Source of the DNA: Pseudorhodoferax sp. Leaf274
GTDB lineage: Bacteria; Pseudomonadota; Gammaproteobacteria; Burkholderiales; Burkholderiaceae_C
NCBI RefSeq assembly: GCF_001422445.1
Contig: NZ_LMNA01000012.1
Location: 372,001 to 436,000, forward strand
Length of the DNA: 64,000 nt
Direction of reading: 5' to 3'
Shown here: positions 1 through 64,000 of the stretch, in pieces
How the letters are laid out: the number at the start of each line of letters is the position of its first letter
How positions within the stretch are numbered: position 1 is the stretch's first letter
The notes under the pieces: generated by a model
Told to the model about the DNA's origin: nothing
Databases searched by the model: none
The model's input: only the letters and a program-made list of their open reading frames with translations
Made by a program: the position numbers and the translations under genes

Positions 1-2
1 CG

Positions 3-587
3 CCGGCCGAGGAACGGCCCGCCCTGCCGCTCAAGCTGCAGAACTTCTTCGAGGTCTCGCCCACCTACAAGCAGGTCTTGCCGCATCTGCGCGAGGCCGC
101 GGCCCGCCACGGCATCGAGATCGCGCTGCTGCAGGCGCTGATCGTGGCCGAGTCTGGCTTCGACCGCGCGGCCGTCTCGCCCAAGGGCGCGGTCGGCCTC
201 ATGCAGATCATGCCGGCCACGGCCGAGCGTTACGGCCTGGTGGGCGACGCCAAGGTGCCCATCGAGGCCAAGCTCACCGACCCCAAGACCAACATCGGCA
301 TCGGCACGCGCTACCTGCGCTTCCTGCTCGACCTGTTCCCGGGCCAGCTCGAGCTGGCGCTGGCCTCCTACAACGCCGGCGAAGGTGCGGTGCAAAAGGC
401 TGGCAACCGGATCCCGAACTACAAGGAAACGCAGGACTACGTGCGCACCGTCACGCGGCTGTACCAGGGCCTGAAGCCCCCACCCGAAAGCCGCCGGCTG
501 CAAGTGCCGGCGCAGCGTGTGCGCATGGAACTGCGTGGCCGCCTGCCCGTGGGCGACGCCACCACGCAGCTCGCGCAGCAGCCTTGA
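3..587 (+). CDS. Lytic transglycosylase, SLT domain (5' end outside window)
   Basis: The frame is open from the window edge, so this is the C-terminal part of a longer protein; a TTG at 78 is only an internal candidate start. The visible part is a family 1 SLT domain: an ESGF motif carrying the catalytic Glu, then GAVGLMQIMPATA, and later ASYNAGEGAV, the three hallmark blocks. Such enzymes cleave the MurNAc-GlcNAc bond of peptidoglycan to give 1,6-anhydro ends, usually in the periplasm. Any signal peptide lies upstream of the window. It is followed 72 bp downstream by parC on the same strand. The fold assignment is firm; substrate preference cannot be read. Confidence 0.9.
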   Translation, partial: PAEERPALPLKLQNFFEVSPTYKQVLPHLREAAARHGIEIALLQALIVAESGFDRAAVSPKGAVGLMQIMPATAERYGLVGDAKVPIEAKLTDPKTNIGIGTRYLRFLLDLFPGQLELALASYNAGEGAVQKAGNRIPNYKETQDYVRTVTRLYQGLKPPPESRRLQVPAQRVRMELRGRLPVGDATTQLAQQP

Positions 588-659
588 TGTCCTGATGCCG
601 GCACGCGCCGGCGCCTCCTGCGGCAGCTGGCCTGCCGCATGCCCCATTCGTTTCGCAAC

Positions 660-3059
<2,400 letters not shown>

Positions 3060-3061
3060 GT

Positions 3062-3080
3062 AAGGCCGCGCGGGGGCCTT
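3062..3080. terminator. Hairpin between convergent parC and phoX
   Basis: AAGGCC (3062-3067) pairs with GGCCTT (3075-3080) across a 7-nt loop in the short gap between two convergent genes. There is no strong T-tract, so a bidirectional terminator role is inferred from position only. Confidence 0.4.
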
Positions 3081-3082
3081 GC

Positions 3083-4996
3083 TCAGGCCCCGATCACCCC
3101 GCCGTCCACGCGCCGGATCACCACCGTGGCCGAGCGTGGGCGGTTGCTGCCCTTGTCCGGCCAGTTCGACAGGCGCGTGGGCGCGGCCGGGTCGCTGCGC
3201 TCGCTCGGGCTCTCGCCCGGGTGCTGGATGTTGATGAACATGGTGCGCCCGTCCGGCGTGCCGGTGGCGCCCGTGATCTCGCAGCCGGCGGGGCCGGTCA
3301 GGAAGCGGCGGATCTCGCCCGTGGCCGGGTCGGCGGCCAGCATGGCGTTGTGCGCGAGGCCTGCGAGTTCGCCCTTGCCCATGGCAGAGGTCGACATGTC
3401 GGTCTGGATCCACAGCACGCCGCGCGCGTCCACCCACAGACCGTCGGGGCAGGCGAACGCATCGCCCTTGACGTTGCCCTTGGCCTCGGCGCGCTCGTTG
3501 AGCGGGTCGCCGGCCAGCACGAAGTGGTTCCACTGGAACGCCAGGCCGTCGTGGTCGCTGTCTTCCTTCCAGCGGATGATGTGGCCCATGCCGTTGTTGG
3601 CGCGCGGGTTGGCCGCGTCCACGCCCAGCTGGTCCTTTGCGCCGCGGTTGCTGTTGTTGGTCAGCGTGCAGTAGACCCAGCCCTGCTTGTCCACGGCGAT
3701 CCACTCGGGCCGGTCCATCCTGGTCGCGCCCAGGCGGTCGCTGGCCTGGCGGCTCTTGATGACCACCTCGCCCTGGTCGGCAAAGCCGTTCGCTGCGGTC
3801 AGCGGGCCTTCGCCGTGCGCCAGCGCGATCCAGCGGCCGCGGCCGTCGGCGTCGAAGCGGGCCACGTACAGCGTGCCGCTGTCCAGCAGCGTGGCGTTGG
3901 CGGCTGCGCCACCGCTCTGGATGCGGCCGGCGCTCACGAACTTGTAGATGTACTCGAAGCGCGCGTCCTCGCCCATGTAGACCACCGCGCGGCCGTCGCG
4001 CGTCACGGCCACGGTCGCGCCCTCGTGCGCGGCGCGGCCCAGCGCCGTGCGCTTGACCGGTGTGCTGCTCGGGTTGTTGGGGTCGATCTCCACCACCCAG
4101 CCGTGGCGGTTCAGCTCGTTGGGGTGCTTGCCGGCGTCGAAGCGCTCGTCGTGCTCGTGCCAGCGGTAGCCGGCCGGGTCGCCCTTGCGCAGGCCCCAGC
4201 GTGCCTGGTGCGCGTCGGGCTGGTCCGGGCCCTTGAAGTAGTTGACGAAGTTCTCTTCGCAGGTGAGGTAGGTGCCCCAGGGCGTGACGCCGCTGCCGCA
4301 GTTGTTGAAGGTCCCCAGCACGCGCCGGCCGCTGGCGTCGGCCGCGGTCTTCATCAGGGCGTGGCCGGCGGCGGGGCCGGAGACGGCCATCGGGGTGCGC
4401 GCCGTGATGCGGCGGGCCCAGGGCGAGGGCCGCACCACGTCCCAGCGGCCGTCCTTGAACGCCACCTCGCAGACGCTGACGCCGTGCGCGGCCTGGGCCT
4501 TGCGCACCTTCTCGGCCGTCCAGCCCGCCATGCCGCCCGCGTGCAGCAGGCCGTCGTCGCTGTACTCGTGGTTCATGACCAGGAGGCCCGAGGTGGCGCC
4601 CTGCGCGTAGAAGTGGATGCCGTCGTGGTGCATGCCGAACTGCGCCTCCTGCTCGGCCGCGCTGTTGGTGGCGTCGGCCCGGTAGGCAGGCAACTCGCCC
4701 GACAGGCCGACCGGGTCGCCCCAGGGTGCGATGACCTGGGCCGTGTAGCCCTCGGGCACGGTCACGGTGTCGGCGTTGGAGATCGGCACGGCCTTGAAGC
4801 CCAGTGCCGTGCCCTTGGTCCCGGTGCCTGCCCCGGTCGTGGCGCAGCCCGCCAGGCCCAGGCCGGCCAGCGGCGCGAGGAAGGCCGAGGCGGCCGCGCC
4901 GCGCAGCAGCGTGCGGCGCGAGGGCTGGCTGAGTTCGTGGATGCTGGGGGTGGGACAGCGGTTGCTGTCCTCCATCGTCGAGAAGTCCTTGGGCAT
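3083..4996 (-). CDS. PhoX family (DUF839) alkaline phosphatase, Tat-exported
   Basis: Belongs to the PhoX/DUF839 family of calcium- and iron-dependent periplasmic phosphatases that release phosphate from organic phosphoesters. The N-terminus carries a twin-arginine motif (SRRTLLRG) and a hydrophobic stretch ending in LAGC, so it may be a Tat-exported lipoprotein. Family blocks seen include YLTCEENF, ARFEYIYKFV and GWVYCTLTNN. The frame extends to a GTG at 5029, but a PHO-box-like site lies at 5042-5059, too close for a promoter serving that start. I chose ATG 4996; ATG 4975, with AAGGAC about 10 nt upstream, is equally possible. Regulation by PhoB under phosphate limitation is inferred from the box. 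Confidence 0.9.
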   Translation of the reverse strand: MPKDFSTMEDSNRCPTPSIHELSQPSRRTLLRGAAASAFLAPLAGLGLAGCATTGAGTGTKGTALGFKAVPISNADTVTVPEGYTAQVIAPWGDPVGLSGELPAYRADATNSAAEQEAQFGMHHDGIHFYAQGATSGLLVMNHEYSDDGLLHAGGMAGWTAEKVRKAQAAHGVSVCEVAFKDGRWDVVRPSPWARRITARTPMAVSGPAAGHALMKTAADASGRRVLGTFNNCGSGVTPWGTYLTCEENFVNYFKGPDQPDAHQARWGLRKGDPAGYRWHEHDERFDAGKHPNELNRHGWVVEIDPNNPSSTPVKRTALGRAAHEGATVAVTRDGRAVVYMGEDARFEYIYKFVSAGRIQSGGAAANATLLDSGTLYVARFDADGRGRWIALAHGEGPLTAANGFADQGEVVIKSRQASDRLGATRMDRPEWIAVDKQGWVYCTLTNNSNRGAKDQLGVDAANPRANNGMGHIIRWKEDSDHDGLAFQWNHFVLAGDPLNERAEAKGNVKGDAFACPDGLWVDARGVLWIQTDMSTSAMGKGELAGLAHNAMLAADPATGEIRRFLTGPAGCEITGATGTPDGRTMFINIQHPGESPSERSDPAAPTRLSNWPDKGSNRPRSATVVIRRVDGGVIGA

Positions 4997-5041
4997 GGTG
5001 TTCTGGGTTTCGTGGGAACCCCGGAACACTGCCCGGTCACC

Positions 5042-5059
5042 GTGACACGGGCGTGACGG
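5042..5059 (-). promoter_or_regulatory. Candidate PHO box upstream of phoX-type gene
   Basis: On the minus strand the sequence reads CCGTCACGCCCGTGTCAC: two 7-bp half-sites CCGTCAC and GTGTCAC separated by 4 bp. This matches the 7-4-7 layout of PhoB boxes (consensus half-site CTGTCAT/C). It lies 46 bp upstream of the preferred start of the phosphatase gene, where a PhoB site replacing the -35 element would sit. Two half-site positions deviate from consensus. Confidence 0.6.
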
Positions 5060-5097
5060 TCACACGGCGTGCGCGAAGCGCCTGCTCCGCGCGGCGC

Positions 5098-5553
5098 TCA
5101 TTCGAGCTCGGCGATCAGTTCGATCTCGACGCAGGCACCCATCGGGATCTGTGCCACGCCGAAGGCGCTGCGCGCGTGCGCGCCCGCCGGGCCGAACAGT
5201 TCGCCCAGCAACTCGCTGCAGCCGTTGGTGACCAGGTGCTGCTCGGTGAAGTCGGGCGTGGAGTTCACGAGGCTCATGAGCTTGACGATGCGCTTGACCT
5301 TGGACAGGTCGCCGCTGGCCGCCTGCAGCGTTCCCAGCAGGTCGATGGCGACGGCGCGCGCGGCCTCCTTGCCTTGCGCGGTCGTGACGTCCTTGCCGAG
5401 CTGGCCGACCCAGACCTTGCCGTCCTTCTTGGCGAGGTGGCCGGACAGGAACACCAGCTTGCCGGTCTGCACGAAGGGCACGTAGGCGGCAGCCGGCGTG
5501 GCCACGGGGGGCAGTTCGATGCCCAGTTGTTTCAGCTTGTCGTGGATGCGCAT
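5098..5553 (-). CDS. RidA/YjgF family protein
   Basis: A 151-residue RidA-superfamily protein, longer than the usual ~130 because of an N-terminal extension (MRIHDKLKQLGIELPP). Conserved features are LVFLSGHLA near residue 35 and the C-terminal block GAHARSAFGVAQIPMGACVEIE, whose Arg corresponds to the carboxylate-binding Arg of RidA enamine/imine deaminases. It starts 4 bp after the transglutaminase-like gene at 5558-6532, so it is the last gene of that operon. Whether it destroys reactive enamines or belongs to the neighbouring peptide system cannot be decided from sequence. Confidence 0.9.
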   Translation of the reverse strand: MRIHDKLKQLGIELPPVATPAAAYVPFVQTGKLVFLSGHLAKKDGKVWVGQLGKDVTTAQGKEAARAVAIDLLGTLQAASGDLSKVKRIVKLMSLVNSTPDFTEQHLVTNGCSELLGELFGPAGAHARSAFGVAQIPMGACVEIELIAELE

Positions 5554-5557
5554 GGAT

Positions 5558-6532
<975 letters not shown>

Positions 6533-6550
6533 GCGGTCCGCCTCGGCCGG

Positions 6551-9172
6551 TCAGGCCCCGACGCTGGTCTTGGCGTCGCGTGAATGCGTGAAGTAGATGG
6601 CGCCGACCGCGTCCGAGATGTCGTAGGCCGACTGCACGCAGCTTTCCAGCCGCTTGAGCAGCTCGGCGTGGTCGCCGTCCGCGTCCAGCGCGCAGATCTC
6701 GTCGAGCGACCAGCGCGCCGGTTGCAGCACCTCGCGCGCCAGCGGCGTGTCCTGCACCTTGGCCTCGCCTGCCAGCTTGGCCAGCCGGCCGGCCAGGGTG
6801 TGGGCCACCCAGCCCAGCGACCGCGGGTTGTCGCGGTCCAGCACCAGCAGGTCGAGCAGGGCGGGCAGCTCGCGGCCCTGCTGGTACTGCGAGTGGAAGG
6901 TGATGCTGCTGTCGAACAGCGACAGCACGGCCTCGAACCCGCCCGTGGTGGCCACCGCGCCGCTGGACAGCGCGCGCGCCAGCGCCGAGGACAGGAAGCT
7001 CAGGCGCTCCACATGCCGGCCGATGGACAGCAGCCGCCAGCCGTCGTCGCGCGTCATGCGGTCGGTCTGCGCGCCGGTCATGGCTGCCGTGGCGGTGCTG
7101 GTGGTCTCCAGCAGGCGCATCGCCTCCAGCGCCGAGAAGTCGCCGCTGCGGGTGGCTTCGGCGCAGCGCGCCAGCAGGTCTTCCTCGGCCTGCACGATCA
7201 CGTTCCAGTGTTCCTGCGACAGCCGCTCGCGCACGGCCGACGCCGCAAAGCGCGTGGAGCGCAGGTTGTAGCCCACGCTCTGCACCTTCTCGGTGTCGCC
7301 CAGGCCGGCGATCAGCGAACGCTCGAACACGCGCCGCGCCTGTGTGGGCGAGGGCACGGCCGGCAGCACCAGGGCGAAGCTCTTGCACATGTCGTAGAGC
7401 CACGCCAGCAGCGGCGCCAGCGACTGGTCTTCGCCGTTGAGCGCGGCCAGCGTCACGCGCGCCAGCCGCAGCGTGTTCTCCGAGCGTTCGGCGTAGCGGC
7501 CCAGCCAGAACAGGTTCTCCGCGGCCCGGCTGGTGACCAGGCGGCGCCGGCGCACCACGGCCGCGGTGGATTGCGCCTGGGGCAGCAGCGTGGTGCGGTC
7601 GACCTCGCCATCGGTGCGCACCCACACGTCGGCGCTGCTGCCGCCACGCTGCATCGAGGCGATGCTGTGGTGTGCGCTGACCATGCGGGCCAGGCCGCCC
7701 GGCAGCACGCGCCACGAACGCGGGCCGTCGGACACCGCGAACACGCGCAGCATCACCGAGCGCGGCGAGATGCGCGGCGGGTAGCCATTGCCGCTGGTCC
7801 AAGTCGGCATCTGCGACAGCGGCATGTAGGTCTGCACGGTGTGCTCGTCGCCCTGGCGCACGATGCGGCCGGCCCATTCGTCGAGCTGGCGGCGCGACAG
7901 CGCGTTGCCGAGCACGGCGTCGAACGGGGCGAGGCCGCCGCTGTCGCCGTAGGTGGGCTTGATCACGCAGCGCGACAGTTCGGGCAGGGCCGCCTCCAGG
8001 GCGGCGCGCTCGCCGCACCACCAGGTCGGCACGGCGGGCAGCTGCAGTTCCTCGCCGAGCAGGTGGCGCGCCAGCGCCGGCAGGAAACCCAGCAGCGCGG
8101 GCGATTCCAGGAAGGCCGAGCCGGGCGCATTGGCCACCAGCACGTTGCCGGCGCGGATCGCCTGCAGCAGGCCCGGCACGCCCAGGCGCGAATCGGGGCG
8201 CAGCTCGAGCGGGTCGAGGTACTGGTCGTCGAGCCGCTTGATCAGGCCATGCACGGGCTCCAGGCCCTTGAGCGTCTTGAGGTACAGGCGCTGGTCGCGC
8301 ACCGTGAGGTCGCTGCCCTCGACCAGCGTGATGCCCAGGTAGCGCGCCAGGTAGGCCTGCTCGAAGTAGGTCTCGTTGTAGGGGCCGGGCGTCAGCAGCG
8401 CGATGTGGGCATCGGCACCGGCCGGGCTCATGCGCTTGATGCCTTCGACCATGGCGCTGTAGGTGGCGGCCAGGCGCTGCACGTGCAGCGCGTCGAAGGC
8501 CTGCGGGAACAGCCGCGAGATGGCCAGCCGGTTCTCCAGCAGGTAGCCCAGGCCGGATGGGGCCTGCGTGCGCTGCGAGACCACCCACCAGTTGCCGTCG
8601 GCGCCGTGGGCCAGGTCGTAGGCGGTGATGTGCAGGTGCGTGCCGGCCAGCGGCTCGCAACCGTGCATGGCGCGCAGGTAGCCCGGGTGGCCTTGCACCA
8701 GCCCGGGCGGCAGCAGGCCCTTGGCCAGCAGGCGCTGGGGGCCGTAGACGTCGGCCATCACGCTGTCGAGCACGCGCACGCGCTGCAGCACGCCGGCCTC
8801 GATCTGGCGCCAGCTGTCGGGCGAGACGATCAGCGGGAACAGGTCGAGCGACCAGGGCCGCTGCGGGTTGCTGGCGTCGGCATAGACGTTGTAGGTGACG
8901 CCGTTGTCGCGCAGCTGGCGGCGCATCAGCGCGGTGCGGCGCTCCAGGTCGCCGAAGCCGTCGCGGCCCAGCAGTTCGAAGAAGGCGGCCCAGTCCGCGG
9001 TCAGCGGCGCCCGCGCGGCATTGCTGCGTGCAGGGGCATCCCCGGCAGGCCGGGCCATGCCGCGCAGCTCGTCGTAGTGGCCGGGCATGGCCGGCCGGGC
9101 CAGCGCCGAGGCCAGCCCTGCCGGGCTTTCCTGGCCTTGCCCGTCGAAGAGATTGTTGTTTGCTTGATCCAC
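6551..9172 (-). CDS. Circularly permuted ATP-grasp / Alpha-E (DUF403) fusion protein
   Basis: An 873-residue fusion. Residues ~60-480 are a circularly permuted ATP-grasp ligase-like domain (blocks SPDSWRQIEAGVLQR, VLTPG-type GPYNETYFEQAYLARYLGI, GNVLVANAPGSAFLES and the CVIKPTYGDSGG loop). Residues ~510-865 are an Alpha-E helical domain beginning SRAAENLFWLGRYAERSENTLRLARV. The same two domains exist as separate genes at 15380-17864. ATP-grasp enzymes make amide-type bonds with ATP; Alpha-E has no proven activity. It lies 73 bp after the DUF2126 transglutaminase and 18 bp before the smaller transglutaminase, forming one minus-strand operon. The substrate is unknown. Confidence 0.93.
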   Translation of the reverse strand: MDQANNNLFDGQGQESPAGLASALARPAMPGHYDELRGMARPAGDAPARSNAARAPLTADWAAFFELLGRDGFGDLERRTALMRRQLRDNGVTYNVYADASNPQRPWSLDLFPLIVSPDSWRQIEAGVLQRVRVLDSVMADVYGPQRLLAKGLLPPGLVQGHPGYLRAMHGCEPLAGTHLHITAYDLAHGADGNWWVVSQRTQAPSGLGYLLENRLAISRLFPQAFDALHVQRLAATYSAMVEGIKRMSPAGADAHIALLTPGPYNETYFEQAYLARYLGITLVEGSDLTVRDQRLYLKTLKGLEPVHGLIKRLDDQYLDPLELRPDSRLGVPGLLQAIRAGNVLVANAPGSAFLESPALLGFLPALARHLLGEELQLPAVPTWWCGERAALEAALPELSRCVIKPTYGDSGGLAPFDAVLGNALSRRQLDEWAGRIVRQGDEHTVQTYMPLSQMPTWTSGNGYPPRISPRSVMLRVFAVSDGPRSWRVLPGGLARMVSAHHSIASMQRGGSSADVWVRTDGEVDRTTLLPQAQSTAAVVRRRRLVTSRAAENLFWLGRYAERSENTLRLARVTLAALNGEDQSLAPLLAWLYDMCKSFALVLPAVPSPTQARRVFERSLIAGLGDTEKVQSVGYNLRSTRFAASAVRERLSQEHWNVIVQAEEDLLARCAEATRSGDFSALEAMRLLETTSTATAAMTGAQTDRMTRDDGWRLLSIGRHVERLSFLSSALARALSSGAVATTGGFEAVLSLFDSSITFHSQYQQGRELPALLDLLVLDRDNPRSLGWVAHTLAGRLAKLAGEAKVQDTPLAREVLQPARWSLDEICALDADGDHAELLKRLESCVQSAYDISDAVGAIYFTHSRDAKTSVGA

Positions 9173-9245
9173 GTCGAGGGCATTGTCACATCCCGGTCAA
9201 CGCCGGGATGCTGCACACACGCCACAGCCGTCGATTCTCCGGCGC

Positions 9246-12200
9246 TCAGCGGCGCAGATCGAGCGTGAACGGGAACTCGCGGCTGCCCGGCACGTTGATG
9301 GTGGCGGGGGGCACCACCATCGTGCCCGGCGTGTGGCCGATGCGGAAGAAGCGCGCCAGGCGCCGGCTCTCGGCCTCGTACGAGTTGACGGGGAAGGTGT
9401 CGTAGTTGCGGCCACCGGGGTGGGCCACGTGGTACTGGCAACCACCCAGCGAGCGCTTCATCCAGGTGTCGACGATGTCGAACACCAGCGGCGTGTGCAC
9501 GCCGATCGTGGGATGCAGCGCCGACGGCGGGTTCCAGGCCCGGTAGCGCACGCCGGAGACGTACTCGCCCTTCACGCCAGTAGGCTGCATGGCCAGCGCG
9601 CGCCCGTTGCAGGTGACGACGTAGCGGCTCTCGTTGAGGCCGGTCACGCGCACCTCGATGCGTTCCAGCGAGGAATCGACATAGCGTGCGGTGCCGCCGG
9701 GTGCGCCTTCCTCGCCCATCACGTGCCAGGGCTCCAGCGCATTGCGCAGCGTCAGCTCGATGCTGTTGGTCTGCACCTGGCCGACGATGGGGAAGCGGAA
9801 CTCCAGGTGCGGCGCGAACCAGGCGCTGTCGAAGGCGTAGCCGGCCTCGCGCATCTCGCGGATCACGTCGTCGAAGTCCATCCGGACGAAGGTCGGCAGC
9901 AGGAAGCGGTCGTGCAGTTCGGTGCCCCAGCGCGTGGCCGGCGCGTGGTAGGGCGCGTTCCAGAAACGGGCCACCAGCGCGCGCAGCAGCAGCTGCTGGG
10001 CGATGCTCATGCGCGCATGCGGCGGCATCTCGAAGGCGCGCAGCTCCAGCAGGCCGAGCCGGCCGGTGCTGCTGTCGGGCGAGTACATCTTGTCGATGCA
10101 GAACTCGCTGCGGTGGGTGTTGCCGGTCACGTCGATCAGCACGTTGCGCAGCGTGCGGTCCACGAGCCAGGGCGGCATGTCCTGGCCGTAGACCTCGCGG
10201 TTGCGCGTGATCTCGCGCAGCGCGATCTCCAGCTCGTACAGCTGGTCGTTGCGGGCCTCGTCCACGCGCGGCGCCTGGCTGGTCGGGCCGATGAACATGC
10301 CCGAGAACAGGTAGGACAGCGAGGGATGGTTGTGCCAGTACAGGATCAGGCTGGCCAGCAGCTCGGGCTTGCGCAGGAACGGGCTGTCCGCCGGCGTGGC
10401 GCCGCCCAGCACGAAGTGGTTGCCGCCGCCGGTGCCGGTGTGGCGGCCGTCGGTCATGAACTTCTCGGCCGACAGGCGCGTCTCGAACGCGGCCTGGTAC
10501 AGGAACTCGGTGTGCTGCACCAGGTCGCCCCAGTTGTGCGCCGGGTGGATGTTGACCTCGATCACGCCGGGATCGGGCGTGACCTGCAGCACCTTCAGGC
10601 GGGGGTCGCGCGGCGGCGGATAGCCTTCCAGCACGATCTTCACGCCCAGTTCCTCGGCCGTGGCCTCGACCGCGGCCAGCAGGTCCAGGTAGTCCTCCAG
10701 CCGCGCCAGCGGCGGCATGAACACGTAGAGGTGGCCAGACTTGGTGCCCACGCGCTCGGCCTTCGGGCCGTTGGCGCGGCGCGGGTCGCGCGCTTCCACG
10801 CACAGGGCGGTGCGGGTGATCCAGTGCGCCGATTCGAAGCGGCCCGGGCTGCGCAGGAAGTTGCCGGGCTCGGACTGCAGCGCGTCTGCAGAGGCGGCCT
10901 CGCCCAGGCGGCGGTCCTGCAGCCTGCGGGCCGCTTCGCCGGGGCGGTCGGCCGTGCTGACGAAGCGGGCCGGGTCGCTGCTGGCGGCGGCGGTGCCGGC
11001 CGTGTGGGCCGTGCCGGCGCCGCCGTGGCCCTGCGCACCCAGGGCCGCGGCATAGCTGGCGCGCAGCGCGTCGCCGGCCGGCAGCGGGCCGCGCGGGTCC
11101 ATCGGGTCGCGCTCGTGGAAATAGGGGTACTCGCCCTTGCTGACCCAGGGCAGCGAATCCAGCGGGAGGCGGTAGCCCATGGGCGAGTCGCCCGGCATCA
11201 GGTACATGCGCTCGTCGCGGAAGAACCAGGGGCCGGTGGTCCAGCGGTTGCCGGCCACGCTGGGGCCTTCGCCCACCTGCAGCGGCAGCACGTAGCCGAT
11301 GACGGCGTCGAGCTTCTGCTCGAACACGCGGCGCAGCCGGGCGCGCTCGAGTTCGTCGTCCAGCCGCGTGTCGAACGGGTCGACGTTGACGGGCAGCCGG
11401 CGCTCGCGCCACAGGTAGTAGAAGACGTCCTCGTAGCCGGGCTCGATGAAGCTGTCGGACAGGTTCAGCTTGGAGGCCAGCAGCGACGTGAAGCGGCGCG
11501 CATCCTCGCTGCTGTAGCTGGCGGCGTCGCGCTCGTCGGCGAACAGCGCCGGGTTGGACCAGCTCGGCTGCCCGTCGGCACGCCAGAAGATCGACAGCGC
11601 CCAGCGCGGCAGCTGCTCGCCCGGGTACCACTTGCCCTGGCCGAAGTGCAGGAAACCGCCCCGGCCGTATTCGTCGCGCAGCTTGTGCACGAGTTCGGTG
11701 GCGTAGCCGCGCTTGGTCGGGCCCAGTGCGTCGGTGTTCCACTCGGCGGCGTCGCGGTCGCTGGTGGCCACGAAGGTCGGTTCGCCGCCCATGGTCAGGC
11801 GCACGTCGCCGGCCACCAGGTCGGCATCGACCTGCTCGCCCAGGGCCAGCACCTGCGCCCATTGCTCCTCGGTGTAGGGCTTGGTCACGCGCGGCGATTC
11901 GTAGATGCGCGAGATGCCCATGTGGTGCTCGAAGGTCACCTCGGCCTCGTCGACCAGACCCTCGATGGGCGCGGCGCCCGAGGGCTGCGGCGTGCAGGCC
12001 AGCGGGATGTGGCCTTCGCCGGCCAAGAGGCCCGAGGTCGCGTCCAGGCCGATCCAGCCGGCGCCGGGCAGGTACACCTCGCACCAGGCGTGCAGGTCGG
12101 TGAAGTCGTGGTCGGTGCCGCTCGGGCCGTCGAGCGCCTTCACGTCGGGCGTGAGCTGGATCAGGTAGCCCGAGACGAAGCGCGCGGCCAGGCCGCAGCG

Positions 12201-12776
12201 GCGCAGCAGCTGCACCAGCAGCCAGCCCGAGTCGCGGCAGGAGCCGCTGGCGGCGGTCAGCGTCTCTTCGGGCGTCTGCACGCCGGGCTCCATGCGGATC
12301 AGGTAGCGGATGTCGCTGGCGACCTGCTGGTTGATCCTGACCAGGAAGTCGATGGTGCGCTGCTCGCTGCGGTCGATCTTGGTCAGGTACTGCGCGACCA
12401 GCGGCGTGACCGGCTCGACCGCGAGATAGGGCGCGAGTTCTTCCTTCACTTCAGGGCTGTAGGCGAACGGGAAGTTCTCGGCCGCAGGTTCCAGGAAGAA
12501 GTCGAACGGGTTGTAGACGGCCATCTCGACGACGAGGTCGACCGTGATCTTGAATTCCTGCGTCTTCTCGGGAAACACCAGGCGCGCCTGGTAGTTGGCG
12601 AAAGGGTCCTGCTGCCAGTTGACGAAGTGCTGGGCGGGTTCGACCTTGAGCGAATACGAAATGATGTTGCTGCGGCAATGCGGCGCGGGCCGCAGACGGA
12701 TCACCTGGGGCCCCAGTTGCACGGGGCGGTCATAGCGGTAGTGGGAAACGTGGTTCAGCGCTGCGTGTGTGGACAT
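9246..12776 (-). CDS. Large transglutaminase-like protein with DUF2126 domain
   Basis: A 1176-residue protein. Its N-terminus (~1-110) is a bacterial transglutaminase N-domain, followed by a transglutaminase-like core with Cys180 (SGSCRDSGW), His229 (DLHAWCEV) and Asp245 (GLDATSG). The C-terminal ~800 residues are DUF2126, with conserved [10 protein letters not shown] and [21 protein letters not shown]. The start ATG 12776 (MSTHAALNH) is preceded by AAGAGA at good spacing; the frame stays open to 13091 but those codons are not protein-like. It is the first gene of the operon leading to the ATP-grasp/Alpha-E fusion, transglutaminase and RidA, and is divergent from comEC with 119 bp between the starts. 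Confidence 0.93.
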
Positions 12777-12895
12777 CTGTGTCTCTTGGTCTGGATGTAA
12801 CAACCATGGCACTTGCCACCGGTGCCGGATACTAGCAAGAGGCGAGCCAAAGGCTGGCGCTGTGCAGTGTAGTGGGGGCATATGACCCAGCAAGC

Positions 12896-15298
12896 ATGAC
12901 CGAGGAGGCGGTGTCGTCGTCGCGTGCCGGGCCCTGGCTGGCCTGCTGCATCGGCTTCGTGCTGGGCACGGCCGTGCAACTGCAGCAGGCCGCCCTGTGG
13001 CCGGCCTGGCCCTATGCCTTGCTGTGCGCGGCTGGCGCTGCCTTGGCATGGCACGGCTGGCGCCGCAGGCGGGCCGCAGGGCGTGCCGCATGGCACGCCC
13101 TTGCCGCGCTGGGCGTGGCGGCCCTGGCCTTCGGCTCGGTCGGCCTGCGGGCGCTGGTGTTCGATGCGCAGGCGCTGGCGCCGGCCCTGGAGGGGCGCGA
13201 CCTCTTGCTCACGGGCCGTGTGGCGGCCATGCCGCAGCCGGGCGACCTGGCCGTGCGCCTGCTGCTGGACGTGGATGCGGCGCAGATGGATGGCGCGGCG
13301 GTGCGGGTGCCGCCACGCGTCGAGCTGTCCTGGTACCGCGGCAGCCTGGATGGCGTGCCGCAACGGCCCGCCGACGTGCTGGCCGGCGACCGCTGGGCCG
13401 TGCAGGTGCGGCTGCGCGCGCCGCATGGGCAGCGCAATCCGCACGGCTTCGACTACGAGCTCTGGCAATGGGAGCGTGGCGTGCAGGCCACCGGCTATGT
13501 GCGCGCCGGTCCGAGGGATGCACCGCCGCGCCTGCTCGAGCGCGGCTGGCGGCATCCGGTGGAGCGGGCGCGGCAGGCCGTGCGCGAAGCGATCTTCGCG
13601 CGCATCGCCGAGCCGGCGCGCGCTGGTGTGGTGGCCGCGCTGGCCATGGGCGACCAGGGCGCGGTGGAGCGGGCCGACTGGGACCTGTTCCGCGCCACCG
13701 GCGTCAGCCACCTGCTCAGCGTGTCGGGCCTGCACGTGACGATGTTCGCCTGGCTCGCCACCGCGCTGGTCGGTTGGGGCTGGAGGCGGCTGGACCGGCT
13801 CGGCTGGCGTGCCAGCCTGTGGTGCCCCGCACCGCATGCGGGCCTGGTCGGCGGCGTGGTGCTGGCGGCGGCCTATGCCTTGTTCAGCGGCTGGGGCGTG
13901 CCGGCGCAACGCACGCTCGTGATGCTGGCCGTGGTCGCGCTGCTGCGCCTGGCCGGGCGGCAATGGCCGTGGCCGCTGGTGTGGGCGCTGGCCGGCCTCG
14001 CGGTGCTGGCGCTCGATCCATGGGCGCTGCTGCAGGCGGGCTTCTGGCTCAGCTTCGTCGCCGTGGGCGTGCTGTTCGCCAGCGATGCGGGGCGCGTGGC
14101 GCAGGGTGCCGTGGCGCGCGTGCAGCGCCTGTTGCGTGAACAGGCCATCGTCACGGTGGCGCTGGCGCCGCTGTCGCTGATGCTGTTCCAGCAGGTCTCG
14201 CTCGTGGGGCTGGTGGCCAACCTGCTCGCCATCCCGTGGGTGACGCTGGTGTTGACGCCGCTGGCCCTGCTGGGCGTGGTGTTCGCGCCGCTGTGGGACC
14301 TGGCGGCGGCGGCCACCAGCGCGATGCTGGCCGTGCTGGCCTGGCTCGCGCAATGGCCGCTGGCCAGCCTGTCGCATGCGGCCGTGCCCCTGCCCCTGGG
14401 GACCGCGGCCTTGCTGGGTGCGGTGCTGCTGGTGCTGCGGCTGCCGCTGGGCGTGCGCCTGCTGGGCCTGCCGCTGCTGCTGCCCGCTCTGCTGTGGCAG
14501 CCGGCGCGCCCGGCGCCCGGGCAGTTCGACCTGCTGGCGGCCGACATCGGCCAGGGCAACGCGGTGCTGGTGCGCACGGCAGGCCACAGCCTGCTGTACG
14601 ACACCGGCCCGCGCCACGGGCAGGACAGCGATGCCGGACACCGCGTGCTGGTGCCGCTCTTGCGTGCGCTGGGCGAGCGGCTGGACCGCGTGGTCGTGAG
14701 CCATGCCGACAGCGACCACAGCGGCGGCGCCGGCACGGTGCTCGCGGCGCAGCCGCAGGCCGCGCTGCTGGCGTCCTTGCCCGATGGCCATGTGCTGGCC
14801 GTGCGCTACCCCGTGACGCGGTGCGCGGCCGGGCAGCGCTGGGAGTGGGATGGCGTGCGCTTCGAGGTGCTGCACCCGCCCGACGACGCCGCGCGCGATG
14901 CCAAGCCCAACACGCTCAGCTGCGTGCTGCGCGTGGTGGCGCAAGGCCGCGCCGTGCTGCTGGCCGGCGACATCGAGCAGGCGCAGGAGCAACAGCTGGC
15001 GGCCAGCGGCGCCGACCTGCACGCGGACCTGCTGCTGGTGCCGCACCACGGCAGCAAGACCTCGTCGAGCACCGCGTTGCTGCGCGCGGTGGCGCCGCGC
15101 TTCGCTTTGGTGCAGGCCGGTTACCGCAACCGCTTCGGCCATCCCGCACCCGAGGTCGTGCAGCGGCTGCAGGCGCACGGCGCCACCGTCGTGGGTTCGC
15201 CCGCGTGCGGGGCAGCGCAATGGCGCAGCGATGCGCCCGACCGTGTGGACTGTGCGCGCGTGCAGCAGCCGCGTTACTGGTGGCACCGCCTTCCGTGA
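12896..15298 (+). CDS. comEC: DNA internalization-related competence protein ComEC/Rec2
   Basis: An 800-residue inner-membrane channel for single-stranded DNA uptake. The N-terminal region (~10-215) includes two or three membrane segments and the DUF4131 beta-barrel domain. The competence domain (~225-500) has the family motif HLLSVSGLHVTMF (SGLH at 277-280) and many membrane helices. The C-terminal metallo-beta-lactamase fold starts at LLAADIGQGNAVLV and carries HADSDHSGG (603-611). I chose ATG 12896 over an in-frame GTG at 12872. It separates the two ATP-grasp/Alpha-E loci but its function is unrelated to theirs as far as known. Confidence 0.93.
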   Translation: MTEEAVSSSRAGPWLACCIGFVLGTAVQLQQAALWPAWPYALLCAAGAALAWHGWRRRRAAGRAAWHALAALGVAALAFGSVGLRALVFDAQALAPALEGRDLLLTGRVAAMPQPGDLAVRLLLDVDAAQMDGAAVRVPPRVELSWYRGSLDGVPQRPADVLAGDRWAVQVRLRAPHGQRNPHGFDYELWQWERGVQATGYVRAGPRDAPPRLLERGWRHPVERARQAVREAIFARIAEPARAGVVAALAMGDQGAVERADWDLFRATGVSHLLSVSGLHVTMFAWLATALVGWGWRRLDRLGWRASLWCPAPHAGLVGGVVLAAAYALFSGWGVPAQRTLVMLAVVALLRLAGRQWPWPLVWALAGLAVLALDPWALLQAGFWLSFVAVGVLFASDAGRVAQGAVARVQRLLREQAIVTVALAPLSLMLFQQVSLVGLVANLLAIPWVTLVLTPLALLGVVFAPLWDLAAAATSAMLAVLAWLAQWPLASLSHAAVPLPLGTAALLGAVLLVLRLPLGVRLLGLPLLLPALLWQPARPAPGQFDLLAADIGQGNAVLVRTAGHSLLYDTGPRHGQDSDAGHRVLVPLLRALGERLDRVVVSHADSDHSGGAGTVLAAQPQAALLASLPDGHVLAVRYPVTRCAAGQRWEWDGVRFEVLHPPDDAARDAKPNTLSCVLRVVAQGRAVLLAGDIEQAQEQQLAASGADLHADLLLVPHHGSKTSSSTALLRAVAPRFALVQAGYRNRFGHPAPEVVQRLQAHGATVVGSPACGAAQWRSDAPDRVDCARVQQPRYWWHRLP

Positions 15299-15379
15299 GC
15301 GTCTTTTTTTCGCACGCCGCGTGCACGGCCATCCGTCTCTGGCTTGCAACTTGCTATTCTCGGTACAGGAGATGGGTCC

Positions 15380-16900
15380 ATGCTGAAATTTGATGAGATG
15401 TATACCAAGCTTCCCTACGAGTTCTTCTCGAAGGGCGAGCAGATCCGGGATCACTACAAGATCTACGATGCCTGGCTGGCGCGCCAACCCGGCGACATGA
15501 TGGCCAAGCGCCGGGCCGAGGCCGAGATGATCTTCCGCCGTGTCGGCATCACCTTCGCGGTGTATGGCGCCAAGGACGAGGACGGCTCGGGCACCGAGCG
15601 CCTGATCCCGTTCGACCTGATCCCGCGCATCATCCCCGCGGCCGAATGGGCGGCGATGGAAAAGGGCCTGGTGCAGCGCGTGACCGCGCTGAACCGCTTC
15701 ATCCACGACGTCTACCACGACCAGGAGATCATCAAGGCCGGCTTGATCCCCAAGGAGCAGGTCGTCAACAACGCGCAGTTCCGCCCCGAGATGGTGGGTG
15801 TCGACGTGCCCAACAACGTCTACTCGCACATCGCCGGCGTCGACATCGTGCGTGCGCCCGATGCCCAGGGCAAGGGCGAGTACTACGTGCTCGAGGACAA
15901 CCTGCGCGTGCCCAGCGGTGTCAGCTACATGCTGGAGAACCGCAAGATGATGATGCGGCTCTTCCCCGACCTGTTCAGCCACCACCACGTGGCGCCGGTC
16001 GCGCACTATCCCGACCTGCTGCTCGAGACCCTGCGTGCCTCGGCGCCACCGGCCACGGCGGAGCCCACGGTCGTGGTGCTCACGCCCGGCATGTACAACA
16101 GCGCCTACTTCGAGCATGCCTTCCTGGCGCAGCAGATGGGCATCGAACTCGTCGAGGGCCAGGACCTGCTGGTCAAGGACAACTTCGTCTACATGCGCAC
16201 CACGCGCGGCCCCAAGCGCGTGGACGTGATCTACCGCCGCGTGGACGACGACTTCCTCGACCCCAACGTGTTCCGTCCCACCTCCACGCTGGGCTGCGCC
16301 GGCCTGATGGAGGCCTACAAGGCGGGCAACGTGGTGATCTGCAATGCCGTGGGCACGGGCGTGGCCGACGACAAGTCGATCTACCCCTACGTGCCCAAGA
16401 TGATCGAGTTCTACCTGGGCGAAAAGCCCATCCTGAACAACGTGCCCACTTACATGTGCCGTCAGGCCGACGACCTCAAGTACGTGCTCGACAACCTCAA
16501 GGACCTCGTCGTCAAGGAGGTGCACGGTGCCGGCGGCTACGGCATGCTGGTCGGCCCGGCCGCCACCAAGGCCGAGATCGAGGACTTCCGCAAGGCGGTG
16601 GTCGCCAACCCCAGCGGCTACATCGCCCAGCCCACGCTCTCGCTGTCGAGTTGCCCGACCTTCGTGGAGAGCGGCATCGCGCCGCGCCACATCGACCTGC
16701 GGCCCTTCGTGCTGTCGGGCAAGGAGGTGCAGATGGTGCCGGGCGGGCTGACCCGCGTGGCGCTCAAGGACGGCTCGCTCGTCGTCAATTCCTCGCAGGG
16801 CGGCGGCACCAAGGACACCTGGATCCTGGAAGACGCGGACATCCCGTTTGCCGCCTCGACGGCACCCAGCCAACAACAAGCACAGACCTCGGGGGAATGA
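15380..16900 (+). CDS. Circularly permuted ATP-grasp type 2 family protein
   Basis: A 506-residue stand-alone circularly permuted ATP-grasp protein. It begins MLKFDEMYTKLPYEFF and contains PFDLIPRIIPAAEWAAMEKGLVQR-type, VVVLTPGMYNSAYFEHAFLA-type and VVKEVHGAGGYGMLVGP-type blocks; the last is the nucleotide-binding glycine-rich loop. ATG 15380 is preceded by CAGGAGA at about 8 nt, which fixes the start against an in-frame TTG at 15344. It is the paralogue of the N-terminal half of the protein at 6551-9172. It lies 4 bp from the Alpha-E gene that follows, so they form an operon. It probably forms an amide bond in a small peptide; the substrate is unknown. Confidence 0.93.
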   Translation: MLKFDEMYTKLPYEFFSKGEQIRDHYKIYDAWLARQPGDMMAKRRAEAEMIFRRVGITFAVYGAKDEDGSGTERLIPFDLIPRIIPAAEWAAMEKGLVQRVTALNRFIHDVYHDQEIIKAGLIPKEQVVNNAQFRPEMVGVDVPNNVYSHIAGVDIVRAPDAQGKGEYYVLEDNLRVPSGVSYMLENRKMMMRLFPDLFSHHHVAPVAHYPDLLLETLRASAPPATAEPTVVVLTPGMYNSAYFEHAFLAQQMGIELVEGQDLLVKDNFVYMRTTRGPKRVDVIYRRVDDDFLDPNVFRPTSTLGCAGLMEAYKAGNVVICNAVGTGVADDKSIYPYVPKMIEFYLGEKPILNNVPTYMCRQADDLKYVLDNLKDLVVKEVHGAGGYGMLVGPAATKAEIEDFRKAVVANPSGYIAQPTLSLSSCPTFVESGIAPRHIDLRPFVLSGKEVQMVPGGLTRVALKDGSLVVNSSQGGGTKDTWILEDADIPFAASTAPSQQQAQTSGE

Positions 16901-16904
16901 TCCA

Positions 16905-17864
16905 ATGCTGAGCCGCACCGCCGACCACCTGTTCTGGATGTCGCGCTACACCGAGCGCGCAGAGAACACCGCCCGCATGCTGGACGTGAACTACCAGTCC
17001 TCGTTGCTGCCGCAGTCCGCCGCCGTGGCCCAGTTGGGCTGGCAGGGCCTGCTGTCGATCAGCGAGCTCGGCGGGCTGTACAGCAGCAAGCACGACAAGG
17101 TCAGTTCGCGCAACGTCATGGAGTTCATGGTCAAGGACGAGAGCAACCCGTCGTCCATCGTGTCCTGCCTGCGCGCTGCGCGCGAGAACGCGCGGGCCGT
17201 GCGCGGCAGCCTGACCACCGAGGTCTGGGAGACCGCCAACACCACCTGGCTCGACCTGAACCGCATGCTCAAGTCCGGTGAGTTCGAGGCCGATCCGGCG
17301 CAGTTCTTCGAGTGGGTCAAGTTCCGCTCGCACCTGTCGCGCGGCGTCACGCTCGGCACCATGCTGCAGGACGACGCGTTCTACTTCCTGCGCCTTGGAA
17401 CCTTCCTCGAGCGGGCCGACAACACGGCGCGGCTGGTCGACGTCAAGTTCCATGCGGTCGAGAGCGATTTCTACGGTGCCGCCAGCGAGAAGGACCAGGA
17501 GTACGACTTCTACCACTGGAGCGCGATCCTGCGTTCGGTCTCCGCCTTCGAGGTCTACCGCAAGGTCTACCGCGACGTGATCACACCCGAGCGCGTGGCC
17601 GAGCTGCTGATCCTGCGGGCCGACATGCCGCGCTCGCTGCACGCCAGCCTGAACGAGGTGCTGGCCAACCTGGAGATGGTGGCTGGCAACCCGGCCAGCG
17701 AGACGCTGCGCCGCGCCGGCAAGCTGCGCGCCGATCTCAAGTTCGGCCGCATCGACGAGATCCTGGCCACCGGCCTGCACGCCTTCCTCACGCAGTTCCT
17801 GGACCGCGTGAACGAACTGGGTGGCCACGTCAGCCGCGAGTTCCTCGTCCCCGTCCATGCTTGA
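16905..17864 (+). CDS. Alpha-E domain (DUF403) protein
   Basis: A 319-residue, almost wholly helical protein starting MLSRTADHLFWMSRYTERAENTARMLD, the signature of the Alpha-E family. ATG 16905 lies 4 bp after the ATP-grasp stop, with GGGGGAA as ribosome site, so the pair is translationally linked. It corresponds to the C-terminal half of the fusion at 6551-9172. The biochemical role of Alpha-E is not established; its constant pairing with ATP-grasp and transglutaminase genes suggests a partner or carrier-handling role. A small GC-rich hairpin (17864-17879) follows the stop without a T-tract. Confidence 0.92.
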   Translation: MLSRTADHLFWMSRYTERAENTARMLDVNYQSSLLPQSAAVAQLGWQGLLSISELGGLYSSKHDKVSSRNVMEFMVKDESNPSSIVSCLRAARENARAVRGSLTTEVWETANTTWLDLNRMLKSGEFEADPAQFFEWVKFRSHLSRGVTLGTMLQDDAFYFLRLGTFLERADNTARLVDVKFHAVESDFYGAASEKDQEYDFYHWSAILRSVSAFEVYRKVYRDVITPERVAELLILRADMPRSLHASLNEVLANLEMVAGNPASETLRRAGKLRADLKFGRIDEILATGLHAFLTQFLDRVNELGGHVSREFLVPVHA

Positions 17865-17921
17865 GGGGCTGGAGCCCCTGCGCCGCCTGCTGCCCCCCGG
17901 GGCGCGCAGACCCTTGCACCG

Positions 17922-20900
17922 ATGAACCCGCTGCGCGGGTTCACGCGCTGGCTGGGCCGCCTGAGCGTCGGGCGCAAGCTCACGCTGATCTACCTGCTGG
18001 ACCTGTCGGCGGTCATCTACGTCTCCAGCATCCTGATCCACGAGAAGTTCCAGTCGATCGACTTCACGCGCAAGGAGATTGTCGGCCTCGAGTACAGCGT
18101 CACGGTGCGCGACATGCTGCTCGCCCCGTTCGAATCGGCGCCGCCCGCAGCGCCGCAACGCGCGCAGCTGCAGGAGACGCTTGCGCGCCAGCGTACTGCG
18201 CACGACGAGGCGCTCAGGACCGGCCCGGCCGCCGATGCCTTCGTGGAGGCGCTCGCGCGCGTGGACGCGGCACCGGAAAGCCCCGAGGCGACCCGGCGCC
18301 TGCTGCGCAATGCGCGCGAGCTGCTGACCACCGTCGGCAACCAGTCCAACCTGATCCTGGATCCGGACCTGGACAGCTACTACGCCATGTCGCTCGTGGT
18401 GCTGCGCTTTCCCGAGCTGCTGGAGGTGTTGCACGACACAGTGCGCACCCTGCCCAGCGAGCGCGCCGTGGCGGCCGGCTCGGTCGACCGGCGCACCGAG
18501 CTGCTGATCCTGGCCGGTCGGCTCGACGCGGTTGCGCTGGGCATCCGCTCGGACTACACCCAGGCCTTCGCCGCCGGCACCCCGGTGCAGCGCGCGGCGC
18601 TGGGCCAGAGCCGCCAGGCGCTGCTGGGCACGCTGCAGTCGCTGCTGTCCTCGGTGCAGCGCCTGGCCGACAGCCACATCGTGCAATCCGACCTGGTGCT
18701 GCTGCGCGCCGAGCATGCGGCCGTGCTGTCGGCACTGGGGGCGGCCTGGTCGGTCACGGCCCATGACCTGGAGCGGCTGCTGCGCGAACGGGTGGACCTG
18801 TTGTTCAGCCGCATGTGGCTGCACCTGGGCACGGCGCTGCTGCTGCTGGCGTGCATCCTGAGCCTGGTGTATGCGGTGGCGCAGCAGATCGCCCAGCCGC
18901 TGCGCCGGCTCGCCGACGTCGCCGATGCGGTGCGCCGCACGGGCGACCATGCGCTGCGGGCCAACTGGCACAGCCGCGACGAGATCGGCCAACTCGTCAC
19001 GGCCTTCAACCAGATGCTCACCGACCTCGACGCGCAGCGCATCGTGCAGCAGGACGCGGCCGCCAGCGCCCGTGCGGCGCAGGCCCAGCAGCAGCTCGTG
19101 GAGGCGATCCCGATCGCGCTCGTGGTGACTTCGGTGCCGCACCACGAGGTGCTGCACGCCAACGCGGCGGCGCAGCCCTGGCTGGGCGGCCGCAGCACCG
19201 ACCCCTGGCGCAGTGGCCTGGAGCCGGGCGTGCGCCAGCGCTTCTTCCAGCGCCTGGCCGACCGCGGCGTGGTCGACGAGTTCGAGGTGCGCTGGCTCGG
19301 CGGCGACGAGCCCTCCTGGGCCGTGCTGTCGGCGCGCCGCTTGCAGTTCCACGGCCGCGACGCGGTGGTGACGGCCTTCACGCCGATCAACGTGATCAAG
19401 CTCATGGAAAGCCGGCTGGAGCTGTGGGCCAAGGTGTTCGAGGCCTCCTCGGAAGGCATCGTCATCATGGACACGCAGCAGCGCATCCTGTCGGCCAACC
19501 GGGCCTTTTGCCGCAGCACCTCGTACGATTTCTACGAGGTCATCGGCGAGCAGCTGTCCATGCTGCTGGACGCGCACGGCGGCGAGCCGTTCGGCGAGCG
19601 CATCGCGCGGGCCGCCCAGGAGCGCGATGCCTGGCAGGGCGAGGTGCAGTTCCGCAAGCGCTCGGGCGAGACCTATCCGGCCTGGCTCATGATCTCGGCC
19701 GTGCGCGACGTGACACGCGGCGGCGCGGTCACGCAGTACATCGCCATTGCGGTGGACATCAGCGACCGCAAGCGCACCGAGGCGCGCGTGCAGTTCCTGG
19801 CCCACCACGACGTGCTGACCGAGCTGCCCAACCGCTCGCTGTGCGTCGAACGCCTGGGCGAAGCCATCGCGCATGCGGACGCGGCCGGCGAGCAGGTCGC
19901 CGTGCTGTTCATCGACCTGGACCGCTTCAAGACCGTCAACGACACGCTGGGCCACCACATCGGCGACGGCGTGCTGCGTTCGGTCGCGCAGCGGCTCACG
20001 CAGGCGGTGCGCGCCGGCGACACCGTGAGCCGCCTGGGCGGCGACGAGTACGTGGTCATCATGCGCAGCGTCAGCTCGGCCGACGAGGTGCGCCAGGCCG
20101 TGGAGCGCCGCGTGATCCCGCTGATACGCCAGCCCCACCATGTCGAGGGGCATGCGCTGCATGTCTCGTGCAGCGTGGGCGTGGCGCTGTACCCGCAGGA
20201 CGGCCGCGAACTCGACGAGCTCATGCGCCGGGCCGATGCCGCCATGTACGAGGCCAAGGGTGCAGGCCGCGATGCCGCGCGCTTCTACGAGCCCGCCATC
20301 GAGCAGCTCGTGCAGCAGCGGCTGGTGCTCGAGCAGCAGCTGCGCCATGCGCTCCAGCGTGGCGAGCTGAGCCTGCACTACCAGCCGCGCGTGCGCGCCG
20401 ACGGCCATGCCGTGGTGGGCGTGGAGGCCTTGCTGCGCTGGCACAACGCGGTGCTCGGCGAGGTGCCGCCAGGCGCTTTCATCCCGGTTGCCGAGGAGAC
20501 CGGCCTGATCCGCCCGATCGGCGCCTGGGTCATCGAGCAGGCCTGCGCCCAGCTCGCGGCCTGGGCACGGCAGGGCCTGGCGGGTTTCGGCGTGTCGGTG
20601 AATCTGTCGTCGGTGCAGCTGTCCGAGCCCGGTCTCGTCGAGCACGTGCGCAGCTGCATCGATGCCAACGGCATCTCGGCACAGGCGCTGGAGATCGAGA
20701 TCACCGAATCGCTGCTGATGGACAGCGCGCCGCTGGCCGACCAGCAGCTTGCTGCGCTCAAGGGCCTGGGCGTCGTGCTTGCCATCGACGACTTCGGCAC
20801 CGGTTATTCCAGCCTGGCCTACCTCAAGCGCTTTTCGATCGACAAGCTCAAGATCGACCAGAGCTTCGTGCGCGACATGCTGACCGATCCGACCGACCTC

Positions 20901-21131
20901 GCCATCGTGCGCGCCATCGTCGCGCTGGCGCACACGCTGGGCCTGCAGGTGGTGGCCGAGGGGGTGGAGGGAAGCCAGCAGGGCTCGATGCTGGCCAGCA
21001 TGGCGTGCGACGAACTGCAGGGCTACTGGTTCGCGCGCCCCATGCCAGCTGCGCAGCTGGAGCGCTGGCTGCGCAACAGGGGCGCGCAGCCGCAGCGCCG
21101 GTATGCCGAGGCCGAGGCTACTCGTCCATGA
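17922..21131 (+). CDS. Membrane GGDEF/EAL protein with HAMP and PAS domains
   Basis: A 1069-residue cyclic-di-GMP protein. A first membrane helix (~20-40) and a second (~300-322) bracket a periplasmic helical sensor; a HAMP domain follows (~323-375), then two PAS-like regions (~390-495 and ~500-615). The cyclase domain (~620-790) has GGDEY (706-710) instead of GGDEF, with an intact inhibitory RxxD (697-700) five residues upstream. The phosphodiesterase domain (~800-1055) has EALLRW (835-840), EITES and DDFGTGYSS (956-964), all intact. It is therefore probably an active phosphodiesterase; cyclase activity with Tyr in the signature is uncertain. It follows the Alpha-E gene by 57 bp. Confidence 0.95.
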   Translation: MNPLRGFTRWLGRLSVGRKLTLIYLLDLSAVIYVSSILIHEKFQSIDFTRKEIVGLEYSVTVRDMLLAPFESAPPAAPQRAQLQETLARQRTAHDEALRTGPAADAFVEALARVDAAPESPEATRRLLRNARELLTTVGNQSNLILDPDLDSYYAMSLVVLRFPELLEVLHDTVRTLPSERAVAAGSVDRRTELLILAGRLDAVALGIRSDYTQAFAAGTPVQRAALGQSRQALLGTLQSLLSSVQRLADSHIVQSDLVLLRAEHAAVLSALGAAWSVTAHDLERLLRERVDLLFSRMWLHLGTALLLLACILSLVYAVAQQIAQPLRRLADVADAVRRTGDHALRANWHSRDEIGQLVTAFNQMLTDLDAQRIVQQDAAASARAAQAQQQLVEAIPIALVVTSVPHHEVLHANAAAQPWLGGRSTDPWRSGLEPGVRQRFFQRLADRGVVDEFEVRWLGGDEPSWAVLSARRLQFHGRDAVVTAFTPINVIKLMESRLELWAKVFEASSEGIVIMDTQQRILSANRAFCRSTSYDFYEVIGEQLSMLLDAHGGEPFGERIARAAQERDAWQGEVQFRKRSGETYPAWLMISAVRDVTRGGAVTQYIAIAVDISDRKRTEARVQFLAHHDVLTELPNRSLCVERLGEAIAHADAAGEQVAVLFIDLDRFKTVNDTLGHHIGDGVLRSVAQRLTQAVRAGDTVSRLGGDEYVVIMRSVSSADEVRQAVERRVIPLIRQPHHVEGHALHVSCSVGVALYPQDGRELDELMRRADAAMYEAKGAGRDAARFYEPAIEQLVQQRLVLEQQLRHALQRGELSLHYQPRVRADGHAVVGVEALLRWHNAVLGEVPPGAFIPVAEETGLIRPIGAWVIEQACAQLAAWARQGLAGFGVSVNLSSVQLSEPGLVEHVRSCIDANGISAQALEIEITESLLMDSAPLADQQLAALKGLGVVLAIDDFGTGYSSLAYLKRFSIDKLKIDQSFVRDMLTDPTDLAIVRAIVALAHTLGLQVVAEGVEGSQQGSMLASMACDELQGYWFARPMPAAQLERWLRNRGAQPQRRYAEAEATRP

Positions 21132-21357
21132 CGGCGCCGGCCGCGTCGCCGTACTTCTCGACGAACCAGGCGTGGCTGGCCTGCGTGCCGGGCTCGTAGG
21201 GGCAGGCGTCCTGCAGGATCTGGCGCACCTCCTGTGCAGCGCGCCAGCGCGCCAGTGCCTGCGCGTTGGCGGACTCGGGGCCTACGGGGCGGCTCGACTG
21301 GATGAACTGCGCCAGGCGACGATCGACTTCCAGGATGACGGTGGGCTCGGCTCGCAT
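21118..21357 (-). CDS. Small hypothetical protein
   Basis: A 79-residue soluble protein (MRAEPTVILEVDRRLAQ...) with no family I recognise. The chosen ATG 21357 gives a hydrophilic, mostly helical protein ending KYGDAAGAVMDE; the frame continues to 21387 through a Cys-rich stretch that is less convincing. Its 3' end overlaps the convergent GGDEF/EAL gene by 14 bp. Its start lies just upstream of the stop of the next minus-strand gene (21396), so the three small minus-strand genes may form one unit. Confidence 0.55.
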   Translation of the reverse strand: MRAEPTVILEVDRRLAQFIQSSRPVGPESANAQALARWRAAQEVRQILQDACPYEPGTQASHAWFVEKYGDAAGAVMDE

Positions 21358-21395
21358 ACAGGCGCAAAAGCAATTCCCGGGCCGCACCGCGTGTA

Positions 21396-21764
21396 TCAGG
21401 ACCCTGGGTGATCCCTGAGGTCGTCCTCGGGCGGATGCTGCAAAAACGCCTGGATGACCTGCTTGGCCTCGTCCAGCCGTGCCGGCTGCGGCTCGGTCAG
21501 TGTCTGGTGCAGCAGATTGGTGAAGGCCTCCAGCACCATCTGCGTGCGCTCGCTCATGCCGTGCTGTTGCGTTGCCTCGCGGATGCCGGGTGCTGCACGC
21601 GCCAGCGCCTCGTGCAGCACTGTGCGCTGCGAGTGGGTTGCCGCCAGCGCGGTGGTCACGGCGGTCAATGCGGTGATCACGCCCAGCAACTCCTCGTTGC
21701 TGCGTTCGAGTTGCTCCAGCCGTTCTTCGATGTAGCGGGGCCCAGGTCGACCGGTGTCAGGCAT
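21396..21764 (-). CDS. Hypothetical coiled-coil protein
   Basis: A 122-residue protein with a Pro/Gly-rich N-terminus, a predicted coiled coil (YIEERLEQLERSNEELLGV, ~11-29) and a helical C-terminal half. No known family or membrane segment is recognised. Codon use resembles neighbouring real genes. It follows the membrane-protein gene at 21777 by 12 bp on the same strand, consistent with co-transcription. Confidence 0.6.
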   Translation of the reverse strand: MPDTGRPGPRYIEERLEQLERSNEELLGVITALTAVTTALAATHSQRTVLHEALARAAPGIREATQQHGMSERTQMVLEAFTNLLHQTLTEPQPARLDEAKQVIQAFLQHPPEDDLRDHPGS

Positions 21765-21776
21765 GCAATGTGGAGT

Positions 21777-21986
21777 TCAGGGCGCGGCGCGCTCGATCAA
21801 CGCCGTGATGGTGGTGAGGACACCGACCATCGCCAGCGCGTGGAGCACGAAAGACACGCGGGCGCTGCGCCAGGGCAGCAACAGCGTTGGCAGGAATGCA
21901 GGAACTAGGGTGGCTTTCACCAACGGCTTCTCGTGAGGGGCAGGGGAGGCGCTACGCATGGCTCGCGTTCTGATGGATGCCGGCAA
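21777..21986 (-). CDS. Small single-pass membrane protein
   Basis: A 69-residue frame (MPASIRTRAMRSASPAP...) with one hydrophobic segment near the C-terminus (SFVLHALAMVGVLTTITAL). An internal ATG at 21959 would shorten it to 60 residues. No family is recognised. It is the first of three small minus-strand genes; spacing to the next is 12 bp. Confidence 0.45.
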   Translation of the reverse strand: MPASIRTRAMRSASPAPHEKPLVKATLVPAFLPTLLLPWRSARVSFVLHALAMVGVLTTITALIERAAP

Positions 21987-22108
21987 GCATCAAGGATGCC
22001 AGAACAGTTTGTCATCCACCGAACACATGACGTAACAGCGGGCAAGAGTGTAGCTGTGGCTGGCGAGGCCCCCGGGATGGGTTCCGGCGGTGCCTTAGCA
22101 TGCGGCGC

Positions 22109-22420
22109 ATGGACACCAAAAAAATGCAATGGACCAGTGGCGTGGCTGTGCTGGCGCTGGCCGGTTGTGCGGGCCTGGGCGGGCCTGCCGGAGCACCCGG
22201 AACGTCGGCCACGCCCGCCACCTGCGATGCCGCGGCCGCGCAGTTCGCCATCGGCCAGTCGTTCGGCCCGGCACTGGAGCGCGACGTGCGCGCGCGTTCG
22301 GGCGCCAGCATCGTGCGCTGGCTCAGCCCCGGGCAGGCGGTGACGATGGAATTCAACCCCGCGCGGCTCAACCTGACGCTGGACGGCCGCAGCCGCATCA
22401 CCAAGGTCGCCTGCGGCTGA
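22109..22420 (+). CDS. Putative lipoprotein, I78-type peptidase inhibitor family
   Basis: A 103-residue secreted protein with a lipoprotein signal ending LALAGC. The mature part starts at a second Cys (TCDAAAAQFAIGQ) and shows the I78 inhibitor pattern: CDAAAAQFAIGQ, then IVRWLSPGQAVTMEFNPARLNL and the terminal RITKVACG. Members inhibit serine peptidases in a potato-inhibitor-I-like fold. The start may be ATG 22109 or 22100. The terminal Cys probably forms a disulfide with the Cys at the start of the mature domain. Its stop is 4 bp from the stop of a convergent 40-residue lipoprotein gene. Confidence 0.8.
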   Translation: MDTKKMQWTSGVAVLALAGCAGLGGPAGAPGTSATPATCDAAAAQFAIGQSFGPALERDVRARSGASIVRWLSPGQAVTMEFNPARLNLTLDGRSRITKVACG

Positions 22421-22424
22421 GGGC

Positions 22425-22547
22425 TTATCCAAGGTCGCCTTGCGCCTTGGGCGTGGGCAGCTTGGTCGGGTCCTGCGGCACCTTGGTGTCGGGGCAGGCG
22501 GTCAGCAGGGCGAGGGCGGCGCAGGCGGCGAGGAGGGTGCGGTACAT
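22425..22547 (-). CDS. Very small lipoprotein, 40 residues
   Basis: A short frame beginning MYRTLLAACAALALLTAC: a positively charged start, hydrophobic core and LTAC lipobox with the lipidated Cys at residue 18. The mature 23-residue peptide is Pro/Lys-rich (PDTKVPQDPTKLPTPK). AAGGA sits 7 nt before ATG 22547, a good ribosome site. It lies 15 bp downstream of the hslR-type gene on the same strand, so it is probably its operon partner. Function unknown. Confidence 0.7.
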   Translation of the reverse strand: MYRTLLAACAALALLTACPDTKVPQDPTKLPTPKAQGDLG

Positions 22548-22562
22548 GGGTGCTTCCTTGGT

Positions 22563-22976
22563 TCAGCCGTCGACCGAGGCGCTCCAGCGCTCGCCCCAGC
22601 CATCGGTGGCCTGGTCGAGCACGCGGCGTTCGCGCTTGGTCGGCCGGCCATGTTCGAGCGCCATGGCGGGCTCGGGCGCCAGCCGATGCTGCTCGGCCTG
22701 CTGCGCGCGCGCCTGCTGGCTCTCGGCGGTTTCCGCATAGAGCGCCTGCGCCACCGGCGCCGGGCCCCGCATGCCGCTGACGCCAAGCACCACAACGGTG
22801 CGCAGCACCGGCCCCTGGCGCACGGAAACGGTGTCGCCGGGCTTGACCTCGCGCGAGGGCTTGACGTCGTGCCCGTTGACCTGCACGCGGCCGCGGTCGA
22901 CCTCGTCCGCCGAGAGCGTGCGCGTCTTGTAAAAGCGTGCCGCCCACAGCCATTTGTCGATGCGAATTCTGTCCAT
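22563..22976 (-). CDS. hslR: S4-domain RNA-binding protein, Hsp15 family
   Basis: A 137-residue protein with an N-terminal S4 RNA-binding domain (MDRIRIDKWLWAARFYKTRTLS, then VNGHDVKPSREVKPGD). It has the basic C-terminal tail typical of Hsp15. In E. coli Hsp15 binds free 50S subunits carrying a nascent chain and helps recycle stalled ribosomes. It is transcribed away from the sigma-54 activator gene and followed closely by the small lipoprotein gene. Confidence 0.9.
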   Translation of the reverse strand: MDRIRIDKWLWAARFYKTRTLSADEVDRGRVQVNGHDVKPSREVKPGDTVSVRQGPVLRTVVVLGVSGMRGPAPVAQALYAETAESQQARAQQAEQHRLAPEPAMALEHGRPTKRERRVLDQATDGWGERWSASVDG

Positions 22977-23076
22977 CGCGGCGCATTTTGCTCCTGACGC
23001 GGCGCCGCCCTTGTAGGCCGACGGCGCACCGTCGCGGCGCGCCGGGCGGGTGGCTGCGCACCGTTACCATGCCCCG

Positions 23077-24585
<1,509 letters not shown>

Positions 24586-24692
24586 CTTCCCCTTTCATCA
24601 CAACTGCGTACCGCCGCCACGGCGGCACGCCCAGTCCCTGCTAAGTTCGCCGCTCGGGCCGCCGGGCGGTCCCCCTCACAAGGAACGACACC

Positions 24693-27600
24693 ATGCGCAA
24701 CCACGTGCGCGGAAGCGGCCTCGCAGGCATCACCAATCTGGCCTTGCTGGCCCCTGTCCGCGCGGGCCTGGCCCCGGGCTTCGAACCCATCAGCTATCTC
24801 GAGCGGCTGCGCCGCCTGCTGGATGCGATGCACGCCTCGCGCCGCAATGCGCGCGAGTCCGAACTGCGCGACTCCGCCTTCCCCGACCCCATCGGCCGCT
24901 TCCTGATGATCAGCGGCTTCCGCTATGCGCTGGTGCCGCCCTCGCTGGTCGGCTCTGACACCTGGCACCTGTCGCTGAACGTGAGCTTCGACGGCGGCTG
25001 GGAACCCTACATGCGGGTCATCTACCGCGACATCGGCCCGCTGCTGGACGCGCTGCTGTGCCACTGCGACGGCTACCCCGGTTCGCGCACGAGCGACTTC
25101 GACACCTACTGCCGCTGGGTGCGCAGCGCCGAGCAGGACGCCGGCATCTTCTACACCGACGGCCCCGCCACGCTGGCCGACCAGCGCTACCTGGCCAGCG
25201 TGGAGCGCCTGCAGCGCGAGAGCGGCTGCCCGGTGCAGGCCGACCGCGCCATCGCCGCCCACGCCGAGCCCGACGACCTGAGCGCCACGCGCCAGGGCCT
25301 GGAGCGCATGCTGGGCGACCTGGAAGGCCTGTTGCCGCTGCACCTGCGCACGCTCAAGGGCCTGTACCGGCTGACCGGCTGGTGGGCCGGCGCCGACGGC
25401 GACATCCTGCTGCGCTTTGCGCAGCTGGCGCTCAAGGGCCTGCAGTCCACGCTGGCCACCGATGCCTTCAACCAGCATCCGCAGGTGCCGTTGCTCAAGA
25501 AGCTGTTCGCCGACGAGCTGGCCTGGCTGGCCCGCCCGCTGCCCGAGCCGGTGCCGACCGACCGGCTCGCGTGGAGCCCCGACGCGTTGCAGGCCGCCGT
25601 GCTGGGCGAGGGCCCGCGCGCCACGCACGGCGCGCTGGTGCTGCTGCGCGTGACCGATCCGCAGCGGGCCGCCGAGCACCTGGCCACGCTGGCTCCGCGC
25701 TGCGCCGCGCCGGCTGCCGCCGAGGGCGAAGTCCGCCTGCACATCGGCTTCACGATGGCGGGCCTGCGCGCGCTGCGGATCGACCCCGAACGGCTGGACC
25801 GCCTGCCGCCCGAGTTCGCCGAAGGCATGGAGCCGCGCGCCGGCCTGCTGGGCGACCTGCGCGGCAACCATCCCGACCACTGGCACCGCCCGCTGCGCCA
25901 CGGCGTGGACCCGGCACGCGAAGACCGCATCGAACTCGACGTGGTGCATGTGGCGGTCATGATGCGCACCATCGACACCAGTGACGAGGGCCATGGCCTG
26001 CACCCCCTGATCCAGGGCGCGGTGCGCGTGCTGGGCCAGGGCACGGGCCTCACGGTGCTGGCGGTGGAGCCCACGCGCAGCCGCACCACCGCACCCAACG
26101 GCCGCGAGCATTTCGGCTTCGTCGACGGCATCAGCCAGCCCATGGTCACGCCCGACCTGGTGCCCGATCCGGCGCCCGACAGCTCGGCCTACCCACGGCA
26201 GCACCAGGTGCGCCCCGGCGAGCTGGTGCTGGGCTTCGCCAACGACCGCGGCGACGGCCCGTACCCGGCCGAGGCCGATGGCCTGCTGGACCGCGGCAGC
26301 TTCCTCGTGGTGCGCAAGCTGCGCCAGCGGCTGGACCACCTCTACGACGCGCTGGAGCAGCACGCCCAGGGCGACCCCGTGCGCCGCACCGACCTGCTCG
26401 AACGCATGATGGGCCGCCGCCAGGACGGCACGCCCCTGGTGGCCAGCGGCCCCGGCGGCGACAACGATTTCCGCTACCGCGCCGCCGACCAGGCGCAATG
26501 CCCGTTCTCCTCGCACGTGCGGCGCGCCAACCCGCGCGACGGCCGGCCCGGCCTGCCGCGCATCCTGCGCCGCGGCATGGGCTACGGCCCGGCCTCGCTG
26601 GAGGCGGCGCCCGACGCCGACCGCGGCATCCTCTTCATGGCCTACTGCGCCAGCATCGCCGAGCAGTTCGAGACCGTGCAGCGCTGGATGGCCGGCGGCA
26701 ACAGCAGCGGCGTGGGCTCGACCCAGTCCGACCCCTTCCTGGGCGTTCCGCGCGCGGGCCAGCCGCGCGTGTTCCGCTGGGTCGATGCCAGCGGCGCGCC
26801 GCAACGCGCCGACCTGGGCGAGCAGGCCTTCGTCGAGCTGCAGTGGGGCCTGTACCTCTTCGTGCCCGCGCTGGCGGCTCTGGCCCGGCTGTCGGACTTC
26901 CGCAGCGCGCCCGAGCCGGTGCTGGCGCCTGCGCCCGTGCCGCCCAGCGCGCTCGACGAATGGCGCGCCCGGCTCGAGGACCGCGACAGCGGCCGCGCCA
27001 CCTGGCGCACCGTGCGCGAGCAGCATGGCGGCGACCAGCAGGCCGAGCCCTATGGACGCCTGCTCGGTTCGGCCGACAAGGTGTTCCCCGCGCTGGCCGA
27101 TGCGCCGTGCAAGCACTTCTCGGTGAAGGGCTTCGGCGACCGCATGCAGGCCTCGCTGGGCGTAAACCACCTGGGCATGGACCCGGCCGACGGCCACACG
27201 GCGGTGGGCCCCGTGGTCAACGCGGCCGTGGCCAGCATCGGCGAGGCCCAGGCCTTCGCCGCGGCCAGCGCCGTGGCGCAGGCCGTGCTGGCCGAGACCG
27301 TGCGCGCCTCCAGCGGCGCTTTCGCGCTGCGCCATCCCGACGGCCGCGTGCGCGTGGCGGTCGATCTCATGGGCTACTCGGAGCAGGTGGTCGGCGCGCT
27401 GTCCAGGCTCTGGTTCGGCCTGCCCGATGGCCAGAACATGGTGGTGGGCGGGCGCAGCCCCACGCCCGATCCGCAGGGCAAGCCGCGCTGCCCCGGCCAC
27501 ATCATCGGCCCCTCGCGCATGGTGTTCGGTGCCCACCCGCAGGTGCGCGTGACGGCCGAGGGCGAGCTGCACGGCCCCATGGTGCTGCAGGCCGTCAAGG

Positions 27601-28238
27601 ACACGCTGGCCGGCGGCGCCTCGCCCGGCCTGGTGGCAGCGCTGCGTCCCGGGCTGGCCGCGCTGGGCACGGCGCACGGTCCGGACCTGCTGGAGCGCGA
27701 GATCGCCGGGCTGCTGCTGGGCTTCGCGCCCACGGTGCACGGCAACTTCCTGACCGTCATGAAGAACTGGATCGAGGACGGCCGGCTGTGGGCCCTGCAG
27801 CAAGAGCTGGCCGACCGCGTGCTCGCCGGGGATGCGCCACTGGACACCGCGCGCGCCGCGCTGTGGCGGCCCATGCTGGACACCATGCAGGCCGAGCCCG
27901 TGCCGCCCATGGTCTGGCGCCGCCCGGTGGTGGACGGCCAGCCCGATGCGGACGCCACCGTGGTGCTGGGCCTGGCCTCGGCCATCGAGAGCCTGCCGCC
28001 CGAGGAGCAGGCCCGGCGCGACGCGCTGCTGTTCGGCGGCGACTACTTCGCGCCCGGCACCGACCGCTGGGGCCTGCACGCCTGCCCGGGTTCGCGCATG
28101 GGCGTGGGCGTCATGCTGGCGATGGCTTGCGCGCTGCTGCAGGCCGGCACGCTGCGGCCGACCGGCTCGCCGGTGCTGCTGATCCTGACGCCCAAGGCAG
28201 CGGTGCCGTCACCGGCACCGGCACCGGCGCCGGCCTGA
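24693..28238 (+). CDS. DyP-type peroxidase / P450-like chimeric protein
   Basis: An 1181-residue protein with no signal peptide. Residues ~30-280 form an alpha/beta region I cannot name. Residues ~305-735 are a DyP-type heme peroxidase: ferredoxin-like start (IGFTMAGLRAL), GFVDGISQP with catalytic Asp478, the proximal-His block CPFSSHVRRANPRD (His608) and RRGMGYGP with distal Arg626, 18 residues after the His as in bacterial DyPs. Residues ~785-1167 resemble a cytochrome P450: an I-helix-like GFAPTVHGNF, a K-helix-like region PVPPMVWRRPV without a clear ExxR, and a heme-loop-like WGLHACPGSRMG (Cys1131). AAGGAACG precedes the ATG. It converges on the cyclase gene with 6 bp between. The DyP assignment is firm; the P450 assignment is good but degenerate. 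Confidence 0.88.
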   Translation: MRNHVRGSGLAGITNLALLAPVRAGLAPGFEPISYLERLRRLLDAMHASRRNARESELRDSAFPDPIGRFLMISGFRYALVPPSLVGSDTWHLSLNVSFDGGWEPYMRVIYRDIGPLLDALLCHCDGYPGSRTSDFDTYCRWVRSAEQDAGIFYTDGPATLADQRYLASVERLQRESGCPVQADRAIAAHAEPDDLSATRQGLERMLGDLEGLLPLHLRTLKGLYRLTGWWAGADGDILLRFAQLALKGLQSTLATDAFNQHPQVPLLKKLFADELAWLARPLPEPVPTDRLAWSPDALQAAVLGEGPRATHGALVLLRVTDPQRAAEHLATLAPRCAAPAAAEGEVRLHIGFTMAGLRALRIDPERLDRLPPEFAEGMEPRAGLLGDLRGNHPDHWHRPLRHGVDPAREDRIELDVVHVAVMMRTIDTSDEGHGLHPLIQGAVRVLGQGTGLTVLAVEPTRSRTTAPNGREHFGFVDGISQPMVTPDLVPDPAPDSSAYPRQHQVRPGELVLGFANDRGDGPYPAEADGLLDRGSFLVVRKLRQRLDHLYDALEQHAQGDPVRRTDLLERMMGRRQDGTPLVASGPGGDNDFRYRAADQAQCPFSSHVRRANPRDGRPGLPRILRRGMGYGPASLEAAPDADRGILFMAYCASIAEQFETVQRWMAGGNSSGVGSTQSDPFLGVPRAGQPRVFRWVDASGAPQRADLGEQAFVELQWGLYLFVPALAALARLSDFRSAPEPVLAPAPVPPSALDEWRARLEDRDSGRATWRTVREQHGGDQQAEPYGRLLGSADKVFPALADAPCKHFSVKGFGDRMQASLGVNHLGMDPADGHTAVGPVVNAAVASIGEAQAFAAASAVAQAVLAETVRASSGAFALRHPDGRVRVAVDLMGYSEQVVGALSRLWFGLPDGQNMVVGGRSPTPDPQGKPRCPGHIIGPSRMVFGAHPQVRVTAEGELHGPMVLQAVKDTLAGGASPGLVAALRPGLAALGTAHGPDLLEREIAGLLLGFAPTVHGNFLTVMKNWIEDGRLWALQQELADRVLAGDAPLDTARAALWRPMLDTMQAEPVPPMVWRRPVVDGQPDADATVVLGLASAIESLPPEEQARRDALLFGGDYFAPGTDRWGLHACPGSRMGVGVMLAMACALLQAGTLRPTGSPVLLILTPKAAVPSPAPAPAPA

Positions 28239-28244
28239 GCCGGG

Positions 28245-31181
28245 TCACAGGCGCTCGCGCAGCTGCCGCGCCTGGCCCAGGTGCCAGGCCATGTCCATGG
28301 CGGCGAACGCCGCCTCGGCCTGCGCCAGCAGGGCGCGCGCATGCGCACCTGCCCCGTCGGCGGCGGCCAGCTCGGCCTCGGTGAGCTGCGTGGCCGCCTG
28401 CTCGTGCGCCGATCCGCGCGCCTGCGCCACGCGGTAGGCGAAGGCCAGCTGGCGCTGCGCAGCGCCGCGCTGGCCGTTCGCATGGGCCGCGCGCGCCATC
28501 GCGCGCGCCGCCATGGCCAGGCCGATGCGGTCTTCGCGGCGGCCGCGCTGCAGGGCCAGCAGCGCATGCCGGCGCGCTTCCTCCGGCCGGCCCAGCGCCA
28601 GCAGGCTGTCGGCCAGCCAGCCGTGGTTGAGCGAGCGGAACAGGCCGCTGTCGCGTGGCAGCACCCAGTCGGTCACGGCCACGAGGCGGTCGACCGCGGC
28701 CGGGTCGCGCTGCAGCATCCAGTCGGCGTAGCCGCCGATCGCGCGGGCCACCGACAGCTGCCACAGGCAGCGCGTGGCTTCGGCGATGCGGGCCGAGGCC
28801 GCGGCGGCCTCGCGCGCGGCATCCCAGCGGCCCTGCCACAGCAGCACGGCGGCGCGCCAACCTTCGATGCTGGTGCCGATCTGGTGCGTGAGCCCGACGA
28901 TGCAGTCCTGCGCCTGGTCGAAGCATTCGGCGGCCGCGGCAAAGCGCCCCTGGTCGCCCAGCACCACGCCGCGGCAGACCAGCGAATAGGCCAGCCCGAC
29001 GTTGGTGCGGCGGCCGCTGCGGTGGCTGCGCTTGACCGCGATGGCGCGGTCCAGCAGGCTGGCCGCGGGCAGGTAGTGCCCGGCCGCGGCGTGCGCCTCG
29101 CCCAGCGAGGCCAATGCCTGCGTGGCGAGCGGCTCGTCGCCGGCCGCCTCGGCTTCGCGCAGGGCCTGCTCGCCATGGCGGATGGCCTGGCGCGCCTCGC
29201 CCAGGGCGTAGTGCACGCAGCCCAGCCAGTGGCGCGCGCGCGCCACGCGCCCGAGGTCCCCGTGGCGCTGGGCCAGCAGCACGGCGCGCTCGGCCAGCGC
29301 GATCTGGCCGCGCTCGGGGTCGAACATGCAGACCATCGCGAGCCGCTCGACGATGTCGACCCAGCGCAGCGCGCGCTCGCCCGACAGCTCGCCGCGCTCC
29401 AGTGCCGCCAGCGCGGCGTGGAAGTGCGCCCGGGCGCGATCCAGCGCCGAGACCGCCAGCGCGCGGTCGCCGGCCAGCTCGGCATAGTGCGCCTGCAACG
29501 CCGGATCGCCGCCGGCGCCGAAGTGCAGGGCCAGCGCCTCGGCATCCTCCTGCACGCCGGCCTGGGCCTGCTGCATCAGCGCCACGGCGATGCGCAGATG
29601 CAGCCACTGGCGCTGCAGCAGGCCGACCGAGGCGTACACGACGTCGCGCGTGACGCCGTGCTTGAAGCGCAGCGTGCCCGCGTGCTCGCCGGGGAACAGG
29701 AAGTCCTGCTCGGCCAGCTCGCGCAGCAGCGGGCCGTCGGTGGCATGGCCGGTGATGCGCGCCAGCAGCCAGGCCGGCACCGTGTTGCCGATCACGGCGG
29801 CGGTGCGCAGCATGTCCACCAGCGGCGCGGCCAGGCTGTGCACGCGCGATTCGATGAGCTGGTTGATCCAGCCGGCCGGGCTGGGCGGCGGCGCCAGCCG
29901 GCCGCTGTCGCCGTGGGCGGCGGAGTGGCACAGCTCTTCGATGAACAAGGGGTTGCCGCCCGCGCGTGCGCAGATCTGGGCCACCACGAAGGGGTCGGCG
30001 CCGGGCAGGTAGGCGGCCACGGCTTCGGCGGCGGTGGCCTGCGCCAGCGGCGCCAGCGTGATCGCGTCGAAGCCCGGCGTGGCCGGCGCCGCTGCGCTGC
30101 CGACGACGCGCCGCGTCAACACCACCAGCAGGCGCAGCCCGTCCAGCTGCAGGATGCTGGCCAGCACCTGGTGCGATGCGTCGTCCGCCCATTGCCAGTC
30201 GTCGATGAACAGCACCAGCGGCTGCTCGGTCGCCAGCCGTTCGAAAGCCTCCGTGAAGGCGCGGGGCCGCGCCGGCAGCTCGGCCGTGCCGAGCGACTGC
30301 ATCATCTGGCGAAAGGGCTGCAGCGGCGCTGCGCCCAGGCCGCTGTCGCAGCTGCCGCGCAGCACCCGGCAGTCGCGCTGGTGGGCGTGGTGCAGGAACT
30401 CCTCCACCAGCCGCGTCTTGCCGATGCCGGGCGGCCCGGCCACCTCGACACCTGCCGGCGCGCCACCGCAGGCGGCGTCCAGCGCGCGCGCCAGCCGGTC
30501 GGACTCGGCCTGGCGGCCCACCAGCGGCGCCTGCTTGCGGCTGCGTGCCTGCACGCCGGCCAGCGTCTCGGCCTGGGCCCCGATGCGGTAGACGAGGATC
30601 GGCGCGTCGCGGCCCTTGACCGTGAGCATGCTGGGCGCACCGGCGCCGAAGAAGCGGCGCGCCGGTCCCAGCGTCTCGTCGCTGACGACGATCTCGTGCG
30701 GGCCGGCGGCGTCCGACAGGCGGGCCGCGATGTTGGGCACCGTGCCCATCAGTTCGAAGCGGCCGCGCTCGATGTCGCCATCGCCGATCAGCACCAGCCC
30801 GGCGTGGATACCGGTGTGCAGCTGCAGTGCGAAGCCTGCCGGCAGGCGGGGCGCCAGCCGTCCGACCGCCCGGTGCAGCGCCAGCGCGGCCTCGACCGCG
30901 CGGCGCCCGGCCTCCTCGTGCGGCACCGGGTGGCCGAACATGGCCAGCAGCCCGTCGCCCTGCACGCGCACGATGGTGCCGCCCCAGCGCGGCACGGTCT
31001 CCTGGTAGGCGATGCGCAGCATGGAGAGCAGGGCGGCGTACTGCTCGGCCTCCATCGCGCCGGCCAGTTCGGTGGAGCGCGACAGGTCGGAGAACAGCAG
31101 CGTGACGTAGTGGCGACGCTGCACCACGGCCAGGTCCGTGCGGGGGGTGGGGGCGGGGGCGGGCGGCAGCGTTTCGATCAT
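28245..31181 (-). CDS. Class III nucleotidyl cyclase / AAA ATPase / TPR protein
   Basis: A 978-residue cytoplasmic protein. Residues ~20-205 are a class III cyclase catalytic domain with metal-binding Asp32 (LFSDLSRST) and Asp76 (VQGDGLLAMFG) and transition-state pair Asn150/Arg154 (NIAARL). Arg72 stands where many adenylyl cyclases have the substrate-selecting Lys. Residues ~218-480 are a STAND/AAA-type ATPase with Walker A GPPGIGKT (249-256) and Walker B LVLFIDD (322-328). The C-terminal half consists of TPR-like helical repeats. This layout is common for bacterial signal-integrating cyclases of unknown input. It converges on the DyP-P450 gene; the photolyase gene lies 130 bp upstream on the same strand. 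Confidence 0.9.
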   Translation of the reverse strand: MIETLPPAPAPTPRTDLAVVQRRHYVTLLFSDLSRSTELAGAMEAEQYAALLSMLRIAYQETVPRWGGTIVRVQGDGLLAMFGHPVPHEEAGRRAVEAALALHRAVGRLAPRLPAGFALQLHTGIHAGLVLIGDGDIERGRFELMGTVPNIAARLSDAAGPHEIVVSDETLGPARRFFGAGAPSMLTVKGRDAPILVYRIGAQAETLAGVQARSRKQAPLVGRQAESDRLARALDAACGGAPAGVEVAGPPGIGKTRLVEEFLHHAHQRDCRVLRGSCDSGLGAAPLQPFRQMMQSLGTAELPARPRAFTEAFERLATEQPLVLFIDDWQWADDASHQVLASILQLDGLRLLVVLTRRVVGSAAAPATPGFDAITLAPLAQATAAEAVAAYLPGADPFVVAQICARAGGNPLFIEELCHSAAHGDSGRLAPPPSPAGWINQLIESRVHSLAAPLVDMLRTAAVIGNTVPAWLLARITGHATDGPLLRELAEQDFLFPGEHAGTLRFKHGVTRDVVYASVGLLQRQWLHLRIAVALMQQAQAGVQEDAEALALHFGAGGDPALQAHYAELAGDRALAVSALDRARAHFHAALAALERGELSGERALRWVDIVERLAMVCMFDPERGQIALAERAVLLAQRHGDLGRVARARHWLGCVHYALGEARQAIRHGEQALREAEAAGDEPLATQALASLGEAHAAAGHYLPAASLLDRAIAVKRSHRSGRRTNVGLAYSLVCRGVVLGDQGRFAAAAECFDQAQDCIVGLTHQIGTSIEGWRAAVLLWQGRWDAAREAAAASARIAEATRCLWQLSVARAIGGYADWMLQRDPAAVDRLVAVTDWVLPRDSGLFRSLNHGWLADSLLALGRPEEARRHALLALQRGRREDRIGLAMAARAMARAAHANGQRGAAQRQLAFAYRVAQARGSAHEQAATQLTEAELAAADGAGAHARALLAQAEAAFAAMDMAWHLGQARQLRERL

Positions 31182-31311
31182 GGGGCGGCAGCGCGTCGTC
31201 GCGGTGCATCAGGCATGTCGGCAAAGTGTTGTCGTTGGGCCACATGGCATGGTACAGGGCAGCGCGGCCGCGTGCCGCCCCCATGTGGGCCACGCGCGTG
31301 GCTGCAACAGC

Positions 31312-32880
31312 TCACACCTCGCCACGCCGTATGGCGTCGGCCCGCAGCGCGATCGCGCCGCGTTCGGCATCGGACAGCCGCGCCAGGTTCTGCACCTGCG
31401 CCCGCATGCGCGGGTGCGCGGCGAAACGCTGCGCGTGGCGCGCCAGGAAGTCCCAGTACAGGGTGGTGAACGGGCAGGCGCTGTCGCCCGTGCGCTCCGC
31501 GGGCTGGAAGCGGCAGTGCCGGCAGTGGTCGCTCATGCGTGCGATGTACTGGCCGCTGGCCACGTAGGGCTTGCTGCCCAGCAGGCCGCCATCGGCGAAC
31601 TGGCCCATGCCCAGCGTGTTGGGCAGCTCCACCCATTCCACCGCGTCCACGTAGACGGCCAGGTACCAGGCGTGCACCTGCACCGGCTCCACGCCCAGCA
31701 GCAGCGCATACAGGCCGGTGACCATCAGCCGCTGGATGTGGTGGGCATAGCCCAGGTCCAGCGTCTGGGTGATGGTGTCGCGCAGGCATTCGCGGTCGGT
31801 CCGGCCGGTCCAGTACCAGTCGGGCAGCGGGGCGTGGGCGTCGAGCGCGTTGCGCTCCAGGTAGCCCGGCATCTCGCGCCAGTAGATGCCGCGCACGTAT
31901 TCGCGCCAGCCCAGGATCTGGCGGATGAAGCCCTCGGCGCAGGCGATCGGCACCTGGCCGCTGCGGTACGCCGCCTCGGCCCGCGCGATCACCTCGCGCG
32001 GCTCCAGCAGCTTCAGGTTCAGCGCCGCGCTGAGCTGCGCGTGGTAGAGCCAGGGCTCGCCGCCCCACATCGCGTCCTGCCAGTGGCCGAAGAACGCAAG
32101 CCGCTCGCCGATGAAGGCGTCGAGCGCCTGCAGCGCCTGGGCGCGTGTGACCGGCCAGGCAAATGCGTCGAGCCGGCCCGGGTGGCCGGCGAAGCGCGCA
32201 CGCACGAGCGCGATCACCTCTTGCGTGGTGGCGTCGGGCGGGAAGGCCGCGGGCGGCGGCAGGAAGCCGGGGCCGTCGCGGCCGAAGGCGGCGCGGTTGT
32301 CGGTGTCGAAGTTCCAGGCACCGCCGGCGGGGGCGTCGCCGTCCATGAGCACGCGGTGGCGCCGGCGCATGGCGCGGTAGAAGTGCTCCATCACCAAGGC
32401 GCTGCGGCCTTCGGCGTAGCGCTGGAAAGCGGCCGGCGTGCACAGGAAATGCCGGTCCTCGCGCGCGTCCAGCGGCACGCCGCTGCTGGCAGCCACGGCG
32501 TGCAGGGCTTCGCGCACGCGCCACTCGCCAGGCTGCACCAGCACCACCGCGGCGGGCCGCAGCCGGGCCAGCGCCGCGCCCAGCTCGGCGGCCAGCGTGC
32601 CGCGGTTGCCCGCGTCGTCCAGCCGGCGGTAGTCCACGTGCAGGCCTTCGCCGCGCAACGCATCGGCGAAGTGCCGCATGGCCGCCAGGAAGATGGCGAT
32701 GCGCGGCTGCGTGCTCCAGACCTGGGTGGACTCCTCCAGCACCTCGGCCATCCAGACCCGGTCCTGCGCGGGATCGAAGCCGTCGAAGGCGGCGGACTGC
32801 CGGTCGAGCTGGTCGCCCAGCACCACGACCAGGTGGCGCACGCCGCAGGGGGGAGCGTCCAGCGCGGGGGGAGGGGTCAT
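31312..32880 (-). CDS. Iron-sulfur cryptochrome/photolyase family protein
   Basis: A 522-residue FAD protein of the prokaryotic (6-4) photolyase / FeS-BCP group. An N-terminal Rossmann-like antenna domain (HLVVVLGDQLDRQSAAF) precedes the helical FAD domain. Four cysteines match the [4Fe-4S] spacing of this group: Cys365, Cys453, Cys456 and Cys469 (CRHC, then Cys 13 residues on). RQILGWREYVRGIYW and LPNTLGMGQFADGG are conserved. Expected role: light-dependent repair of (6-4) photoproducts, possibly blue-light sensing. It is divergent from the tctD-type response regulator with 80 bp between starts. Confidence 0.92.
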   Translation of the reverse strand: MTPPPALDAPPCGVRHLVVVLGDQLDRQSAAFDGFDPAQDRVWMAEVLEESTQVWSTQPRIAIFLAAMRHFADALRGEGLHVDYRRLDDAGNRGTLAAELGAALARLRPAAVVLVQPGEWRVREALHAVAASSGVPLDAREDRHFLCTPAAFQRYAEGRSALVMEHFYRAMRRRHRVLMDGDAPAGGAWNFDTDNRAAFGRDGPGFLPPPAAFPPDATTQEVIALVRARFAGHPGRLDAFAWPVTRAQALQALDAFIGERLAFFGHWQDAMWGGEPWLYHAQLSAALNLKLLEPREVIARAEAAYRSGQVPIACAEGFIRQILGWREYVRGIYWREMPGYLERNALDAHAPLPDWYWTGRTDRECLRDTITQTLDLGYAHHIQRLMVTGLYALLLGVEPVQVHAWYLAVYVDAVEWVELPNTLGMGQFADGGLLGSKPYVASGQYIARMSDHCRHCRFQPAERTGDSACPFTTLYWDFLARHAQRFAAHPRMRAQVQNLARLSDAERGAIALRADAIRRGEV

Positions 32881-32960
32881 GGTCGGCGATTCTGCAATGG
32901 CGGTGCGACCCCGGGCACGACCCCGGGCACAATGCGGCGCCTGCGCACGCCCCCACCACC

Positions 32961-33641
32961 ATGCACATCCTGCTCGTTGAAGACGACGAAGCCCTGGCCA
33001 CCTCGGTCGCCAGCGCGCTGCAGGCGCAAGGCTGGCGCGTGGACGTGAGCGACCGCGGCGAGCCCGTGCCGCGCTCGCTGGCCCAGGACGCCTACGACCT
33101 GCTGGTGCTGGACCTGGGCCTGCCCGGCATCGACGGGCTGGAAACCCTGCGCCGCGTGCGCGCGAGCGGCTGGCTGCTGCCGGTGCTGGTGCTGACCGCG
33201 CGCGACAGCGTGGAGGACCGCGTCTCCGGCCTGGAGTCCGGCGCCGACGACTACATGTGCAAGCCCTTTGCCCCGGCCGAGTTGGTGGCCCGGTTGCGCG
33301 CGCTGGTGCGCCGGCACGAGAACCGGCGCGAAGGCAGGCTGGCGCTGGCGGCCCTGCGCTTCGACCCGCAGGGCATGCGCGCCTGCATCGGCGAGCAGGC
33401 GCTGCCGCTCAGCGCGCGCGAATCCACGGTGCTGCAGTACCTGATGACCCGGGCCGGCCAGGTCGTCTCGCGCGAGCAGCTCATGGCGCTGGTGCCGGGC
33501 TGGGCCGCGGGCACCTCCGACAACGCACTGGAACTGCTGGTCTCGCGCCTGCGCGCCAAGATCGAGCCGGGCGGCGTGCGCCTGCGTACCGTGCGCGGCC
33601 TGGGCTACCTGCTGGAGGCTGCGGAGCCCGATGGCGCCTGA
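32961..33641 (+). CDS. tctD: OmpR/PhoB-family response regulator (TctD-like)
   Basis: A 226-residue response regulator. The receiver domain has acidic pair Glu7-Asp8-Asp9, phospho-acceptor Asp51 (VLDLGLPGIDG), and Lys101 (YMCKPF). A winged-helix DNA-binding domain of the OmpR type follows (DNALELLVSRLRAKIE, RTVRGLGYLL). Its stop overlaps the sensor kinase start by 11 bp. The TctD name rests on the tctBA genes downstream, the usual targets of TctDE control by citrate or other tricarboxylates. Confidence 0.88.
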   Translation: MHILLVEDDEALATSVASALQAQGWRVDVSDRGEPVPRSLAQDAYDLLVLDLGLPGIDGLETLRRVRASGWLLPVLVLTARDSVEDRVSGLESGADDYMCKPFAPAELVARLRALVRRHENRREGRLALAALRFDPQGMRACIGEQALPLSARESTVLQYLMTRAGQVVSREQLMALVPGWAAGTSDNALELLVSRLRAKIEPGGVRLRTVRGLGYLLEAAEPDGA

Positions 33642-35034
33642 GGCGCCCGTGCCGGGGGCGCCGCCGGCCGCGGTGCCCAGCCTGCGGCACGCGCTGCTGC
33701 TCTGGCTGCTGGCACCGCTCGTGGTGCTCGTGCCGCTGGCCACGGCCCTGCTGTACCTGCTGGCCGTGCAGCCGGCCATGGACAGCCTGGACCGCGCGCT
33801 GACCGACACCACGGTGGCGCTCGCGCAGATCCTCGAGGAGCACGAGGGCCAGGCCCGCCTGCCGCTCAGTGCGCAGACCGCGCGTGCGCTGCGGGCCGAC
33901 CTGGTCGACGAGGTGGTGTTCGCGGTGGGCGACGCGCAGGGCCGCCTGCTGGCCGGCGAGCGCGCGCTGCTGGCGCAGGACCCGCACCTGCCGCGCGGCG
34001 ACTGGCGCTTCTTCGACGGCGCACTGCGCGGCCAGGCCATGCGCGTCGTCGCCCACGGCGCGGCCTGTGGCGGGCAGACCTGCCCGATCCTCGTGGCCGA
34101 GTCGCTGGGCAAGCGCGATGCCGCGGCGCGCGCCGTCGTGCTGGCCGCGGGGGGCGTGAGCCTGCTGCTGGCCCTGTGCCTGGCGGTGCTGGCCCGCGTG
34201 GCGGTGGGGCGCGGGCTGCGGCCGCTGCAGCAGGCATCGCAGGAGCTGGAACGGCGCTCGCTGCAGCAGCTCGATCCGCTGCCGTTGCAGCAGTTGCCGC
34301 GCGAGGTGGCCTTCTTCGGCGGCGCCATCAACGCGCTGTTCGGGCGGCTGCGCCAGGCGGTCGGTGTGCAGCGCAGCTTCCTGGACGACGCCTCGCACCA
34401 GCTGCGCACGCCGCTGGCGGTGCTGCTGTCCGAATCGGCCCAGGCACTGGCGCAGCCGCACCCGCCTGAACTGCATGCGCGGCTGCAGCGCCTGCATGCC
34501 GCGGCCGAGCGCAGCGCCCATCTGTCGCACCAGTTGCTGACGCTGGCACGTGCCGAGGGCGCGGCGCTGGAGCGGCGCGACGCTGCGCGCATCGACCTCG
34601 CGCAACTCGTGACCGGGGCCGCCGCCGACTGGGTGCGGCCAGCCCTGGCCGCCGGGCAGGACCTGGGCTTCGACCTGCAGCCCGCGGCGGTGCTGGGCGA
34701 GTCCTGGCTGCTGCGCGAGCTGCTGGCCAACCTGCTGCACAACGCCCAGCAGCACGCCGGGCGCGGCGCGCAGGTGACGGTGCGCACCCGCACCGAGGGC
34801 GGCCACGCGGTGCTGGACGTGGAGGACGACGGCCCCGGCATGGACGCCGCCGACCTGGCCCGCGCCTGGGACCGCTTCCACCGTGGCCGCTCGGCCAGCG
34901 GGCCCGGCACCGGCCTGGGCCTGCCCATCGTGCAGCACATTGCCCAGCTGCACGCGGGCAGCGCCGAACTGCTGGCCGGGCCGTCCGGGCGTGGCCTGTG
35001 CGTGCGTGTGCGCCTGCCGAACGCCGGCGCCTGA
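33631..35034 (+). CDS. tctE: Two-component sensor histidine kinase (TctE-like)
   Basis: A 467-residue kinase. A membrane helix at ~21-46 and another at ~166-190 bracket a periplasmic sensor of the 2CSK_N type, containing a Cys pair (residues 146 and 151, ACGGQTC). The dimerisation/phospho-acceptor helix has His256 (DDASHQLRTPL). The ATPase domain carries N, G1 and G2 boxes (NLLHNAQQH, DVEDDGPGM, GPGTGLGLPIV). It overlaps the response regulator gene by 11 bp and sits 178 bp upstream of tctB, so all four genes could be one regulatory unit. Confidence 0.88.
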   Translation: MAPEAPVPGAPPAAVPSLRHALLLWLLAPLVVLVPLATALLYLLAVQPAMDSLDRALTDTTVALAQILEEHEGQARLPLSAQTARALRADLVDEVVFAVGDAQGRLLAGERALLAQDPHLPRGDWRFFDGALRGQAMRVVAHGAACGGQTCPILVAESLGKRDAAARAVVLAAGGVSLLLALCLAVLARVAVGRGLRPLQQASQELERRSLQQLDPLPLQQLPREVAFFGGAINALFGRLRQAVGVQRSFLDDASHQLRTPLAVLLSESAQALAQPHPPELHARLQRLHAAAERSAHLSHQLLTLARAEGAALERRDAARIDLAQLVTGAAADWVRPALAAGQDLGFDLQPAAVLGESWLLRELLANLLHNAQQHAGRGAQVTVRTRTEGGHAVLDVEDDGPGMDAADLARAWDRFHRGRSASGPGTGLGLPIVQHIAQLHAGSAELLAGPSGRGLCVRVRLPNAGA

Positions 35035-35049
35035 AGCCCCCGTCGCGCG

Positions 35050-35069
35050 AAGCTGTCGCCAAGCTGTCG
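35050..35069 (+). promoter_or_regulatory. Direct repeat upstream of tctBA, candidate response-regulator site
   Basis: AAGCTGTCG occurs at 35050-35058 and again at 35061-35069, an 11-bp period that puts both copies on one face of the helix. OmpR/PhoB-type regulators bind such direct half-sites. It lies ~145-165 bp upstream of tctB and just after tctE. No clear -10 element can be fixed. Confidence 0.45.
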
Positions 35070-35212
35070 TACGTGGTACCCGATAGGGCGGGGCAGCGGT
35101 CCGCCGCCAAGAATTCCGGCACGGCCCGCGGCTTGCCGCCTGCGTGGCCCATAGGCGCCTGCGAAGCCATGTTCCGGCGACGCAGGCGTGGAGACCAACC
35201 CATCGGAAGTTC

Positions 35213-35638
35213 ATGATGATCGACCGCAATCTCGCGAGGGGCCTGTTCCTGGCACTCATCGCATTGGTATTCGGCGGCTTCTCGCTGCAATACCAGACCG
35301 GCTCCCTCGGCCGGGCCGGCCCCGGCCTGTTTCCGCTGATCGTCAGCGGCATCCTGCTGACGATCGCATTGATGATCATCGTGCGTTCGCGCTTCACGGC
35401 GCGCGAGCCGCTGGACCTGAACATCAAGAACATCGGCCTGCTGCTGGTCTCGCTGTGCGTGTTCGCGTTTCTTTCGCTGTACGTGAACATGCTCGTGGCG
35501 ATCGTGGCCATGGTGTTCATCTCGGGCAAGGCAGCGACCACCTACTCGGTGTCGCGCAACATCAAGATCAGCATCGGCCTGATCCTGGTGGCCTTCGCGT
35601 TCCAGAAGCTGCTCGGCCTCTCCCTGCCGCTGATCTGA
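35213..35638 (+). CDS. tctB: Tripartite tricarboxylate transporter, small membrane subunit TctB
   Basis: A 141-residue protein with four hydrophobic segments (LFLALIALVFGGFSL, GLFPLIVSGILLTIALMIIV, LLLVSLCVFAFLSLYVNML, IGLILVAFAFQKLLGLSLPL), the TctB layout. It is the small subunit of the TTT permease, which works with TctA and a periplasmic TctC receptor. Two adjacent ATGs (35213, 35216) are possible starts. tctA follows after 10 bp with a strong ribosome site. Confidence 0.9.
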   Translation: MMIDRNLARGLFLALIALVFGGFSLQYQTGSLGRAGPGLFPLIVSGILLTIALMIIVRSRFTAREPLDLNIKNIGLLLVSLCVFAFLSLYVNMLVAIVAMVFISGKAATTYSVSRNIKISIGLILVAFAFQKLLGLSLPLI

Positions 35639-35648
35639 AGGAGCTGCG

Positions 35649-37163
35649 ATGGACGTCCTCCACAACCTCATGTTCGGTTTCGGCCACGCGCTGACGCTGG
35701 ACAACCTCATGTACTGCGCCCTCGGTTGCACCGTGGGCACCATGGTCGGCCTGCTGCCAGGCCTGGGCCCGCTGGCCACCATCAGCCTGCTGCTGCCGCT
35801 GACCTACTCGATGCCGCTGGACGGCTCGCTGATCATGCTTGCCGGCATCTACTACGGGGCGCAGTACGGCGACAGCGTGAGCGCGATCACGATGAAGATC
35901 CCGCATGCCAGCTCCATCGTGGCCTGCATCGACGGCTACGCGATGACGCTCAAGGGCAAGACCGGATTGGCGCTGTTCACGGCGGGCTTCTCCAGCTTCA
36001 TCGGCGGCACGATCTCCATCGTGGTGCTGGCGTTCCTGGCGCCCACGCTGAGCCAGGTGGCCTTCCTGTTCGGCCCGGCCGACTACTGCGCGCTGATGAT
36101 GGTGGGCTTCGTCTGCGTGAGCTTCGTCACCACGGGCAGCCTGCTCAACGGCCTGGCCATGTGCATGGTCGGCGTGCTGCTGGGCCAGATCGGCACCGAC
36201 GTGAACAGCGGCGTGGCCCGGTTCACGATGGACATGCCTTTCCTGGCCGACGGCATCGGCCTGGTCAGCATCGCGCTGGGCTGCTTCGGCATCGCCGAGA
36301 TCACCAAGAACCTGGACGCCAAGGAAGAGCGCACGCCCTTCAACGGCGCCATCAAGCTGATCCCGACCTGGCCCGAGTTCAAGCGCATCATCCCGAGCGC
36401 ACTGCGCGGCAGCGTGCTGGGCTCCTTCCTGGGCATCCTGCCCGGCGGCGGCCCGGTGATCGCCCAGTTCGCGGCCTATGCCGTGGACAAGAAGGTCAGC
36501 AAGTACAAGCACGAGATCGGCGAGGGCGCCATCGAGGGCGTGGCCGGCCAGGCCGCAGCCGACGAATCGGCCGCGCGCACCAGCTTCATCCCGCTCATGA
36601 GCATCGGCATCCCCGAGAACGCCGTCATGGCACTCATGATGGGCGCCTTCATGATCAAGGGCGTCACGCCCGGCCCGAACCTGATCCCCGAGCATCCGGA
36701 CCTGTTCTGGGGCCTGGTGGCCAGCATGTGGGTGGGCAACTGCTTCCTGCTGATCCTGAACGTGCCGCTGGTGCGCTGGTGGCTCACGCTGTTCAAGATC
36801 CCGTACAGCGTGCTGTTCCCGGCGATCCTGTTCTTCTGCTGCATCGGCTCGTTCAGCGTGAACAACAACGTCGACGACATCTTCGTCACCGCCGCCTTCG
36901 GGGCCATGGGCTACATGTTCATGCGGCTGGGGCTGGACGCCGCGCCGCTGATGCTGGGCTTCATCCTCGGCCCGATGCTGGAGGAGAACTTCCGCCGCGC
37001 CATGCTGCTGACGCGCGGCAGCTTCCTGGAGATGGCGCACCGGCCGATCGCCGGCACGCTGTTCACGCTGGTGGGCTCGTTCATCGTGTGGCAGATGGGG
37101 CTGGCGATCTGGAAGCTGCGCAAGGGGGGCGGGCAGGTGGCGCCTGCGGTGGCGACCCACTGA
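35649..37163 (+). CDS. tctA: Tripartite tricarboxylate transporter permease TctA
   Basis: A 504-residue multi-pass permease. Signature regions are GLLPGLGPLATISLLLPLTY near the N-terminus, YGGSVSAI-type YGDSVSAITMKIPHAS, and a second copy-like LPGGGPVIAQFAAYAVDKKVS. These reflect the internal duplication of TctA. AAGGAG precedes ATG 35649. It moves tricarboxylates or similar organic acids with an ion gradient. No tctC lies next to it. A strong terminator follows. Confidence 0.95.
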   Translation: MDVLHNLMFGFGHALTLDNLMYCALGCTVGTMVGLLPGLGPLATISLLLPLTYSMPLDGSLIMLAGIYYGAQYGDSVSAITMKIPHASSIVACIDGYAMTLKGKTGLALFTAGFSSFIGGTISIVVLAFLAPTLSQVAFLFGPADYCALMMVGFVCVSFVTTGSLLNGLAMCMVGVLLGQIGTDVNSGVARFTMDMPFLADGIGLVSIALGCFGIAEITKNLDAKEERTPFNGAIKLIPTWPEFKRIIPSALRGSVLGSFLGILPGGGPVIAQFAAYAVDKKVSKYKHEIGEGAIEGVAGQAAADESAARTSFIPLMSIGIPENAVMALMMGAFMIKGVTPGPNLIPEHPDLFWGLVASMWVGNCFLLILNVPLVRWWLTLFKIPYSVLFPAILFFCCIGSFSVNNNVDDIFVTAAFGAMGYMFMRLGLDAAPLMLGFILGPMLEENFRRAMLLTRGSFLEMAHRPIAGTLFTLVGSFIVWQMGLAIWKLRKGGGQVAPAVATH

Positions 37164-37180
37164 GCGTCGACTGATGGATG

Positions 37181-37220
37181 CAAGGCCCGCATGCTCGCGC
37201 ATGCGGGCCTTGTTGCATTT
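37181..37220 (+). terminator. Rho-independent terminator after tctBA
   Basis: A perfect 13-bp stem (37181-37193 with 37200-37212, starting CAAGGCCCGC) and a 6-nt loop, followed by TTGCATTT. It lies 18 bp beyond the tctA stop and separates the transport genes from the type I restriction-modification locus. Confidence 0.85.
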
Positions 37221-37298
37221 GGGGGCGACGGCCCAGGGTCGTCGGTCACCCCGTCCGCAGCACAATAGCGGGTTGCCGACCGCCTCCCTTTCGCCCTG

Positions 37299-39846
<2,548 letters not shown>

Positions 39847-39854
<8 letters not shown>

Positions 39855-41133
39855 GCAGCCGATCAGCGAGCTTGCGGACATCAATCCGCCACTGACGAAA
39901 CTCCCATCCGATGCAACCATGGTGAGTTTTGTCGCCATGGCGGATGTCAGCGAATCCGGCCGACTGATCTCTCATCAAACGAGACCGTTTGAGCGCGTCA
40001 AAACCGGTTTCACGCGCTTTCAAGACGGTGACATCCTGTTCGCCAAGATCACCCCGTGCATGGAGAACGGCAAGGGGGCGCTTGTTCACGGGTTGGAGGG
40101 AGGCGTGGGTTGCGGCAGCACTGAGTTTCATGTGTTGCGGGCCAAGAATGGCCACGATGCGCGCTACCTGCATCAGTGGCTGCAGTGGGGCGCCACCCGT
40201 GATAAAGCCAAGTTGTTCATGTCGGGCTCGGCGGGGCAGCAGCGCGTGCCATCCGATTTCTTTCGACGTTTTCGCATTCCTGCGCCGGATGGCACCGCGC
40301 AACGGCGCATTGCCGCCATCCTCACCAGCCTCGACAACGCCATCGAAGCCACCGAAGCGCTGATCGAGAAGAACCGGCAGATCAAGGCTGGGCTGATGCA
40401 GGATCTGTTCACGCGCGGGGTGCTGTCTAATGGGCAACTACGGCCGCCGCCCGCCGCGGCCGCCGTACTGTATCGAGATTGGGAGCTTGGCTTCTTGCCA
40501 AAGTCTTGGAACTTGGTTAAGGCAGGTGCGCTTTGCTCCTTGATTACTAAAGGCACAACGCCGTTAGCTTCTGAAATGTGGCAGGGCGCTGATGGGGTGC
40601 GATTTCTGCGAGTCGACAACCTGACTTTCGACGGGCGGCTTTCTTTCGCGGCTAGTGATTTCCGAATTTCTGGAAAAACGCATACGACGACCTTGTCACG
40701 GTCTCGTTGCTTTGTCGGCGACGTGTTGATGAATATCGTGGGACCACCGCTTGGCAAAGTTGGGTTGGTGGAGGACCAGAGTCTCAATATCAACCAGGCA
40801 ATCGCCGTGTTCAGACCTAGCAGCCAAGTGCTTTCGCGGTTTCTGTTGATCTGGCTCACCACAGATTTAGCTAAGCAATGGATTCTTCAGCGCGCGAAGC
40901 AGACTTCTGGGCAGGTCAATGTCACGCTGGCGATGTGTCAAGCGATACCCGTCCCGCTACCTGATTTGGCCGAACAAGAGCGGATCATCGAGCGCTTTGC
41001 TTCGGTGGAACTTCGGTTGCGAGCTGAAGCGGATCAGCTCGACAAACTCCGCTTCAAGAAACTCGGCCTCATGCAAGACCTCTTAACCGGCGAAGTCCTG
41101 GTCACGGTCCCCGCACCCGCCAACGCCGCCTGA
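39847..41133 (+). CDS. hsdS: Type I restriction-modification system, specificity subunit
   Basis: A 428-residue HsdS that reads the bipartite DNA target. TRD1 (~1-145) is followed by the central conserved spacer helices ([25 protein letters not shown], ~152-176), then TRD2 (~205-370) and the matching C-terminal spacer ([18 protein letters not shown]). The TRD2 stretch, about 40440-41050, is visibly richer in A and T than the rest of the gene and of the locus, a usual sign of TRD exchange by recombination. TRD1 lacks the common N-terminal lead. The start overlaps hsdM by 8 bp; the next gene begins 4 bp after the stop. Confidence 0.95.
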
Positions 41134-41137
41134 TCCC

Positions 41138-42667
41138 ATGCCGCTCCCCCTCAACCTGCCCCACCTGCTGCGCCAGCGCACGGTGGAGGGCGAGCGCATC
41201 GAATACAAGGCCGGCTGGAATCCCGACTCCATCCTGCGTACCTTGTGCGCCTTCGCCAACGACTTCGCCAACCTGGGTGGCGGCTACATCGTGATCGGTC
41301 AGGACTGCGATGCCAACGGCCAGCCGGTGTTCCCCCCCATCGGCCTGGCCGAAGACCAGATCGACAAGATCCAGCAGGAACTGCTGGCCGCCTGCCAGTT
41401 GATCCAGCCGCCGTACTTCCCCGCGCTGAGCGTGGAACGTGTGGAGGGCCGCCTGCTGATCGTGCTGCAAGCACCCGGCGGCATGCACCGGCCCTACAAG
41501 GCGCCGGCCTCGGTGAAGGCCAAGCATAAGACCTGGCACTACTACATTCGCCGTTACAGCAGCACGGTGGAGGCCAAGGGCGCGGACGAGCAGGAACTCC
41601 TGAGCCTCACCGCCAACGTGCCCTGGGATGACCGGCTGGCGCAGCAGGCGCGCGTGGAAGACCTGTCGCGCCCGTTGATGTTGGACTACCTGCGCGAAGT
41701 GGGCAGCGCGCTCGCAGACGATGCAGTCATCATGCCGCTGGAAGTGCTGGGGCGTCAGATGAATGTGGTGGGTGGCTCGACCGAGACGCCCTGGCCCAAG
41801 AACGTGGGCCTGCTGTTCTTCACCGAGGCACCGGACCGCTTCTTTCCGTACACGCAGATCGATGTGGTGTGGTTCCCCGAGGGTGCGGGTGGTGACCGCT
41901 TCGACGAGAAGATCTTCAAGGGCCCGCTGGCGCGCATGACGCGCGAGGCGCTGGGCTACATCCAGCGCAACTACCTGACAGAGACGGTGCTGAAACACCC
42001 CGACCGCGCGGAGGCCACACGGGTCTGGAACTTCCCCTACGTGGCCATCGAGGAAGCGCTGGTCAATGCCGTGTACCACCGCGCCTACGACGAGCGCGAA
42101 CCGATCGAGGTGCGCATCAGCCGCGAGGAGCTGGTCATCCTGAGCTTTCCGGGGCCGGACCGCTCCATCCGCCTGGAGGACTTCGAGGCCGGCCGCGCCG
42201 TGAGCCGCCGCTACCGCAACCGCCGCATCGGTGAGTTCCTGAAGGAGCTGGACCTGACCGAAGGCCGCAGTACTGGGGTGCCCAAGATCCTGAAGGCCAT
42301 GGCGGCCAACGGCTCACCCGCGCCATTGTTCGAAACGGACGATGACCGGGCAGCGTATGTGATCCGGTTGCCGGTGCATGCGCTGGCAGCGCCAGTGGAG
42401 GGGACTACTCCGGAAGTCACCACGGAAGTCACCACGGAAGTCACCACGGAAGTCCGCCGTGTCGTTCAGGCGCTGCAGGGTGAATGGTCGCGCCAGACCC
42501 TGCAGCAGGCGCTGGGCTTGGCAAACGCCGAACACTTTCGCAAGGCGTATCTGTTGCCGGCGCTTGCCAGCGGCCTCGTCGAGATGTCGCTGCCCGAGAC
42601 ACCCCGTAGCAGCAAACAGCGTTATCGGCTCACTGCAGCAGGTCGACAGGTCAGGGGTGCGGCGTGA
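41138..42667 (+). CDS. AlbA_2-domain ATP-binding protein in type I RM locus
   Basis: A 509-residue protein often annotated as RecG-like or as a transcriptional regulator. The N-terminal AlbA_2/Schlafen-like domain (~15-140) has EYKAGWNPDSILRTLCAFAND and GGGYIVIGQD. A GHKL-type C-terminal ATPase-like domain (~285-375) includes FPYVAIEEALVNAVYHRAYD. A 12-bp tandem repeat encodes a TTEV repeat near residue 430, and a winged-helix-like tail follows. It is inserted between hsdS and hsdR, with a 4-bp gap and a GTGA overlap respectively, so it is made with the RM enzyme. Its role there is unknown; it has no helicase motifs. Confidence 0.85.
   Translation: MPLPLNLPHLLRQRTVEGERIEYKAGWNPDSILRTLCAFANDFANLGGGYIVIGQDCDANGQPVFPPIGLAEDQIDKIQQELLAACQLIQPPYFPALSVERVEGRLLIVLQAPGGMHRPYKAPASVKAKHKTWHYYIRRYSSTVEAKGADEQELLSLTANVPWDDRLAQQARVEDLSRPLMLDYLREVGSALADDAVIMPLEVLGRQMNVVGGSTETPWPKNVGLLFFTEAPDRFFPYTQIDVVWFPEGAGGDRFDEKIFKGPLARMTREALGYIQRNYLTETVLKHPDRAEATRVWNFPYVAIEEALVNAVYHRAYDEREPIEVRISREELVILSFPGPDRSIRLEDFEAGRAVSRRYRNRRIGEFLKELDLTEGRSTGVPKILKAMAANGSPAPLFETDDDRAAYVIRLPVHALAAPVEGTTPEVTTEVTTEVTTEVRRVVQALQGEWSRQTLQQALGLANAEHFRKAYLLPALASGLVEMSLPETPRSSKQRYRLTAAGRQVRGAA
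42411..42458 (+). repeat. 12-bp tandem repeat encoding TTEV units
   Basis: Three perfect copies of CGGAAGTCACCA (42411-42446) and a degenerate fourth, in frame. They sit at the junction between the ATPase-like domain and the winged-helix tail of the AlbA_2 protein, so copy number would change linker length only. Confidence 0.85.
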
Positions 42668-45600
42668 GCGAATACACCGAGGTCGAACAGCCCTTCCTGG
42701 CGCAACTGGCCGCCCAGGGCTGGACCGTCATCGACCAGGGACCGCAGTTGCCGCAAGCGGCGGACGCCAGCCTGCGCACCAGCTTCCGCCCGTGGTGGCT
42801 GCCCGGCGTATTCCGCGAGGCGGTGCGCGCGCTGAACACCTTGCCCGATGGCATGCCCTGGTTGGCTGACCGCCAACTCGACGAACTGGAGTCCGCACTG
42901 TTCCGCCAGCCTCAACGCACGTTGCTGGAGGCCAACCTCGTGGTGCACGAGTTGCTGATCAAGACCCAGGTGGATGTGAACGAGGCCACGGGCGAGGTGG
43001 ACCCGGTGGTGCGGCTGATCGACTTCCAGCACCCGGAGCGCAACCGCTTCCACGCCGTCAACCAGTTCCGCATCGACACGCCGGGTTGCGTGCGGGGATT
43101 CATCGTTCCCGACATCGTGCTTTTCGTGAACGGCATCCCGCTGGTGGTGGTGGAGTGCAAGAAGGGATCGGCCACCTGCGCCAACCCGATGCAGGAGGCC
43201 TTCGTGCAACTGCAGCGCTACATGCGCCGCCGGCCCGAGACCGAGGCCGCTGGCCTGAAGGAGGGCGAGCCCCGGTTGTTCCGCAGCAACCTGCTGCTGG
43301 TGCGCAGCAGCGGCGCCGAGGCGGACTACGGCAGCATCAGCTCGGAGGCCGAACACTTCTATGCGTGGAAAACGCTGTATCCGGCCGACGATGTCGGCGC
43401 CGAAGCGCTGAGCCCTCAACAGCGGCTGGTGGCCGGCATGCTGGTGCCTGCCAACCTGCTGCAGATCGCACGCACCTGCACCGTGTTCATGGACACGGAC
43501 GCCGGAACGCGTGTGAAGGTGGTGTGCCGCTACCAGCAGTTCCGCGCTGCCGGCAAGATCGTGCAGCGCCTGCGCAGCGGGCAGACGGCCGCCGAGCGCA
43601 GCGGCGTGGTGTGGCACACGCAGGGTTCGGGCAAGTCGCTGACCATGGTGTTCGTCGCGCGCATGCTGCGCGCCAGCACCGATCTGAACGACCACAAGAT
43701 CGTGCTGGTGAACGACCGGCAGGACCTGGAAGAGCAGCTGGGCGAGACGGCCACGCTGATCGGCGGCCGCGTCAACGTGATCGGCAGCACGCAGGCGCTG
43801 CGCCAGCACCTGGCCAGCGACAGCTCGGACATCAACATGGTGATGGTCCACAAGTTCCAGGAGCGCGAGCAGGCGCTGAGCCCCATGGTGGCCGAGGCCT
43901 TGGGCACCTACCTGGCCATGCCGGCGGGCAAGACCTTCGGCGTGGTGAACCGGTCGGAGCGCATCGTGCTGATGATCGACGAGGCTCACCGTACCCAGGG
44001 GTCGGACCTGGGCGAGAACCTGTTCGAGGCCTTTCCCAATGCGGTGCGGCTGGCCTTCACCGGCACTCCGCTGCTGACCGAGCGCCATGGCGAACGCAAG
44101 ACGGTCAAGCGTTTCGGCGAGTACATCGACACCTACAAGCTGATGGACGCGGTGCACGATGGCGCCACGCTGCAGATCTTGTACGAAGGCCGCACGGCCG
44201 ACAGCGCGCTGAACGAGAAACACGCCTTCGACCAGAAGTTCGAAGATCTGTTCAGGGACCGCAGCGAGGAAGAGTTGGCGGCCATCCGCAAGAAATACGG
44301 CGCCACGGGCGACATCCTGGAGGCAGAGGCGCGCATCAATGCCATTGCGCGCGACCTGGTGGCGCACTATGTGGACAACATCCTGCCCAACGGCTTCAAG
44401 GCGCAGGTGGTCTGCCACTCCAAGCTGGCCTGCGTGCGCTACCGCAACGGCATCCGCGCCGCCATTGCCGAGCGGCTGGCGCTGGAGCAGGCCCGGCCGG
44501 CACCGGATGCGGCGCTGGTGCGCAAGCTCGGTCTCCTGCAGGCGGTGGTGGTGGTTTCGTCCGACGGCACCAACGAAGCGGCCTACATCACCCATGCGCG
44601 CAGGGAAGCCGCGCGGTTGAACGCAGTGCAAAACTTCTGCAAGGGCTTCGACCTGGATGACCCGGATCAGGCGAATACCGGCATCGCGTTCCTGATCGTG
44701 TGCGACATGCTGCTGACCGGCTTCGATGCGCCCATCGAGCAGGTGATGTACATCGACAAGCGCCTGCGCGAGCACACGCTGCTGCAGGCCATTGCCCGCA
44801 CCAACCGCGTGAAGCGCGGCAAGCGGCGCGGCTATGTGGTGGACTACATCGGCCTGGCCAACCACCTGGCCGAGGCCTTGAGCCTGTACACCGCCAGCGA
44901 CGAGCTGGAAGAATTGCGTGAAGGGTTGAAGAACATCGGGACCGAGCTGCCAGTGCTGGAAGAGCGCCACCAGCGGTTGCTGCAGCACTTCGAGGCCAAG
45001 GGCGTGGCGGGCATTCAGGCCTTCGTCAGCGGCGCGCTGCTCAGCCAGGCGCAGGAAGCTGCCGTGGTGCATGCTGCCGTCAAGTCGCTGGTCGACGAGC
45101 GTTACCGGGCCGACTTCGAGGTCTACCTGAAGAAGTTCCTGATGAGCCTGGACATCGTGCTGCCGCATGTCTCGGCGCAGCCATTTCGCGTGCCGGCCAA
45201 GCGCTTCGGCTACATCCTGCAGGTGGCCAAGGAACGTTACAAGGACGACAGCCTCGACCTGGGCGATGCTGGCGAGAAGGTCAAGGCGTTGATCAACGAA
45301 CACCTGGTCAGCCTGGGCATCAATCCCAAACTGCCGCCGGTGGAGTTGCTGGCGCAAGACTTTTTGCAGCGCCTGCAGCAGCACGCCGGCGACAACGACG
45401 AGGCCAGGGCCAGCGAGATGGAGCACGCCATCCGCAAGCACTGCACGGTGCACCACGACGAAGACCCGGCGTTCTACCAACGGTTGTCGGAGAAGGTGGA
45501 TGCGCTGATCGAGCGCCACCAGGGCGCCTGGGACGCGCTGGTGGACCAACTCGACGCGCTGCGCAGCGAGGCTGTGGCAGGGCGCCAGGACGGCGTGCAC

Positions 45601-45924
45601 GGCCTGGGGCGCGAAGCCAGCAGCTTCTTTGAGCATCTGGTGCAGGTGGCCTATGGTGCGGAGCCGGTGCCTGCCACTGATCTGCCTGCGTTCAAGCGCT
45701 TGGTCGAGCAACTGGTGGAGCTTCTGCAGCAGACCATCGGCAGCATCGACTTCTGGCAGAACGCCGACAAGCAGAAGCGCCTGCGGGGCGAGATCAAGCA
45801 GGCGATCAGCCGCACTGGGCCACAAGCGGCGGTGGCGCAGCGGGAGCGGCTGGCGGTGGAGGTGATGAAGCTGGCGCGGAACCGGCACGACGGCTTGTTG
45901 CAGGCAGGGCGCCATGAACGCTGA
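42664..45924 (+). CDS. hsdR: Type I restriction-modification system, restriction/translocase subunit
   Basis: A 1086-residue HsdR. The N-terminal PD-(D/E)xK nuclease has Asp150 and Glu164-Cys-Lys166 (VVVECKKG). The SF2 motor has motif I HTQGSGKS (ends residue 325), DEAH (439-442) and TGTP, followed by a second RecA lobe (LIVCDMLLTGFDAP, ARTNRVKRGK). The C-terminal helical region docks to the methylase. It translocates DNA and cuts remote from unmodified sites. It starts at a GTG overlapping the previous stop (GTGA) and ends overlapping the metallopeptidase gene by 11 bp. Confidence 0.95.
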   Translation: MSEYTEVEQPFLAQLAAQGWTVIDQGPQLPQAADASLRTSFRPWWLPGVFREAVRALNTLPDGMPWLADRQLDELESALFRQPQRTLLEANLVVHELLIKTQVDVNEATGEVDPVVRLIDFQHPERNRFHAVNQFRIDTPGCVRGFIVPDIVLFVNGIPLVVVECKKGSATCANPMQEAFVQLQRYMRRRPETEAAGLKEGEPRLFRSNLLLVRSSGAEADYGSISSEAEHFYAWKTLYPADDVGAEALSPQQRLVAGMLVPANLLQIARTCTVFMDTDAGTRVKVVCRYQQFRAAGKIVQRLRSGQTAAERSGVVWHTQGSGKSLTMVFVARMLRASTDLNDHKIVLVNDRQDLEEQLGETATLIGGRVNVIGSTQALRQHLASDSSDINMVMVHKFQEREQALSPMVAEALGTYLAMPAGKTFGVVNRSERIVLMIDEAHRTQGSDLGENLFEAFPNAVRLAFTGTPLLTERHGERKTVKRFGEYIDTYKLMDAVHDGATLQILYEGRTADSALNEKHAFDQKFEDLFRDRSEEELAAIRKKYGATGDILEAEARINAIARDLVAHYVDNILPNGFKAQVVCHSKLACVRYRNGIRAAIAERLALEQARPAPDAALVRKLGLLQAVVVVSSDGTNEAAYITHARREAARLNAVQNFCKGFDLDDPDQANTGIAFLIVCDMLLTGFDAPIEQVMYIDKRLREHTLLQAIARTNRVKRGKRRGYVVDYIGLANHLAEALSLYTASDELEELREGLKNIGTELPVLEERHQRLLQHFEAKGVAGIQAFVSGALLSQAQEAAVVHAAVKSLVDERYRADFEVYLKKFLMSLDIVLPHVSAQPFRVPAKRFGYILQVAKERYKDDSLDLGDAGEKVKALINEHLVSLGINPKLPPVELLAQDFLQRLQQHAGDNDEARASEMEHAIRKHCTVHHDEDPAFYQRLSEKVDALIERHQGAWDALVDQLDALRSEAVAGRQDGVHGLGREASSFFEHLVQVAYGAEPVPATDLPAFKRLVEQLVELLQQTIGSIDFWQNADKQKRLRGEIKQAISRTGPQAAVAQRERLAVEVMKLARNRHDGLLQAGRHER

Positions 45925-46639
45925 TGCTGCCGCCAACCTGCGTCGGGTCCACGACATCGAGTACCTGCTGCTGCCGGGAACGGTGCGGCGAACCACGGAC
46001 ATCGTGATCGAGCGCGATGGCGCCGTCACCGTGCGCCCGCCTGCGCGCATGACGCCGGAGCAGGTCGACCACACGGTGTTGAGCCGGCGCCTGTGGATTT
46101 ACCGCAACCTGGCGGAGTGGCGCGACCTGAACGCCACGCGCGTGGTGCGCGAGTGGGTCAACGGCGAGAGCTTTCTCTACCTGGGCAGTGCTTATCGCCT
46201 GCTGCTGGTGGCCGAGCAGAACGTGCCGCTGAAGCTCAAGGATGGGCGCTTTTGCCTGCTGCGCGGCCTGGTGGAGAAGGGCGGCACGGCGGCGGCGCAA
46301 GAGGCTTTCAGAGACTTCTATTGCAAGGCAGGGCAGGCGCGTATCGCGCAGCGCGTGTCGTATTTCGCACCGCGGGTGGGTGTGGCGCCTGGGCCGCTGA
46401 AGGTGCGCGAGCTAGGCTACCGCTGGGCGGCCAGCCTGCCCGGTGGTGGGCTGCTGTTCCACTGGAAATGCCTCATGGCTCCACTGAGGATCATCGACTA
46501 CATCGTGGCGCACGAGCTGTGCCACCTGCGCCACCGTGACCACGGCGAGGCATTCTGGAACGAGGTGGACAAGGTGCTGCCGGACTACCGGCAGCGCAAG
46601 GAATGGCTGCGCGCGCGCGGGGCGGAGATGGACCTGTGA
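45914..46639 (+). CDS. YgjP-like metallopeptidase family protein
   Basis: A 241-residue protein of the YgjP/DUF45 (SprT-like zincin) group. The zinc-binding motif HELCH is at 200-204 with His210 downstream (RDHGEAFW), and the fold's YRNLAEWRDLN, YLGSAYRL and MAPLRIIDYIVAHELCHL blocks are present. It overlaps the end of hsdR by 11 bp and is clearly part of that operon. Members commonly accompany type I RM genes; whether this one processes the enzyme or acts otherwise is unknown. Confidence 0.9.
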   Translation: MNADAAANLRRVHDIEYLLLPGTVRRTTDIVIERDGAVTVRPPARMTPEQVDHTVLSRRLWIYRNLAEWRDLNATRVVREWVNGESFLYLGSAYRLLLVAEQNVPLKLKDGRFCLLRGLVEKGGTAAAQEAFRDFYCKAGQARIAQRVSYFAPRVGVAPGPLKVRELGYRWAASLPGGGLLFHWKCLMAPLRIIDYIVAHELCHLRHRDHGEAFWNEVDKVLPDYRQRKEWLRARGAEMDL

Positions 46640-46705
46640 GTGGCCACCGTCCGAAACACCACCCTCGACAGGGCCGCTAACACCGGCTGCCGGAACGTGT
46701 AGGCA

Positions 46706-46954
46706 TCAGAGTCCGGTCAGCAGATCGTCCAGCTTCTCAGGCGTCAGCCCGGCTTGCTGCGCTCGGCCCGCTGTCCTGTCCATGGTGCGGGCCAAACGAT
46801 CGGCGTAAAAGGCGCGCACGGCCTCGTAGTCCTCGGGCGACACCATGACGCCGACGAGGCCGTCATGCCCCATCACGCGCACAGGCCCCTTCTGCGCCAT
46901 GTCGATGAAAGCGTCGAACTGGGTCTGGGCCTGGTTGGCCGTCATGGTTTGCAC
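46706..46954 (-). CDS. Phd/YefM-type antitoxin, no toxin adjacent
   Basis: An 82-residue protein starting MQTMTANQAQTQFDAFIDMAQ, the DNA-binding N-terminus of the Phd/YefM family, followed by VRVMGHDGLVGVMVSPEDYEAV and a helical tail that normally wraps the toxin. An ATG nine nt inside is an alternative start. Neither flank has space for a RelE/Doc-type toxin: 66 bp separate it from the metallopeptidase stop and 67 bp from the kinase stop. Confidence 0.8.
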   Translation of the reverse strand: MQTMTANQAQTQFDAFIDMAQKGPVRVMGHDGLVGVMVSPEDYEAVRAFYADRLARTMDRTAGRAQQAGLTPEKLDDLLTGL

Positions 46955-47021
46955 GGCTGACTCCGTTGGGTCGTCGGCTGGACATTCTCGTCAAGTCACT
47001 CGATTTGGCCGATGAAGTGGT

Positions 47022-48758
47022 TCATGGCCCCAGCGCGCGCAGGCCTGCGAGCACCACCGTCGCCAGGCCGAGCGCCACGGTGCAGACCTTCCAGAACAGC
47101 ACCGGGTCGCGTTCGGCCAGCGGCAGGGCGCGCGTGCGCAGCAGCGCGGCCCCGGGCCGGTGCAGGTCGTGCACGAACTCCGACACGGCCTCCTGCCGCC
47201 GCGCGGGATCGGGCTGCAGCGCCTTGTGCAGCACCGCGTCCAGCCAGGCCGGCAGTTCGGGGCGGTGGTGGCGCAGCGGCACGTAGCGCAGCCGCTTCAG
47301 GTCCGTGCCCTGGCGCAGCTGCGTGACCTGCAGGCCATACGGCAGCTGTCCGCAGAGCATCTGGTAGGTCAGCACGGCCAGCGCGAACAAGTCGGCGGCG
47401 GCGGTGGCCGTGCCGCCCACGAAGTACTCGGGCGCGGTGTATTGCAGCGAACCCACGATGCGCGTGGCCTGCAGCGCGGGCACGGCCTCGGCCAGGCCGG
47501 CCACGTGGGCGGCGGCGAAGTCGATGATCTTCACGGTGCCGCTGCGGTCGATCATCACGTTCTCGGGCCGCAGGTCCTGGTGCAGCATCTCCTTGCCGTG
47601 CAGGGCCTGCAGGCCTTTGGCGAGTTGCGCGACGAGGCCGCGCACGCTGTCCAGGTCGGGGCGAGGGTGGTCGGTCATCCACTGCGCAAGCGTCTGGCCC
47701 TCGACGTATTCCATGGCCACATACAGGTGCTCGCGCGCCTGCTCGCCTGCCCAGGCCTGCAGCACGTGGGGGCTGCGCACGCGGCGTGCCACCCATTCCT
47801 CGAGCAGGAAGCGGTCCAGCGCCTCGGCGTCCTCGCGCAGCTCGACGGACGGCACCTTGATCACGAGCTGGTGGCCGGCCTGCGCGTCGAGCGCCAGGAA
47901 CACCTGGCTGCGCGCACTCGCGTAGAGCTCGCGCACCAGCGTGTAGCCCTCGAAGACCATGCGCGGCGCCAGCGGCGGTGGCAGGCGCAACTGCGCGCGC
48001 TGCGCCTGCCAGGGCTGGGCGTCGAGCGGGGGCAGTGCGTCGATGCGCAGCAGCTGCACGGTGGCATCGTCGTCGCTGCCGCGCTGGCGCGCCGTGTCGA
48101 CCAGGAACCGGGCCGCGGCGTCGAAGTCGTCGGGCCGGTGGGCCAGCGCCTGGTGCACGGCGGCGGCGTCCAGCCGCTCGTAGGCGCCGTCGCTGGCCAG
48201 CAGGTAGAGCGCGCCGGCCTCGGCCTCCAGGCACAGGTGGTCGATCTCCACATGCGGCGTGGCACCCAGCGCGCGGCCCAGGTAGGACTGGCCCGCGCCC
48301 ATGTGCACGCGGTGGTCCTCGGTCAGCTGCTCCAGCGCCTGCGCGTGCACGCGGTAGATGCGCGTGTCGCCCACGTGCAGCAGGTGCAGCTCGCGGCCCT
48401 TGAGCACGAGCGCGCTGAAGGTGCAGCAGTAGCCGCGGTCCTTGTCGAAGCGCGCGTCGCCGCGCTGGTTCTGCGCATGCAGCCAGGCGTTGGTGGCACC
48501 CAGCACGCGCTGCGCGGCACGGCGCACGGACCAGGCCTCCGAGCAGGCGTAGTAGTCGTCGAGGAAGCCGCGCACGGCCGCGGCACTCGCCACATGGCTC
48601 ACGGGGCTGGAGCCGATGCCGTCGGCCAGCGCGACGGCGATGCCCTTGAAGCGCAGTGCCGAGCCTGTGGGCACGATGGCACCGTGGAAGTCCTGGTTGG
48701 CCCCGCCGGCGCCGGCCTGCGAGTGCTGGCCCAGCGTGATGCGCAGGGTCTGCCCCAC
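47022..48758 (-). CDS. PP2C phosphatase / Ser-Thr kinase fusion in nitrite operon
   Basis: A 578-residue fusion. Residues ~1-240 are a PP2C-type phosphatase (Asp46 in ALADGIGSS, LLHVGDTRIYR, LLASDG at 187-191, SDDDATV at 228-234). Residues ~270-530 are a Hanks-type kinase with Lys301 (LVIKVPS), Asp395 (HQDLRPEN) and Asp413. The glycine-rich loop is absent (ELYASARSQVFLA) and DFG is DFA, so kinase activity is doubtful. A membrane helix ends the protein (LFWKVCTVALGLATVVLAGL). The start is GTG 48758, 8 bp after the nitrite-channel stop; codons upstream belong to other reading. It probably tunes nitrite uptake or reduction. Confidence 0.88.
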   Translation of the reverse strand: MGQTLRITLGQHSQAGAGGANQDFHGAIVPTGSALRFKGIAVALADGIGSSPVSHVASAAAVRGFLDDYYACSEAWSVRRAAQRVLGATNAWLHAQNQRGDARFDKDRGYCCTFSALVLKGRELHLLHVGDTRIYRVHAQALEQLTEDHRVHMGAGQSYLGRALGATPHVEIDHLCLEAEAGALYLLASDGAYERLDAAAVHQALAHRPDDFDAAARFLVDTARQRGSDDDATVQLLRIDALPPLDAQPWQAQRAQLRLPPPLAPRMVFEGYTLVRELYASARSQVFLALDAQAGHQLVIKVPSVELREDAEALDRFLLEEWVARRVRSPHVLQAWAGEQAREHLYVAMEYVEGQTLAQWMTDHPRPDLDSVRGLVAQLAKGLQALHGKEMLHQDLRPENVMIDRSGTVKIIDFAAAHVAGLAEAVPALQATRIVGSLQYTAPEYFVGGTATAAADLFALAVLTYQMLCGQLPYGLQVTQLRQGTDLKRLRYVPLRHHRPELPAWLDAVLHKALQPDPARRQEAVSEFVHDLHRPGAALLRTRALPLAERDPVLFWKVCTVALGLATVVLAGLRALGP

Positions 48759-48766
48759 GGCGCCGC

Positions 48767-49579
48767 TCAGGCGATCTTGCGCTTCGCGCCGGTCTTGTAG
48801 TGCGTGGAGTACAGCGTGAGGCCCACGAAGGTCAGGCCGCCCACCAGGTTGCCCAGCACGGTGGGGATCTCGTTCCAGATCAGGTAGTCCATGAACGTGA
48901 ACTTGCCGCCCAGCATCAGGCCGATGGGGAACAGAAACATGTTGACGATGCTGTGCTCGAAACCCATGTAGAAGAACACCATCACGGGCATCCACATGCC
49001 GATGGCCTTGCCCGACACGGAGGTGGACATGAAGGCCGCCACCACGCCCGTGGACACCATCCAGTTGCACAACACGCCGCGGATGAAGAGCGTCAGCATG
49101 CCGGCGGCGCCGTGCGCCGCATACCCCACCGTGCGGCCTTCGCCGATGTGGCCGATCTTCTCGCCGACGGCATTGGGCGCCTCGGAGAAACCGAAGGTGA
49201 AGATGATGGCCATGAACACGGCCACGGTGAAGGCGCCGGCGAAGTTGCCGCAGAACACCAGGCCCCAGTTGCGCAGCACGCCCTTCCAGGTGGCGCCGGG
49301 GCGCTTGTCCAGCACCGCCAGCGGGGCCAGCGTGAACACACCCGTCAGCAGGTCGAAGCCCATCAGGTACAGCAGGATGAAGCCGACCGGGAACAGCATG
49401 GCACCGACGAGCGCGTTGCCGGTGTTGACCGTGACCGTGACGGCGAAGGCCGCCGCCAGCGCCAGGATGGCGCCCGCCATGTACGAGCGGATCAGCGTGT
49501 CGCGCGTGGACATGAGGAGCTTGGATTCACCGGAATCGACCATCTTGGTCACGAATTCGGCAGGAGCGAGGTAAGCCAT
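48767..49579 (-). CDS. Formate/nitrite transporter family channel
   Basis: A 270-residue FNT channel with six predicted membrane helices and the family blocks GFDLLTGVF, WGLVFCGNFAGAF and LCNWMVSTGV. With nirBD upstream it most likely imports or exports nitrite. It starts 33 bp after nirD at ATG 49579. No Shine-Dalgarno is present; instead nine A residues precede the ATG, and the coding strand has CCTCC further upstream. Translation may depend on coupling to nirD or on the A-tract. Confidence 0.9.
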   Translation of the reverse strand: MAYLAPAEFVTKMVDSGESKLLMSTRDTLIRSYMAGAILALAAAFAVTVTVNTGNALVGAMLFPVGFILLYLMGFDLLTGVFTLAPLAVLDKRPGATWKGVLRNWGLVFCGNFAGAFTVAVFMAIIFTFGFSEAPNAVGEKIGHIGEGRTVGYAAHGAAGMLTLFIRGVLCNWMVSTGVVAAFMSTSVSGKAIGMWMPVMVFFYMGFEHSIVNMFLFPIGLMLGGKFTFMDYLIWNEIPTVLGNLVGGLTFVGLTLYSTHYKTGAKRKIA

Positions 49580-49612
49580 TTTTTTTTGGAGGTGAAGGAG
49601 GTAAAGGGTGTT

Positions 49613-49951
49613 TCAGTTCAGGGCGACGAGCACGCGGCCGTCTTCCACGCGCACGGCGTGCACGGCCACCGAGTGCTCGGGCGCCTCCAGGCATTCGCCC
49701 GTCGCCAGGTCGAAGTGGTTCTTGTAGAGCGGCGAGGCGACGACGGTGCGCTCGCCCAGGCTGCCGATCAGCCCGCGCGACAGCACGCTGGCGCCGGACT
49801 TGGGGTCGATGTTGTCGATGGCATGGAGGCGGTCATCGCCGAGGCGGAACACGGCGACATGGCGGTCCTCGACCAGCGCGCAGACGCCGGTGTGGGGCAC
49901 GATGTCTTCCAGCGTGCAGACGGTGGTCCAGGTGTGGGTCTTGGCAAGCAT
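49613..49951 (-). CDS. nirD: Assimilatory nitrite reductase small subunit
   Basis: A 112-residue NirD: a Rieske-like fold without the Cys/His iron ligands, as usual for this subunit (VCALVEDRHVAVFRLG, SPLYKNHFDLATGECLE). ATG 49951 is preceded by CAGGAGAG at good spacing and lies 13 bp after nirB. It pairs with NirB to reduce nitrite to ammonium with NAD(P)H. Confidence 0.93.
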   Translation of the reverse strand: MLAKTHTWTTVCTLEDIVPHTGVCALVEDRHVAVFRLGDDRLHAIDNIDPKSGASVLSRGLIGSLGERTVVASPLYKNHFDLATGECLEAPEHSVAVHAVRVEDGRVLVALN

Positions 49952-49964
49952 GGGGCTCTCCTGA

Positions 49965-52493
49965 TCAGGCGGCGGCGGTGTCGCGTTCTTCGGCCCGTTC
50001 ACCAGGGCGCGCGGGGCGGATCTGGCCGCGTTCCTTCACGAACACGATGCGCTGGTCGGGCTGCTCGCTGTTGACGAAGCTCTTGAAGCGCTGGCGCACG
50101 GCCGGGTCGTTCACGGCGCTCTTCCACTCGCACTGGTAGGTGTCCACCACGTGCTGCATCTGCGCCTCGAGTTCGGCGCCGATGCCGAGCGAGTCCTCGA
50201 TGAGCACCTGCTTGAGGTAGTCCAGCCCGCCCTCCAGGCCCTCGCGCCAGGTGCTGGTGCGCTGCAGCCGGTCGGCCGTGCGCACGTAGAACATCAGGAA
50301 GCGGTCGATCATGGCGAGCAAGGCTTCCTTGCTCAGGTCGCTGGCGATCAGCTCGGCGTGGCGCGGCTTCATGCCGCCGTTGCCGCAGACGTAGAGGTTC
50401 CAGCCCTTCTCGGTGGCGATGATGCCCACGTCCTTGCCCTGCGCCTCGGCGCATTCGCGCGTGCAGCCCGAGACGCCGAACTTGATCTTGTGCGGCGCGC
50501 GCAGGCCCTTGTAGCGGTTCTCCAGCAGCACCGCGAGGCCGACGGAATCGTCCACGCCGTAGCGGCACCAGGTGCTGCCGACGCAGCTCTTCACGGTGCG
50601 CAGCGACTTGCCGTACGCGTGGCCGCTCTCGAAGCCCGCGGCGATCAGCTCTTCCCAGATCAGCGGCAGCTGCTCCAGCCGCGCGCCGAACATGTCGACC
50701 CGCGCGCCGCCCGTGACCTTGGTGTACAGGCCGTACTTCTTGGCCACCTGGCCCACGGCGATCAGGCCGTCGGGCGTGACCTCGCCGCCCGGCATGCGCG
50801 GCACCACGGAATAGGTGCCGTCCTTCTGGATGTTGCCCAGGAAGTAGTCGTTGCTGTCCTGCAGCTTGGCCAGCTGCGGCTTGAGCACGAACTCGTTCCA
50901 GATCGAGGCCAGCACGCTGGCGGCCACGGGCTTGCACACGTCGCAGCCCAGGCCCTTGCCGTGCCTGGCCAGCAGCTCGTCGAAGGTCTTGATTTGGCCC
51001 ACGCGCACCAGGTGGTAGATCTCCTGGCGCGAGTAGGCGAAGTGCTCGCAGACATGGTTGTTCACGGCCATGCCGCGGCGCGCCATCTCGAACTTCATGA
51101 CCTGCGTGACCAGCGGCACGCAGCCGCCGCAGGTGGCGCCGGCCTTGGTGCAGGCTTTCAGGTCGCCGATGGTGCAGGCGCCTTCGCCCACCGCCGCACA
51201 GATCTGTCCCTTGCTGACGCTGTTGCACGAGCAGATCTGGGCGCTGTCGGGCAAGGCTTCGACGCCCAGGCCGGGCTTGGCCTTGCCGTCGCTGGACGGC
51301 AGGATCATGAACTCGGGATCGTCCGGCAGCGCCAGGCCGTTGAGTGCGGTCTGCAGCAGCGTGCCGTACTCGTCGGCATTGCCGACCAGCACCGCGCCCA
51401 GCAGCTTCTTGCCGTCTTCGCTGACCACGATCTTCTTGTAGATCTGCTTGCGCTCGTCCACGTACTGGTAGTTGCGGCAGCCGGGCGTCTTGCCCTGCGC
51501 GTCGCCGATGCTGGCCACGTCCACGCCCATCAGCTTGAGCTTGGTGCTCATGTCGGCGCCGGTGAAGGCGGCGTCGGCATCGCCGGCGATGTGGCGCGCT
51601 GCAGTGCGCGCCATGTCGTAGCCCGGCGCCACCAGGCCGAACACCTGCTCATTCCACGACGCGCATTCGCCGATGGCGTAGACGTCGTGGTCGCTGGTGC
51701 GGCAATGGTTGTCGATGACCACGCCGCCGCGCGGGCCGATGGCCAGCACACACTGGCGTGCCAGGTCGTCGCGCGGGCGGATGCCGGCGGAGAACACGAT
51801 CATGTCGGTCTCCAGGTGCGTGCCGTCGGCGAACACCATGCGGTGGCGCGCGGTGGCGCCGTCGACGATCTCGGTGGTGTTGCGGCCGGTGTGCACCTGC
51901 ACGCCCAGCGCCTCGATCTTGGTGCGCAGCGTGCGGCCGCCGCCTTCGTCCACCTGCACGGTCATCAACCGCGGGGCGAACTCCACCACATGCGTCTGCA
52001 GGCCCATGTCGCGCAGCGCCTTCGCGCACTCCAGGCCCAGCAGGCCGCCGCCGATGACGACGCCGCTCGTGGACTTGGTGCCGGATGCCTGCATGGCCTC
52101 CAGGTCCTCGATGGTGCGGTAGACGTGGCAGTGCGCGCGGTCGCGGCCCGGCACGCCGGGCACGAAGGGGTTGGAGCCGGTGGCCAGCACCAGCTTGTCG
52201 TAGCCGATGACCTCGCCGTCGGCGGTGGTCACGGTCTTGGCGCGGCGCTCCACCGCGGCGGCACGCGCGGCCAGGCGCAGCGTGAAGCCGCTCTTCTCGA
52301 AGAAGCCGGGCGCCACCAGCGAGAGTTCGTCGGCGGTCTTGCCGCTGAAGAACTCCGACAGGTGCACGCGGTCGTAGGCCGCGCGCGGCTCCTCGCAGAG
52401 CACGGTCACGTCCAGGTCGCTCAGGCCTGACTCGGCCAGGCTTTCGAGGAATTTGTGGCCCACCATTCCGTGGCCGACGACGACGATCTTCAT
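49965..52493 (-). CDS. nirB: Nitrite reductase large subunit
   Basis: An 842-residue siroheme enzyme reducing nitrite to ammonium in the cytoplasm. The N-terminal FAD/NAD(P)H oxidoreductase part begins MKIVVVGHGMVGHKF, with GGGLLGLECAKAL and YAIGECASW. A BFD-like [2Fe-2S] centre has Cys421, Cys423, Cys455 and Cys458. The siroheme/[4Fe-4S] cysteines are Cys637, Cys643, Cys677 and Cys681 (SGCTRECAEAQGKD). ATG 52493 follows CAGGAGCG, which excludes longer upstream starts. It heads a minus-strand operon with nirD, an FNT channel and a PP2C/kinase, behind a sigma-54 promoter. Confidence 0.95.
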   Translation of the reverse strand: MKIVVVGHGMVGHKFLESLAESGLSDLDVTVLCEEPRAAYDRVHLSEFFSGKTADELSLVAPGFFEKSGFTLRLAARAAAVERRAKTVTTADGEVIGYDKLVLATGSNPFVPGVPGRDRAHCHVYRTIEDLEAMQASGTKSTSGVVIGGGLLGLECAKALRDMGLQTHVVEFAPRLMTVQVDEGGGRTLRTKIEALGVQVHTGRNTTEIVDGATARHRMVFADGTHLETDMIVFSAGIRPRDDLARQCVLAIGPRGGVVIDNHCRTSDHDVYAIGECASWNEQVFGLVAPGYDMARTAARHIAGDADAAFTGADMSTKLKLMGVDVASIGDAQGKTPGCRNYQYVDERKQIYKKIVVSEDGKKLLGAVLVGNADEYGTLLQTALNGLALPDDPEFMILPSSDGKAKPGLGVEALPDSAQICSCNSVSKGQICAAVGEGACTIGDLKACTKAGATCGGCVPLVTQVMKFEMARRGMAVNNHVCEHFAYSRQEIYHLVRVGQIKTFDELLARHGKGLGCDVCKPVAASVLASIWNEFVLKPQLAKLQDSNDYFLGNIQKDGTYSVVPRMPGGEVTPDGLIAVGQVAKKYGLYTKVTGGARVDMFGARLEQLPLIWEELIAAGFESGHAYGKSLRTVKSCVGSTWCRYGVDDSVGLAVLLENRYKGLRAPHKIKFGVSGCTRECAEAQGKDVGIIATEKGWNLYVCGNGGMKPRHAELIASDLSKEALLAMIDRFLMFYVRTADRLQRTSTWREGLEGGLDYLKQVLIEDSLGIGAELEAQMQHVVDTYQCEWKSAVNDPAVRQRFKSFVNSEQPDQRIVFVKERGQIRPARPGERAEERDTAAA

Positions 52494-52641
52494 GTGGCTT
52501 GCGCTCCTGCTGGCTGCGGGCTGGCCGCGGCGCAGGAACTGCGCGCTTTGGCCGACCCTGGCGGGTGGCGCTTGCGCGCTCCGCCGGTTGGTTGGAACAC
52601 CGCCTGCGCACAGCCCGGTCGGGCCGCAAACAGACAGAGGT

Positions 52642-52659
52642 TCCGCCACCGTTGGCGGA
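52642..52659 (-). ncRNA. Hexaloop hairpin in nirB leader, ANTAR-target-like
   Basis: On the minus strand TCCGCCAACGGTGGCGGA: a 6-bp stem and loop AACGGT with A at loop position 1 and G at position 4, the feature recognised by ANTAR antiterminators such as NasR/NasT in nitrate-assimilation leaders. A second hexaloop partner, normally present, is not clear. Confidence 0.4.
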
Positions 52660-52722
52660 GAGTCGGGCGGATGTGAAACCGCCCCGTCACCCGGCTACGG
52701 CGCCGGAGGACAGGGCAGGTGT

Positions 52723-52738
52723 TGCAATAGGCGTGCCA
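52723..52738 (-). promoter_or_regulatory. Sigma-54 (-24/-12) promoter of the nirB operon
   Basis: TGGCACGCCTATTGCA on the minus strand matches the sigma-54 consensus TGGCACGNNNNTTGCW, with GG at 52736-52737 and GC at 52724-52725 separated by exactly 10 nt. Start of transcription would be near 52712. An NtrC-type activator is expected. Confidence 0.8.
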
Positions 52739-52863
52739 GTTGCGATCGCAATGGAATCAACGGCTTGCAGCCGATGGCGAGCGGTAGGCCATCGGTCGTG
52801 GTGCACGCCGAGCCCCAATGTGGGGCATTCCCAGGCCGGCGTGGGCCAGCCTGGGGCAATCCC

Positions 52864-53457
52864 TCACGGCGTGACAGGACTGATCTTGGCGCCTTGCAGT
52901 GCCACGCCGGCTTCCAGGCCGGCATTGGTCAACACGTAGCCGACCACGGGTTGGCGGATGGTGTTGCTGTCGACCTGCCCGTTGGCGCCCACGGTGGCCA
53001 GGGCCACGGTGGCGTCGGCACCCACGGTCCAGCCGCTGCTGGCGCGGAACTTCTCCAGCGCTTCACGGGTGCTGAACACATAGATCACTGCGCGGGACTG
53101 GGCGCCGGCCTGCCAGCCGACCGAGCCGGCCGTGGTGCTGTAGTAACCCACCGTGCGGCTGCCTTCGCGCAGCGCGCCGCGGCCGTATTCGGCGCCCAGG
53201 CCCAGGCTGGCGCTGATCACGGACGGGAACACGAGCGTGCCGGCCGAGCGGGCCACGAGCTCGCGCGAGCCCGGCACCGTGTTGTAGAGCTTGGACAGCG
53301 CCGCATCGACATCGGCGTCGATGGCTTGGCGCGCCGATGCGGGTGCGCTGGCCGTGCCAGGCTTGGTCGTCGTGCAGCCGACGAAGGCAAGGCTGCAGGC
53401 GGTCAGCAGGGCGGTGGCGGCGAGGGTGCGAAAGCGGTTGTTGTGCATGTTGTGCAT
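52864..53457 (-). CDS. SYLF (Ysc84) domain lipoprotein
   Basis: A 197-residue protein with a lipoprotein signal (lipobox FVGC, near residue 28) and a SYLF lipid-binding domain: KLYNTVPGSRELVARSAGTLVFP, LGLGAEYGRGALREG, and repeated glycine-rich strands to the end. AAGGAAG before ATG 53457 supports that start. Bacterial SYLF lipoproteins are envelope proteins of unclear role. It is divergent from the Liv-type binding-protein gene. Confidence 0.9.
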   Translation of the reverse strand: MHNMHNNRFRTLAATALLTACSLAFVGCTTTKPGTASAPASARQAIDADVDAALSKLYNTVPGSRELVARSAGTLVFPSVISASLGLGAEYGRGALREGSRTVGYYSTTAGSVGWQAGAQSRAVIYVFSTREALEKFRASSGWTVGADATVALATVGANGQVDSNTIRQPVVGYVLTNAGLEAGVALQGAKISPVTP

Positions 53458-53749
53458 GGCGGTTCTTCCTTGGGTAGCTCCATCAGGCCCGAAAGGGCGA
53501 CGGGAATGCTAGGCCCGCTCCCGCGCACTCGGCGCCGGCTTGCGGCCCCGGCCTACAGGAGGCGGGCAGCGCCGGCCTCAGGAAAACCCTGTCGAAATGC
53601 CGTGCAGTTGTCTGCAATTCAGGCAACTGCGCTGTCTGAACTGCGTGCGGTTTTCAGGAAGATTTGGGGTAAGTTGTTTGAAAACAAAGGCTTGCGCTGT
53701 TGGCATGGACTGTGCAATTTCCAGGCATCACACATTTGGAGACTACGCC
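53458..53749. promoter_or_regulatory. Divergent intergenic region, SYLF gene / Liv-type operon
   Basis: 292 bp carrying promoters for both directions. It includes an inverted repeat GCAGTTG (53604-53610) / CAACTGC (53624-53630), about 120 bp upstream of the binding-protein start, a possible operator. No confident -35/-10 pair is visible. Confidence 0.4.
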
Positions 53750-54946
53750 ATGAACCGTCGCCGTCTGGCACGCCTGTCAGCCATTGCCGCACTCGCGCTG
53801 TGCGCCAGCGCGAGCTTCGCCCAGTCCAAGGAAATCCGCATCGCCCATGTCTACGGCAAGACGGGTGCGCTGGAGGCCTACGGCAAGCAGACGCAGACCG
53901 GCTTCATGATGGGCCTCTCGTACGCGACCGAAGGCACCATGGCCGTGAACGGCAAGAAGCTCGTCGTGCTCGAGAAGGACGACCAGGGCAAGCCCGACCT
54001 GGGCAAGTCGCTGCTGGCCACGGCCTATGCCGACGACAAGGCCGACCTGGCCGTGGGCACCACGGGCTCGGGCGTGGCGCTGGCCATGCTGCCGGTGGCT
54101 GAGGAGTACAAGAAGATCCTCGTCGTCGAGCCGGCCGTGGCCGACTCGATCACGGGCGACAAGTGGAACAAATACATCTTCCGCACCGGCCGCAACTCCA
54201 GCCAGGACGCCATCAGCAATGCCGTGGCGCTGGACAAGGACGGCACGACCATCGTCACGCTGGCGCAGGACTGGGCCTTCGGCCGCGACGGCGTGAAGGC
54301 CTTCAAGGACGCGGTGAAGAAGGCCAGGATCGGCCACGAGGAATACCTGCCGCCCACCACCACCGACTTCACGGCCGGCATCCAGCGCATCGTCGACCAG
54401 CTCAAGGACAAGCCGGGCCGCAAGGTGGTCTGGGTGGTCTGGGCCGGCGCCACCACGCCGTTCAACGCGCTGGCCGATGCCGACCTGCAAAAGCGCTTCG
54501 GCATCGAGGTGGCCACGGGCGGCAACATCCTGCCGGCCATGACGGCCTACAAGCGCTTCCCGGGCATGGAGGGCGCCACCTACTACTACTTCGGCCTGCC
54601 GAAGAACCCGGTCAACGAGGCGCTGGTGGCTGCCCACTACAAGGAGTTCAAGACGCCGCCGGACTTCTTCACGGCCGGCGGCTTCTCGGCCGCGATGGCG
54701 GTGGTCACGGCGCTCAAGAAGACGGGTGGCGACACCAACACCAACAAGCTCATCGCCGCCATGGAGGGCATGAGCTTCGAGACGCCCAAGGGCACCATGA
54801 CCTTCCGCAAGGAAGACCACCAGGCGATGCAGAGCATGTACCACTTCCGCATCAAGCAGGACCCGGCCTTCGCCTGGGGCGTGCCCGAGCTGGTGCGCGA
54901 GATCAAGCCTGAGGAAATGCAGGTTCCGGTCCGCAACAAGCGTTGA
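53750..54946 (+). CDS. ABC transporter substrate-binding protein, branched-chain amino acid type
   Basis: A 398-residue periplasmic receptor of the LivJ/LivK family with a Sec signal (MNRRRLARLSAIAALALC, cleavage after SFA). The mature protein starts KEIRIAHVYGKTGALEAYGKQ, with LLATAYADDKADLAVGTTGS and AQDWAFGRDG typical of the two-lobed fold. GGAG lies 8 nt before ATG 53750. It is followed by two ATPases and two permeases. Many such systems carry aromatic or short organic acids rather than leucine, so the substrate is open; a hydroxybutyrate-type compound is possible given the gene downstream of the operon. Confidence 0.9.
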   Translation: MNRRRLARLSAIAALALCASASFAQSKEIRIAHVYGKTGALEAYGKQTQTGFMMGLSYATEGTMAVNGKKLVVLEKDDQGKPDLGKSLLATAYADDKADLAVGTTGSGVALAMLPVAEEYKKILVVEPAVADSITGDKWNKYIFRTGRNSSQDAISNAVALDKDGTTIVTLAQDWAFGRDGVKAFKDAVKKARIGHEEYLPPTTTDFTAGIQRIVDQLKDKPGRKVVWVVWAGATTPFNALADADLQKRFGIEVATGGNILPAMTAYKRFPGMEGATYYYFGLPKNPVNEALVAAHYKEFKTPPDFFTAGGFSAAMAVVTALKKTGGDTNTNKLIAAMEGMSFETPKGTMTFRKEDHQAMQSMYHFRIKQDPAFAWGVPELVREIKPEEMQVPVRNKR

Positions 54947-54953
54947 TCGCGGC

Positions 54954-55712
54954 GTGCTGGAGACCCGAGACCTGACGATCCGCTTCGGCGGACACGTGGC
55001 CGTCAACGCCGTGAGCTGCGCCTTCGCGCCGGGCACCTTGACGGCCATCGTGGGGCCGAACGGCGCGGGCAAGACCACCTACTTCAACCTGATCTCGGGC
55101 CAGCTCAAGGCCAGCGCGGGCACGGTGGCGCTGGACGGGCGTGAACTCTCCGGCCTGCCGCCCTCGGCGCGCACGCGCGCCGGCCTGGGCCGGGCCTTCC
55201 AGCTGACGAACCTGTTCCCCAACCTCACGGTGCTGGAGAACGTGCGCCTGGCGGTGCAGGCCACGCGCGAGGGCCCGCACCGGCGCGGCCTGAACCTGTG
55301 GAGCATCTGGAGCGACCACCGCGACCTGCTGGCACGTGCCGATGCGATCCTGGCCGATGTCTCGCTGCAGGCCCGCGCGCACGACACCGTGGCCAGCCTG
55401 CCGCACGGCGACCAGCGCAAGCTGGAGGTGGCCTTGCTGATGGCGCTGGAGCCGCAGGTCTTCATGTTCGACGAGCCCACGGCCGGCATGAACGCGGCCG
55501 AGGCGCCCGTGATCCTGGACCTGATCCGCAAGCTCAAGCGCGACCGCAGCAAGACCATCCTGCTGGTCGAACACAAGATGGACGTGGTGCGCGAGCTGGC
55601 CGACCGCATCATCGTGCTGCACAACGGGCAGCTCGTGGCCGATGGCGACCCGGCAGAAGTCATCGCCTCGCCGATCGTGCAAGAGGCTTACCTCGGAGTG
55701 GCCAAGGCATGA
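54954..55712 (+). CDS. livG: ABC transporter ATP-binding protein (LivG type)
   Basis: A 252-residue ATPase: Walker A GPNGAGKTT (~36-44), Walker B VFMFDEPTAGM and a deviating signature loop LPHGDQRKLEVAL in place of LSGGQ, which is normal for LivG. The start is a GTG 7 bp after the binding-protein stop. It overlaps the next ATPase gene by 4 bp (ATGA). It works with LivF as a heterodimer. Confidence 0.92.
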   Translation: MLETRDLTIRFGGHVAVNAVSCAFAPGTLTAIVGPNGAGKTTYFNLISGQLKASAGTVALDGRELSGLPPSARTRAGLGRAFQLTNLFPNLTVLENVRLAVQATREGPHRRGLNLWSIWSDHRDLLARADAILADVSLQARAHDTVASLPHGDQRKLEVALLMALEPQVFMFDEPTAGMNAAEAPVILDLIRKLKRDRSKTILLVEHKMDVVRELADRIIVLHNGQLVADGDPAEVIASPIVQEAYLGVAKA

Positions 55713-56428
55713 ACCTGCTCGAACTGAACGACGTGCACACGCACATCGGCGCGTACCACATCCTGCATGGCGTGGACCTTGTGGTGCCCCAGGGCCGGGT
55801 CACCATGCTGCTGGGCCGCAACGGTGCCGGCAAGTCGACCACGTTGCGCACGGTCATGGGCCTGTGGCATGCGTCGCAGGGCAGGGTCGTGCTGGCGGGG
55901 CAAGACATCACCGCAGCCGCCACGCCGCAGATCGCCGCGCTGGGCGTGGCCTATGTGCCCGAGAACATGGGCATCTTCGCCGACCTCACGGTCAAGGAGA
56001 ACATGCTGCTGGCCGCGCGCACCGCCAAGCGCGCCGAGCAGATGGACAGCGGCCGCCTGCAGTGGATCTTCAAGATGTTCCCGGCCGTCGAGAAGTTTTG
56101 GAACCACCCGGCCGGCAAGCTGTCGGGCGGGCAGAAGCAGATGCTGGCCGTGGCGCGCGCCATCGTCGAGCCGCGCCAGCTGCTGATCGTGGACGAGCCC
56201 AGCAAGGGCCTGGCGCCGGCCATCATCGACAACATGATCGACGCCTTCGCCGAACTCAAGGCGCAGGGCGTGACCATCCTGCTCGTCGAGCAGAACCTGA
56301 ACTTTGCGCGGCGCCTGGGCGACACCGTGGCCGTGATGGACAACGGCCGCGTCGTGCATGCCGGCGGCATGGCGGCGTTCTCGGCGGACGCCGCGTTGCA
56401 GCAGTCGCTGTTGGGATTGGCCATATGA
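55709..56428 (+). CDS. livF: ABC transporter ATP-binding protein (LivF type)
   Basis: A 239-residue ATPase with Walker A GRNGAGKST, signature LSGGQKQM and Walker B LLIVDEPSKGLAP. YVPENMGIFADLTVKEN is characteristic of LivF. It overlaps the neighbours on both sides by ATGA, so translation is coupled along livG-livF-livH. Confidence 0.93.
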   Translation: MNLLELNDVHTHIGAYHILHGVDLVVPQGRVTMLLGRNGAGKSTTLRTVMGLWHASQGRVVLAGQDITAAATPQIAALGVAYVPENMGIFADLTVKENMLLAARTAKRAEQMDSGRLQWIFKMFPAVEKFWNHPAGKLSGGQKQMLAVARAIVEPRQLLIVDEPSKGLAPAIIDNMIDAFAELKAQGVTILLVEQNLNFARRLGDTVAVMDNGRVVHAGGMAAFSADAALQQSLLGLAI

Positions 56429-57399
56429 CGTTCGACTGGAAACCATTGGCCCTGGTGCCGGTGCTGGCGCTGCTGGCCTTGCCGCTCGTGGGCTCGCCCT
56501 CCACCTGGCTCACGCTCACGGTGGCGGGACTGGCCATGGGCATGATCGTCTTCATCATCGCCTCCGGCCTCACGCTGGTGTTCGGCCTCATGGACGTGCT
56601 GAACTTTGGCCACGGCCTGTTCATCGCGCTGGGCGCCTTCGTCGCGAGCAGCGTGCTGGGCCTGATGGCCGACTGGACCGGCTCGCAAGAGCTGTGGCGC
56701 AACCTCGTGGCGGTGTTCCCGGCCATGCTGGTGGCCATGGCGGTGGCGGCCGCCGTGGGCCTGGCCTTCGAGCGCTTCATCGTGCGGCCGGTCTACGGCC
56801 AGCACCTGAAGCAGATCCTGATCACCATGGGCGGCATGATCATCGGCGAGGAGTTCATCAAGATGGTCTGGGGCCCCGCGCAGATCCCGCTGCCGCTGCC
56901 CGAGGCGCTGCGCGGCTCGCTCTTCATCGGCGAGGCGGCCATCAGCAAGTACCGGCTGCTGGCCGTGGTGGTGGGCCTGGTGGTGTTCGCCACGCTGGCC
57001 TTCACCCTGAGCCGCACCAAGATCGGCCTGCTGATCCGCGCCGGCGTGCAGGACCGCGAGATGGTCGAGTCGCTGGGCTACCGCATCGGCCGGCTGTTCG
57101 TCGGCGTGTTCGTGGCCGGCAGTGCGCTGGCGGGCCTGGGCGGCGTGATGTGGGGCCTGTTCCAGCAGAACCTGGTGCCGCAGATGGGCGCGCAGGTCAA
57201 CGTACTGATCTTCATCGTCATCATCATCGGCGGGCTGGGCTCGACGCTGGGCGCGCTGATCGGCGCGTTGCTGGTGGGGCTGATGGTCAACTACGTGGGC
57301 TTCGTGCTGCCGGTGGCCACGCAGTTCGCGAGCATCGCGCTGATGGTGGCGGTGCTGATGTGGCGGCCGCAGGGCGTGTACCCGGTGGTGAAGGTATGA
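56425..57399 (+). CDS. livH: Branched-chain amino acid-type ABC permease (LivH type)
   Basis: A 324-residue membrane permease with about eight helices; ASGLTLVFGLMDVLNFGHG and the C-terminal GGLGSTLGALIGALLVGL are LivH signatures. It starts in an ATGA overlap with livF. Unlike the rest of the operon, the next gene (livM) is 451 bp away, separated by a palindromic insertion. Confidence 0.93.
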   Translation: MTFDWKPLALVPVLALLALPLVGSPSTWLTLTVAGLAMGMIVFIIASGLTLVFGLMDVLNFGHGLFIALGAFVASSVLGLMADWTGSQELWRNLVAVFPAMLVAMAVAAAVGLAFERFIVRPVYGQHLKQILITMGGMIIGEEFIKMVWGPAQIPLPLPEALRGSLFIGEAAISKYRLLAVVVGLVVFATLAFTLSRTKIGLLIRAGVQDREMVESLGYRIGRLFVGVFVAGSALAGLGGVMWGLFQQNLVPQMGAQVNVLIFIVIIIGGLGSTLGALIGALLVGLMVNYVGFVLPVATQFASIALMVAVLMWRPQGVYPVVKV

Positions 57400-57850
57400 G
57401 GGTTTGCTGCTCTACGCCTGGCATGGCGGGCGCCCAGGCGGCGCCAGCGGGCCTGCGTTCTCCAGCCCACGCTCGCGCAAACCGGCAGTGGCCCGCGCGA
57501 GGCGCGCCCTTGAACGCCGGCGGCGCGCCAGCTGTGTATCTCGCCATCGCGAATGGGGCCTGCGCTAGCAGGCCCACTGCCGCCGCCCGAAACCGAGGTG
57601 GCACATGGGTGCGGACGCACCGGTCGTGCGCCTCGGCACAAGCGCAACGTGAGGCAGGTGGTGCTGACATGCGGGCGCAGGCCCCATTCGCGGCCCAGAG
57701 ATGGCTTGCAAGCCGCGCTATGGGCGGGCGAGCGCAAGGCCCGCAAGCAACCACCATCGCCCGCGAGCGTGGGCCGGAGAACGCGTTTCTGCGCCGCCTG
57801 CCGTCTGGGCAGCAACGCGCGCGCGTCTCCCCCAGACAAAAGGCCCAAGC
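57400..57850. repeat. Long imperfect palindrome between livH and livM
   Basis: 451 bp without a convincing gene. Arms centred near 57620 match each other in opposite orientation: CGCGAATGGGGCCTGCGC (57548-57565) with its exact complement at 57675-57692, and 57455-57477 with 57762-57784 at all but one or two positions. Both pairs share the same centre, so this is one large inverted structure or two inverted copies of a ~200-bp repeat. Nothing else is recognised in it. Confidence 0.75.
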
Positions 57851-58918
57851 ATGAGCCGCATCCTCTCCCACGACCTGCCGCGCAGCCGCTGGCTGGCCCT
57901 CATCCTCGTCGCCCTCGTGCTGGGCCTGGCCTTCGCGCCCTTCCTCTTCCCGGGCGTCAAGGCGCTCAACGTCGCGGCCAAGGTGCTGGTGTTCGTGGTG
58001 CTGGTCGCCAGCTTCGACCTGCTGCTGGGCTACACCGGCATCGTGAGCTTCGCGCACACGATGTTCTTCGGCATCGGGGCCTATGGCGTGGCGATCGCGT
58101 CCTCGCGCATGGGGGCGGGCTGGGATGCGCTCGCGGTGGGCATCGTCGCGGCGCTCGCGCTGTCCTTCGTACTCTCGCTGGCCATCGGCCTGTTCTCGCT
58201 GCGCGTGCGCGCCATCTTCTTCGCCATGATCACGCTGGCCGTGGCCTCGGCGTTCCAGACGCTGGCCTCGCAGCTCTCGTCCTTCACGGGCGGCGAGGAC
58301 GGGCTGACCTTCAAGATGCCCGAACTCATCTCGCCGAGCTTCGAGTTCGCCGAAGAGCCTTTCCTGGGTGCATCGCTGGACGGGCGGCTGCTCTGCTACT
58401 ACGGGCTGTTCGTGCTGGCCGTGGGCCTGGTGCTGGCGCTGCTGCGCATCGTCAACTCGCCCTTCGGCCGCGTGCTGCAGGCCATCCGCGAGAACGAGTT
58501 CCGCGCCGAGGCCATCGGCTACCGCGTGGTGGTCTACCGCACCACGGCGGCGGTGCTGTCGGCCCTGTTCGCCACGCTGGCCGGCGCCATGCTGGCCATC
58601 TGGCTGCGCTACAACGGGCCGGACACCTCGCTGTCGTTCGAGATCATGGTCGACATCCTGCTCATCGTGGTGATCGGCGGCATGGGCACCGTCTACGGCG
58701 CGGCCATCGGCGCCACGCTGTTCGTGGTGGCGCAGAGCTACCTGCAGGACCTTCTGCGCCTGGCGAACGAGGCCGTGGCCGGCGTGCCCTGGCTGGCGGC
58801 CGTGTTCACGCCGGACCGCTGGCTGCTCTGGCTGGGCCTGCTGTTCGTGCTCTCGGTCTACCACTTTCCGACCGGCATCGTCGGGCGCCTGCGGGCGCGC
58901 GCGTTGGCACGGCGCTGA
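57851..58918 (+). CDS. livM: Branched-chain amino acid-type ABC permease (LivM type)
   Basis: A 355-residue permease with about ten helices; FDLLLGYTGIVSFAHTMFFGIGAYG and GGMGTVYGAAIGA are LivM signatures. It completes the transporter encoded by the four genes before the palindrome. The binding of ribosomes may rely on CCCAAGC-region sequence, as no strong Shine-Dalgarno is visible before ATG 57851. Confidence 0.93.
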   Translation: MSRILSHDLPRSRWLALILVALVLGLAFAPFLFPGVKALNVAAKVLVFVVLVASFDLLLGYTGIVSFAHTMFFGIGAYGVAIASSRMGAGWDALAVGIVAALALSFVLSLAIGLFSLRVRAIFFAMITLAVASAFQTLASQLSSFTGGEDGLTFKMPELISPSFEFAEEPFLGASLDGRLLCYYGLFVLAVGLVLALLRIVNSPFGRVLQAIRENEFRAEAIGYRVVVYRTTAAVLSALFATLAGAMLAIWLRYNGPDTSLSFEIMVDILLIVVIGGMGTVYGAAIGATLFVVAQSYLQDLLRLANEAVAGVPWLAAVFTPDRWLLWLGLLFVLSVYHFPTGIVGRLRARALARR

Positions 58919-58945
58919 TTTCTTTCAACGACGAGGAGACAGACC

Positions 58946-61066
58946 ATGCGATGCGAGAACCCGCGGCCAACGCCGCTCTGTGCCCTTGCGCTGGCGGCGG
59001 CGGCCATGCTGGCGGGCTGCGGCGACGATGGCCCCAAGGCCAACGCCAAGCCCGATTTCGTCGGCACGGTGACGATGCTGGAATACGACGGCAGCCGGGA
59101 CGACCTGCTCACGGCGGGCCTGGGCAAGACGGGCCTGGCCGGTGCCGCGCCGGGCTATGCCAACGCTGCCGCGCCCACCGCGGCCGAGTTGCGCCGCAAT
59201 GCCATCTACAACAACTACCGCGCGCTGCTGGACATGACCGCTGCCGGCGGCTACGGCGTGCTCTACGGCCCCAACGTGGCGCTGGACGGCACGGCCTCGC
59301 TGGGCGAGGGCAAGGTGGCCGGCGGCGAGTACATCGCCTTCAGCGACGACGGCAGCGGCCGGCGCAACGTGACCCTGATGGTGCAGGTGCCCAACAGCTT
59401 CGATGCCAAGCAAGCCTGCATCGTGACGGCCACCTCGTCGGGCTCGCGCGGCGTCTACGGTGCGATCTCGGCCGGCGAATGGGCGCTCAAGCGCGGCTGC
59501 GCCGTGGCCTACACCGACAAGGGCACGGGCGCAGCGCCGCACGACCTGCAGAACGACACCGTGCCGCTGATCGACGGCACGCGCGCTGCCGCGTCCGCGG
59601 CGGGTACGGCGGCGGCCTTCCGCGCCGCGCTGACGGACAGCCAGCGCGCCGCCTACAACGCGGCCACGCCCAACCGTTTCGCGTTCAAGCATGCGCACTC
59701 GCAGCAGAACCCCGAGAAGGACTGGGGCCGCTCCACGCTGCAGGCCGTGCAGTTCGCGTTCTACGTGCTCAACGAGCGCCTGGGCGAGCGCGCGGCCGAC
59801 GGCACGCGGCTGCAGACCTTCGTGCGCGGCAACACGCTGGTGATCGCGTCCAGCATCTCCAACGGCGGCGGCGCGGCTTTGGCCGCGGCCGAGCTCGACG
59901 ACGAGGGCTGGATCGACGCGGTGGCCGTGTCCGAGCCGGCCGTGGAACTGCCGGCCGACCCGGGCGTGAGCATCCGGCGCGGCGCCACGGCCGTGCCCGT
60001 CAGCGCAAGGACGCTGATCGATTTCACGACCTATGCGCACGTGTTCCAGACCTGCGCCGCGCTGGCGCCCAGTCTGGCCGGGGCGCCCTACCAGGCGGCC
60101 TACGCCGCGGCGTTCGCCACGGTGGCGCCGCCGCGCTGCGCTTCACTCAAGGCCAAGGGCCTGCTGACGGGCACTGGAACCACGGCCCAGGCCGAGGAGG
60201 CGCTGGCCAAGCTGCGCGCTTACGGCTGGGAGGCGGAGGCCCAGGTGCTGCATCCCTCGCTGGCGGCCTTCGAGGTGGCGCCGGCTGTGGCCGTGACCTT
60301 TGCGAACGGCCTGGCGCGTGCAGGTGTGCAGGAGCGGCTGTGTGGCTACGGCTACGGGGCCACGAGCGCGCTGGGCGTGCCCCAGGCGCTGGACGCCACG
60401 TCGCTGGCCGGCATGTTTGCCACCGGCAATGGCGTGCCGCCGGCCAGCAACGTGCAGTTGCTCAACGAGAACAATCCGGGCGGCGCGGCACGCGACCTGC
60501 TGTCGCGCTCGCCGTCCACGGGCGCCTTCGACATGAACCTGGACGGCGCGCTGTGCCTGCGCGACCTGGTCGAGGGCAACGGCGCCTGGGCGCAGCGCCT
60601 GAAGACCGGCGTGGACGAAACCCGCCGCAACGGCAACCTGCGCGGCAAGCCCGCCGTGATCGTGCACGGCCGCGACGACGCGCTGCTGCCGGTCTCGCAC
60701 ACCTCGCGTCCCTATGCCGCGCTGAACAAGCGTGTCGAGGGTGCGAGCAGCAGGCTCAGCTACATCGAGGTGACCAACGCGCAGCACTTCGACAGCTTCA
60801 TCGGCCTGCCGACCATCCTGCCCGGCTACGACAGCCGCTACATCCCGCTGCACGTGTACCTGAACCACGCGCTGGACGCGGTGTGGGCGAACCTCAAGAG
60901 CGGCACGGCGCTGCCGCCGAGCCAGGTCGTGCGGACGGTGCCGCGCGGCGGCACGCCGGGCGCCGCGCCGGCCATCACGGCGGCCAACGTGCCCGCCATC
61001 GCCGCCGCACCCGCCGCAGCCAACCGCATCGACTACGCCGCCGGCGTGCTGACCATCCCCGACTGA
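58946..61066 (+). CDS. D-(-)-3-hydroxybutyrate oligomer hydrolase
   Basis: A 706-residue serine hydrolase of the 3HB-oligomer hydrolase family, which splits short 3-hydroxybutyrate oligomers to monomers during PHB degradation. The N-terminus has a signal with lipobox MLAGC (Cys25), so it may be an envelope lipoprotein. The probable nucleophile is Ser305 in SSISNGGGAA; other family stretches are TATSSGSRGVYGAISAGEWA-type and the C-terminal VIVHGRDDALLPV. GAGGAGA precedes ATG 58946. It follows livM by 27 bp, so it may be part of the transporter operon, which would fit uptake or export of hydroxybutyrate-type compounds. Confidence 0.92.
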   Translation: MRCENPRPTPLCALALAAAAMLAGCGDDGPKANAKPDFVGTVTMLEYDGSRDDLLTAGLGKTGLAGAAPGYANAAAPTAAELRRNAIYNNYRALLDMTAAGGYGVLYGPNVALDGTASLGEGKVAGGEYIAFSDDGSGRRNVTLMVQVPNSFDAKQACIVTATSSGSRGVYGAISAGEWALKRGCAVAYTDKGTGAAPHDLQNDTVPLIDGTRAAASAAGTAAAFRAALTDSQRAAYNAATPNRFAFKHAHSQQNPEKDWGRSTLQAVQFAFYVLNERLGERAADGTRLQTFVRGNTLVIASSISNGGGAALAAAELDDEGWIDAVAVSEPAVELPADPGVSIRRGATAVPVSARTLIDFTTYAHVFQTCAALAPSLAGAPYQAAYAAAFATVAPPRCASLKAKGLLTGTGTTAQAEEALAKLRAYGWEAEAQVLHPSLAAFEVAPAVAVTFANGLARAGVQERLCGYGYGATSALGVPQALDATSLAGMFATGNGVPPASNVQLLNENNPGGAARDLLSRSPSTGAFDMNLDGALCLRDLVEGNGAWAQRLKTGVDETRRNGNLRGKPAVIVHGRDDALLPVSHTSRPYAALNKRVEGASSRLSYIEVTNAQHFDSFIGLPTILPGYDSRYIPLHVYLNHALDAVWANLKSGTALPPSQVVRTVPRGGTPGAAPAITAANVPAIAAAPAAANRIDYAAGVLTIPD

Positions 61067-61074
61067 GTTTGTCC

Positions 61075-61950
61075 ATGACCCCCAGCTCGCACTACGTGGT
61101 CTGCGCCGGCCGCGAGATCCACTACACCGCCTGGGGCGCGCCCGACGCGCCGGCGGTGATCGCCTGGCACGGCCTGGCGCGCACCGGCCGCGACATGGAC
61201 GAGCTGGCCGCGCACCTGGCCGACCGCTACCGCGTGGTCTGCCCCGACACCATCGGGCGCGGACTGAGCCAGTGGAGCCCGGTGCCGCGCGAGGAGTACT
61301 GCATCGCCTTCTACGCGCGGCTGGCCGAGGCGCTGCTCGACGCGCTGGGCATCGCGCGCGCGCACTGGGTCGGCACCTCGATGGGCGGCGCCATCGGCAT
61401 GGCCTGCGCGGGCGGGCTCGTCGTGCCGGGCATGCGCGCGCGCGTGCAGAGCCTGGTGCTCAACGACAACGCGCCGCAACTGGCCGATGCGGCCATCGCG
61501 CGCATCCGCGCCTATGCCGGCCAGCCGCCCGCGTTCGCGACGGTGACCGAACTCGAAGCCTTCTTCCGCCAGGCCTACGCGCCCTACGGCTGGCTCGGCG
61601 ATGCGCAGTGGCGCCGGCTGACCGAGACGTCCACGCGGCGCCTGCCCGACGGCCGCGTGACGCCGCACTACGACCCGGCCATGGTCGGCCAGTTCGTCGA
61701 CCACCCCGACGACTACCTGCTGTGGGACGCCTACGACGCCATCCAGGCGCCAGTGCTGTGCCTGCGCGGGGCGCAGTCCGACCTGGTGCTGCCGGAGACG
61801 GTGGCGGCCATGCGCGGCCGCGGCCCCGGTGCAGCGGGACGCTTGCAGGTGATCGAGGTGCCCGGCTGCGGGCATGCGCCGGCGCTCAACGTGCCGTCGC
61901 AGCTGGCGCCGGTGCGCGCTTTCATCGACGCGGCGCAGGCTGCAGGCTGA
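61075..61950 (+). CDS. Alpha/beta hydrolase
   Basis: A 291-residue alpha/beta-hydrolase with oxyanion HG (WHGLARTG), nucleophile Ser102 in GTSMGG, a probable acid in GAQSDLVLP and catalytic His in GCGHAP. No signal peptide. The substrate is unknown; its position 8 bp after the 3HB-oligomer hydrolase suggests a role with esters of the same pathway. Start ATG 61075. Confidence 0.9.
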   Translation: MTPSSHYVVCAGREIHYTAWGAPDAPAVIAWHGLARTGRDMDELAAHLADRYRVVCPDTIGRGLSQWSPVPREEYCIAFYARLAEALLDALGIARAHWVGTSMGGAIGMACAGGLVVPGMRARVQSLVLNDNAPQLADAAIARIRAYAGQPPAFATVTELEAFFRQAYAPYGWLGDAQWRRLTETSTRRLPDGRVTPHYDPAMVGQFVDHPDDYLLWDAYDAIQAPVLCLRGAQSDLVLPETVAAMRGRGPGAAGRLQVIEVPGCGHAPALNVPSQLAPVRAFIDAAQAAG

Positions 61951-62064
61951 GCCGCGGCGCACGCTTCGGGGCGTGGCAGGGCGGGGCGGGGCGTGCCCCT
62001 GCGGCGGCGCTGGCGGCGTGGCAGATCGCCATGCCGTGTCAGCCAATGCCGCAGCTTTGTTGCG

Positions 62065-62106
62065 ACCGGGGAAACGGTCCGTTCTCCCGCGCCCGGTTTT
62101 TCTTTT
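62065..62106 (+). terminator. Candidate terminator after the alpha/beta hydrolase
   Basis: ACCGGG (62065-62070) pairs with CCCGGT (62092-62097), enclosing a small inner hairpin, and is followed by TTTTTCTTTT. It lies 115 bp beyond the hydrolase stop. The 21-nt loop makes it a moderate candidate. Confidence 0.5.
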
Positions 62107-62234
62107 CGACTGCGACTTCCACAATCGAGCCATCGATGAGACGCACACAGAACGACTCATCGAGACGGGGCAGACATGGTGTCCACCCCGCCGAATGAGA
62201 AGTTGCTTCCCCATCGCCTCGAAAGGAATCCATC

Positions 62235-62546
62235 ATGAACAAGTTCTTCGCTTCCGCACTGATCGCCGCCGCCGGCTTCGCCGCAGCTCCCAGCTTTGCA
62301 GCCGACTTCGTTGGCGGTGAAGTCGGCTACGTGCCGCAGGTCTCCACCACCGTGAGCGGCCTGAGCCGTGAAGCCGTGCGCGCCGAAGTGCTGCAGGCCG
62401 AGCGCAACGGCACGATGCCTGAACTGGGCGAGGGTGCCGACGTTGGCGCCGTGTCCACCGCCAAAAGCACGCTGAGCCGCGACGCTGTGCGCGCCCAGGC
62501 CGTCTACGCCGTGCAGCATGGCCAGCAAGTGGGCGGCGAAGTCTGA
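62235..62546 (+). CDS. DUF4148 domain secreted protein
   Basis: A 103-residue protein with a Sec signal (MNKFFASALIAAAGFAAAPS, cleavage after FAA or SFA). The mature part has two SREAVRAEV / SRDAVRAQA motifs typical of DUF4148, abundant in Burkholderiales with unknown function. AAAGGAA precedes the ATG. A terminator follows, so it is a single-gene unit. Confidence 0.85.
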   Translation: MNKFFASALIAAAGFAAAPSFAADFVGGEVGYVPQVSTTVSGLSREAVRAEVLQAERNGTMPELGEGADVGAVSTAKSTLSRDAVRAQAVYAVQHGQQVGGEV

Positions 62547-62568
62547 TCGGTCAGCACGCCCTTTGACG

Positions 62569-62596
62569 AGCCGCCTGCGGGCGGCTTTGTCGTTTC
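62569..62596 (+). terminator. Terminator after the DUF4148 gene
   Basis: AGCCGCC (62569-62575) and GGCGGCT (62580-62586) with a 4-nt loop, followed by TTGTCGTTT. It lies 23 bp past the stop codon. Confidence 0.75.
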
Positions 62597-62737
62597 TGGA
62601 GGGTTGTGCTTGCCGTTGGCTTCCACGGCCAGCAGCGCTTTTCCTACGCTGCGGCGCGCCCTTCGATCACCCACCGGGCTGGGCGTCGGCGTAGCTTGGA
62701 GGTCGAGCATGTTGCTCGGCAATCCAAGGAGACGTAG

Positions 62738-62977
62738 ATGGCGAATCAACCCAACCAGACCACCGGCGGCACCAACCAGGACAAGTCTGCACAGCAGACA
62801 CAGGCCCAACCGAACCAGGGCGGTCAACAAGGCCAGGGCGGCAAGCCCCAGGACCAGCAGCAACAGGCTGGCGGGAACAAGGCAGGCCAGCAGGATCAGC
62901 AGGGTCAGAAGGGGCACCCACCCGGCGCCACCCAGGGCGACAACCCGAACAAGCAGACGGGCGGCAAGTCGCAATAA
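62738..62977 (+). CDS. Gln/Gly/Asn-rich disordered hydrophilic protein
   Basis: A 79-residue protein made almost entirely of Gln, Gly, Asn, Lys, Thr and Pro, with no hydrophobic core, aromatic residues or Cys. Composition resembles bacterial hydrophilins and stress-induced disordered proteins. AAGGAGA six nt before the ATG strongly supports translation. No signal peptide, so it stays in the cytoplasm. No family is recognised. Confidence 0.75.
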   Translation: MANQPNQTTGGTNQDKSAQQTQAQPNQGGQQGQGGKPQDQQQQAGGNKAGQQDQQGQKGHPPGATQGDNPNKQTGGKSQ

Positions 62978-63094
62978 CGCGTTCCAGTGACCGGGCCATC
63001 GCCTACGGGCGGTGCGCCGGTCGAGCGGCGATGTTCTCGAGCGCCGCAGCCCGGCCGTTGCGGCGGGGGCATGGACCGAGCCTACGGACGCTGG

Positions 63095-63112
63095 AAACGC
63101 CCCAGGGCGTTT
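63095..63112. terminator. Bidirectional hairpin between two convergent small genes
   Basis: AAACGCC (63095-63101) and GGCGTTT (63106-63112), loop CCAG, with flanking CTGG/CCAG that can extend pairing. It sits between the plus-strand Q-rich gene and the minus-strand secreted-protein gene and has A/T ends on both sides. Confidence 0.55.
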
Positions 63113-63132
63113 GACCAGCTCGGCGGATCAGA

Positions 63133-63558
63133 TCACTTGGCGGGCGCGGACGGCTTCATTTCGCCCACGCCACCCTTCTTGTCGGCCTTCTCGCCATTGG
63201 CTTCCGCAGACGGCGTAGGAGCAGCCTTGCGCTCTGCCGCCGTGCCGCGTCCTGCGGCATCGGTAGAACCGGTTGAAGGTTTGCGCTCAGCCGGCATGCG
63301 CGCCTTCTCGCCCATCGACTCGGTCGTCGGCGCGGGTGCCTTGCCGCTCGGGGCTGGGCCGCTCTTGGGGGCCATGCCGGGCGCATCGGTGCCGGCCATG
63401 CCGGCCTTGGGGCCTGCCGGTGCCGTGCCCTTTTCTCCGTTGGCCTGCGCCGAAGGGGTCGGCGCGCTCTTGGAGCCTCCCGTGTCGCTCTGTGCGAACG
63501 CCTGCATGCTTGCCGCCTGGGCCAGAACCAAGCCCGTTGCCAAAATCAGCTTCTTCAT
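63133..63558 (-). CDS. Secreted disordered Pro/Ala/Lys-rich protein
   Basis: A 141-residue protein with a clear Sec signal (MKKLILATGLVLAQAASMQA, cleavage after AFA) and a low-complexity mature part rich in Pro, Ala, Gly, Lys and Ser. A block APTPSAxANGEK appears twice, near residues 32 and 113. AAAGGAAG lies five nt before ATG 63558, which fixes the start; codons further upstream in the same frame are not protein-like. No family or catalytic motif is recognised. Confidence 0.75.
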   Translation of the reverse strand: MKKLILATGLVLAQAASMQAFAQSDTGGSKSAPTPSAQANGEKGTAPAGPKAGMAGTDAPGMAPKSGPAPSGKAPAPTTESMGEKARMPAERKPSTGSTDAAGRGTAAERKAAPTPSAEANGEKADKKGGVGEMKPSAPAK

Positions 63559-64000
63559 TTCGCTTCCTTTTTGATGTGATCCGCTGCACCGAACGTGGCG
63601 CCGTTGGGAACCCCACCAGCCTAAGAAGCCGTGCGGTGCGGGGCAGTAGGACGGGAGGCAGTCGGTACGCAAGCCACACGTGCGCTTGGACCTTGCTCGG
63701 CAACGTCGATGTCGGCAACTGCGGCCCATCCGCCCGACGCGGGCGGCCATGAAACGCCGTCCTTGAGCTGCCTGGCCGTTGGTGTCTTCCGACTTGTGCC
63801 TGTCACACGTGGGCAACCCTGTGGACAACCGATAGGGCAACTGCGGGGATCGTTGACTGGCGCGGCCTGCACCGCGGTGCCCGAAAAACAGGCGATTCGG
63901 ACTGCCGGTGGGCGCAGGTGGCCGATGTGGCCCCGAGCAAGTGGCTACACCTGCCATCGGTGGCGCAGAAAGCACAAAGGGCTAGGTCCTTGTGAGACCT
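63559..64000. other. Intergenic, no gene recognised
   Basis: 442 bp to the window end. Both strands have open frames but their codon content is not protein-like. It must hold the promoter of the minus-strand secreted-protein gene; nothing else can be supported. Confidence 0.5.

Follow-up and report, generated by a model that had tools for sequence, protein, structure and literature searches.

The window analysed here, 64,000 nucleotides of the genome of Pseudorhodoferax sp. Leaf274, carries a cluster of four genes on the plus strand (Table 1). The first two are of the TctDE type, in that a regulator with a receiver and a winged-helix domain adjoins a sensor kinase with a 2CSK_N domain, and tctB and tctA adjoin this pair, as in TctDE-type control of a transporter. 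We call the regulator TctD-like, and not TctD proper, because it scores 193 bits with the TctD equivalog PRK15479, under the cut-off of 337. The end of tctD overlaps the start of tctE by 11 bp and only 10 bp separate tctB from tctA, so that the cluster has, as an earlier note on this DNA had claimed, a single sizeable gap, the 178 bp from tctE to tctB. A tblastn search of the window with one TctC-family query (threshold 1e-8) found no tctC, and none of the 150 scored genomic matches to PF03401 lies inside C12:372001-436000 (150 of 173 candidates were scored). The tctBA pair stands without an adjoining tctC, although the genome as a whole encodes at least 150 members of the TctC family (150 of the 173 candidates scored, all 150 of them at E ≤ 1e-20). 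Upstream of tctD, and divergent from it, there is a deoxyribodipyrimidine photolyase-related gene (31312-32880, minus strand). Directly after tctA follows a type I restriction-modification methylase-like gene (37299-39854), which is over the Pfam cut-offs for HsdM_N and N6_Mtase and just under the cut-off of the NCBIfam hsdM model; the open frame behind it (39847-41133) reads as a putative specificity subunit.

Table 1. Genes and sequence features of the tct cluster, in positions of the window
Feature	Position	Strand	Basis
tctD-like response regulator	32961..33641	+	Response_reg and Trans_reg_C domains
tctE-like sensor kinase	33631..35034	+	2CSK_N, HisKA and HATPase_c domains
First half-site, AAGCTGTCG	35050..35058	+	read directly
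Second half-site, AAGCTGTCG, 11 bp downstream of the first	35061..35069	+	read directly
Conserved 35-bp block, repeat pair and TACGTGGTACCCGAT	35050..35084	+	alignment of five gaps
TACGT element	35070..35084	+	may extend the box or be the site of a second factor
-10-like hexamer AAGAAT	35109..35114	+	WANANT at conserved spacing
tctB, small membrane subunit	35213..35638	+	Pfam TctB, 46.4 bits (cut-off 29.1)
tctA, large membrane subunit	35649..37163	+	Pfam TctA, 468.5 bits

The earlier note had also described two exact copies of a repeat with an 11-bp period at 35050-35069, and both copies are there, 11 bp from start to start. They form half-sites in head-to-tail order, spaced by about one helical turn, the arrangement of operators of the OmpR/PhoB family. 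Of 20,000 first-order Markov shuffles of the gap, 54 contained an exact 9-mer repeat at period 11, and 330 contained one at some period among 10, 11, 12, 20, 21 and 22. Taken alone, the repeat is suggestive and not conclusive, and only moderately beyond chance; it is the comparison with relatives that decides. The 20-base pattern, with up to three mismatches, occurs once in the window against 0.09 expected. In the whole genome of this strain AAGCTGTCNNNAAGCTGTCNTA, again with up to three mismatches, was found exactly here and at one other place with three mismatches, while the reversed control gave two; the bare core CTGTCRNNNNNCTGTCR, with up to one mismatch, has 104 places (four of them exact) against 82 for the reversed control. 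The bare core is not rare in the genome and the fuller pattern is nearly unique, and the scan with AAGCTGTCNNNAAGCTGTCNTA at up to three mismatches returned no second convincing target. The three other exact places of CTGTCRNNNNNCTGTCR were inspected in turn: L042 precedes a TctC-family gene (a PF03401 match) and is oriented the other way, L040 gave no lead, and L039 lies between the end of a kinase and a putatively exonuclease/phosphatase-like gene and resembles a Pho box more. L039 contains a Pho-box-like repeat, CTGTCATGCCGCTGTCAC (G000:C6:140920-140936, minus strand), between the end of a sensor kinase gene and the gene downstream.

The check proposed for the repeats, their conservation in the tctE-tctB gaps of close relatives, came out in their favour: this tctE is present in five of the six genomes of the genus that we examined, and the repeat is kept in all five. 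The sequence common to the five gaps is AAGCTGTC(G/A)C.AAGCTGTCGTA.GTGGTA.CCGAT. Invariant columns make up 31 of the 35 positions of the block and 84 of the 145 aligned positions outside it (Fisher p = 7e-4), and the block is not the sole conserved part of the gap, because conservation is good as well in the bases that adjoin the start of tctB. Within 1500 bp before tctD, no copy of the repeat was found in the five genus members. Further downstream, a G+C-rich hairpin is predicted from the five members in the tctB leader (35155-35189); 2 of its 25 predicted pairs are changed on both sides, and it has little covariation support because the pairs are mostly without sequence change. No Rfam family matched 34900-35400 up to E = 1, and a search for plasmids carrying the tctE-tctB gap gave no match.

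Beyond the genus, the repeat occurs in other genera with a TctD 64-74% identical to that of the window. A TctA search of 299 genomes of the family gave close orthologs (at least 75% identity; the next match listed has 55%) in 35 genomes, to which G002 and G003 from the genus search were added, making 37 with the genome of the window included. The TctD-like protein was searched in these 37, and in G001 and G391, and was counted as close when at least 60% identical, a line set after seeing the identities (the minimum of the lineage is 60%, the next matches are at 50%). The pair CTGTC-N6-CTGTC precedes tctB in 15 of the 18 genomes that have a close TctD, against 1 of the 19 that lack one (Fisher p = 1.3e-6) or, by genus, in 9 of 12 against 1 of 14 (p = 8e-4), p-values that overstate independence because the genomes are related. 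The table behind them was compiled by hand, with G391 omitted since the motif itself had found that genome. Left uncounted were L129 (a second locus of G141 in which no tctB was found), L139 (a fragment of G118, replaced by L183), L144-L147 (more distant TctA) and G001, which has no such tctA; L128 (G024), with only some 104 bp upstream, was entered as motif-free. The exceptions are G281 (a single CTGTC), G128 and G050, with a TctD 60-65% identical and no full pair, and G184, with a weak pair and no close TctD. In Markov-shuffled upstream stretches, the strict pair appeared in 1 of 10,500 and a loose pair in 18 of 10,500. Scanning 399 family genomes for AAGCTGTCNNNAAGCTGTC gave hits in ten, eight of them before tctBA and two elsewhere (G233 and G035).

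A named set of 80 close-TctA loci gave the same picture: the pair lies within 260 bp of tctB in all nine loci with a linked TctD at least 68% identical, and in none of the other 71, where TctD was scored by linkage only and the 71 include L212, with less than 120 bp upstream. At periods of 9, 10, 12 and 13 there was no CTGTC pair in any of the 80 loci, so that pairs occur at period 11 only. The two sets overlap in part, since seven of the nine loci belong to both. The order tctDE - repeat - tctBA is also seen in Piscinibacter sakaiensis 201-F6 (L238, NZ_BBYR01000007), a PET degrader that used to be named Ideonella sakaiensis.

The pair is kept before tctB in four gene orders of tctDE. It is found there when tctDE lie upstream in the same direction, when they are convergent downstream of tctA (G119, G218, G226, L253), when they are divergent (G118) and when they are unlinked (G330, G391, G261). 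Because it is kept in the last three of these arrangements, the site is tied to tctBA and not to the gap: the repeat is, judged from these gene orders, a property of the tctBA promoter rather than of the tctE-tctB interval. In G330 and G391 the same type of repeat is also present about 90 bp before tctD, which suggests self-regulation in these two genomes; at the corresponding place in G261 there is one clear half only.

Alignment of 18 sites, found by their TGTC pair, places the repeats upstream of a predicted promoter, as in operators of the OmpR/PhoB family. A hexamer of the form WANANT starts 44-45 bp past the second CTGTC in 15 of the 18 sites, and among 1512 scanned positions WANANT matched 16 times, always at offsets 44-46. 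This spacing is strong but not blind, because TAGAGT, TACAGT and TACATT had been noticed in several sites before the pattern was chosen, and 8 of the 15 sites come from two genera. Three sites (genus g167, in G330, G261 and G391) are without the -10 at the usual spacing and without the usual TACGT flank. No sigma-70 pair of -35 and -10 hexamers was found in 34900-35300. If AAGAAT is the -10, the repeats would lie at about -71 to -53, which is a usual position for an activator, and the distance between hexamer and repeat suggests activation by TctD bound near -60. The core of the half-sites is shared by construction, as the sites were selected on their TGTC pair; the AAG that flanks the half-sites is also mostly common to the 18. 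On the 3΄ side of the repeats, a sequence of the type TA(C/G/A)GT...CCG was recognized by eye in 15 of the 18 sites. As a CrbR/ACTU-type site the TACGT element was rejected, since its letters, compared by eye, do not match those of ACTU in the excerpt of that report available (PMC5715377), while its position is similar.

We propose that the repeats are, very probably, the operator through which the neighbouring TctD-like response regulator acts on a promoter that tctBA have to themselves. The earlier note had seen in them an OmpR-family site for this regulator, and its claim gains support from the conservation of the repeats and from their co-occurrence with TctD, from which we infer binding. 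By analogy with the Bordetella and Pseudomonas relatives, TctE, prompted by a carboxylate or by its binding protein, would phosphorylate TctD; a TctD dimer would then occupy the two AAGCTGTC half-sites, head to tail and one helical turn apart, and would recruit RNA polymerase to a promoter that has a -10 and no recognisable -35, a recruitment that would switch on tctBA. This is a well-known kind of element, an ordinary regulator switch.

That TctD binds the repeats and activates tctBA is suggested by two precedents, which we compare on the portions of the reports cited. The TctD-TctE system of Pseudomonas aeruginosa likewise consists of an OmpR/PhoB-type regulator and a sensor kinase that control a tripartite tricarboxylate transporter (PMC4513871, PMC10865840), with a TctD motif in the promoter of the transporter; the motif is reported in the tctD and opdH-tctCBA promoters (PMC4513871). 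The P. aeruginosa operon differs from the tctBA pair of the window in having tctC and a porin gene, and its tctD promoter has the motif, whereas in the genus studied here the 1500 bp upstream of tctD yielded no site. In the part of the report seen, this motif is given as a figure only (PMC4513871), and its letters are not comparable with CTGTC. In the BctDE-bctCBA system of Bordetella the two-component genes lie upstream in the same direction, in a separate operon, as in the window, and they are needed for expression of the transporter; the operon includes bctC, unlike the tctBA of the window (PMC5812351). With TpiBA/TphC of Comamonas, the window has in common a tctBA-type pair whose binding-protein gene is elsewhere, a likeness of arrangement (PMC8556258). 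The excerpts of the open-access literature consulted contain no account of the operator of the window, and no CTGTC motif for TctD in print.

Might TctD occupy the repeats as a repressor, or mainly in co-regulation, with the TACGT element as the true activator site? This element is conserved beside the CTGTC repeats and, in other lineages, is found close to another repeat. Yet the box ends about 40 bp upstream of the -10-like hexamer, which is a usual place for an activator. In the parts of the literature cited, TctD opposes PhoB at promoters that both share in P. aeruginosa (PMC4513871); on the other side, expression of Bordetella bctCBA requires bctDE (PMC5812351) and citrate induction of the P. 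aeruginosa opdH promoter requires both tctE and tctD (PMC10865840). We regard a repressing or mainly co-regulating TctD as improbable.

Smaller still is the probability that the repeats are a Pho box, in which PhoB would bind the CTGTC repeats and tie tctBA to phosphate starvation. The resemblance lies in the pair of 11-bp direct repeats and in their GTC core (PMC4513871, PMC8041468, PMC12351708): in the passages cited, PhoB boxes are given as 11-bp head-to-tail units of (T)GTCAT with a 5-nt spacer (PMC4513871) and elsewhere as GTCA(C/T) with a 6-bp AT-rich spacer (PMC8041468), and some P. aeruginosa promoters are shared by PhoB and TctD (PMC4513871). A phoB gene is present in the genome of the window. 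However, both half-sites of the window read GTCG, not the GTCA(T/C) of the Pho box, and the spacer is not AT-rich; GTCA is found in four of the five genus members, in the first copy only. Moreover, the distribution of the pair tracks TctD and not PhoB. A search of 27 genomes placed PhoB over the cut-off in 26. Among the 19 genomes that have no close TctD, PhoB is over the cut-off in 18, and the CTGTC pair is missing from the tctBA promoter likewise in 18. As PhoB is present in nearly all of the genomes without a close TctD, it cannot explain where the pair is present or absent, and as the reader of the site it is rejected on distribution. A chance repeat with no function, for which only the frequency of such 9-mers in the shuffled gaps at about one or two helical turns speaks, has next to no probability, as the pair precedes tctBA in nine genera with the regulator, also in rearranged gene orders and with diverged flanks.

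Read as the operator of the TctD-like regulator, what began as a guess from one sequence would be a testable site whose lineage, geometry and target are defined, and this in a genome that encodes at least 150 binding proteins of the TctC type. Related tctBA promoters also carry a second type of repeat. RTCAG, like CTGTC, is repeated with an 11-bp period, differs from it in sequence, and was seen in ten tctBA promoters of genomes without a TctD of the window type. Among 90 upstream stretches, RTCAG-N6-RTCAG is present in 24, the CTGTC pair in 9 and both in none; the 90 comprise the 80 above and 10 picked for having RTCAG, a pattern spotted by eye before counting, and some species are counted twice. 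A second TctD lineage, defined as 61-100% identical to the TctD of G230, is present in all ten RTCAG genomes and in 11 of 27 others (p = 0.0017). Eight of these 11, the genome of the window among them, have both TctD lineages and the CTGTC pair, G281 combines the two lineages with no full pair of either type, and in G317 and G024 only the second lineage is present, again with neither pair. Within the first lineage the recognition-helix region is alike, and it is similar in the second too, so that it does not discriminate between them. The association of RTCAG with the second lineage is consistent with regulators having been exchanged at one promoter, and CTGTC and RTCAG promoters on the same orthologous genes would offer a natural pair for studying regulator swapping. 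Our tentative hypothesis, for which we would claim somewhat less than an even chance, is that orthologous tctBA promoters have swapped regulators, with a CTGTC pair for one TctD lineage or an RTCAG pair for the second, never both in our sample; that the CTGTC box of the window is the sole target of its TctD and sets the dose of one membrane pair, which many of the unlinked TctC-type binding proteins (the genome has at least 150 such genes) may need to share; and that the shared TACGT would mark a third factor. In the RTCAG promoters, the first RTCAG is preceded at a distance of 23-24 bp by an element of the TACG type in all 24 loci.
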